Source: an uncultured Coriobacteriia bacterium (GTDB lineage Bacteria; Actinomycetota; Coriobacteriia; Anaerosomatales; PALSA-660). From it: DNA of 36,815 nt. This document shows, one piece after another, positions 1 to 36,815 of this stretch (the stretch's first letter is position 1; the number at the start of each line of letters is the position of its first letter). The translations under genes and the position numbers were made by a program. Under the pieces are notes generated by a model, which made no database searches, was not told the origin of the DNA, and saw nothing but the letters and a program-made list of their open reading frames with translations. The stretch lies in NCBI GenBank assembly GCA_903831865.1, contig CAIKZH010000076.1:1-36815 (forward strand), in the 5' to 3' direction.

Positions 1-1259
<1,259 letters not shown>

Positions 1260-1547
1260 CTACTTCTCGATGGCGTAGATGTCGTCCACGCGCAGGATCA
1301 GGTAGTCGTCGTCGTCGACCTTGACCTCGTTCGCGGCGTACTTCCCGTAGATCACGGTGTCGCCGACCTTGACGTCCATCGGGACGCGCTTGCCCTCCTC
1401 GGTGAACCGGCCCTCGCCCACGGCCACGACCGTGCCCTTCTGAGGCTTCTCCTTCGCGGCGTCGGGGATGAACAGGCCAGACTTCGTCTGCGCCTCGGCC
1501 TCCGCGGCCTTGACGACCACGCGGTCGCCCAGCGGCTTGAGTTTCAT
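1260..1547 (-). CDS. groES: Co-chaperonin GroES (10 kDa)
   Basis: Lid of the GroEL chamber; a heptamer that caps the ring and drives the folding cycle. The 95-residue protein has the usual family length. The start [13 protein letters not shown], the mobile-loop region around residues 16-33 ([18 protein letters not shown]) and the C-terminal [16 protein letters not shown] are all recognisable. GGAGGGTAGAGC lies directly before the ATG. It is the first gene of the groES-groEL operon, with a roughly 130-nt leader that begins at a CIRCE operator, so HrcA control is expected. Confidence 0.97.
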
Positions 1548-1647
1548 GCTCTACCCTCCATCGTCAGCTTCACTTGCACATCCGACCCGCGCGCTGAGAC
1601 AGCCGCGCGAGGACACGCACCGGGGTTCCTACCCCGATCCACCGATT

Positions 1648-1674
1648 CTGGCACTCTCGACCTCCGAGTGCCAA
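1648..1674. promoter_or_regulatory. CIRCE operator (HrcA binding site)
   Basis: Inverted repeat CTGGCACTC-N9-GAGTGCCAA, close to the CIRCE consensus TTAGCACTC-N9-GAGTGCTAA, with the exact 9-nt spacer. It begins about 12 bp downstream of the -10 box of the groES promoter and so covers the expected transcription start, which suits a repressor. HrcA binds this element in many bacteria and represses groESL and dnaK operons. hrcA itself is not in the window. Confidence 0.9.
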
Positions 1675-1685
1675 GCACCTTGGCG

Positions 1686-1714
1686 ATGATACCCAGACGA
1701 GGGGGGCCGTGCAA
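1686..1714 (-). promoter_or_regulatory. Sigma70-type promoter of groES-groEL
   Basis: On the minus strand a -35 box TTGCAC (1714-1709), a 17-bp spacer and a -10 box TATCAT (1691-1686) are present, a near-consensus housekeeping promoter. It lies between the rimI-tsaD terminator hairpin and the CIRCE element, and transcription would start at about 1679. Confidence 0.75.
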
Positions 1715-1729
1715 GGGTTCGGACCGATA

Positions 1730-1750
1730 TCTGAGCGCGCGGCGCTCAGA
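1730..1750 (-). terminator. Hairpin terminator after rimI-tsaD
   Basis: A perfect 9-bp stem, TCTGAGCGC and GCGCTCAGA, with a 3-nt loop, begins 14 bp past the stop codon of rimI-tsaD and ends before the groES promoter. There is no clear U-run, so Rho-independent strength is uncertain, but the position fits a boundary between the two operons. Confidence 0.6.
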
Positions 1751-1763
1751 TGCGGACACCTGT

Positions 1764-3317
1764 TCAGGCGAGACGCAGGTCGGGGACCGCCTCCGCGTCA
1801 GGCGCGAGAGCGTCCCCCCGCCACAGGCGGAAGTGGGCGGCGGCGGCGATCATGGCCGCATTGTCGGTGCAGAGGTCCAGCGGCGGAACGCTCATGCGGA
1901 CGCCGCGCGATCCCATCGCCGCACGAAGCGCCTCGCGCAGCGCTCGGTTCGCGCCGACTCCGCCTCCCAGAAGGAAGGTCTCGACGCCACACGTCTCCAC
2001 CGCGCGAACAGCCTTGGCGACCTGGACGTCGATGACCGCCGCCTGGAACGAGGCCGCGACGTTCGGCACATCGATGTCGCGGCCGGCTCGCCGCTCCTTG
2101 TCCAGGTAGGTGATGACCGCCGTCTTGAGCCCGGAGAGAGAGAACGCGAAGTCGTCGCTTCGCAGCATCGCTCGCGGGAAGGGGATGGCCGACGCGTCTC
2201 CGGTCTCCGCCAGCAGCGAGATCGCCGGTCCTCCCGGATACCCAAGACCCAGCGCCTTCGCGACCTTGTCGAAGGCCTCTCCCGCGGCGTCGTCCAGGGT
2301 CGAGCCGAGCGTGCGGTACTGGCCCCACGCGGGGACGTGAACGAGAGACGTATGTCCTCCGGAGACGAGCAGGGCGACCAGGGGCGGAGCCACGCTCGGG
2401 TCCGCAAGCACGTTGGCGAAAAGGTGGCCCTCGAGATGGTTGACACCCACGAGCGGCAGGCCGGTGGCCAGAGCCAACCCCTTCGCGTAGCCGACGCCAA
2501 CGACCAGGGCTCCCACGAGCCCGGGCCCGTAGGTGACAGCGATGGCCGTCAGGTCGCGCAGCGTCACGGCGGCGTTGCGAAGTGCCTCGTCGACCACTCC
2601 GACGATCGCCTCCGTGTGCTTTCGCGAGGCGATCTCGGGGACGACGCCGCCGAATCGCCGGTGGAAGTCCACCTGACTGGCCACCACGCTGGAGAGCAGC
2701 TCGCGCCCGTCGCGCAGCACCGCCGCCGCCGTCTCATCGCACGACGACTCGATCGCGAGGATCAGGTCATGCTGCAAGGGCGCGCCCCCCGCGGCTCCGC
2801 CCACCTCGAATGCCCCGAGTGCCGCGCTCGCCCGCTCCTGCAGCGCATGCCGCACTGCGCTCATCGACTCCTCGTCGAGCGGCGTCGTCCACATGACCAG
2901 GGCGTCCTCGCCGGTGTCGGAGTAGTAGCCCCGGCGGACGCCGGCCTCCGTGAACCCCGCCTCGCGATAGAGCGCGATCGCCGGCGCGTTCCCCCGCCGC
3001 ACCTCCAGCGTGAGGCGATCGACACCGGCCTCTGCGGCAGACTCGATGAGGTCCGAGAGCAGGGCTTTGCCGAGTCCTCGCCCCTGGGCGTCCTGCCGGA
3101 CGAGAAGGTTCATCACGTGCCCGTCCGTCGCTGCGATCATCAGGCCCGCATAGCCCACGACACCCCACGGCGAGTCGGCGACGATCCAGTGGCGATGCGC
3201 CTGCGTGAGCTCGTCGACGAACATGCCGCGGCTCCACGGCGAGGGGAACGTGGCCCGCTCGAGCGCGACGACGCGGTCGAGGTCCGCCTTCAGCATGGGG
3301 CGCAGGCGAGCCGTCAT
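1764..3317 (-). CDS. tsaD: RimI-TsaD fusion: S18 N-acetyltransferase plus tRNA t6A37 threonylcarbamoyltransferase
   Basis: A single 517-residue polypeptide carries two enzymes. Residues 1-147 are a GNAT acetyltransferase of the RimI type, with acetyl-CoA loop RQDAQGRGLGKALL (74-87) and RGNAPAIALYREAGF; RimI acetylates the N-terminal alanine of ribosomal protein S18. Residues 148-183 form an Ala/Gly-rich linker. Residues 184-517 are TsaD (Gcp/Kae1 family), with IESSCDETAAAVL, metal-binding NHLEGH (His294 and His298), LLVSGGHTSL and the C-terminal CTDNAAMIAAAAH. TsaD transfers the threonylcarbamoyl group to A37 of ANN-decoding tRNAs, working with TsaB and TsaE. The start overlaps the tsaB stop by 4 nt (ATGA), which suggests translational coupling. 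In most bacteria the two are separate adjacent genes; no stop or frameshift is seen at the joint. Confidence 0.95.
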   Translation of the reverse strand: MTARLRPMLKADLDRVVALERATFPSPWSRGMFVDELTQAHRHWIVADSPWGVVGYAGLMIAATDGHVMNLLVRQDAQGRGLGKALLSDLIESAAEAGVDRLTLEVRRGNAPAIALYREAGFTEAGVRRGYYSDTGEDALVMWTTPLDEESMSAVRHALQERASAALGAFEVGGAAGGAPLQHDLILAIESSCDETAAAVLRDGRELLSSVVASQVDFHRRFGGVVPEIASRKHTEAIVGVVDEALRNAAVTLRDLTAIAVTYGPGLVGALVVGVGYAKGLALATGLPLVGVNHLEGHLFANVLADPSVAPPLVALLVSGGHTSLVHVPAWGQYRTLGSTLDDAAGEAFDKVAKALGLGYPGGPAISLLAETGDASAIPFPRAMLRSDDFAFSLSGLKTAVITYLDKERRAGRDIDVPNVAASFQAAVIDVQVAKAVRAVETCGVETFLLGGGVGANRALREALRAAMGSRGVRMSVPPLDLCTDNAAMIAAAAHFRLWRGDALAPDAEAVPDLRLA

Positions 3318-4090
3318 CGCGGGACCGGGTCCGGTCCGGCGACGCCGTTGTCGGAGACGCTGTCGCTCCGCCCGCTGCGGGAACGCTCAGTCTCCTCCGC
3401 ATCGGACAGGCGGGTGTAGACGGGCAGCAGCGTACCGGGGTCCCCGTCGCCGAGAGTCCCGGCCGCACGCCCCCGCCAGGCCGCCAGGAGCAGCGACTCG
3501 CCCGTCGGCGCCCACATCGACTCGGGCGCGACCTGCGCCCGCCCGCCGAGAGCATCCTCGAAGACGCTCCGGTACTTGCGCAGCCCGCCGCCCGCCAGCA
3601 GCAGCGGGCGATCCAGAGCCGACCACCTCTCGGCGATGCGTTCCGGGCTGGAGACCTCGTCCGGGCCTGTGCGGTCCACGCGCCCGCCCGAGATGTCGAA
3701 GGCGGCGGGGTAGACCTCGCCACGCATCGCGTCCCCAAGCACACCCAGGAGCGTCTCGGAAAGGGCGAAGCGCTCAGCAACAGCATCGAGCGTCCCGACT
3801 CCGAGCAAGGGCACGCCAAGCCCCTGTGCGATGCCTTTCGCAGTCGCGACCCCGATGCGCACGCCGGTGAAGGACCCGGGACCGCGCCCGACCACCACCG
3901 CTCCGACGTCCGCGATCACATGTCCGCTCGACTCTAGGAGCCGCATGATGCTGGGGACGAGATGCGTGAGCGCTGCGCGCGGCGCCTCCAGGTTCGTCTC
4001 CGCGATGAGCGAAGCGCCCTCGTCGCGGATCTCCCCCAGCGCGACCGCGGTCATGGAGGTCGATGTATCGAGGGCCAGGGTGAGGGTCAT
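3314..4090 (-). CDS. tsaB: tRNA t6A37 biosynthesis protein TsaB
   Basis: Partner of TsaD in the bacterial threonylcarbamoyl-adenosine complex; an inactive ASKHA-fold relative of TsaD. The 258-residue protein starts MTLTLALDTSTSMTAVAL and contains the TsaB signature GRGPGSFTGVRIGVA at about residues 69-83. The ATG at 4090 is chosen because it overlaps the tsaE stop as ATGA and begins the conserved fold; the frame is open further upstream, but that stretch is a shadow of tsaE. The C-terminal 30 residues are Ser/Arg/Asp-rich and probably disordered. It sits in the operon tsaE-tsaB-rimI/tsaD. Confidence 0.93.
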   Translation of the reverse strand: MTLTLALDTSTSMTAVALGEIRDEGASLIAETNLEAPRAALTHLVPSIMRLLESSGHVIADVGAVVVGRGPGSFTGVRIGVATAKGIAQGLGVPLLGVGTLDAVAERFALSETLLGVLGDAMRGEVYPAAFDISGGRVDRTGPDEVSSPERIAERWSALDRPLLLAGGGLRKYRSVFEDALGGRAQVAPESMWAPTGESLLLAAWRGRAAGTLGDGDPGTLLPVYTRLSDAEETERSRSGRSDSVSDNGVAGPDPVPR

Positions 4091-4581
4091 GGCCTGTCGA
4101 CCTCGGAGTGCCAGACTTCCAGCCATCTCCGGGCGAGGTCGCGCCCACGAGGGCCCGTCGCGCACGGGGCCAGAGACCGACGCGTCTCGTCGATCGCGGC
4201 GAACACGACGTCGAGCCGGTCCCCCGGCATCTCGGACGGGAACCGGTCGGCCCACTCCACCGCAGCGACGCCTCCTGACTCCAGCGCCTCGCGGAAGTCG
4301 ATGTCCACGAGCTCCTCGAGGCGATCGAGGCGGTAGAGGTCGAAGTGAAAGAAGGGCAGGCGCCCGCCGCGGTGCACGAGCAGCAGGTTGAAGGTGGGGC
4401 TCGGGACGGGGCCTTCGACGCCGAGCCCTTCGGCCAGGCCCTGAGCAAAGACCGTCTTCCCCGCGCCGAGCCCGCCGATGAGACCGATCACGTCGTCCGG
4501 ACGTGCCAGCGCGCCCAGCAGCACGCCCGCCCGGCCGGTCTCCGAGGCGCTCGACGTGTCTATCGTGTCGCGTGATCCCAT
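4087..4581 (-). CDS. tsaE: tRNA t6A37 biosynthesis ATPase TsaE
   Basis: A P-loop ATPase that resets the TsaB-TsaD complex during t6A formation. The protein has 164 residues, within the family range. Walker A GGLGAGKT is at 36-43, followed by the family motifs SPTFNLLLVHRGG, FHFDLYRLD and VEWADRFP. The ATG at 4581 follows GGAGGCGGG, whereas the upstream extension of the frame is a shadow of the glycosylase gene. It lies 10 bp downstream of the glycosylase stop and overlaps tsaB by 4 nt. Confidence 0.93.
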   Translation of the reverse strand: MGSRDTIDTSSASETGRAGVLLGALARPDDVIGLIGGLGAGKTVFAQGLAEGLGVEGPVPSPTFNLLLVHRGGRLPFFHFDLYRLDRLEELVDIDFREALESGGVAAVEWADRFPSEMPGDRLDVVFAAIDETRRSLAPCATGPRGRDLARRWLEVWHSEVDRP

Positions 4582-4591
4582 CCCGCCTCCG

Positions 4592-5323
4592 CTAGAACAG
4601 CGCGCCCTGGCTGGGGTCGCCATGCGACAGGCCCGGGGCCTCCGACGCCGGATCGGACAGATCCGCTGGCTGCCGATCTTGCACTGCCGGTGCGGCGCCA
4701 GACGCGAGCGGCGCCTCTGGCGTCTGGGCGCTCGCACTCGTCGCCCCGTCACGCCTGTCGTCGCAGACGGCCCGAAGCCGTTTGAAGTCCTCGAAGAGCA
4801 CGTCACGTTTCGATGCGTCGTAAAGCGCGGCGGCGGGATGGAACACGGGCACCACCCGGATGTCGCCCACATGGTAGAGCCGGCCCCGCAGGGCGGAGAT
4901 CGGAACCTCCGTGTCGAGCAGCCAGTGGGCCGAGAAGCGACCGAGCGTCGCCACCACGCGGGGGGCGATCAACTCCATCTGACGCCTGAGGAACGGGGTG
5001 CACGTCTCGATCTCGAGGGGCAGAGGATCGCGATTGCCGGGAGGCCGACACTTCACGACGTTCGCGATGTAGACCTGACTCCTCTCGAGTCCGATCGACT
5101 GCAGCAACTCGTCGAGGAAGCGGCCCGCGGCGCCCACGAAAGGCGCGCCCTCGAGATCCTCGTTGCGCCCGGGGGCCTCGCCGACGAACATCAACTCGGC
5201 CCGCGGATTGCCCGACCCGAAGACGACCTGAGTGCGCGTGGATCCCAGCGGGCAGCGGTGGCAGTCGCCGATGTGCTCACAGAGGGCCCGGAGGTCGGGA
5301 CAGTCGCCCGAGCCTACAGCCAC
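4592..5323 (-). CDS. Family 4 uracil-DNA glycosylase (4Fe-4S)
   Basis: Removes uracil from DNA at the first step of base excision repair. The 243-residue product has the family-4 motifs [20 protein letters not shown] (48-67), [13 protein letters not shown] and HPAAALY. Four cysteines, C21, C24, C92 and C108, are placed as the ligands of the iron-sulfur cluster of this family. The start is a GTG at 5323 lying inside the 3' end of the nitroreductase gene (10-nt overlap), with GGAGG seven bases before it. Residues from about 195 on are a low-complexity Ala/Pro/Ser tail that ends in QGALF, resembling a sliding-clamp binding peptide. It shares a transcript with the nitroreductase upstream and tsaE downstream. 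Confidence 0.92.
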
Positions 5324-5829
5324 GTGGTGACCTCCTCGAGGGGCCGCCGCGTCGGCTTCGCGGCCGACTCCGCCGAGCGGCCCACCGGGAGGACCGCGAC
5401 GGGCGTGATGGGACGGGGCGCCCCGATGGCCTCGCGCACCGCGCTCTCGTCGAACGCGCCGACCCAGCACGACGCGAGCCCCCGGTCGACGGCGGCGAGA
5501 AGCAGCGTCTGCACCGCTGCGGCCGTGTCCTGGATGGCGTACAACTGCTCGCCGCGAGCGCCATAGCGGGCGGCGCACGGTCGCGGATCGACGCAGACGA
5601 CGATGACGACCGGTGCGGCGCTCGCCCACTTCTGTCCGACGGCGGCGGCCAGGCGCTCGCGGGCCTCCGGAGAGCGCACCACGTAGAAGCGCCACGGCTG
5701 GATGTTGCCTGCCGTGGGCGCGGACACGGCGGCGTGCAGCAGGGCCCGGACCTCGCCGTCGCTCACCGGCACCCTGGGGTTGAAGTGACGCACGCTGCGT
5801 CGGCCGGAGATGACCTCGGCGAACTCCAT
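5314..5829 (-). CDS. Nitroreductase-family flavoprotein
   Basis: FMN-dependent oxidoreductase of the nitroreductase fold; the substrate cannot be told from sequence. The 171-residue protein has the N-terminal FMN-phosphate motif SGRRSVRHFNPRVPVSDGEV, then APTAGNIQPWRFYVV and the C-terminal half GLASCWVGAFDE. The length is that of the short single-domain class, which usually forms homodimers. AAGGGA precedes the ATG. It is the first gene of the minus-strand cluster leading to tsaD and is divergent from the unknown gene at 5987; its 3' end overlaps the glycosylase start by 10 nt. Confidence 0.9.
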   Translation of the reverse strand: MEFAEVISGRRSVRHFNPRVPVSDGEVRALLHAAVSAPTAGNIQPWRFYVVRSPEARERLAAAVGQKWASAAPVVIVVCVDPRPCAARYGARGEQLYAIQDTAAAVQTLLLAAVDRGLASCWVGAFDESAVREAIGAPRPITPVAVLPVGRSAESAAKPTRRPLEEVTTWL

Positions 5830-5986
5830 CTCGCTTCCCTTCGAACAGATCGGCGCACCGCGACACGATCCGCGGCACAGACTGGAGACGCGACATCAGC
5901 CATTCTAGATGAAGGTGCGCGAGGCCCCTCCTGCAGGAACGGGGGGTCGGGTGTCGAAACCTGTTCCGCGAGAGGAGTGTGGGTCC
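5830..5986. promoter_or_regulatory. Divergent intergenic region with possible promoters
   Basis: This 157-bp gap separates the minus-strand nitroreductase cluster from the plus-strand unknown gene, so both need promoters here. A minus-strand -10-like TAGAAT is visible at 5907-5902, but no good -35 box sits 16-18 bp upstream of it. No convincing plus-strand pair was found. AGAGGAG at 5971-5977 is the ribosome binding site of the plus-strand gene. Confidence 0.3.
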
Positions 5987-6334
5987 ATGGGCAGCGGAAA
6001 GCAGCGTCCCGAGGTCACAGACGAGGAGATCGGGATACGGACCTTCCAGATGCGCAAGGCGCGAGCGGTCGAGCGCGCCGTCGAGCGCATCCGCCAGGGC
6101 CTCAAGGACGACTGGCCCAAGTTCACCGAGCCAGAGATAGAGGCACTCGGCTTCGTCCTCGGCGAGCTTTGGGCGTACATCAAGCACACCGACTGGGACG
6201 AGCTGAGGTTCAGCGCGCTCACCGTCACCGACGTGCGACGCATCCTCAACTACTCGCGTGAGCTCGTGAACCGCAAGCGCAACGCCGTCGACGTTCTCCA
6301 GGACGTTGACAGCGTCATCACAGCGAAGAGCTAG
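5987..6334 (+). CDS. Conserved-looking small helical protein of unknown function
   Basis: The only plus-strand gene in the window; I do not recognise the family. The 115-residue product is acidic and basic throughout, with long amphipathic helices (for example TFQMRKARAVERAVERIRQG and LNYSRELVNRKRNAVDVL), no signal peptide and no membrane segment, so a soluble, mostly alpha-helical protein is likely. The middle holds aromatic residues (GELWAYIKHTDWDELRFS) that may form a core. The ATG at 5987 has AGAGGAG nine bases upstream; an in-frame GTG at 5951 is a weaker alternative. Codon composition looks like real coding sequence and the opposite-strand reading does not. It converges on atpD across a strong hairpin. 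Confidence 0.75.
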   Translation: MGSGKQRPEVTDEEIGIRTFQMRKARAVERAVERIRQGLKDDWPKFTEPEIEALGFVLGELWAYIKHTDWDELRFSALTVTDVRRILNYSRELVNRKRNAVDVLQDVDSVITAKS

Positions 6335-6360
6335 CGCGGCCCACCCAAGAGGCACAGACG

Positions 6361-6395
6361 AGGCGGTCCGCCGCCCCCCGGCTGGCGGGCCGCCT
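6361..6395. terminator. Bidirectional hairpin terminator between convergent genes
   Basis: A 12-bp stem, AGGCGGTCCGCC and GGCGGGCCGCCT (one T-G wobble), closes an 11-nt loop. It lies 26 bp after the plus-strand unknown gene and 41 bp after the atpD stop on the minus strand. There is no U-tract on either side, as is common in GC-rich genomes. Confidence 0.65.
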
Positions 6396-6436
6396 CAACG
6401 ATCACTTCGAGTGCAGGGGCACGCCTCGACGCGCAG

Positions 6437-7087
6437 TTATGCGGCTCCGGGCACGCTCTTCCTGCTCTCGATCTTCTTCTTGACCTTCTTCAAGCGGAAC
6501 AGGTCTTCTCGCGCCCGCTCGTCCAGAGTCATCCGGATGTAGGCGACCTGCTCCCGAAGCGCCGGCACGGTGATCTGCTCGAGCGCGTTCACCCGCCGGT
6601 TGGTCTTCTGGATCTCCTCACCGAGACGCTTCAACCTGGTCTCGATGTCGGCGTAGGCGATGATCACGTCGAGGATGCGCTCGAAACGGTCGGCGGTCTC
6701 GTCGATCCTGCTCGAGACCCCGGTGATCGAGTAGCCGCGCGTGAACGAGCTGCGCACCGGGCTCTCGCCCTTGGTCACGACCGGGACGGACACTCCCATG
6801 ATCTTCGTACCGGTCATGTCCACGACGACGTCGCCCTTGGTGGCCATCGCGACCGACCTGACGGACACGTTGCCGTCCACCGACTTGGCCACCGCCAGCG
6901 AGTACTGCGCGTCCGAGACGGCACGCTGCAGAGTCGTGGAGAGACGCAGCGTCTCGTCCATGACCGACATGAACTCGATCAGCAGAGCGTCCCGCTTCTG
7001 CTTGAGCAGGTCCATGCCCTGCTCGGCGAGCTGGATCTGACTTCGCCTTTCGAGAAGCTCTGACCTGGTGGGCCGGACCTCTTCCAT
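6437..7087 (-). CDS. atpD: V/A-type ATPase subunit D (central stalk)
   Basis: Rotor shaft of the V1/A1 motor, transmitting rotation between the A3B3 head and the membrane ring. The 216-residue protein has the family start RPTRSELLERRSQIQLAEQG, a long N-terminal helix with KQKRDALLIEF, and a matching C-terminal helix with RRVNALEQITVPAL, which form the antiparallel coiled coil. It is the last gene of the operon, 6 bp downstream of atpB, and ends before the hairpin at 6361-6395. Confidence 0.94.
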   Translation of the reverse strand: MEEVRPTRSELLERRSQIQLAEQGMDLLKQKRDALLIEFMSVMDETLRLSTTLQRAVSDAQYSLAVAKSVDGNVSVRSVAMATKGDVVVDMTGTKIMGVSVPVVTKGESPVRSSFTRGYSITGVSSRIDETADRFERILDVIIAYADIETRLKRLGEEIQKTNRRVNALEQITVPALREQVAYIRMTLDERAREDLFRLKKVKKKIESRKSVPGAA

Positions 7088-7093
7088 GGCTGT

Positions 7094-8554
7094 CTACGCG
7101 TCCGCATCCGTGGCGGGGGCCGCGGCGGCTTCGGTGGCCTGGGGTTCCGCGGCGTGCGGGTGGTACTTCGGGATGAAGTCCCTCACGCGCTTCAGCTCGC
7201 CCATGGGAAGTCCCGCGAGCAGTTCCCAGCTGATGGTGAGCGTCTCCTCGATGGAGCGGCCCTCCTCGCCCTGCCCGACGATGTCCTTCTCGAAATCGTC
7301 CGCGAAGCGCAGGTAGCGGCGGTCCGTGTCTGAGAGCGCCTCCTCGCCGACGATCGCGACGAGCCGGCGCAGGTCGCGACCCTGTGCGTAGGCGGCGTAG
7401 AGCTGGTTCGCGACGGCGCGATGATCCTCGCGCGTCTTACCCTCGCCGATGCCGAGGTTCATCAGGCGGCTCAGGCACGGCAGCACGTCGATGGGCGGAT
7501 ACACGCCGCGCCGGTGCAGCTGCCGCGAGAGCACGATCTGGCCCTCGGTGATGTACCCGGTGAGGTCCGGGATGGGGTGCGTGATGTCGTCGTCGGGCAT
7601 CGTGAGGATCGGGAGCTGCGTGACCGAGCCCGGATTGTCCTTGATCCTGCCGGCACGCTCGTAGATGGTCGAGAGGTCCGTGTACATGTAGCCGGGGTAG
7701 CCGCGGCGGCCAGGCACTTCCTCGCGCGCCGTGGAGACCTCGCGCAGCGCCTCGCAGTAGTTCGTCATGTCCGACAGGACGACGAGCACCTGCATCCCCT
7801 TCTCGAACGCGAGGTACTCGGCCACCGTGAGGGCCACCTTCGGCGTCAGGAGTCGCTCGACCGTCGGGTCGTCGGCCAGGTTGAGGAAGAAGACGACGCG
7901 CTCGAGCGCGCCGGTGTCCTCGAACTGCTGCATGAAGTAAGCGGCCTCGCGATGGGTGATGCCCATCGCCCCGAACACGATGGCGAACTCCTCGCCCGAG
8001 TAGACTTTCGCCTGGCGCACGATCTGGGCGGCCAGCTCGTTGGCCGGAAGGCCCGAGCCGGAGAAGATGGGCAGCTTCTGGCCCCGCACGAGCGTGTTGA
8101 GCCCGTCGATGGCGGAGACGCCGGTCTCGATGAAGTCCGCGGGCTTGTCGCGGCGGTACGGGTTGATCGGCGCGCCGGTGATGTCTAGGCGCTTCTCAGG
8201 GATGACGGGGGCTCCCCCGTCGATCGGCTTCCCCGTCCCGTTGAGGATGCGCCCAAGCAGCTCGGGCGCCACCTCCACCTTCGCGACCTCCTCCAGGAAG
8301 CGGACCGAGGTGCGGTCCACGTCGATACCGCGTGTGCCCTCGAAGACCTGGATGACCGCGATGTCGCCGTTGATCTCGAGCACCTGCCCGCTGCGCACGC
8401 TGAGGTCGGGCATCTCGATGGAGACCATCTCGTTGTACGCGACGTCGTGCACGTTGTGGACGAAGATCAGCGGACCGGTAACGTACTCGAGGGTCCGGTA
8501 GTCGGTCGAGAGCAGGGAGCGGCTCGGCGCGGCCTCTGCTGCGGTCGGCGGCAT
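7094..8554 (-). CDS. atpB: V/A-type ATPase subunit B (non-catalytic head subunit)
   Basis: Forms the alternating A3B3 hexamer; nucleotide binding is regulatory rather than catalytic. The 486-residue protein has the family blocks [57 protein letters not shown] in place of a canonical Walker A, and [20 protein letters not shown]. Its ATG directly follows the atpA stop without a gap. The first 12 residues and the last 20 (Ala-rich, Glu/Asp) look disordered. Confidence 0.96.
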
Positions 8555-10306
8555 CTAGAGCACCTCGATTCCGGCGATTTCCTCGGACAGCTTCGTCGTG
8601 TACGCCTGCATGAAGGTGATCGCCTCTTCGTGTGGGGTCGTCTTGAGTCCGGCGATCGTGTCCCGGATCGGCGTGTCGAGCACCTGGTGCAGAGACACAC
8701 CCCTGTTCAGAGCGGCCACTGCCGCGTCGGAGAAGGCCAGGATCACCCGGAGCAGCCAGTACGCCTTGACGGGCGGGCAGTACGCGTCGACCGCGTCGAA
8801 CGCGAACTGCTGGAGGAAGTCCTCTCGAAGCATCCGCGCGACCTCGAGGATGACCTTCTCGGATTCGGGCAGTGCGTCCGGGCCGACGAGCTGCACGATC
8901 TCCTGAAGCTCGGTCTCCTTCTGGAGGATCGACATCGCGCGCTCACGGTGAATGAGCCAGTCGGCCGCGACGTTCGTCTCGTACCAGCCGCGCACCTGCC
9001 CGAGGAACAGCGTGTAGCTCTTCGTCCAGGAGATGGCCGGGAAGTGCCGGCGGTGCGCGAGGGACGTGTCGAGCGCCCAGAAGGCTCCGGTCACTCGAAG
9101 GGAGTTCTGGGTCATCGGCTCGGACATGTCGCCACCTGCCGGAGAGACCGCGCCCACCATCGTCACCGAGCCGACGCGGTCGTCGCTGCCGAGCGTCTCG
9201 ACTCGGCCGCTGCGCTCGTAGAAGGACGCGAGCCGAGTGGCGAGGTACGCCGGGTAGCCTTCCTCGCCTGGCATCTCCTCGAGCCGACCGGAGACCTCGC
9301 GAAGCGCCTCGCCCCATCTGGAGGTGGAGTCGGCCATCATCGCAACGTGGTAGCCCATGTCGCGGTAGTACTCCGCGAGCGTGGCGCCCACGTAGATCGA
9401 CGCCTCGCGGGCCGCCACCGGCATGTTCGACGTGTTGGCCACGAGGACCGTGCGGTCCATCAGAGGAGCGCCTGTGCGCGGATCTTCGAGCTCCGGGAAC
9501 TCCGTGAGCACCTCGGTCATCTCGTTGCCGCGCTCGCCGCAGCCGATGTACACGATGATGTCGACGTCCGCCCACTTCGCCAGCGACTGCTGGGTGACCG
9601 TCTTCCCGGTCCCGAATCCGCCCGGGATGATGGCGTTGCCGCCGAGGGCGATCGGGAAGAAGGTGTCCAGGATCCGCATGCCGGTGGTGAAGGGCGTGGT
9701 CGGGTCGAGCTTCCGGGTGTAGGGCCGGCCTTCACGAACGGGCCAGCGCTGCGCCATCGTGAGCTCGCTGCCGTCCTCCAAGCGGGCGATCACTTCGTCG
9801 ACGGTAAAGTCGCCGGCCTCCGCGATCCACGCGAGCTTGCCCGACTGCCGTGGCGGCACCATGACCTTGTGGACGATCGTCCGCCCCTCCTGCACGGTGC
9901 CGAGCACGTCCCCGCCGACGAGGTCGGCGCCGGTCTCCGCGACCGGGACGAACGGCCACTTCTTCTCCCGGTCGAGCGCCGAGGCGACGGTGCCCCGCTC
10001 GATGTAGTCACCGGTCTGCGCGGCGATCACCGGCAGTGGGCGCTGCACGCCGTCGTAGATGGACGACAGCAGTCCCGGCCCCAGTTCGACCGTGAGCGGA
10101 GCCTCGGTGGACTCCACGTGGTCGCCGACCATGAGTCCCGAGGTGTCCTCGTAGACCTGGATGGTCGCGAGATCCCGCTCGAGACGGATGATCTCGCCCA
10201 TGAGACCTCGGGCGCCCACGCGCACGACGTCGTACATCTTCGCGCCGGTCATCTGTGAAGCGACGACGACCGGGCCGGTGATCTTGGATATGCTTCCTGC
10301 GATCAT
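8555..10306 (-). CDS. atpA: V/A-type ATPase catalytic subunit A
   Basis: ATP-hydrolysing or ATP-synthesising subunit. The 583-residue protein has the family length, starts [20 protein letters not shown] and carries Walker A GGFGTGKT at 229-236, followed by the [17 protein letters not shown] and [20 protein letters not shown] blocks. The non-homologous insert characteristic of A subunits, absent from F-type beta, lies between about residues 115 and 190. The ATG directly abuts the atpF stop (TAGATG). Whether the enzyme runs as a synthase or a pump cannot be decided from this subunit. Confidence 0.97.
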
Positions 10307-10639
10307 CTATCCTCGCCTCAGCGTGATGTCGAATCCGATCGCGCGTCGGATCAGACGGGACAGGTACGCCCTGTGTTCCTCGCCGAACGACAGCTTCTCC
10401 GCTATCGGCAGCGAGACGACTATCGGACGGTAGATCGAGTCGATCTTGCGCTGGAGTCTCTCGTCGATGGCGGCCATCATCGCCTCGTTGACCGCGATGA
10501 TCCCGCTCGAGTCGTCATCGACCAGGGTGCCGAGCGACTTCCGCGCCTCCTCCTGGCTGTCGGCCGTGACGACCTCGCAGCCCGCGAGACGGAATCCGTC
10601 CGCGTGCTCCGAGTCCGTGAGAACGACCAACTTATACAA
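10307..10639 (-). CDS. atpF: V/A-type ATPase subunit F, TTG start
   Basis: Small central-stalk subunit that binds subunit D. The 110-residue protein has the expected Rossmann-like beginning YKLVVLTDSEHADGFRLAGC and the segment DDSSGIIAVNEAMM. The start codon is TTG at 10639, since no ATG or GTG precedes the conserved strand; AAGGGA lies nine bases before it. The gene overlaps the 3' end of atpC by 8 nt, which suggests coupled translation. Confidence 0.92.
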   Translation of the reverse strand: MYKLVVLTDSEHADGFRLAGCEVVTADSQEEARKSLGTLVDDDSSGIIAVNEAMMAAIDERLQRKIDSIYRPIVVSLPIAEKLSFGEEHRAYLSRLIRRAIGFDITLRRG

Positions 10640-11717
10640 GGATGAGTTCCCTTCTCATGCGATCGGCGGGCATGCCCACCGAGTTCCCCTTGACGATGAT
10701 CCTCAGATTCGTGACCTCGTTCTGCTTCGCCCACAGGTAGCTGATCACGATGCCGACCCCCAGCGGGTCGCCTCGCCCGGCATCGAGCGCCTTGCGAAGC
10801 ACGTAGTCTTCGAGTGCACGCTCGAAGACCGCGATGGACCCCTCCTGTTCGAAGCGCACGACCACTGCCTCCAGACGGCCCGTGTAGGGCGTCGACTTGA
10901 GCGCATCGAGCACTTCGTCGACATCGGAGAGGGCCGCCATCTGGAGGAAGAGCTCCCGGTCGATGTGGGCGCCTCCCTCCAGGAAGAAGCTCGACGGGTC
11001 CACGTCTCCGATGTCGCTCTTGAGGAGCCGGAAGGTCGAGAGCAGATTGATCGAGTCGACCTGCAATCCGAGGACACCGCGCGCGAGCGCCGTGTTCACG
11101 CCCCTGCCCGCGAGACGTTCCTCGGCCCACGCGTAGTAGAAGCGGTCCAGCGCCAGTTCGAGCAGAGCCAGATAGCCGTCGCTCTCATATTTCGTCAGGT
11201 TCTCTCGAAGCGGCTCGCCATAGGGTGACCCCCACGTCAGCAAGGTGTCCACGATCGACCTGGTGTCCGGCAGCCCGGCCAGAAGGCGCAGGTCCACCGT
11301 CCCGAGACTGCCCACGGCATAGAGACCGTCTTCGATCTCATCAGCACTGAGATGGACGTGCTTGCCCCGGATGACCGACTTGATGTTGAAGAGGTCCCAC
11401 CGACCGAGCAACGTGGTGACGAGGTCGTAAGCCTCAGCGTTGAGGAAGCCCATGATCTTGCGGAACGTGCGCACGATGTTCACTGCGAGAGCCTCGTCCA
11501 TGGTGGCCGGGGTGCGACCCTTGAGGGCCTCGGTCTCCACGTCGGAGCGGTACTCGGTATCCGCGAGCATCTGGAAGATCCGCGCGACGTCCGGGGCCTC
11601 GACGAGTTCCTCGAGGAACGGGCCCGCCAGCAGACGAGAGCGCATGCCTCGCACTCGCGCGTTGCCGTAACCGTAGTCACGACCCGAGGCGGGTGTCTTG
11701 ACGGCGGCCCGAACCAT
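10632..11717 (-). CDS. atpC: V/A-type ATPase subunit C (AC39/d family)
   Basis: Sits on top of the membrane rotor ring and couples it to the central stalk. About 361 residues, mostly helical, with the family blocks DYGYGNARVRGMRSRLL near the N-terminus, YDLVTTLLGRWDLFNIKSVI, and the C-terminal GDPLGVGIVISYLWAKQNEV followed by NLRIIVKG. Two starts are possible, the adjacent GTG at 11720 and ATG at 11717, as the sequence reads GTGATG. ATG is used here; both overlap the atpE stop. Confidence 0.93.
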   Translation of the reverse strand: MVRAAVKTPASGRDYGYGNARVRGMRSRLLAGPFLEELVEAPDVARIFQMLADTEYRSDVETEALKGRTPATMDEALAVNIVRTFRKIMGFLNAEAYDLVTTLLGRWDLFNIKSVIRGKHVHLSADEIEDGLYAVGSLGTVDLRLLAGLPDTRSIVDTLLTWGSPYGEPLRENLTKYESDGYLALLELALDRFYYAWAEERLAGRGVNTALARGVLGLQVDSINLLSTFRLLKSDIGDVDPSSFFLEGGAHIDRELFLQMAALSDVDEVLDALKSTPYTGRLEAVVVRFEQEGSIAVFERALEDYVLRKALDAGRGDPLGVGIVISYLWAKQNEVTNLRIIVKGNSVGMPADRMRRELILV

Positions 11718-12292
11718 CACGCGATGATCCGCGCTATGTCGGACTGTGAAGTCCGCCTGAACTTGCCGATGCGGTCCTCGACGGTGTTGCGCCTCAGCAC
11801 GTGGCCGCCGTCGGCCGACACCGTGAGGCCGCCGCGCGAAGAGCCGGTAACGTCGACGGACCCCGTGAGCCCGCTGGCCTTGAGCGCGTCGTTCGCCAAA
11901 GCCTTGTCGGCCGGGTGAACGGTGACGGTGACGTCCCCGCTGAGACCCTCCAGGGCCTCGGAGGCGAGAGCGCGGAAGAGCGCCTTGTACTCCGCGGTGC
12001 CGCGCAGTGAGTCCATCTGCGTCAGCGCCTCATCGAACGCATCTGACAGCGTCCGCTCCTTCACCCCGGACAGGAGCCGCCGCGAATCGAGCCGAGCGGC
12101 GTTGAGAACACGCGCCGAGCGCACCGCAGCCCGAGCACGGGCGGCGACCACCCGGGCGTCGCGGACCTTGGCCGCCTGCGCCTCAGCGTCCTCGATGATG
12201 CCCTTGGCCTGCTCACGAGCCGCCTCGAGTGCGAGGCCGCTCTCTTCGTCAGCTTCCTTGTCGAGCGCTTTGAAGATGTCATCGATCGCCAT
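11717..12292 (-). CDS. atpE: V/A-type ATPase subunit E (peripheral stalk)
   Basis: Peripheral stalk subunit that pairs with the G/H subunit and holds the head against rotation. The 191-residue protein has a long charged Ala-rich helix (about residues 10-100) and a C-terminal globular part containing GGLTVSADGGHVLRRNTVED, the conserved end-cap motif of E subunits. GAGGGGG precedes the ATG. It is located between atpK and atpC. Confidence 0.9.
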   Translation of the reverse strand: MAIDDIFKALDKEADEESGLALEAAREQAKGIIEDAEAQAAKVRDARVVAARARAAVRSARVLNAARLDSRRLLSGVKERTLSDAFDEALTQMDSLRGTAEYKALFRALASEALEGLSGDVTVTVHPADKALANDALKASGLTGSVDVTGSSRGGLTVSADGGHVLRRNTVEDRIGKFRRTSQSDIARIIA

Positions 12293-12322
12293 CGTGCACC
12301 CCCTCGACGGGTCGCGGAGATG

Positions 12323-12649
12323 CTAGCCGTTGATGAGGATCGCGGAGACGAATCCGAGCAGCACGATGATCTCGGGCAGTGCCTGCAGGGTGATGACCCA
12401 GATGGCCGCTTCGGGACGCTCGGCAAGGGTGCCGGCGCCTGCGGACCCGATCTTGCCCTGTGCGTAGCCGGCGGCCAGCGCCGACAGACCCATGGCGAGA
12501 CCAGCGGCCAGGGCTTTCACTGCGCCGAGCTGCCACGCGACGGCGACAACAGGGGCCGCCTGCTGGGCGAATGCCATGGCCGGCACCATCAGCACGGTCA
12601 GGAACACGCCTCCGAACAGCAGAGCCTTCGACAGTCGTTTTTCCATCAT
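12323..12649 (-). CDS. atpK: V/A-type ATPase proteolipid subunit K (rotor ring)
   Basis: Membrane rotor subunit that carries the coupling ion. The 108-residue precursor starts with KR-containing residues 2-5, a hydrophobic stretch (9-28) and a likely signal-peptidase site after AFA (28/29). Two transmembrane helices follow (about 36-62 and 82-106), with the ion-binding glutamate Glu93 in LQALPEIIVLLGF. Gln89 lies one turn before it; whether this supports Na+ rather than H+ coupling cannot be settled here. The ATG overlaps the atpI stop by 4 nt. A single-hairpin proteolipid implies a ring with one carboxylate per hairpin. Confidence 0.93.
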   Translation of the reverse strand: MMEKRLSKALLFGGVFLTVLMVPAMAFAQQAAPVVAVAWQLGAVKALAAGLAMGLSALAAGYAQGKIGSAGAGTLAERPEAAIWVITLQALPEIIVLLGFVSAILING

Positions 12650-14622
12650 GCCTGCCTTTCACCTCCGGACTTGTGGAACGGGCTGTACTGCGTGGTGCTC
12701 GTCTCGAAGAAATTCCCGAAGAACTCCAGGAAGTTGAGACGGAGAGCATGGATGGTCGGGCTGAACGCCGCGATCACGAAGTTGAGGGAGTGCAGGAGCA
12801 GGGCGATGATCACGCCCACGACGAGGTTGCCGCTCTTGATCGCGATGCCGTTGACCGCCTCGGCGAAGATCGCACCGGCCAGGCCGACGGCCATGATGCG
12901 GATGTAGCTCGCCATATGGGAGAAAGCCATGATCGTCTCGACCCCGCCCATCACGCCCCCACCGCGGATCGCGAACACGAATCCCGCCAGGGCGACGATC
13001 GCGAACACCAACTCGATCCAGATGGCCGCGCTGCCGAGCGTCGTGGCCATGAAACCGGCCCCGACCGCGATGAAGATCGCGAGAAGCAGCGTGAGGATCC
13101 CGCCGCGCTCCTGCAGGTGATGCTTGTTCTTCGTGCGGACGGCGTTCACCACGCCGAGCACCAGGCCCAGCAGCACCTGGATCACGCCCACGGCGACGGC
13201 CAGGATCATGAACACCATCACCGATTGGACCCGTTCGAACGGCAAGGTGATCGGGCCCAGGTGGATCTCGTGGATGATGTTGAGCATGCCCTTGCCGAAG
13301 ATGTTCCCGAAGAACTCCCCGTAGAGGAAGCCGAAAACGACGACCATCGTGGCGGCCGGGCCCAGCACAGAGGTGGCGAGCTGGATGCCGTCGTTCTGGC
13401 GATACCGGATGCGCAGCCAGATCACGATGGCCAGCATCACCAGGCCGTAGCCGATGTCCCCGACGATCATGCCGAAGAAGAGCGGATAGAAGACGAACAG
13501 CGACCACGTCGGATCGATGGTGCCGTACCGCGGCGTTCCGTAGACGCTGAGCAGGGACTCGAACGGCTTCATGTACGCCGGATTCTCCATGGAGACCGGT
13601 GTGTCCGCCATGTCCTTCTCGCCGATATCGAGCTGGTCGACGATGACGTCCTCTCCGAACGTCGCCTGCACCTCTGAGCGGAGCTTCAGAAGGTCGCTGA
13701 TGGGCACCCAGCCGGTGATGACGAAGGCGTATCCGGTCTGCCCGAACTCCGGTATCGCCGACATCTCGTCGAGCTTGTCGGTGAGAACGTCACGGATGGT
13801 CGAGAGCCGCAGGAACCACTTGTCTGAAGTGGCCTCGAGTTCCTTGCGGACCTCTTCGAGCTGACGGGGGATCGTCACCTGACGTTCGTGCATCGACGAA
13901 TACGCCTGGTCGAAAGGCATGTCCTGGAGATCGGATGGCAGCCTGATCTGATTCAGGTTCTCCATCGAGAGGAACTTGTGCACCGGCTCCGAGTAGGTCT
14001 TGGAGAAGACGACGATCGCCGCCGTGGTCGCGTCGTCGACGTCGGCGGAGACGATCTCGCACTGCTTGTGGGTGATCTCGTCCAGCTCGATCTTCAACTG
14101 GTCGAGCAGACCGCGATAGCGACGCTCGATCAGCAGCGCCACCGACTCGAACGCGCGCGTGGTGACGATCTGGCGCGCGAGCGGTTGGATCCGGTTGAGG
14201 ATCGGCTCGTAGCGAGCGAGAAGCGCGAGCTCGTCCTCCATCTGGGACTTGGACTGAGCGAGCGTCTTCGCCCGCTCCTCCACTTCGTCGATCACGCCGG
14301 TGACCTCACCGGCGAGGTCGCGCGCAGGCATGCGCCACAGCTCGAGGTAGGCCTTCTGCCGCGCGAGCTCGTCGACGCGCGTGCCGGGAAGGTGAAGGGC
14401 GCGGATGATGGCTCTCACCCGTATCAGCAGGTCCTCCATGCGGTCGCGCTCGGTGGCCTGCCCCACATCGACGGACATGTGCTGCACGGGGATCTCGCCG
14501 GCGTCGATCTTCTTGGTGAGGTCCTCGATATGAAGCGTTCCATGCTCATGGAGAAGGCTCACGACATCCATGAACCGGTTCTTCGGTCCGATGATCTCGA
14601 TCTTTGCCATCGGGACGAGCAC
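12646..14622 (-). CDS. atpI: V/A-type ATPase membrane subunit I (a subunit)
   Basis: Stator membrane subunit forming the ion half-channels beside the K ring. About 658 residues: an N-terminal cytoplasmic half (to about 330) with the coiled-coil region around residues 95-125, and a C-terminal half with seven or so membrane segments including YPLFFGMIVGDIGYGLVM and the functional segment MAFSHMASYIRIMAVGLAGA. The GTG at 14622 is preferred because GGGAGG lies eight bases upstream; the earlier in-frame GTG at 14631 is inside that ribosome binding site. Confidence 0.93.
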   Translation of the reverse strand: MLVPMAKIEIIGPKNRFMDVVSLLHEHGTLHIEDLTKKIDAGEIPVQHMSVDVGQATERDRMEDLLIRVRAIIRALHLPGTRVDELARQKAYLELWRMPARDLAGEVTGVIDEVEERAKTLAQSKSQMEDELALLARYEPILNRIQPLARQIVTTRAFESVALLIERRYRGLLDQLKIELDEITHKQCEIVSADVDDATTAAIVVFSKTYSEPVHKFLSMENLNQIRLPSDLQDMPFDQAYSSMHERQVTIPRQLEEVRKELEATSDKWFLRLSTIRDVLTDKLDEMSAIPEFGQTGYAFVITGWVPISDLLKLRSEVQATFGEDVIVDQLDIGEKDMADTPVSMENPAYMKPFESLLSVYGTPRYGTIDPTWSLFVFYPLFFGMIVGDIGYGLVMLAIVIWLRIRYRQNDGIQLATSVLGPAATMVVVFGFLYGEFFGNIFGKGMLNIIHEIHLGPITLPFERVQSVMVFMILAVAVGVIQVLLGLVLGVVNAVRTKNKHHLQERGGILTLLLAIFIAVGAGFMATTLGSAAIWIELVFAIVALAGFVFAIRGGGVMGGVETIMAFSHMASYIRIMAVGLAGAIFAEAVNGIAIKSGNLVVGVIIALLLHSLNFVIAAFSPTIHALRLNFLEFFGNFFETSTTQYSPFHKSGGERQA

Positions 14623-14674
14623 GTCGAGCACCTCCCACGATCGTTGCCACGGTGCCGCCCAGGGCGGCGCCGCT

Positions 14675-15049
14675 TCAAATCTGCGTGACGGCTCTCACGA
14701 TCGCCGTGGCGGCTTCCGCACGCTTGGCGGCAAGGGTCTTGGCGAGCGCCGCGGCGTCCGACTCGGCCTTCTTGCGTATGGCCGCGGCCTCCTTCTCGGC
14801 TGCTTCTATGGCTGACGCCTCGACCTCTTGCGCCAGGCGGTCCCCATCGGCGGCCTCGGCACGACCCACGATGTCAGCGGCCTTGCGCCGAGCTTCGGCG
14901 ACGATGTCGTCGGCCTGCTGCTTGGCTGCGAGGACGCGACCGGAGATCTCCGTCTCCTTCTCGCGGATGAGGTAGAGAGGCGACGCGGCATCGTGCTCCA
15001 CGACGTCCTCGTGGATGGCGATCTCCGCCAGGCGCTTCTCGTCTCCCAC
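14675..15049 (-). CDS. atpH: V/A-type ATPase subunit G/H (peripheral stalk coiled coil)
   Basis: Small Ala/Glu/Lys-rich helix that pairs with subunit E in the peripheral stalk. The 124-residue product is almost entirely predicted coiled coil (AAKQQADDIVAEARRKAADI and following), with no other domain. The start is GTG at 15049, preceded by GAGAGGAG; the frame stays open far upstream but that part is antisense-like and overlaps alr. It is the first gene of the ATPase operon. Family assignment rests on position and composition more than on specific motifs. Confidence 0.8.
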   Translation of the reverse strand: MGDEKRLAEIAIHEDVVEHDAASPLYLIREKETEISGRVLAAKQQADDIVAEARRKAADIVGRAEAADGDRLAQEVEASAIEAAEKEAAAIRKKAESDAAALAKTLAAKRAEAATAIVRAVTQI

Positions 15050-15276
15050 GGGCGGACTCCTCTCGCGCTTCGTTGCGACTGTCAGCGCACGAGAACCCAA
15101 GCCCGTTGCACGGGAACGTGCGCCATCGCCTAGGTTGTTCTCCTCGACGCGTGACAATCCTGCAAACGGATCGCGCGGCGGTCGCAGGCGGGGCGATGGC
15201 GCGGATGGAGGGCAGCGGTCCGCAGACAGGCGGGCCGCGCGGAGGCACGGCCACGCCACGGCGCGCAGGCGTGCGG
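15050..15276 (-). other. Leader region of the ATPase operon
   Basis: This 227-bp gap lies between alr and the first ATPase gene and should hold the operon promoter. Two weak candidates are visible: TTGTCA (15157-15152) with a 19-bp spacer to TAGGCG, and TTGCAG with a 17-bp spacer to GAGAAC. Neither is convincing. A short inverted repeat CCCG-TGCAA-CGGG is also present at 15102-15114. No protein-coding signal was found. Confidence 0.35.
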
Positions 15277-16401
15277 CTACTCCCCGACGTACACCCGTGG
15301 GAGGCGTGCTCCGTACCCGCAGGCGACTTCGTAGTCGATGGTGTCGAGCGTTGCCGCCTGCTCCTCCATCGAGATCCCGAGGGCCCCCTGGCGCCCTACC
15401 ACTACGGCCTCGTCCCCCGGCGAGATGGTCCCGGCGCGGGGAGCCTCCACCATGAGTTGGTCCATGCATATCCTGCCGACCTGGCTGCACTCACGCCCGC
15501 CGATCAGCACTCGCATCCGGTTAGAGAGGCCCCGCCGGACGCCATCCGCATAGCCAAGAGGAAGAGTGACGATCATCGTGGGCGACGACGCGTGCCAGAT
15601 CATGCCGTAGCTCACGCCCGCCCCCATGGGCACGCGGGCCACGCGCGTCACACGCGCCTTCACGCTCATGGCCGGCTCCAGTTCGACCAGACCGTGCGTC
15701 GACGGCGCCGGATGCAGCCCGTAGACCACGATGCCGCATCGCACCATGTCGAGGTGTGTCTCCGGCCTCAGGATCGTGGCGGCGCTGTTGGCAGCGTGCA
15801 CGACGCCCGGACGGATGCCCCGCGCGCGCATCTCTCCCACCGAGTCCGAGAACCGTTGCATCTGCTGCGCCTGCTCCCAGTCACCGGGGACATCCGCGCA
15901 CGCGAAGTGCGTGAACACGCCCTCCAGCGCCAGTGCGGGCAGACCCGCGAGACTCTCAAGGAAGTCGGATGCGTCCTCGTGCGGCACGCCCGCGCGATTC
16001 ATCCCGGTGTCGACCTTCAGATGGAACGGCGCGACGACGCCGTGCGCGGCAGCCGCTCTCCCCAACGCCTCGGCGAACTCTCGGGACTGCACGGACGGCG
16101 TGATCGTTCGCTCGACCAGCGTCGACGCGCTCGCGATGGGCGGCTCCGACAGGAGCAGCACAGGCGCGTCGATCCGCGCATCCCGGAGAGCCAGCGCCTC
16201 GTCGACGGTTGCGACGCCGAGGCGATCGGCGCCCGCTACGAGAGCGGCGCGGGCTATCCGCACGGCGCCATGGCCGTACCCGTCCGCCTTGACGACCGCC
16301 ATGAACAGCGTGCCGGGCGCGATGCGGGCCTTCATCGTTCGCACGTTGCGCGCGACCGCCCCGAGGTCCACCTCGGCCCAGGCCCAGCGCGACCCCTCCA
16401 T
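15277..16401 (-). CDS. alr: Alanine racemase
   Basis: PLP enzyme converting L-alanine to D-alanine for peptidoglycan. The 374-residue protein has the PLP-lysine motif AVVKADGYGHGA (Lys38) and the second catalytic base Tyr265 in GAGVSYGMIW, plus the GYADG and GRICMDQ motifs of the C-terminal domain. Length is normal for the family. It starts 2 bp after the CBS-domain gene and is the last gene of the glmS-acpS-nnr-CBS-alr run. A GGGAG-like ribosome site is not obvious, suggesting coupling to the upstream gene. Confidence 0.96.
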   Translation of the reverse strand: MEGSRWAWAEVDLGAVARNVRTMKARIAPGTLFMAVVKADGYGHGAVRIARAALVAGADRLGVATVDEALALRDARIDAPVLLLSEPPIASASTLVERTITPSVQSREFAEALGRAAAAHGVVAPFHLKVDTGMNRAGVPHEDASDFLESLAGLPALALEGVFTHFACADVPGDWEQAQQMQRFSDSVGEMRARGIRPGVVHAANSAATILRPETHLDMVRCGIVVYGLHPAPSTHGLVELEPAMSVKARVTRVARVPMGAGVSYGMIWHASSPTMIVTLPLGYADGVRRGLSNRMRVLIGGRECSQVGRICMDQLMVEAPRAGTISPGDEAVVVGRQGALGISMEEQAATLDTIDYEVACGYGARLPRVYVGE

Positions 16402-16403
16402 GT

Positions 16404-16868
16404 CTACTGACCCGACGACAGGGACCGCACGATGTCGGACTTGCTCACGATCCCGACCAGCTTCTTCCCGTCGAGCACCGGCACACGTGAGATGTCCCGC
16501 TCGACGAACAGAGTGGCCACATCCGTGACGAGCGCCTCTGGCGCCACCGTGATCGGGTCCGGGGTCATCACATCGCCCACCGTGGCGCCCACGGCCTTGC
16601 GAAGGGCCGCTTCGAACCTGTCGGTCGAGCCGGGCGCGAAGACGTAGCCGCCCAACAGGCTCAGGTAGGTCGGGAAGTGCACCTTGGCGTCCTGCATGAT
16701 GAGGTCGCCCTCGGTGACGAATCCCGTCATCGAACCGTCGCTGTTGACGACGGGCAGCGCGCCCACGCGCTTGTCCGACATGAGACGTGCGGCCTCCGTC
16801 ACCGTCGTGTCAGACCCGACGGTGATCGGGTCGGCGGTCATGATGTCCCGTGCGGTGAGATCGGCCAT
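16404..16868 (-). CDS. CBS-domain-pair protein
   Basis: A 154-residue protein made of two CBS motifs (Bateman module) and nothing else. The first begins TARDIMTADPITVGSDTTVT (about residues 4-60), the second VGDVMTPDPITVAPEALVTD (about 97-150), separated by an aromatic linker. Such stand-alone modules usually bind adenine nucleotides and act as energy sensors on partner proteins; the partner here is unknown. It lies 39 bp after nnr and 2 bp before alr, so it is co-transcribed with cell-wall genes. Confidence 0.9.
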   Translation of the reverse strand: MADLTARDIMTADPITVGSDTTVTEAARLMSDKRVGALPVVNSDGSMTGFVTEGDLIMQDAKVHFPTYLSLLGGYVFAPGSTDRFEAALRKAVGATVGDVMTPDPITVAPEALVTDVATLFVERDISRVPVLDGKKLVGIVSKSDIVRSLSSGQ

Positions 16869-16907
16869 CGATGGTCCCTTCTTCGTCCTTCGTGGGCGCG
16901 CGCGGCT

Positions 16908-18428
16908 TCAGAGCAGCGCGGCGAACGCCTCGGGCAGATATGCAACCACATCCTCCGACGTGCAACAAACCGGCGTGAGATCCTCGGAGGCCGCGTCGCC
17001 GGCCGCGCCGTGGACGTGGACTGCCAGTGCGGCGGCATCGAGCGGCGCGAGACCCTGAGCGAGAAAGGTCGCGATGATGCCGGACAGGACGTCGCCGGTG
17101 CCCAGGGTCGCCAGGCCGGGACCTCCCGTGGTGTTCACCACGAGACGTCCCCCTTCGGCGATCAGCGTCGCGGGGCCCTTCAGTACGGCGGCGACCCGGT
17201 GCTGTGCGAGAGCTCGGACCGCGGCGGGCCGGTCGGCGTCCACCACGTCCGCGCCGAGGTCGAGCAGCCGGGCGGCTTCACCAGTGTGCGGCGCGAGCAC
17301 AGTCGGCGCCGTCCGCTCGGCCAGTATGGTGAGGTCGTGTCCCAACGCGAAGAGTGCGTCGGCATCGATCACGAGCGGGACAGCGATCCGCCTGATGAGT
17401 TGCCGCACGACCGCGAGAGTCGCTCCCGCCCGGCCGAGGCCCGGCCCGATGACCACCGCGTCGGCAGCCTCGCACACGCCGAGCGCGGCCTCCAGGGCTG
17501 CGGCGGTCAGCGCGCCTGAGACGTCGGCGGGCAGCGCACGCTTCACCGGCGCGGTCAGCTTCATCTCCACCACCGCAAGCGACGGCGCCGGCACGGCCAC
17601 GGTCACGTATCCTGCTCCGCTGCGGAGCGCACCCGTCGCAGCGAGACATGCGGCGCCGGTCAATCCGGGTGCGCCGCCGATGACGACCACATGTCCACGT
17701 GTGTGCTTGCTCGCGCCGATCGCCAGAGGCGGCAGCAGCTCCGCGTACTCGGCATCGTCCCATACCTCGAGGGAGTCCTCGGGCACAAGGGCGTCCTCGG
17801 GTACACCGATATCCGCCACGACGATCTCTCCGCACAGCGAGGCGCCGGGCTGGAGGAGGCATCCCACCTTCATCGCCGAGAACGTCACGGTGACGTCGGC
17901 CGCGACGGCGGCTCCCGGCGCCGCGCCGGTATCACTGTCGACACCCGACGGCAGGTCCGCCGAGACGACGACAGCGTCCGCGTCGTCGATCGCCCGGATG
18001 AGGGCCGCTTGGGGCTCCCGCGGCTCCCCACGCGATCCGGTGCCGAGCAGTGCATCCACGATGACCGCGCAGTCGGCGAACTCGATCATCGCCATCGCGG
18101 GCGAGTCGGGAACCCGGGACTCCACGCCCGCCGCGACGGCCTCGCGAGCCGCCTGACCGGCCGGCGTGGCGTCATCGCCCACTTCCTTCACGGCGAGCAC
18201 GATCACCCGCTGCCCCCGCTCGTGCAGCCGCCGAGCCGCGACCCAGCCGTCCCCGCCGTTGTTGCCGGTCCCCGCAACGACCACGACCCTGCCGCCGAGG
18301 GCGCGGGCCTGGACCACGTCTGCGAGAGCGGTCCCCGCCCGCTCCTGAAGATCGTGCAGCGCGATGCCGCGCCCGACAGCGGCGGTCTCAGCCAGGCGGA
18401 CCTGCTCGGCGGTCAGAGCTTGGCGCAT
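16908..18428 (-). CDS. nnr: Bifunctional NAD(P)HX epimerase/dehydratase
   Basis: Repairs hydrated NADH and NADPH: the N-terminal domain epimerises the R and S forms and the C-terminal domain dehydrates the S form using ADP. About 506 residues. The N-terminal half carries GTGNNGGDGWVAARRL and ADLPSGVDSDTG; the C-terminal half carries GHVVVIGGAPGLTGAACLAA, APHTGEAARLL and the TGDVLSGIIA motif with its catalytic aspartate. The start at 18428 has AAGGGAG four bases upstream. An in-frame ATG at 18449 adds seven residues and lacks a ribosome site, though it lies closer to the acpS stop. Confidence 0.94.
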   Translation of the reverse strand: MRQALTAEQVRLAETAAVGRGIALHDLQERAGTALADVVQARALGGRVVVVAGTGNNGGDGWVAARRLHERGQRVIVLAVKEVGDDATPAGQAAREAVAAGVESRVPDSPAMAMIEFADCAVIVDALLGTGSRGEPREPQAALIRAIDDADAVVVSADLPSGVDSDTGAAPGAAVAADVTVTFSAMKVGCLLQPGASLCGEIVVADIGVPEDALVPEDSLEVWDDAEYAELLPPLAIGASKHTRGHVVVIGGAPGLTGAACLAATGALRSGAGYVTVAVPAPSLAVVEMKLTAPVKRALPADVSGALTAAALEAALGVCEAADAVVIGPGLGRAGATLAVVRQLIRRIAVPLVIDADALFALGHDLTILAERTAPTVLAPHTGEAARLLDLGADVVDADRPAAVRALAQHRVAAVLKGPATLIAEGGRLVVNTTGGPGLATLGTGDVLSGIIATFLAQGLAPLDAAALAVHVHGAAGDAASEDLTPVCCTSEDVVAYLPEAFAALL

Positions 18429-18451
18429 CGGACTCCCTTGAGGTGGCATCG

Positions 18452-18922
18452 TCAGGAAGACGGCGGCTTCCTGTCATCGAGCAGAGCGCTGGCTTCTTTG
18501 AACTCGGCCGCCCTGCGCTTCACCGGATCGGGAGCCGCCGCCGTCTCGCCCGGCCGGATGGCGACCGCCGACGCGACCGCCGTCGCGTGAGTGTACGAGA
18601 GCGAGAGGTGCATCTCGACCACTCCCATCTCGCGGGCCACGTCGGCGGCCCGGCCGGAGAGTGCGGGGACAGGGCGGCCGCCCGCGTCGCGCGTCACTTC
18701 GACGTCCCTGAACTTCATGCCCGAAAAGCCGGTGCCGAGGGCCTTCAGGACCGCCTCCTTTGCGGCGAACCTCAGGGCATAGTGGACCGCCGGCCGGTTG
18801 CGGCTCTCGCAGTACGCCTGCTCGTCCGGTGAGAAGATGCGGTCCTTCATCCGGGGATGGCGCTCCAGTGCCGCCGCCATGCGGTCTATCTCCACGATGT
18901 CGACGCCGAGGCCGGTGATCAT
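18452..18922 (-). CDS. acpS: Holo-[acyl-carrier-protein] synthase
   Basis: Transfers 4'-phosphopantetheine from CoA to acyl carrier protein. The 156-residue protein has the Mg2+-binding motifs GVDIVEIDRM (Asp8) and RFAAKEAVLKALGTG (Glu56), and LSYTHATAVASAVA near the end of the core. The family is usually about 120-130 residues; here a charged tail of about 30 residues follows (from RPGETAAAPD) with no recognised motif. The ATG abuts the glmS stop directly (TAGATG). Confidence 0.94.
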   Translation of the reverse strand: MITGLGVDIVEIDRMAAALERHPRMKDRIFSPDEQAYCESRNRPAVHYALRFAAKEAVLKALGTGFSGMKFRDVEVTRDAGGRPVPALSGRAADVAREMGVVEMHLSLSYTHATAVASAVAIRPGETAAAPDPVKRRAAEFKEASALLDDRKPPSS

Positions 18923-20749
<1,827 letters not shown>

Positions 20750-20853
20750 GTGTCATGACCTCCGGGTGTCGTCGATGCAGGTATGCCGACGGACATGTGG
20801 GCGCGGACGCGGAGACCGCCCTGCCGTCGGTGGGTGTGCGCGAGTCGCGCTCG

Positions 20854-21010
20854 GGTCCTGTTTCTCCACACCGTTCTGTCTCCGGGGTCGCCCTCGGGCT
20901 TTGTCGGTGTGGTCACGACATCGGGATGCGATGCCGGGGAGCCATCCGCCGAATGTTTCGATCAGCTCCCACCTCGTCGACTGCGCTGACCAGCGCGCAG
21001 TCCCGGCGCT
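20854..21010 (-). ncRNA. glmS ribozyme/riboswitch
   Basis: The 393-bp gap between glmM and glmS holds the self-cleaving glmS RNA. Read on the minus strand, the cleavage site is A-GCGCC, with cleavage expected between 21010 and 21009. P1 pairs 21002-20995 with 20986-20979 (8 bp, perfect). The core is GACGAGGTGGGAGC followed by GATCGAA and TTCGGCGGATGGCTCCC, nearly identical to the core of known glmS ribozymes; GGGAGC pairs with GCTCCC. P2 pairs GCCGG (21007-21003) with CCGGC (20937-20933). P4 pairs 20912-20905 with 20873-20866 (8 bp), with the small P4.1 hairpin inside. The 3' limit and P3 are approximate. The RNA sits about 105 nt before the glmS ATG. Confidence 0.93.
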
Positions 21011-21120
21011 TGTGGATCACGCTACGCGTCCGTGTATGGTCGGGCAGCAGCTCCCTCCGACCGCGCCCTTGGGTGGTGCCGCGCGACAGGGTCATCGTAG
21101 CAGAGCGTCCGCAGGCCTTG

Positions 21121-21138
21121 CGTCACGATAGCGTGACG
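21121..21138 (-). terminator. Short hairpin after glmM
   Basis: A perfect 7-bp stem, CGTCACG and CGTGACG, with a 4-nt loop, starts 4 bp past the glmM stop. No U-run follows, so it may be a weak terminator, an mRNA end stabiliser or a chance palindrome. If it terminates, glmS needs a promoter in 21011-21120, where only a lone -10-like TACGAT (21099-21094) was seen. Confidence 0.35.
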
Positions 21139-21142
21139 GACC

Positions 21143-22474
21143 TCATCCGAGTTGGGCGTGGACCACCTGCACCAGACGGGCGACGACAGCCTGCGCCGTC
21201 TGGCTCTCGGAGGCCTCCGCCATCACCCTGACGACCGGTTCTGTACCGCTCGCTCGCACCAGCACTCTCCCCCGTTCGCCGAGGGCGGCCTTCTCGGCCT
21301 CGATCGCCCCGGCTATCGCGGTGTTGCCTGGAAGTCCGGACAGGTCGGAGACCCGCACGTTCTCGAGGACCTGCGGGTAGCGTCGCATGACCCGCTTCAA
21401 CTCGGACAGCGGTCGTCCAGACGACCGGACGGCGCCGAGTAGCTGGATCGCGGTGATGAGACCGTCGCCCGTGGTCGTGTGCTGCAGGAAGATGATGTGG
21501 CCCGACTGCTCGCCTCCGAGCGCCGCTCCTGACCTGCGCATCTCCTCAAGCACATACCGGTCCCCCACGGCCGTCGTGCGGACGTCCACGCCCATCTCGC
21601 GCATCGCGACGATGAACCCGAGATTAGTCATGACGGTACCGACGACCACATCGCCGGTGAGGGTGCCGGCCTCGTGCATCATCCTGGCGCAGATCGCCAT
21701 GATCTCGTCGCCGTCCACCTCGGCCCCGGTCTCGTCGACCGCGAGGGTCCGGTCGGCGTCGCCGTCATGGGCGATCCCGAGGTCGGCGCCGGCCGCACGC
21801 ACCGCCTGCGTCAGCACTTCAAGATGCGTCGACCCGCAACCGAGGTTGATGTCTGTCCCGTTCCAGTCGCAGTCGATCTCGTCGACGTGAGCGCCCAGTT
21901 CGCGAAGGGCCAGGGCGCTCGTGGTCGATCCAGCCCCGTGGCCGCAGTCGAGCACGATCCTCAGACCCTCGAGCCGCTCAGGCGCCGTAGCGACGGCGTG
22001 CCGGACGTAGCGCGCGACAGCGTCCTCCAGCCGCGACACGATGCCGACCTCGGCTCCCGTCGGCCGCTCGGGATGGTCCGAACCGGCGACGAACGCCTCG
22101 ATCGCGCCCTCCACGTCGTCGGCGAGCTTGAAACCGTCGCGGTCGAAGAACTTGATGCCGTTGTACTCCGCCGGGTTGTGGGATGCGGAGATCACGGCGC
22201 CCGCATCTGCGCCGAGCTCCCTTGTGAGGAAGGCGACCGCCGGCGTCGGCACGATGCCGGCAAGCAGTGCATCGGCCCCCGCCGCGCCGATGCCTGCGAC
22301 GAGAGCGGCCTCGAGCATGTCGCCGCTGCGCCTGGTGTCCCGGCCGATGACGATCCGGCCTCCCTGCTTCGCGAGGATGCGGCCCGCAGCCTCCCCCAAG
22401 CGGAAGGCGAGCTCGGGAGAGAGATCAGCGTTCGCGATGCCGCGGACGCCATCGGTTCCGAAGAGTCGGCCCAT
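21143..22474 (-). CDS. glmM: Phosphoglucosamine mutase
   Basis: Interconverts glucosamine 6-phosphate and glucosamine 1-phosphate, the step after GlmS. The 443-residue protein starts MGRLFGTDGVRGIANADLSP and has the phosphoserine loop VISASHNPAEYNG (active Ser98), the Mg2+ loop DGDADR and the C-terminal phosphate loop RASGTEPVVRVM. The ATG at 22474 is preferred, with AAGGGA nine bases before it; an in-frame GTG at 22492 has poor spacing. It follows rpsI across a strong hairpin and precedes the glmS leader. Confidence 0.96.
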   Translation of the reverse strand: MGRLFGTDGVRGIANADLSPELAFRLGEAAGRILAKQGGRIVIGRDTRRSGDMLEAALVAGIGAAGADALLAGIVPTPAVAFLTRELGADAGAVISASHNPAEYNGIKFFDRDGFKLADDVEGAIEAFVAGSDHPERPTGAEVGIVSRLEDAVARYVRHAVATAPERLEGLRIVLDCGHGAGSTTSALALRELGAHVDEIDCDWNGTDINLGCGSTHLEVLTQAVRAAGADLGIAHDGDADRTLAVDETGAEVDGDEIMAICARMMHEAGTLTGDVVVGTVMTNLGFIVAMREMGVDVRTTAVGDRYVLEEMRRSGAALGGEQSGHIIFLQHTTTGDGLITAIQLLGAVRSSGRPLSELKRVMRRYPQVLENVRVSDLSGLPGNTAIAGAIEAEKAALGERGRVLVRASGTEPVVRVMAEASESQTAQAVVARLVQVVHAQLG

Positions 22475-22538
22475 CTGTCGCGGTCCCTTCACTTCTCCGG
22501 CGACCTGGCGAGGACGCTGCCGAATGATACCGCACGCA

Positions 22539-22570
22539 CGGAGGCCCGCCGCACACGCGGCGGGCCTCCG
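22539..22570 (-). terminator. Strong hairpin terminator after rplM-rpsI
   Basis: A perfect 14-bp GC-rich stem, CGGAGGCCCGCCGC and its complement, closes a 4-nt loop. It begins 21 bp past the rpsI stop and precedes glmM. No U-tract follows on the minus strand. Confidence 0.7.
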
Positions 22571-22591
22571 GTAGCGATCGGGTGTTTCGGA

Positions 22592-22987
22592 CTAGCGCTT
22601 GCTGAACTGCGGGCGCTTGCGGGCCTTCTTCAGCCCGTACTTCTTGCGCTCCACCATGCGGGGGTCGCGTCGCAGCAGGCCGTTGTGCTTGAGTTCAGCG
22701 CGATAGTCCTCGCCGGCCTCGAGCATCGCACGGGAGATGCCGTGGCGCAGCGCGCCGGCCTGACCCGAGAGCCCGCCGCCATGCAGAGAGGCCACCACGT
22801 CGAACCTGCCGACGGTCTCAGTCACCTTGAAGGGTGTCTCGATCAGAGTGATGAGCACCGTCCGTCCGAAATAGGACGCCGCGTCGCGGCCGTTGACTGT
22901 GATGTTGCCGGTACCGGGCATCAGCCGCACGCGGGCGACCGAGGTCTTCCGCCTGCCCGTGCCTTGATAGACTGCCTTGTCCGTCAT
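22592..22987 (-). CDS. rpsI: 30S ribosomal protein S9
   Basis: Small-subunit protein whose C-terminal tail reaches the P-site tRNA. The 131-residue product has the family motifs [14 protein letters not shown], the Gly-rich [19 protein letters not shown] and the conserved end [12 protein letters not shown]. It lies 6 bp downstream of rplM, the usual two-gene operon. Confidence 0.97.
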
Positions 22988-22993
22988 CGGTCG

Positions 22994-23428
22994 CTAGACC
23001 TCCAGGGTGATCTTGCGGGGCTTCTGGGCCTCGTGCTTGTGATCCGGGCCCCCGTACACCTTGAGCTTCATGCCCATGGCACGGCCCAGTGTGTTCTTCG
23101 GAAGCATCCCCTTGACCGCGTGCTCGATGACACGCTCAGGACGCTTCGCGAGCAGCGACTGCAGCGATACCTCCTTGAGTCCACCCGGGAAACCGGAGTG
23201 GTGGAAGTACCTCTTGCCTTCCAGCTTGTTGCCGGTGACCTTGATCTTCGAAGCGTTCACGATGATGACGAAGTCACCGACGTCGAGATGCGGTGAGTAC
23301 TGCGGCTTGCGCTTGCCCTTGAGTATCTGGGCGACTTCGCTCGCGAGCCGGCCGAGCGTGAGGTCCGTGGCATCGACGAGCACCCATTCGCGCTCGATCT
23401 CGCCCGGCTTGGCATGGTACGTCTTCAA
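22994..23428 (-). CDS. rplM: 50S ribosomal protein L13
   Basis: Early-assembly protein of the large subunit. The 144-residue product is full length, with [19 protein letters not shown], the [14 protein letters not shown] motif and [21 protein letters not shown] precedes the ATG closely. It is the first gene of rplM-rpsI, behind a clear promoter and a leader of about 75 nt that contains a hairpin. Confidence 0.97.
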
Positions 23429-23475
23429 ATCGGATCTCCTCGGGGTGCCTCATGCAGCTTGTGCGCACTTCGGTC

Positions 23476-23499
23476 CCACGGAGTCACGAACCCCCGTGG
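23476..23499 (-). promoter_or_regulatory. Possible leader hairpin of rplM
   Basis: In the predicted 5' untranslated region of rplM a 6-bp stem, CCACGG and CCGTGG, closes a 12-nt loop. L13 operons of several bacteria carry autoregulatory leader RNAs, so this could be one, but the fold matches no leader class I can name. Confidence 0.3.
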
Positions 23500-23512
23500 A
23501 ACGAACCGTCAC

Positions 23513-23541
23513 AGTCTGCCACGGCCCCCGCCCCGAGTCAA
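23513..23541 (-). promoter_or_regulatory. Sigma70-type promoter of rplM-rpsI
   Basis: On the minus strand a -35 box TTGACT (23541-23536), a 17-bp spacer and a -10 box CAGACT (23518-23513) lie between the truA stop and rplM. Transcription would start at about 23506, giving a leader of roughly 75 nt. Confidence 0.6.
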
Positions 23542-23547
23542 CGACCG

Positions 23548-24366
23548 TCAACGCTTCCGGGCGTGTCCACCCTCGGACACGGCCTCGGGCGCCAGCCATG
23601 CGTCGTCCGGATACATGACGCGCCAGAGGGTGAGACCGTGGGAAGGGGCGGTAGGGCCCGCCGCAGCGCGCTCCCGGGCGGACAGCGCCTCCCCGATCCA
23701 CGACTCCGCCCTGTGCCCGAGTCCGACATCGACGAGTGATCCCGCGACGATGCGGACCATCGAGTGCACGAAGCTCCGCCCGACGACCGTGATCGTCAGG
23801 CAGTCCTCGCCCATCTCGCAGCCGCGCTCGACATCGATCCGCTCGATGTGGCGCACCGTGGTCGAGAGGTCGGCCGACCCCGCCACGCAGAAGGAGCGGA
23901 AGTCGTGCTCGCCCTGGAGCGCCGTCGCAGCCCGCCGCATCGCGGCCAGATCCAGAGGTCGCTTGACCCACCAGGCCGTCCGGTGCAGGAAGAGCGGCGG
24001 CACGGGACCGGAGACGATCCGGTAGCGGTACTCGCGCGAAAGCGCCGAGTGTCGGGCGGAGAAGCCGGCGACCGCGCGCCTCACCTCGCGGACGGCGATC
24101 GCGGGTCCGCATAGCGCGTTCAAGCTCCTCAGAAGCTCCAGCGGCGCCGGATCAGCGGTGTCCGCCTCGAAGCTGACCACCTGCCCGAGCGCGTGCACTC
24201 CCGCATCTGTCCTACCCGCACCGACAGTATCGACGTGCCTCCGCACCGCGACGGCGAGCGCGTCCTCGAGCGAGCCCTGGACGGTGCGCAGCCCTTCCTG
24301 TCGCGCGAACCCGTGGAAGGGGTTCCCGTCGTAGGAGACGACCAACGCGGTCACGTCGGCCTTCAC
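23548..24366 (-). CDS. truA: tRNA pseudouridine(38-40) synthase TruA
   Basis: Converts uridines 38-40 of the anticodon arm to pseudouridine. The 272-residue protein has the catalytic motif VGAGRTDAGVHALGQVV (Asp54), SREYRYRI and FVHSMVRIVAGSLVDVG. The start is a GTG at 24366 that overlaps the ecfT stop as GTGA; an open frame upstream is a shadow of ecfT. The order ecfA1-ecfA2-ecfT-truA-rplM-rpsI is a familiar conserved arrangement. Confidence 0.94.
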   Translation of the reverse strand: MKADVTALVVSYDGNPFHGFARQEGLRTVQGSLEDALAVAVRRHVDTVGAGRTDAGVHALGQVVSFEADTADPAPLELLRSLNALCGPAIAVREVRRAVAGFSARHSALSREYRYRIVSGPVPPLFLHRTAWWVKRPLDLAAMRRAATALQGEHDFRSFCVAGSADLSTTVRHIERIDVERGCEMGEDCLTITVVGRSFVHSMVRIVAGSLVDVGLGHRAESWIGEALSARERAAAGPTAPSHGLTLWRVMYPDDAWLAPEAVSEGGHARKR

Positions 24367-25166
24367 AGGAACACGGCCATCGCGATGAGCGCCGCGCCGC
24401 AGGCCAGCATGATCGCCCAGTCCGCCGCACGCATCCGGGTCGGGTTCATGCGCGTCCTGCCCTCGCTTCCGCGATAGCACCGCGCCTCCATGGCTGTCGC
24501 GAGCGCGTCCGCTCTGCGGAACAGCTGGTAGAAGAGTGGGATGAGGACCGGGCCGTACGCCCGCGCACGCCTCAGCGGCCCGCCCTGATCGAAGACCGCG
24601 CCCCGAGCCTGCTGGGCGGTGATGATCCCCTCGGCTTCGTCCGCTGTGGTGGGGATGAAGCGCAGCGCGATCGTGAGCGTCATGGCGAGGTCCCCCACAG
24701 GCACGCGGAGCGCCTTGAGCGGCGCGAGCGAGCGCTCGAGGCCGCTCGTCAGCTCCACCGGGCTCGTGGTCAGCGTGAGAAGTGACGTGCCGGTGACAAG
24801 CAGGAGGATGCGCGCGGCGAAGAAGATGCCCGTGAGCAGGCCCCCGGCGACCACCGCGAACGGCCCCACTCGTACGAGCGCCACTGCGGTATTCAGGGCC
24901 ACCCCGTTCACTACGATGGTGAGGACCATGATGAGCCCGACTGCCCGCAGACCGCGCGCGACCGCGCGGACCGGCACGCGCGACAGCGCGATCGTCGCAG
25001 CCACGGCGGCGGCCAGTGCGAAAAGGGCCACGAAGGGGCTCTGCCGGGGGATGATGAAGAGGGCCACCGTGAACGCGGTGACCACGCCGATCTTCGCAGC
25101 GGCGTCGAGCTCGTGCACGGGAGAAGCGCCGGGCACGTACTGCCCTATCCCGGAGATGGACCTCAC
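24363..25166 (-). CDS. ecfT: ECF transporter transmembrane component EcfT
   Basis: Membrane scaffold of energy-coupling-factor vitamin/metal transporters; it links the two ATPases to interchangeable substrate-binding S components. The 267-residue protein starts GQYVPGASPVHELDAAAKIG, has several hydrophobic segments, and carries the coupling-helix motifs QQARGA and AMEARCYRG that contact the ATPases. It overlaps ecfA2 by 4 nt (ATGA) and truA by 4 nt. No S component is encoded nearby, as in group II ECF systems where S genes are scattered. Confidence 0.95.
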   Translation of the reverse strand: MRSISGIGQYVPGASPVHELDAAAKIGVVTAFTVALFIIPRQSPFVALFALAAAVAATIALSRVPVRAVARGLRAVGLIMVLTIVVNGVALNTAVALVRVGPFAVVAGGLLTGIFFAARILLLVTGTSLLTLTTSPVELTSGLERSLAPLKALRVPVGDLAMTLTIALRFIPTTADEAEGIITAQQARGAVFDQGGPLRRARAYGPVLIPLFYQLFRRADALATAMEARCYRGSEGRTRMNPTRMRAADWAIMLACGAALIAMAVFL

Positions 25167-26005
25167 TGCGAGTACCCCGAAGCCGCCAGTATCTCAGCGG
25201 CGCGCGCAGGGTCGAACGCCAACGCGCCGACCGCCCGCCCCGCTCGTTGCGCGGTCAGCAGCAAGGTTCGGACGACTTCGGGCGGCTCGATGAGGCCGCG
25301 CTCCCAAAGCCCCGGCATCTCCTCGAGCAGCTGTTGCGTCGTCCCCGAGAAGACGCTGCGCCCCTGGCGCAGCACGAGCGCACGATCGGCGGATCCGATG
25401 AACTCGTCGGGATCGTGCGTGACGACGAGCACCCCGGCGTGCTCGCGTGCGTTGGCCAGCGCCGCCTGCACCGCGCGCCTTCCGGGCGCGTCCAACCCCG
25501 CCGTGGGCTCGTCGAGAAGCAGGTACTTCGGACGCATCGCAAGCACGCCCGCGAGGGCCGCGCGACGCGCCTCCCCTCCCGACAGGCCCCACGGCTCTCG
25601 AGGACCGAACACGAGCGGATCGAGCCCGACTCCTGCCAGAGCGTCGCGGGCGTCTCGGACCGCGTCCGCCTTGGCGCGACCAAGGTTGCGCGGACCGAAG
25701 GCGCAGTCCTCTTCCACGGTCGGCGCGAAGAACTGGGCCTCGGGACGCTGGAACACAAGACCCACCACCCCGCGTCGCGAGCCCGGCCCGCTCACCGGAG
25801 CGTCATCCACCGTCACGCTCCCACCCGAGGGACCGAGCAGGCCAGCGATGGCGCGCAGCAGCGTGGTCTTGCCCGAGCCCGTGGGACCCGTCACCACGCA
25901 CAGTTCGTGCAGGTCCAGCTCCAGGGAGACTCCCTCCAGCGCGCGTGACGCCAGCAGGGTGCCGGCCGCGTAATCGCACGTCAGGTCCGAGGCGATCAGT
26001 GCCAC
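25163..26005 (-). CDS. ecfA2: ECF transporter ATPase EcfA2
   Basis: One of the two ABC ATPases that power ECF vitamin/metal uptake. The 280-residue protein has Walker A GPTGSGKT (40-47), the Q-loop VFQRPEAQFF, signature LSGGEARRAALAGVLA, Walker B YLLLDEPTAGLD and the switch histidine in VVTHD. The start is GTG at 26005, overlapping the 3' end of ecfA1 by 10 nt. The same frame stays open far upstream into ecfA1 because of the lesion there; the domain structure shows that EcfA2 begins at this GTG. Confidence 0.93.
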   Translation of the reverse strand: MALIASDLTCDYAAGTLLASRALEGVSLELDLHELCVVTGPTGSGKTTLLRAIAGLLGPSGGSVTVDDAPVSGPGSRRGVVGLVFQRPEAQFFAPTVEEDCAFGPRNLGRAKADAVRDARDALAGVGLDPLVFGPREPWGLSGGEARRAALAGVLAMRPKYLLLDEPTAGLDAPGRRAVQAALANAREHAGVLVVTHDPDEFIGSADRALVLRQGRSVFSGTTQQLLEEMPGLWERGLIEPPEVVRTLLLTAQRAGRAVGALAFDPARAAEILAASGYSQ

Positions 26006-26734
26006 AGGGCCGCCGCCAAGGCCTCGGAGTCGAGAGCCAGGAAGGGCACGTCGACACCAGATCGGCGCAGCGCCGCGCCGATCTGGCCCGCGGGGGGCAG
26101 CTCGAGACCGAGACGGTCGAGAAGACGCTCGTCGCCCAGAAGCGCCTCGGGCCTGCCCTCGAACTCCACCCGGCCCGCAGCGAGGCCCACCACCCTGTCG
26201 GCGACCGCGAGAGCCGCCGCATCGTGCGTGATCAGGAGGACGCCCTGCCCGCGAGCGTGGGCGAGCGAGTCCGCGATCGAGAGGACGGCTCGGCGGCCGG
26301 GCGGGTCCAACATCGCCGTCGGCTCGTCCAGCACGAGGTACGGCGGAGCCATGGCGAGCGCGCCGGCGACCGCGAGCCGCTGCTTCTGGCCCTCGGACAG
26401 CAGGTGGGGCTCGCGCCGCTCGAGGCCGGTGAGTCCGACCGCGGCGAGCGCCACGTCCACCCGACTCCGGATCTCCGCCGAGGCCAGGCCGAGGTTCTCG
26501 GGCGCGAACATCCCACAGTCGATCCGGATCGGCTGTGTCTACGCCGTCGACGATGACCGTGCCCTCGGTGGGGAGCAGCAGGGCATCGCACAGTCTCGCG
26601 AGCGTGGACTTGCCGGAGCCGTTGGCGCCGACGATCGCGACGAGCTCGCCCGGCTCGAATCGCAGGGACACACCGTTCAGTGCGCTCGGCGCGCCCGGCT
26701 CATAGCGATGGCTGACCGACTCGAACACGATCAC
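25996..26734 (-). pseudogene. ecfA1: ECF transporter ATPase EcfA1, frameshifted with internal deletion
   Basis: The partner ATPase of EcfA2. The N-terminal part (MIVFESVSHRYEPG to DPDRLWDV) is intact with Walker A GANGSGKST (36-44). The reading frame then shifts, and the protein continues in another frame from FAPENLGLASAEIRSRVDVA (about 26508) to the stop at 25996, with signature LSEGQKQRLAVAGALA, Walker B YLVLDEPTAMLD and LLITHD intact. Between the two parts, about 30 residues normally present (RR..GMVFQNP..Q..VEEDVAF in homologues) are absent, including the Q-loop. The joint lies at TTCGC (26508-26504), a sequence that would be expected at both sides of the lost segment. The gene is therefore broken as read; an assembly error is the alternative. 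Confidence 0.85.
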
Positions 26735-26764
26735 GGCGACTCCCGCGGACCTCGACAGACGAGC

Positions 26765-26791
26765 CGGGAGGGCCCCAGCGGGGCCCTCCCG
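26765..26791 (-). terminator. Strong hairpin terminator of the ribosomal super-operon
   Basis: A perfect 12-bp stem, CGGGAGGGCCCC and GGGGCCCTCCCG, with a 3-nt loop lies 48 bp after the rplQ stop and 30 bp before the ecfA1 start. No U-tract is evident. Confidence 0.7.
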
Positions 26792-26839
26792 AGATGGTAC
26801 ACGTGCGCGACACGCGGCGCGCGCCCGCAGGCGATGACC

Positions 26840-27232
26840 TCAGTCGACGAGCTCGAGGATCACCATCGGTGCGTTGTCGCCCTTGCGCGGTCCGAGCTTG
26901 AGGATGCGGGTGTAGCCGCCCGGACGCTCCGCGAAGCGGGGTCCGAGATCATGGATGACGCGATAGCTGAGCTCGAGATCGCGCTTCTCCGTCGCCGGGT
27001 TCAGCAGCTTCTTCTCGCCGCCGAGGGCGGCGATGATGAGGCGCCGGGAGTGCACGTCTCCCTGCTTGCCCCAGGTGATGATCCTGTCCACGAGAGGACG
27101 GACCTCCTTGGCGCGCGCCTCGGTCGTCTTGATGCGCTCGTTGACGAGCAGCGCGAGCGCGAGGCTGCGCAGCATCGCCTTCGTATGACTCGCGTCAGAG
27201 CCGAGCGCTCGGCCCTTCTTGAGGTGTCGCAT
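26840..27232 (-). CDS. rplQ: 50S ribosomal protein L17
   Basis: Large-subunit protein near the exit tunnel. The 130-residue product starts MRHLKKGRALGSDASHTKAM, the family signature, and ends in the PRKGDNAPMVILELVD segment. It is the last gene of the alpha operon, 15 bp after rpoA. Confidence 0.97.
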   Translation of the reverse strand: MRHLKKGRALGSDASHTKAMLRSLALALLVNERIKTTEARAKEVRPLVDRIITWGKQGDVHSRRLIIAALGGEKKLLNPATEKRDLELSYRVIHDLGPRFAERPGGYTRILKLGPRKGDNAPMVILELVD

Positions 27233-27247
27233 GTGCCGTCTTCTCCT

Positions 27248-28180
27248 CTAGCCCTTGAGCCCCAGGCCCATCTGCTGAAGCTTGTCCTTCACTTCTTCGA
27301 TGGACTTGGCGCCGAAGTTACGGATGTTGAGCAGGTCCGCCTCGGTGGTCTCCGTGAGCTGACCGATGGTGTTCACGCCCTGCCGCTTGAGGCAGTTGAA
27401 CGAGCGCACCGAGAGATCGAGATCCTCGATAGGCGTGTCAAGGATGGCCTCGCCCTCTTCCGGCAGGTCGGCGAAGGTGTCGCCGCCGAGGTCCGAGGAG
27501 GCGTGTGCCTCGAAGAGGGTCATGTGGTCGTTGATGATCCTCGCGGCACGGCCCACGGCGTCACCGGGATCGACCGCGCCGTTCGTCTCGACCTCCACCG
27601 TGAGCTTGTCGTAGTCCGTGCGCTGACCGACACGTGTGTTCTCCACCAGGTGCGTGCACCGCATGACCGGGCTGAACAGCGAGTCGACGGTGATGACTCC
27701 GAGCGGATCGTCAGCCCGCTTGTTGCGGTCCGCCGAGACATAACCCCGCCCGACCCCGACGCGTATCGACATCTCCAGCTTCGCGCCCTTGTCGAGCGTG
27801 GCGATGACCGCCTCGGGATTCACAAGATCGAACTCGGACGGGACCCGGAGGTCTGCGCCCGTGACGGTGGCCGGCCCGGAGGCGGTCAGCGTCGCGACGG
27901 CGTCCTCGCCGGTGCCGGTCTCGCGGAATACGAGCTGCTTGACGTTGAGGACTATGTCCGTCACGTCCTCGCGGACGCCGGGAACGGCGGTGAACTCGTG
28001 CTGTACGCCTTCGATCCGGATCGAGGTCGCGGCCGCACCCTGCAGGGACGACAGCAACACGCGGCGCATGCAGTTGCCCAAGGTATAGCCGAAGCCGCGC
28101 TCGAGTGGCTCCACGACGTAACGCGCGGTGCGCTCGTCGACAAGCTCTACCGAGACAGACGGCCTCATGAACTCTGTCAT
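27248..28180 (-). CDS. rpoA: RNA polymerase alpha subunit
   Basis: Dimerises to nucleate RNA polymerase assembly and contacts promoter UP elements and activators. The 310-residue protein has an N-terminal domain with FVVEPLERGFGYTLGNCMRR-like sequence (here YVVEPLERGFGYTLGN at about 21-36) and LSSLQGAAATSIRIEG, and a C-terminal helix-hairpin-helix domain (about 240-305) with SFNCLKRQGVNTIGQL and RNFGAKSIEEVKDKL. The length is normal. It lies between rpsD and rplQ. Confidence 0.97.
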   Translation of the reverse strand: MTEFMRPSVSVELVDERTARYVVEPLERGFGYTLGNCMRRVLLSSLQGAAATSIRIEGVQHEFTAVPGVREDVTDIVLNVKQLVFRETGTGEDAVATLTASGPATVTGADLRVPSEFDLVNPEAVIATLDKGAKLEMSIRVGVGRGYVSADRNKRADDPLGVITVDSLFSPVMRCTHLVENTRVGQRTDYDKLTVEVETNGAVDPGDAVGRAARIINDHMTLFEAHASSDLGGDTFADLPEEGEAILDTPIEDLDLSVRSFNCLKRQGVNTIGQLTETTEADLLNIRNFGAKSIEEVKDKLQQMGLGLKG

Positions 28181-28221
28181 CTAGATGGCCTCCTTGGCGG
28201 GGGTTCGATCATCGTGCAGGA

Positions 28222-28848
28222 CTACTTCGAGTAGAGCTCGACGATCAGCTGCTCGCGGACCGGCATGTCGATCTGGTCGCGCGTCGGCAGCCCGAGCACC
28301 TTGCCCTGCAGCTTCTCGACGTCGACCTGCAGCCACGCGGGCACCTCGACACGAGCCGAGGAGATGATGGCGGCCTTGACGACGGACAGGTCTCTCGCCT
28401 TCTCCGCCACCGTGACCATGTCGCCGAGACGGACGCGGTACGATGGGATGTTGACGCGCCGGCCGTTGACGAGCATGTGGTTGTGCCTCACCGTCTGGCG
28501 CGCCTCATCGCGGGAAGCCGCGAATCCGAGACGGTAGACGACGTTGTCGAGACGGCTCTCGAGCAGACGCAACAGGTTCTCGCCCGACTTGCCCTGCTGC
28601 TTGCTGGCGAGCGTGTAGTACGCACGGAACTGCTTCTCGAGCACGCCATAGGCGCGCTTGGCCTTCTGCTTCTCGCGAAGCTGCACTCTGTACTCGCTGT
28701 CACGCGGGCGCTTGCGCCCGGCCTGGCCGGGCGGGAAGGGGCGGCGCTCGACGCCGCACTTGTCGCTGTAGCAGCGATCACCCTTCAAGAAGAGCTTGAT
28801 GCCCTCACGACGGCAGAGTCGGCAGTCCGCGCCGGTATATCGTGCCAT
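28222..28848 (-). CDS. rpsD: 30S ribosomal protein S4, zinc-binding type
   Basis: Primary 16S rRNA binder that nucleates 30S assembly. The 208-residue product has four N-terminal cysteines (C9, C12, C26, C31) placed to bind zinc, and the S4 RNA-binding domain from about residue 97 ([20 protein letters not shown]). GGAGG-type ribosome site AAGGAGGG is upstream. It lies in the order rpsM-rpsK-rpsD-rpoA. Confidence 0.97.
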
Positions 28849-28875
28849 CTTTACGAATCCCTCCTTGGGGAAAAG

Positions 28876-29283
28876 CTACACGCGGCGGCGCTTGCGCGGC
28901 CGGCAGCCGTTGTGCGGTATGGGTGTGCAGTCCTGGATGCTGGCGATCTCCAGGCCGGTGGCCTGGAGAGACCTGATGGCGGTCTCGCGACCGGAGCCAG
29001 GCCCCTTCGCGAACACAGAGATCTTGCGCATGCCGTGCTCCATCGCGTCCTTCGCACACTGCTCGGCGGCGAGTTGAGCGGCGAACGGCGTCGACTTTCT
29101 CGAGCCCTTGAAACCCACCTGACCGGCGCTGCGCCATGTGACGACGTTGCCCGCCGGATCCGTGATGCTGATGATCGTGTTGTTGAACGTGCTCTTGATG
29201 TGCGCCTGACCCACAGCGATGTTCTTGCGTTCGCTGCGCTTGACGCGGGTCTTGGCGGTCTTCTTCTTAGGGGCGGCTGCCAT
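28876..29283 (-). CDS. rpsK: 30S ribosomal protein S11
   Basis: Platform protein of the 30S subunit. The 135-residue product has a basic N-terminal tail ([18 protein letters not shown]), [20 protein letters not shown] and the conserved end [18 protein letters not shown]. It follows rpsM by 2 bp. Confidence 0.97.
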
Positions 29284-29285
29284 CG

Positions 29286-29660
29286 CTACTTTGCCTTCTT
29301 CCTCGCACCGATCTGGCGGCGCGGGCCTTTACGCGTCCGGGCATTGGTATGCGTCCGCTGGCCCCTTACGGGCAGGCCTCTGCGATGCCGCAGACCGCGA
29401 TAGCAGCCGATCTCCATGAGCCGCTTGATGTTCTGGCTCACCTCGCGACGCAGGTCGCCTTCGACCTTCACGTTGCGGTCGATGTACTCACGGAGGCGGA
29501 CTACTTCCTCCTCCGTGAGGTTGCGTACGCGCGTGTCCGGGTTGATCCCCGTCTCGCGCAGCACCTTCTGGCTGGTCGTCAGACCGATGCCGAAGATATA
29601 GGTGAGGCCGATCTCCACACGCTTCTCGCGCGGCAGGTCGACACCGGAAATGCGAGCCAA
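29286..29660 (-). CDS. rpsM: 30S ribosomal protein S13
   Basis: Head protein of the 30S subunit that forms bridges to the 50S subunit and touches P-site tRNA. The 124-residue product starts [20 protein letters not shown] and contains [19 protein letters not shown] and the basic end [15 protein letters not shown]. It lies 28 bp after rpmJ. Confidence 0.97.
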
Positions 29661-29688
29661 AGTCGTCTCTCCTTATGGATGTTGCGGG

Positions 29689-29802
29689 TCAGCCCTGCCG
29701 CTGCTTGTGGCGCGGGTTCTCGCAGATCACGAGCACGCGACCATGGCGGCGGACCACCTTGCACTTCTCGCAGATCCTCTTCACAGAGGGTCGTACCTTC
29801 AT
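29689..29802 (-). CDS. rpmJ: 50S ribosomal protein L36, zinc-binding type
   Basis: A 37-residue protein beginning [20 protein letters not shown] and ending PRHKQRQG. The zinc ligands C11, C14, C27 and H32 are all present, so this is the zinc-containing form. It lies in its usual place between infA and rpsM. AGGA is found about a dozen bases before the ATG. Confidence 0.96.
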
Positions 29803-29923
29803 CTTGTCCCAATCCTCGCAGGAATGCGTTCATTCTTTATGTGCACACCCAGCCGCAGGTGCGAGTTGTCGCGCTCAAATCCACGCCGCCGGGTGTGTCC
29901 GGTGTCGGTCGACGAGCGTGGTT

Positions 29924-30145
29924 CTACTTGTAGCGGTAGGTGATACGTCCTCGAGTCAGATCGTAAGGAGACAGCTCGACCACCACCCGATCACCGGGCA
30001 GGATCCTGATGTAGTGCATGCGCATCTTGCCGGAGATATGCGCAAGCACCTTGTGCCCATTCTCCAACTCGACACGGAACATCGCATTGGGGAGGGGCTC
30101 CACCACGGTGCCCTCCATCTCGATGGCGTCTTCGCGCTTGACCAA
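29924..30145 (-). CDS. infA: Translation initiation factor IF-1, TTG start
   Basis: Binds the ribosomal A site during initiation. The 73-residue OB-fold protein reads [20 protein letters not shown] and ends [15 protein letters not shown], the family end. The start is TTG at 30145 with AAGGAGA seven bases upstream. Extending to the in-frame ATG at 30265 would add 40 residues with no counterpart in IF-1 and would overlap map. A 121-bp gap before rpmJ shows only a small hairpin (GAATG-CATTC) and no gene. Confidence 0.94.
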
Positions 30146-30188
30146 ACAGGTCTCCTTCAGCCCTCGGGTCATTGAGCCGCAAACGGGA

Positions 30189-30217
30189 AGTATACCAACA
30201 CGCCCCGAGCGCGTCCA
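30189..30217 (-). promoter_or_regulatory. Internal promoter before infA
   Basis: On the minus strand a -10 box TATACT (30194-30189) preceded by an extended TGG, a 17-bp spacer and a -35-like TGGACG (30217-30212) lie in the gap between map and infA. It could drive infA-rpmJ-rpsM-rpsK-rpsD-rpoA-rplQ independently of the spc genes. The inferred start is at about 30182. Confidence 0.6.
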
Positions 30218-30233
30218 TACGACGTCCGCACAC

Positions 30234-30980
30234 TCACTCTTCGGTAAGGATCCAGGGTCCGTCATCCGTGATTGCGACGGTGTGCTCGAAATGCGCGGAC
30301 AGAGTGCCGTCCGCCGTCACCACCGTCCAACCGTCGCCGAGCTGCCGGACCGCTGCTCCGCCCGCGTTCACCATGGGCTCGATGGCCAGGACCATCCCCG
30401 ACAGGAGCGTCGGGCCCTTGCCGGCGATGCCGTAGTTGGGGACCTGCGGGTCCTCATGCATATTGCGCCCGATCCCGTGGCCCACGTACTCACGCACGAT
30501 CGAGAACCCCGCGCCCTCGGCCACGGACTGCACGGCCGCGCCGATATCTTGGAGCCTGCTCCCCGGGCGGCATCTGTCGATGCCGGCGAACAGACTCTTC
30601 TCCGTCGCATCGAGAAGACGCCGGGCCTCGTCGGAGACAGTCCCGACGCGGAACGTGCGGGCGCTGTCGCCCACGTATCCGTCGACGATGGCACCGACGT
30701 CGATCGAGATGACATCGCCTTCCGCGAGCCGGGTGCGGCCCGGGATGCCGTGTACGACCTGCTGGTTGCGGGACGCGCAGATCGTCGCCGGAAAGCCATG
30801 GTAGCCGAGGAACGCAGCCTTGCCTCCGGCGGCCTCGATGACCGCCACCGCCACCTCGTCGAGTTCGGCGGTGGTCACGCCGGGTGCCACGGCGTCGCCG
30901 ACGGAGCGCAGCGCACGAGCCGTGACCCGGCCCGCCTCACGCATCGTCTCCAATTCGGCTCGAGAACGCCGGACGATCAC
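30234..30980 (-). CDS. map: Methionine aminopeptidase, type I
   Basis: Removes the initiator methionine from new proteins. The 248-residue enzyme has all five metal ligands, Asp94, Asp105, His168, Glu201 and Glu232, and the substrate-contact His77. The length fits type Ia without an N-terminal extension. It lies 9 bp after adk in the conserved secY-adk-map-infA order. Confidence 0.97.
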
Positions 30981-30989
30981 TCGATGCGC

Positions 30990-31637
30990 CTACTCTCCTC
31001 GGAGGATCGAGGTCACGTCGACGAAAACGTCGTCCGGATCACGATCGCCGTCGACGACCCGGAGCAGTCCCCTGCCGCGGTAGTACTCGACCAGCGGCGC
31101 GGTGTTGCGCTCGTACACGTCGAGGCGGTTGGTGACCGTTCCGACGGTATCGTCGTCTCTCTGGTAGACCTCGCCGCCGCATCCGTCGCACTTGCCGTCG
31201 ACACTCGGACGATCGGTGAGCACGTTGTAGATCCGCCCGCATGCGCGACACTGGCGGCGAGCGGTGAGCCGCTCGACCAGAGCGCTCTTGGGCACGTCGA
31301 CAAGCACCACCGCGTCCAGCGCCCTGCCCATGGATGCGAGGGCATCGCCGAGCGCGTCCGCCTGCGGCACGGTGCGGGGGAATCCGTCGAGGATGAAGCC
31401 GCGTGCGCAGTCGGGCTGCTGCAGCCGCTCCTTGACGATCCCGATCGTCACCTCGTCGGGCACGAGCTCTCCCGAGTCCATGTAGCGCTTGGCCTCGAGC
31501 CCGAGGGCGGTGCCGTCGGCGACAGCCTTGCGGAAGATGTCGCCTGTCGAGATGTGCGGAAGACCGAACTCCTCCACCATCTTCGCAGCCTGTGTGCCCT
31601 TGCCGGCCCCTGGCGCGCCGAGAAGAACGACGTTCAT
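30990..31637 (-). CDS. adk: Adenylate kinase, zinc-LID long form
   Basis: Interconverts ATP, AMP and ADP. The 215-residue enzyme has the P-loop GAPGAGKGT (7-15), FILDGFPRT and a long LID domain with four cysteines (C130, C133, C150, C153) that form a zinc site. GGGAGGCACCC precedes the ATG. It lies between secY and map. Confidence 0.97.
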   Translation of the reverse strand: MNVVLLGAPGAGKGTQAAKMVEEFGLPHISTGDIFRKAVADGTALGLEAKRYMDSGELVPDEVTIGIVKERLQQPDCARGFILDGFPRTVPQADALGDALASMGRALDAVVLVDVPKSALVERLTARRQCRACGRIYNVLTDRPSVDGKCDGCGGEVYQRDDDTVGTVTNRLDVYERNTAPLVEYYRGRGLLRVVDGDRDPDDVFVDVTSILRGE

Positions 31638-31704
31638 GGGTGCCTCCCTAGAGTCGACTCCGGGGTCGCCGATGGCGCCGCCGGCCTCGACCTGCCTGTC
31701 CGAC

Positions 31705-32979
31705 CTACTTGAAGAAGCCGTCGTAATGCCGCATCTTCAGCTGGCTCTCCAGCTGCGTCATCGTCTCCAGCGCGACGCCCACCATGATCAGCAGCGAGGT
31801 GCCGCCGAACTGCTGAAGCAGCGTGACGTTCGTCTGCTGGAACAGGATGGTCGGCACGACGGCGACCGCAGCGAGGAAGAGCGCCCCCGGCAGCGTGATC
31901 CGGTTGATCACATGCTCGACGTAGGTGGCCGTCGCCTTGCCCGGCCTCACGCCGGGAATGAAGCCGCCCTGCTTGCGAAGGTTGTCCGCCAGGTCGATCG
32001 GGTTGAAGACCAAGGCCGTGTAGAAGTACGTGAAGAAGACGATCAGCACGGCCTGGAGCGACCAGTTGAGTGGACCCTTCGCGAGAAGGTTGCCGAAGTT
32101 CCTCAGCCATACGACGTTCGAGAAGCTCGCGAGAACGGTGGGGAAGTTGAGCACGGAACTCGCAAAGATGATCGGGATGACGTTCGCGGCGTTCAGCTTG
32201 AGAGGGATGTAAGTGCCCACCCCACCGAAGACCTTACGGCCGACGACCCGCTTCGCGTACTGCACGGGGACGCGGCGCTGGGCACGCTCCATGTAGACGA
32301 TCGCGATCACGACCCCGAACGCAGCGATGAGGATGACAACGGCCCAGTACCACTGGCCGAGTTGCAGCGCCTGCACCAGGGTCTGCGGAAAGCGCGACAC
32401 GATGTTCACGAAGATGATGAGCGACATCCCGTTGCCGATGCCTCGCTGCGTGATCAGCTCGCCCATCCACATGATGAACGCAGTGCCGGCCATCAGGCTG
32501 AGGAAGATGAGGATGCGGGTGAGCCAGTCGAACCCGGCTGCCGGCAGAGCTCCCGCCTGGATCAGCAGCGACTGGAAGGTCGCGATCAGTCCGACCGACT
32601 CGACGAAACCGAGCCCGAGGGTCACGTAACGGGTGATCTGGATGATCTTGCGCTGGCCGGTCTCCCCCTCCTTGGACCACTGCTCCAGCTTGGGTATCAC
32701 CGCCTGCAGCAGCTGCATGATGATCGACGCGGTGATGTAGGGCATGATGCCCAGAGCGAATACCGCGAAGGTCTGCAGCGCGCCGCCGGCGAACAGGTTC
32801 AGCAGGCCGAATGCCGCCGTCTTGCTCGCCGCCTCGGTCAGGGCCGCGATCATCGGAGCCGTCACACCTGGCACCGGCACATGCGCACCGACGCGGTAGA
32901 GGGCGAGGATGCCCAGCGTGAAGAGGATCTTCTTCCGCAGGTCGGGAACGCGGAACGCGTTGGCAAGTGCCTGGAACAT
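31705..32979 (-). CDS. secY: Preprotein translocase channel subunit SecY
   Basis: Central pore of the Sec translocon in the cytoplasmic membrane. The 424-residue protein starts MFQALANAFRVPDLRKKILF and has about ten hydrophobic segments, with the plug region GLLNLFAGGALQTFAVFALG and the cytoplasmic loop GGFIPGVRPGKATATYVEHV. It lies 2 bp after rplO. Confidence 0.97.
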   Translation of the reverse strand: MFQALANAFRVPDLRKKILFTLGILALYRVGAHVPVPGVTAPMIAALTEAASKTAAFGLLNLFAGGALQTFAVFALGIMPYITASIIMQLLQAVIPKLEQWSKEGETGQRKIIQITRYVTLGLGFVESVGLIATFQSLLIQAGALPAAGFDWLTRILIFLSLMAGTAFIMWMGELITQRGIGNGMSLIIFVNIVSRFPQTLVQALQLGQWYWAVVILIAAFGVVIAIVYMERAQRRVPVQYAKRVVGRKVFGGVGTYIPLKLNAANVIPIIFASSVLNFPTVLASFSNVVWLRNFGNLLAKGPLNWSLQAVLIVFFTYFYTALVFNPIDLADNLRKQGGFIPGVRPGKATATYVEHVINRITLPGALFLAAVAVVPTILFQQTNVTLLQQFGGTSLLIMVGVALETMTQLESQLKMRHYDGFFK

Positions 32980-32981
32980 GG

Positions 32982-33422
32982 CTACTCGACCGTCCCGCCG
33001 GCGGCCTCGATCTTGGTCCGCGCGGTCCCGGAGAGCTTGTCCACCCGCACGGTGAGCTTCTTCGTCAGCTCGCCATCGCCGAGCACCTTGACCGCCGCGC
33101 TCGCGGACTTGATGACGCCCTTGTCCTTGAGAGTGGCGGCATCGACGACGTCGCCGTCAGCGTAGAGCCCGTCGAGCCGGCCCACGTTGACCACGTCGAA
33201 CTCCTGGCGCCAGTGGTTGGTGAAGCCGGGCAGCTTCGGCAGGCGCATCGCGAGCGGCGTCTGCCCGCCCTCGAACCCCGGTGCCTTCGTGCCGCCCGCG
33301 CGGGAGCCTTGTCCCTTGTCGCCGCGACCGGAGCGGCCGCCGTGCCCCGAGCCATGACCGCGGCCGACACGCTTGCGGTCCTTGCGCGACCCCGGAGCCG
33401 GGGAAAGGTCATTCAGCTGCAT
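32982..33422 (-). CDS. rplO: 50S ribosomal protein L15
   Basis: Late-assembly large-subunit protein. The 146-residue product starts MQLNDLSPAPGSRKDRKRVG with a Gly/Arg-rich tail (GRGHGSGHGGRSGRGDKGQG). The ATG at 33422 has AAGAAGGAG nine bases upstream; an in-frame GTG at 33449 would place that ribosome site inside the gene. It follows rpmD after 118 bp, in which only a leader-like stretch was seen. Confidence 0.96.
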   Translation of the reverse strand: MQLNDLSPAPGSRKDRKRVGRGHGSGHGGRSGRGDKGQGSRAGGTKAPGFEGGQTPLAMRLPKLPGFTNHWRQEFDVVNVGRLDGLYADGDVVDAATLKDKGVIKSASAAVKVLGDGELTKKLTVRVDKLSGTARTKIEAAGGTVE

Positions 33423-33540
33423 CTGTGGTATCTCCTTCTTGGTCGCCACCGGGACGCTGCCCGGTCACCGGCCGCTCGCCGCCGGCAGACTGTCGAGACA
33501 TCTTAGAGCAAGACGTGCATTGTCGTTCGAGCCTGCGTCG

Positions 33541-33735
33541 CTAGATCTCTTCCACCTTCACCAGGTGACGCACCTTGTGCAGCATGCCACGGACCGCGGG
33601 CGTGTCGATCTGCTCCACGGTGTCGTGCATGCGCTTGATACCGAGGGCACGGACCGTCTGCCGCTGGTCGCGCGGAAGGCCGATCCCGCTGCGGATCTGT
33701 GTGACGCGCAGGGTCTTCGCGGTGCTCGCGCTCAT
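33541..33735 (-). CDS. rpmD: 50S ribosomal protein L30
   Basis: Short large-subunit protein of 64 residues with the core LRVTQIRSGIGLPRDQRQTV and RALGIKRMHDTV. It lies 3 bp after rpsE, as is usual in the spc operon. Confidence 0.96.
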   Translation of the reverse strand: MSASTAKTLRVTQIRSGIGLPRDQRQTVRALGIKRMHDTVEQIDTPAVRGMLHKVRHLVKVEEI

Positions 33736-33738
33736 CGC

Positions 33739-34248
33739 CTACTCCTCCCAGCCGAATACCTGGCCGACGGTCTTGCCGCGGCGACGGGCGATGTCGGCAG
33801 CGCTCGTGACGCTCTGCAGGCCCTGAGCGGCCGCCTTCACCATGTTGAGCGCGTTGTCGGAGCCGAGCGACTTCGACAGGATGTCGGTCACGCCGGCGAG
33901 CTCCAGCAGGGCGCGCACCGGACCACCGGCGATGATGCCGGTACCGGGAGCGGCGGGCTTCAGGAGGACCCTGCCCGCGCCGAACCTCCCCATGATCGCG
34001 TGCGGGATGGTCCCGTCGATGATCGGCACCTTGAACATGTTCTTCTTCGCGTCCTCGACGCCCTTCTTGATGGCGACGGGGACCTCGGCGGACTTGCCCA
34101 TGCCGACGCCCACGTTGCCGCTGCCGTCGCCGACGACCACGAGAGCCGTCAGCGAGAAGCGACGCCCGCCCTTGACGACCTTCGAGACTCGGTTGATGTA
34201 GACGACCTTCTCCTGCAGCTCCGAGACCGGAGCGAAGTTGCGTGCCAT
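33739..34248 (-). CDS. rpsE: 30S ribosomal protein S5
   Basis: Decoding-fidelity protein near the mRNA entry site. The 169-residue product has the N-terminal double-stranded-RNA-binding fold with [20 protein letters not shown] and the C-terminal fold with [29 protein letters not shown] precedes the ATG. Confidence 0.97.
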
Positions 34249-34262
34249 GCTTGTGGTCCTCT

Positions 34263-34631
34263 CTAGAACTTCAGCCCGGCCTCGCGGGCCCCGTCGGCCA
34301 CCGCCCGGACACGACCGTGGTAGAGCCGGCCACCGCGGTCGAACACGACCTCGGTGAATCCCTTCTCGAGGGCACGGCGCCCGATCGCGAGACCGACCGC
34401 CTTCGCCGCCTCGGTGTTGCTGCCGAGCTTGACCGTCGGTCGCACCTCGACGTCGAGCGTGGATGCCGACGCCAGGGTGACTCCTGACACGTCGTCGATG
34501 ATCTGCGCATAGATGTTGGCGTTGCTGCGCGTGACGCGCAGCCGTGGCCGGACGGCTGTCCCGGACACTTTGCCCCGCACTCGGCGCTGCCGCCGGGCGA
34601 GCTTGAACGCCTTCGCCTTGAGGTTGTCCAT
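34263..34631 (-). CDS. rplR: 50S ribosomal protein L18
   Basis: Binds 5S rRNA together with L5. The 122-residue product has [39 protein letters not shown] and the end [20 protein letters not shown]. The ATG at 34631 follows AAGGAG; a longer open frame upstream belongs to a shadow of rplF. Confidence 0.97.
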
Positions 34632-34650
34632 GCTTGCTCCTTCAGCCCCT

Positions 34651-35187
34651 TTACTTCGCGGTCTTGCCGAGCTTGCGGCGGACTCGCTCGCCCTCGTAGC
34701 GAACGCCTTTGCCCTTGTAGGGCTCGGGCGGACGCCACCTGCGGATCTCGGAGGCGACCTGTCCCACTCTCTGCTTGTCGATCCCTCGCACGGTGACGCG
34801 CGTCGGGGCGGGCACCTCGAACGTGATGCCCTCCTCGGCCTTGATGAAGACCGGGTGACTGAACCCGAGCGCCATCTGAAGGTCGCGACCCTTGAGCTCG
34901 GCCCGGTAGCCGACGCCCACGATCTCGAGGTTCTTGCTGTAGCCGTCCGAGACACCGATGACCATGTTCGCCAACAGCGAGCGCGTCAGACCGTGCAGCG
35001 CGCGGTGCTGCCGCGCGTCACTCGGACGGGTGACGCTCATCACGTCATTGTCGAGCGCGATGCTCATGTCGGGATGGAACTCCTGCGTCAGCGTGCCCTT
35101 CGGCCCCTTCACGGTGACCTTCGAGCCCGCGATATCCACCTCGACCCCGGACGGGACCGGGATGGGCTGCTTGCCGATTCGAGACAC
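34651..35187 (-). CDS. rplF: 50S ribosomal protein L6
   Basis: Large-subunit protein near the factor-binding centre. The 178-residue product starts [20 protein letters not shown] and has the signature [19 protein letters not shown] near the C-terminus. GGAAAGGAG lies before the ATG. Confidence 0.97.
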
Positions 35188-35216
35188 GGCGTGTGCTCCT
35201 TTCCTTGTCCTGTCCG

Positions 35217-35615
35217 CTACCAGACGTAGGCGATGACTTCGCCGCCGACACCGATCTTCTTCGCGCGCTTCTCGGTCATGACGCCCTTCGACGTAGAGAT
35301 GACCGCGATCCCGAGCCCGCCGAGGACCCGCGGAAGCTCGTCCTTCTTGGCGTACACGCGCAACCCCGGCTTGCTGATCCGCCGGATGCCCGTGATGACC
35401 CGCTCCTTCTTTGGACCGTACTTGAGCGCCAGCGTGAGGACCGGCTGGACCTCGCCCGGCACGACCTCGTACTCAGAGACGTAGCCCTCCTCCTTGAGGA
35501 TGCGGGCGATCTCGACGAGCTTCTTGGATGACGGCATGGACACCGTGCCCATGAACGCTGAGTTGGCGTTCCGGATGCGGGTCAGCATGTCCGCGATAGG
35601 GTCAGTCATGCTCAT
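35217..35615 (-). CDS. rpsH: 30S ribosomal protein S8
   Basis: 16S rRNA central-domain binder, known in E. coli to regulate its own operon. The 132-residue product starts [20 protein letters not shown] and has [16 protein letters not shown] and the end [14 protein letters not shown] sits eight bases before the ATG at 35615, so that start is preferred over the second ATG two codons later. A 108-bp gap with a perfect hairpin separates it from rpsN. Confidence 0.97.
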
Positions 35616-35702
35616 GTTGGATGCCTCCTATGGTTCGTTTCCAAGCACCTTCGGTCCGACCGGTTCGCGCGCACCCATGGCACGCACGCCTGGCCGACCG
35701 CC

Positions 35703-35723
35703 GGCCGCAGACTCCCTGCGGCC
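35703..35723 (-). promoter_or_regulatory. Hairpin between rpsN and rpsH
   Basis: Directly after the rpsN stop codon a perfect 8-bp stem, GGCCGCAG and CTGCGGCC, closes a 5-nt loop. It stands inside the operon, about 90 nt before rpsH. It could protect an mRNA end, attenuate transcription or be a protein-binding leader; no U-run follows. Confidence 0.45.
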
Positions 35724-35909
35724 CTACCAGCTCGCCTTGCGAACGCCGGGGATCTCACCCTTGTTGGCCAACTCGCGAAGACACACGCGGCACAGGCCGA
35801 ACTGGCGGTAGAAGGCGCGGGGGCGGCCGCAGCGGCTGCAGCGATTGACGCCCCTCGCCGAGAACTTGGGCGTGCGCTTCGCCTTCGCGATCATGGACTT
35901 CTTGGCCAT
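35724..35909 (-). CDS. rpsN: 30S ribosomal protein S14, zinc-binding short form
   Basis: The 61-residue type-Z S14 with zinc ligands C24, C27, C40 and C43 ([20 protein letters not shown]). It starts [20 protein letters not shown] with AGGAGGAAG before the ATG. It lies between rplE and rpsH. Confidence 0.97.
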
Positions 35910-35963
35910 CTGCTCTTCCTCCTGGTGGTCGTGCCGTCGAGGCGTCGACCCTGCTTCGCCCGG

Positions 35964-36509
35964 TTACTGCCTTCTGAAAGGGAACGAGAAAGACCCGAGC
36001 AGTGCTCGGCACTCGGGATCGGTCCTGGCCGTCGTGACGAACGTGATGTCCATCCCGCGGGTCCGGTCGACCTTGTCGTAGTCGATCTCGGGGAATATCA
36101 ACTGTTCATCGACGCCCATGGAGTAGTTCCCACGGCCGTCGAACGAGTCCGGGTTGATGCCGCGGAAGTCGCGTATGCGCGGAAGCGCGGTGGCCAGAAG
36201 CCTGTCCATGAACTCCCACATGCGGTCGCCGCGCAGCGTCACTTTCGCGCCGATCGGCATGCCTTTGCGGATCTTGAACCCGGCGATCGACTTCTTCGCC
36301 CGCGTGATCATCGGCTGCTGCCCGGTGATGATGCGCAGGTCCTCGACCGCGGAGTCCAGGAGCTTCGTGTCCTGAGAGGCGCCACCGACGCCCATGTTCA
36401 CCACGATCTTGTCGAAGCGCGGGACCTGGTTCACGTTGCCGTACTCGAGGTCGGCCATGAGCTTCGGCACGACCTCGTCTCGGTACTTGTCCTTCAGTCT
36501 CGGAGCCAC
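35964..36509 (-). CDS. rplE: 50S ribosomal protein L5
   Basis: Binds 5S rRNA and contacts the P-site tRNA and the 30S head. The 181-residue product has [40 protein letters not shown] and [26 protein letters not shown] lies before the ATG. Confidence 0.97.
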
Positions 36510-36600
36510 TTCTCAAGTCCTTTCATGACTTCGTTCTCGTCGGGCGCCGGATTGCCGACCCGGCGTCACTTGTCTCGTCGCCCGCAGAAGTCGCGCGGGT

Positions 36601-36815
36601 CTACTTGTCGACGTCCTTGCCGCACTTCTTGCACACCCGCACGCGCGTGCCACCCTCGCGGCGATAGCCCACGCGGGTCGGCAGCGCGCAGCTCGGGCAG
36701 ATGAGCATCACGTCGGACACATGCATCGGCCCCTCGTGCTGCATGATCCCGCCCTGCGGGTTCTTCTGGCTCGGCCGAGTGGCGCGCTTGATCATGTTCG
36801 CGCCCTCGACGGTGA
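36601..36815 (-). CDS. rplX: 50S ribosomal protein L24, 5' end beyond window
   Basis: Early-assembly large-subunit protein. Only the C-terminal 70 residues are visible, reading TVEGANMIKRATRPSQ from the window edge and then GGIMQHEGPMHVSDVMLICP. CPSC and CKKC pairs near the end suggest a zinc-binding form. The reading continues off the window; the internal ATG at 36795 is not the start. Confidence 0.93.
   Translation of the reverse strand, partial: TVEGANMIKRATRPSQKNPQGGIMQHEGPMHVSDVMLICPSCALPTRVGYRREGGTRVRVCKKCGKDVDK

Follow-up and report, generated by a model that had tools for sequence, protein, structure and literature searches.

A canonical glmS ribozyme in the glmS leader of a Coriobacteriia genome, with relatives before nagB in another family of the class

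The leader of glmS in this Coriobacteriia genome raises the question of whether it carries a glmS ribozyme, as the original prediction proposed, and whether such an RNA would be a distinct variant of the class. We scanned the window, that is, the whole stretch of 36,815 nucleotides analysed here, with cmscan against all 4227 families of Rfam 15. The scan resulted in one match above threshold anywhere in the window, to the glmS family RF00234, at 21021-20856 on the minus strand. The match runs from end to end of the model (positions 1-167 of 167) and scored 95.1 bits with an E-value of 4.2e-21, whereas the curated cut-off of the family is 37 bits. The Infernal check of the minus strand with the Rfam glmS model, which had been proposed originally, was therefore significant, and a glmS ribozyme lies in the leader of glmS. 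A full-length malK-III match at 29383-29289 on the minus strand was rejected, as it reached 30.5 bits against a cut-off of 50, falls inside the 3' end of the S13 gene and is probably due to chance.

The ribozyme sits 107 nt upstream of the glmS start codon and downstream of glmM; both genes were identified as NCBIfam equivalogs above the curated cut-offs. The expected actinobacterial gene block, L13-S9-glmM-[RNA]-glmS-acpS-nnr(YjeF)-...-alr, was confirmed by Pfam. The features of the locus are the following:

18923..20749, minus strand: glmS, glutamine--fructose-6-phosphate transaminase (Pfam; TIGR01135, 847 bits, cut-off 418)
20758..20763, minus strand: Shine-Dalgarno sequence GGAGGT of glmS (sequence)
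20856..21021, minus strand: glmS ribozyme, full Rfam model (RF00234, 95.1 bits)
20926-20924 with 20858-20856, minus strand: remnant P3.1, 3 bp (aligned-column comparison)
20866..20912, minus strand: P4, 8 bp, 20912-20905 with 20873-20866 (RF00234 match, fold)
20916..20936, minus strand: P3, extended 8-bp hairpin with the 5-nt loop CAUCC (fold, helix comparison)
20937..20978, minus strand: catalytic core, with GACGAGG at 20978-20972, AUCGA and UUCGGCGG (RF00234 match; invariant columns in 39 relatives)
20970-20965 with 20942-20937, minus strand: P2 (sequence)
21008-21005 with 20950-20947, minus strand: P2.2, CGCC with GGCG (sequence)
20979..21002, minus strand: P1, perfect 8-bp helix, 21002-20995 with 20986-20979 (sequence, fold, covariation in relatives)
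21094..21102, minus strand: predicted extended -10 promoter TGCTACGAT (same element across the loci of the order)
21122..21137, minus strand: palindrome GTCACGCTATCGTGAC, located upstream of the promoter and possibly an operator (conserved by compensating changes in congeners and in a further family member)
21143..22492, minus strand: glmM, phosphoglucosamine mutase, the upstream neighbour (Pfam; TIGR01455, 547 bits, cut-off 448)

The helices P1, P2, P2.2 and P4 of the glmS ribozyme are all present, as is the invariant core GACGAGG ... AUCGA ... UCGGCGG, and the perfect P1, P2, P2.2, the core and the 8-bp P4 were recovered by model match, sequence and fold just where they had been predicted. 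A21010 is followed by G21009, which opens GCGCC; the predicted cleavage-site sequence A-GCGCC is thus in place, and 21010/21009 is the expected cleavage position. By homology, G20975 is expected to be the catalytic guanine. The inner P4 stem carries a GCGA loop of the GNRA type (20891-20888) and one A.C mismatch (20894/20885). Across 39 aligned sequences, 29 of the 37 consensus pairs showed compensatory changes. AGCGCC, GACGAGG, UCGA and UCGGCGG were invariant in all 39, and the A of AUCGA was kept in all but one. Because P2.2 is invariant, it is uninformative on covariation either way.

Compared with the known RF00234 ribozymes (Bacillus subtilis, B. anthracis and Thermoanaerobacter tengcongensis), the window RNA is alike in the whole model, cleavage site, P1, P2, P2.2, catalytic core, P4, GNRA loop and position in the glmS leader. 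It differs in its longer P3 hairpin and its P3.1 of only 3 bp, in its host, a G+C-rich member of the Coriobacteriia, and in the extended -10 promoter that sets the ribozyme apart from glmM. Ribozymes of this class with extra stems in the core are reportedly known from Deinococcus-Thermus, according to a 2011 abstract; the window RNA likewise belongs to the class outside the Firmicutes, but lacks the extra core stems.

The original prediction had described P3 as divergent, which holds: P3 is an 8-bp hairpin, and only 3 bp of the P3.1 pseudoknot are left. The RNA is not, however, a distinct variant as had been suggested: its core is of the usual type, and what deviates lies at the periphery and occurs in just two species of the genus. 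P3.1, formed by the P3 loop with the 3' tail, covaries clearly in relatives (columns 110-114 with 178-182) and has at least 4 bp in 37 of the 39 aligned sequences; only the window and one congener (L028) have 3 bp, while three congeners of the window species retain a 5-bp P3.1. The family score was reached despite this reduction in a peripheral element, which is species-level drift and no separate class. An unconstrained search for the longest helix joining L3 to the tail gave nothing better than shuffled tails; its search space was too loose to be informative, and the aligned-column test was used instead.

The survey of glmS leaders in related genomes, also proposed originally, covered 61 genomes: that of the window and those of relatives, most of them from the same order. 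The ribozyme was above the family cut-off in 48 of them, with glmS directly downstream in every case. It is common in this lineage, and the window ribozyme is no oddity there. A class sample of 298 genomes gave 54 above the cut-off, 49 from the order of the window and five from another family of the class, f17; in the named gut Coriobacteriia (Adlercreutzia, Slackia, Collinsella and Enorma), no glmS ribozyme was found. In a phylum sample, 75 of 396 genomes carried it. Additionally, it precedes glmS in two Acidimicrobiia MAGs, one Acetomicrobium MAG and one MAG labelled Proteobacteria, and an Anaerolineae MAG has a sub-threshold but correctly placed ribozyme before glmS. Since named genomes across these groups carry it, the RNA class is broadly spread. 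The Anaerolineae RNA (L213:1501-1710, 29.5 bits) is placed precisely in the leader of glmS, has a large insertion within its core region and is probably a variant under-scored by the Rfam model; in this RNA and in some phylum loci (e.g. L034, L199), the insertions lie between AUCGA and UCGGCGG or nearby. A partial 26-bit glmS match in G542 (L219) was discarded as chance, as it falls inside a hisC-like coding frame. The named GlmS proteins nearest to that of the window come from Actinomycetota MAGs and Coriobacteriia, with 55-59% identity. The host is assigned to the Coriobacteriia because one genome in its class has a GlmS that shares 94% identity with the Adlercreutzia mucosicola protein.

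Thirteen relatives were without the ribozyme. Six of these have a GlmS 73-77% identical with a leader free of the RNA, in three the identity of GlmS is only about 50%, read as a replacement, and in one the glmS gene is broken by contig ends; two gave only weak GlmS matches to other amidotransferases (at most 34%), and the last gave none. The replaced genes and bare leaders together indicate that the switch was lost both through gene replacement and through loss of the leader RNA. At L148, L149 and L150 (genomes G055, G044 and G054), glmS was apparently replaced together with its switch.

In 44 of the 48 loci of the window's order, the stretch separating glmM from the ribozyme contains an extended -10 element, TGNTANN(A/C)T, that ends 48-87 nt upstream of the cleavage site; shuffled sequences yielded it in 0.73 loci on average and in four at most. 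A sigma-70 consensus scan found no promoter, because this extended -10 lacks a recognisable -35; the element surfaced only by comparison. Judged by sequence, glmS probably has its own promoter downstream of glmM, from which transcription would be expected to begin near 21087, some 7 nt past TGNTANNAT. The leader from this promoter would be about 340 nt long, and cleavage would free a 5' piece of about 77 nt. Upstream of the promoter, the palindrome occurs likewise in L028, L174, L177, L179 and L184, as GTCA-N8-TGAC or, in L177, GTAA-N8-TTAC; it is possibly an operator, or a hairpin at the glmM end. Elsewhere in the order, an CCGTCACC or CCGTAACC element (CCGTMACC) is often found some 18 nt ahead of the -10.

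The promoter bears on whether the ribozyme acts on a joint glmM-glmS transcript, cutting the genes apart and also shaping glmM expression. Such a transcript has in its favor that glmM lies upstream on the same strand, that read-through is possible and that no clear intrinsic terminator was found between the two genes on that strand. The conservation of the extended -10 in 44/48 loci between glmM and the ribozyme argues against it and suggests that the switch acts on glmS alone, so that we consider the joint transcript unlikely and glmM probably a separate transcript unit. Thus, the original remark that the RNA directly follows glmM was right about position, whereas shared control is probably not the case.

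A second alternative is that the window ribozyme is a decaying copy that cleaves poorly through its eroded P3.1 and inner P4 pair, with glmS becoming unregulated. The 3-bp P3.1 shared only with L028 among the 39 sequences and the entire loss of the ribozyme in the six relatives with orthologous glmS would fit this reading. In a mutational study in B. subtilis, the sensitive sites included the P3.1 strand that faces L3 (PMC11602151), so a slower window ribozyme is possible, and the short P3.1 and the A.C mismatch may slow folding or cleavage. Nevertheless, the same work found most P3 and P4 positions tolerant and the core intolerant (PMC11602151); in the window RNA the core, P1, P2, P2.2, P4 and GNRA loop are all intact, P3 has been rebuilt as a strong 8-bp hairpin, and 95 bits is mid-range among the relatives. 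We regard decay as quite improbable. A chance match, an assembly artefact or misplaced contaminant sequence has even less room: the genome is a draft in 192 contigs with about 2% estimated contamination, but the E-value of 4e-21 speaks against this reading, and congeners show the same RNA, gene order and promoter region. The E-value and the presence of the RNA in congeners and relatives refute it, and its probability is negligible.

A canonical glmS ribozyme that would give self-cleavage triggered by glucosamine-6-phosphate (GlcN6P), and with it negative feedback, is therefore the reading in which we place very high confidence. In the glmS ribozyme class, GlcN6P serves as the cleavage cofactor and the fragment with a 5'-hydroxyl is degraded by RNase J, a decay shown only in Bacillus. 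By analogy, the transcript starting near 21087 would fold into a preformed pocket, accumulating GlcN6P would bind the ribozyme as a cofactor, and the bound RNA would cut itself between A21010 and G21009. The downstream fragment, with its 5'-hydroxyl end, would then be degraded by RNase J, so that GlmS synthesis would drop and the first step of amino-sugar and cell-wall synthesis would be under negative feedback. An RNase J gene is present in the genome of the window (TIGR00649, 575 bits, cut-off 400). A homologue of NagB was not found in this genome (draft 96% complete) with the NagB of f17 as query; GlcN6P may therefore have no deaminase outlet in the organism, although the result is only suggestive.

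With this locus, the range of a well-studied riboswitch and drug target grows by an order of Coriobacteriia in which its presence is the rule and not the exception. The locus also suggests an old origin, or frequent transfer, of the glmS ribozyme within the deeper Actinomycetota.

A different arrangement, absent from the window itself, was found in f17, where we covered 140 genomes. Twenty-three of them, all within two genera, carry 24 glmS-class ribozymes, of which 11 lie before glmS and 13 before nagB (L243, L244, L246, L248-L250, L253-L258 and L260); in one example, the ribozyme L214:2034-2187 precedes nagB at L214:2214-3005. The NagB protein is an equivalog (TIGR00502, 384 bits, cut-off 237). 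Genome G761 (L262) has ribozyme-glmS-ribozyme-nagB in tandem on one strand, with ribozymes at 1211-1363 and 3522-3671. The nagB-type ribozymes form their own clade (support of 0.985 for the split that sets it apart), which includes members from both genera; the duplication is therefore probably older than the divergence of the two genera. They keep the catalytic core, 97.7% of the cells pair, and all five P3.1 pairs change on both sides; the covariation score of 0.290 exceeded both the 0.174 obtained from shuffles and the maximum of 0.088 obtained by sliding. This pattern indicates that the structure is under selection.

From the genomes with a nagB-ribozyme, 12 of 13 keep glmS (one draft gave no match), and only in G761 does glmS still have a ribozyme. 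Three ribozyme-glmS genomes were tested, and they were without this type of nagB and had only a 40% paralogue. In both loci that were examined, nagB is followed by a gene similar to the acetyltransferase part of GlmU, and at L217 glmM is near nagB; these surroundings resemble a synthesis rather than a breakdown neighbourhood. The link between ribozyme and nagB in f17 is well supported. We consider it somewhat more likely than not that duplication of a glmS-class ribozyme was followed by its recruitment to nagB, where GlcN6P would destroy the message of GlcN6P deaminase. NagB is normally thought to consume GlcN6P; the simplest sense of a ribozyme on nagB would be that NagB works in the direction of GlcN6P synthesis, and our guess is that the f17 enzyme runs towards GlcN6P from fructose-6-phosphate and ammonia. 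If true, nagB would give a ribozyme class that has long been seen as glmS-only a second target of a rare kind, and the physiological direction of NagB in these bacteria would become directly testable. The abstract mentioned above (McCown 2011) is said to report two ribozymes outside glmS mRNAs. In the literature searched, no glmS ribozyme was described on nagB.

Regarding other possible targets, glmS lay directly downstream on the same strand in each of the first 60 loci (60/60) and directly downstream in 96 of 98 loci in a wider check. The remaining two, from family f41, had no nearby glmS start, and a new target gene was considered and rejected, as the gene order proved to be glmM-ribozyme-glnA-glmS, with glnA inserted. 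This order is seen at L280, L281 and L283, in the small AT-rich genomes of f41; the product of glnA, glutamine synthetase, makes the cosubstrate of GlmS. The core at L280 and L281 reads AGCGCA and UCAGCGG instead of AGCGCC and UCGGCGG.
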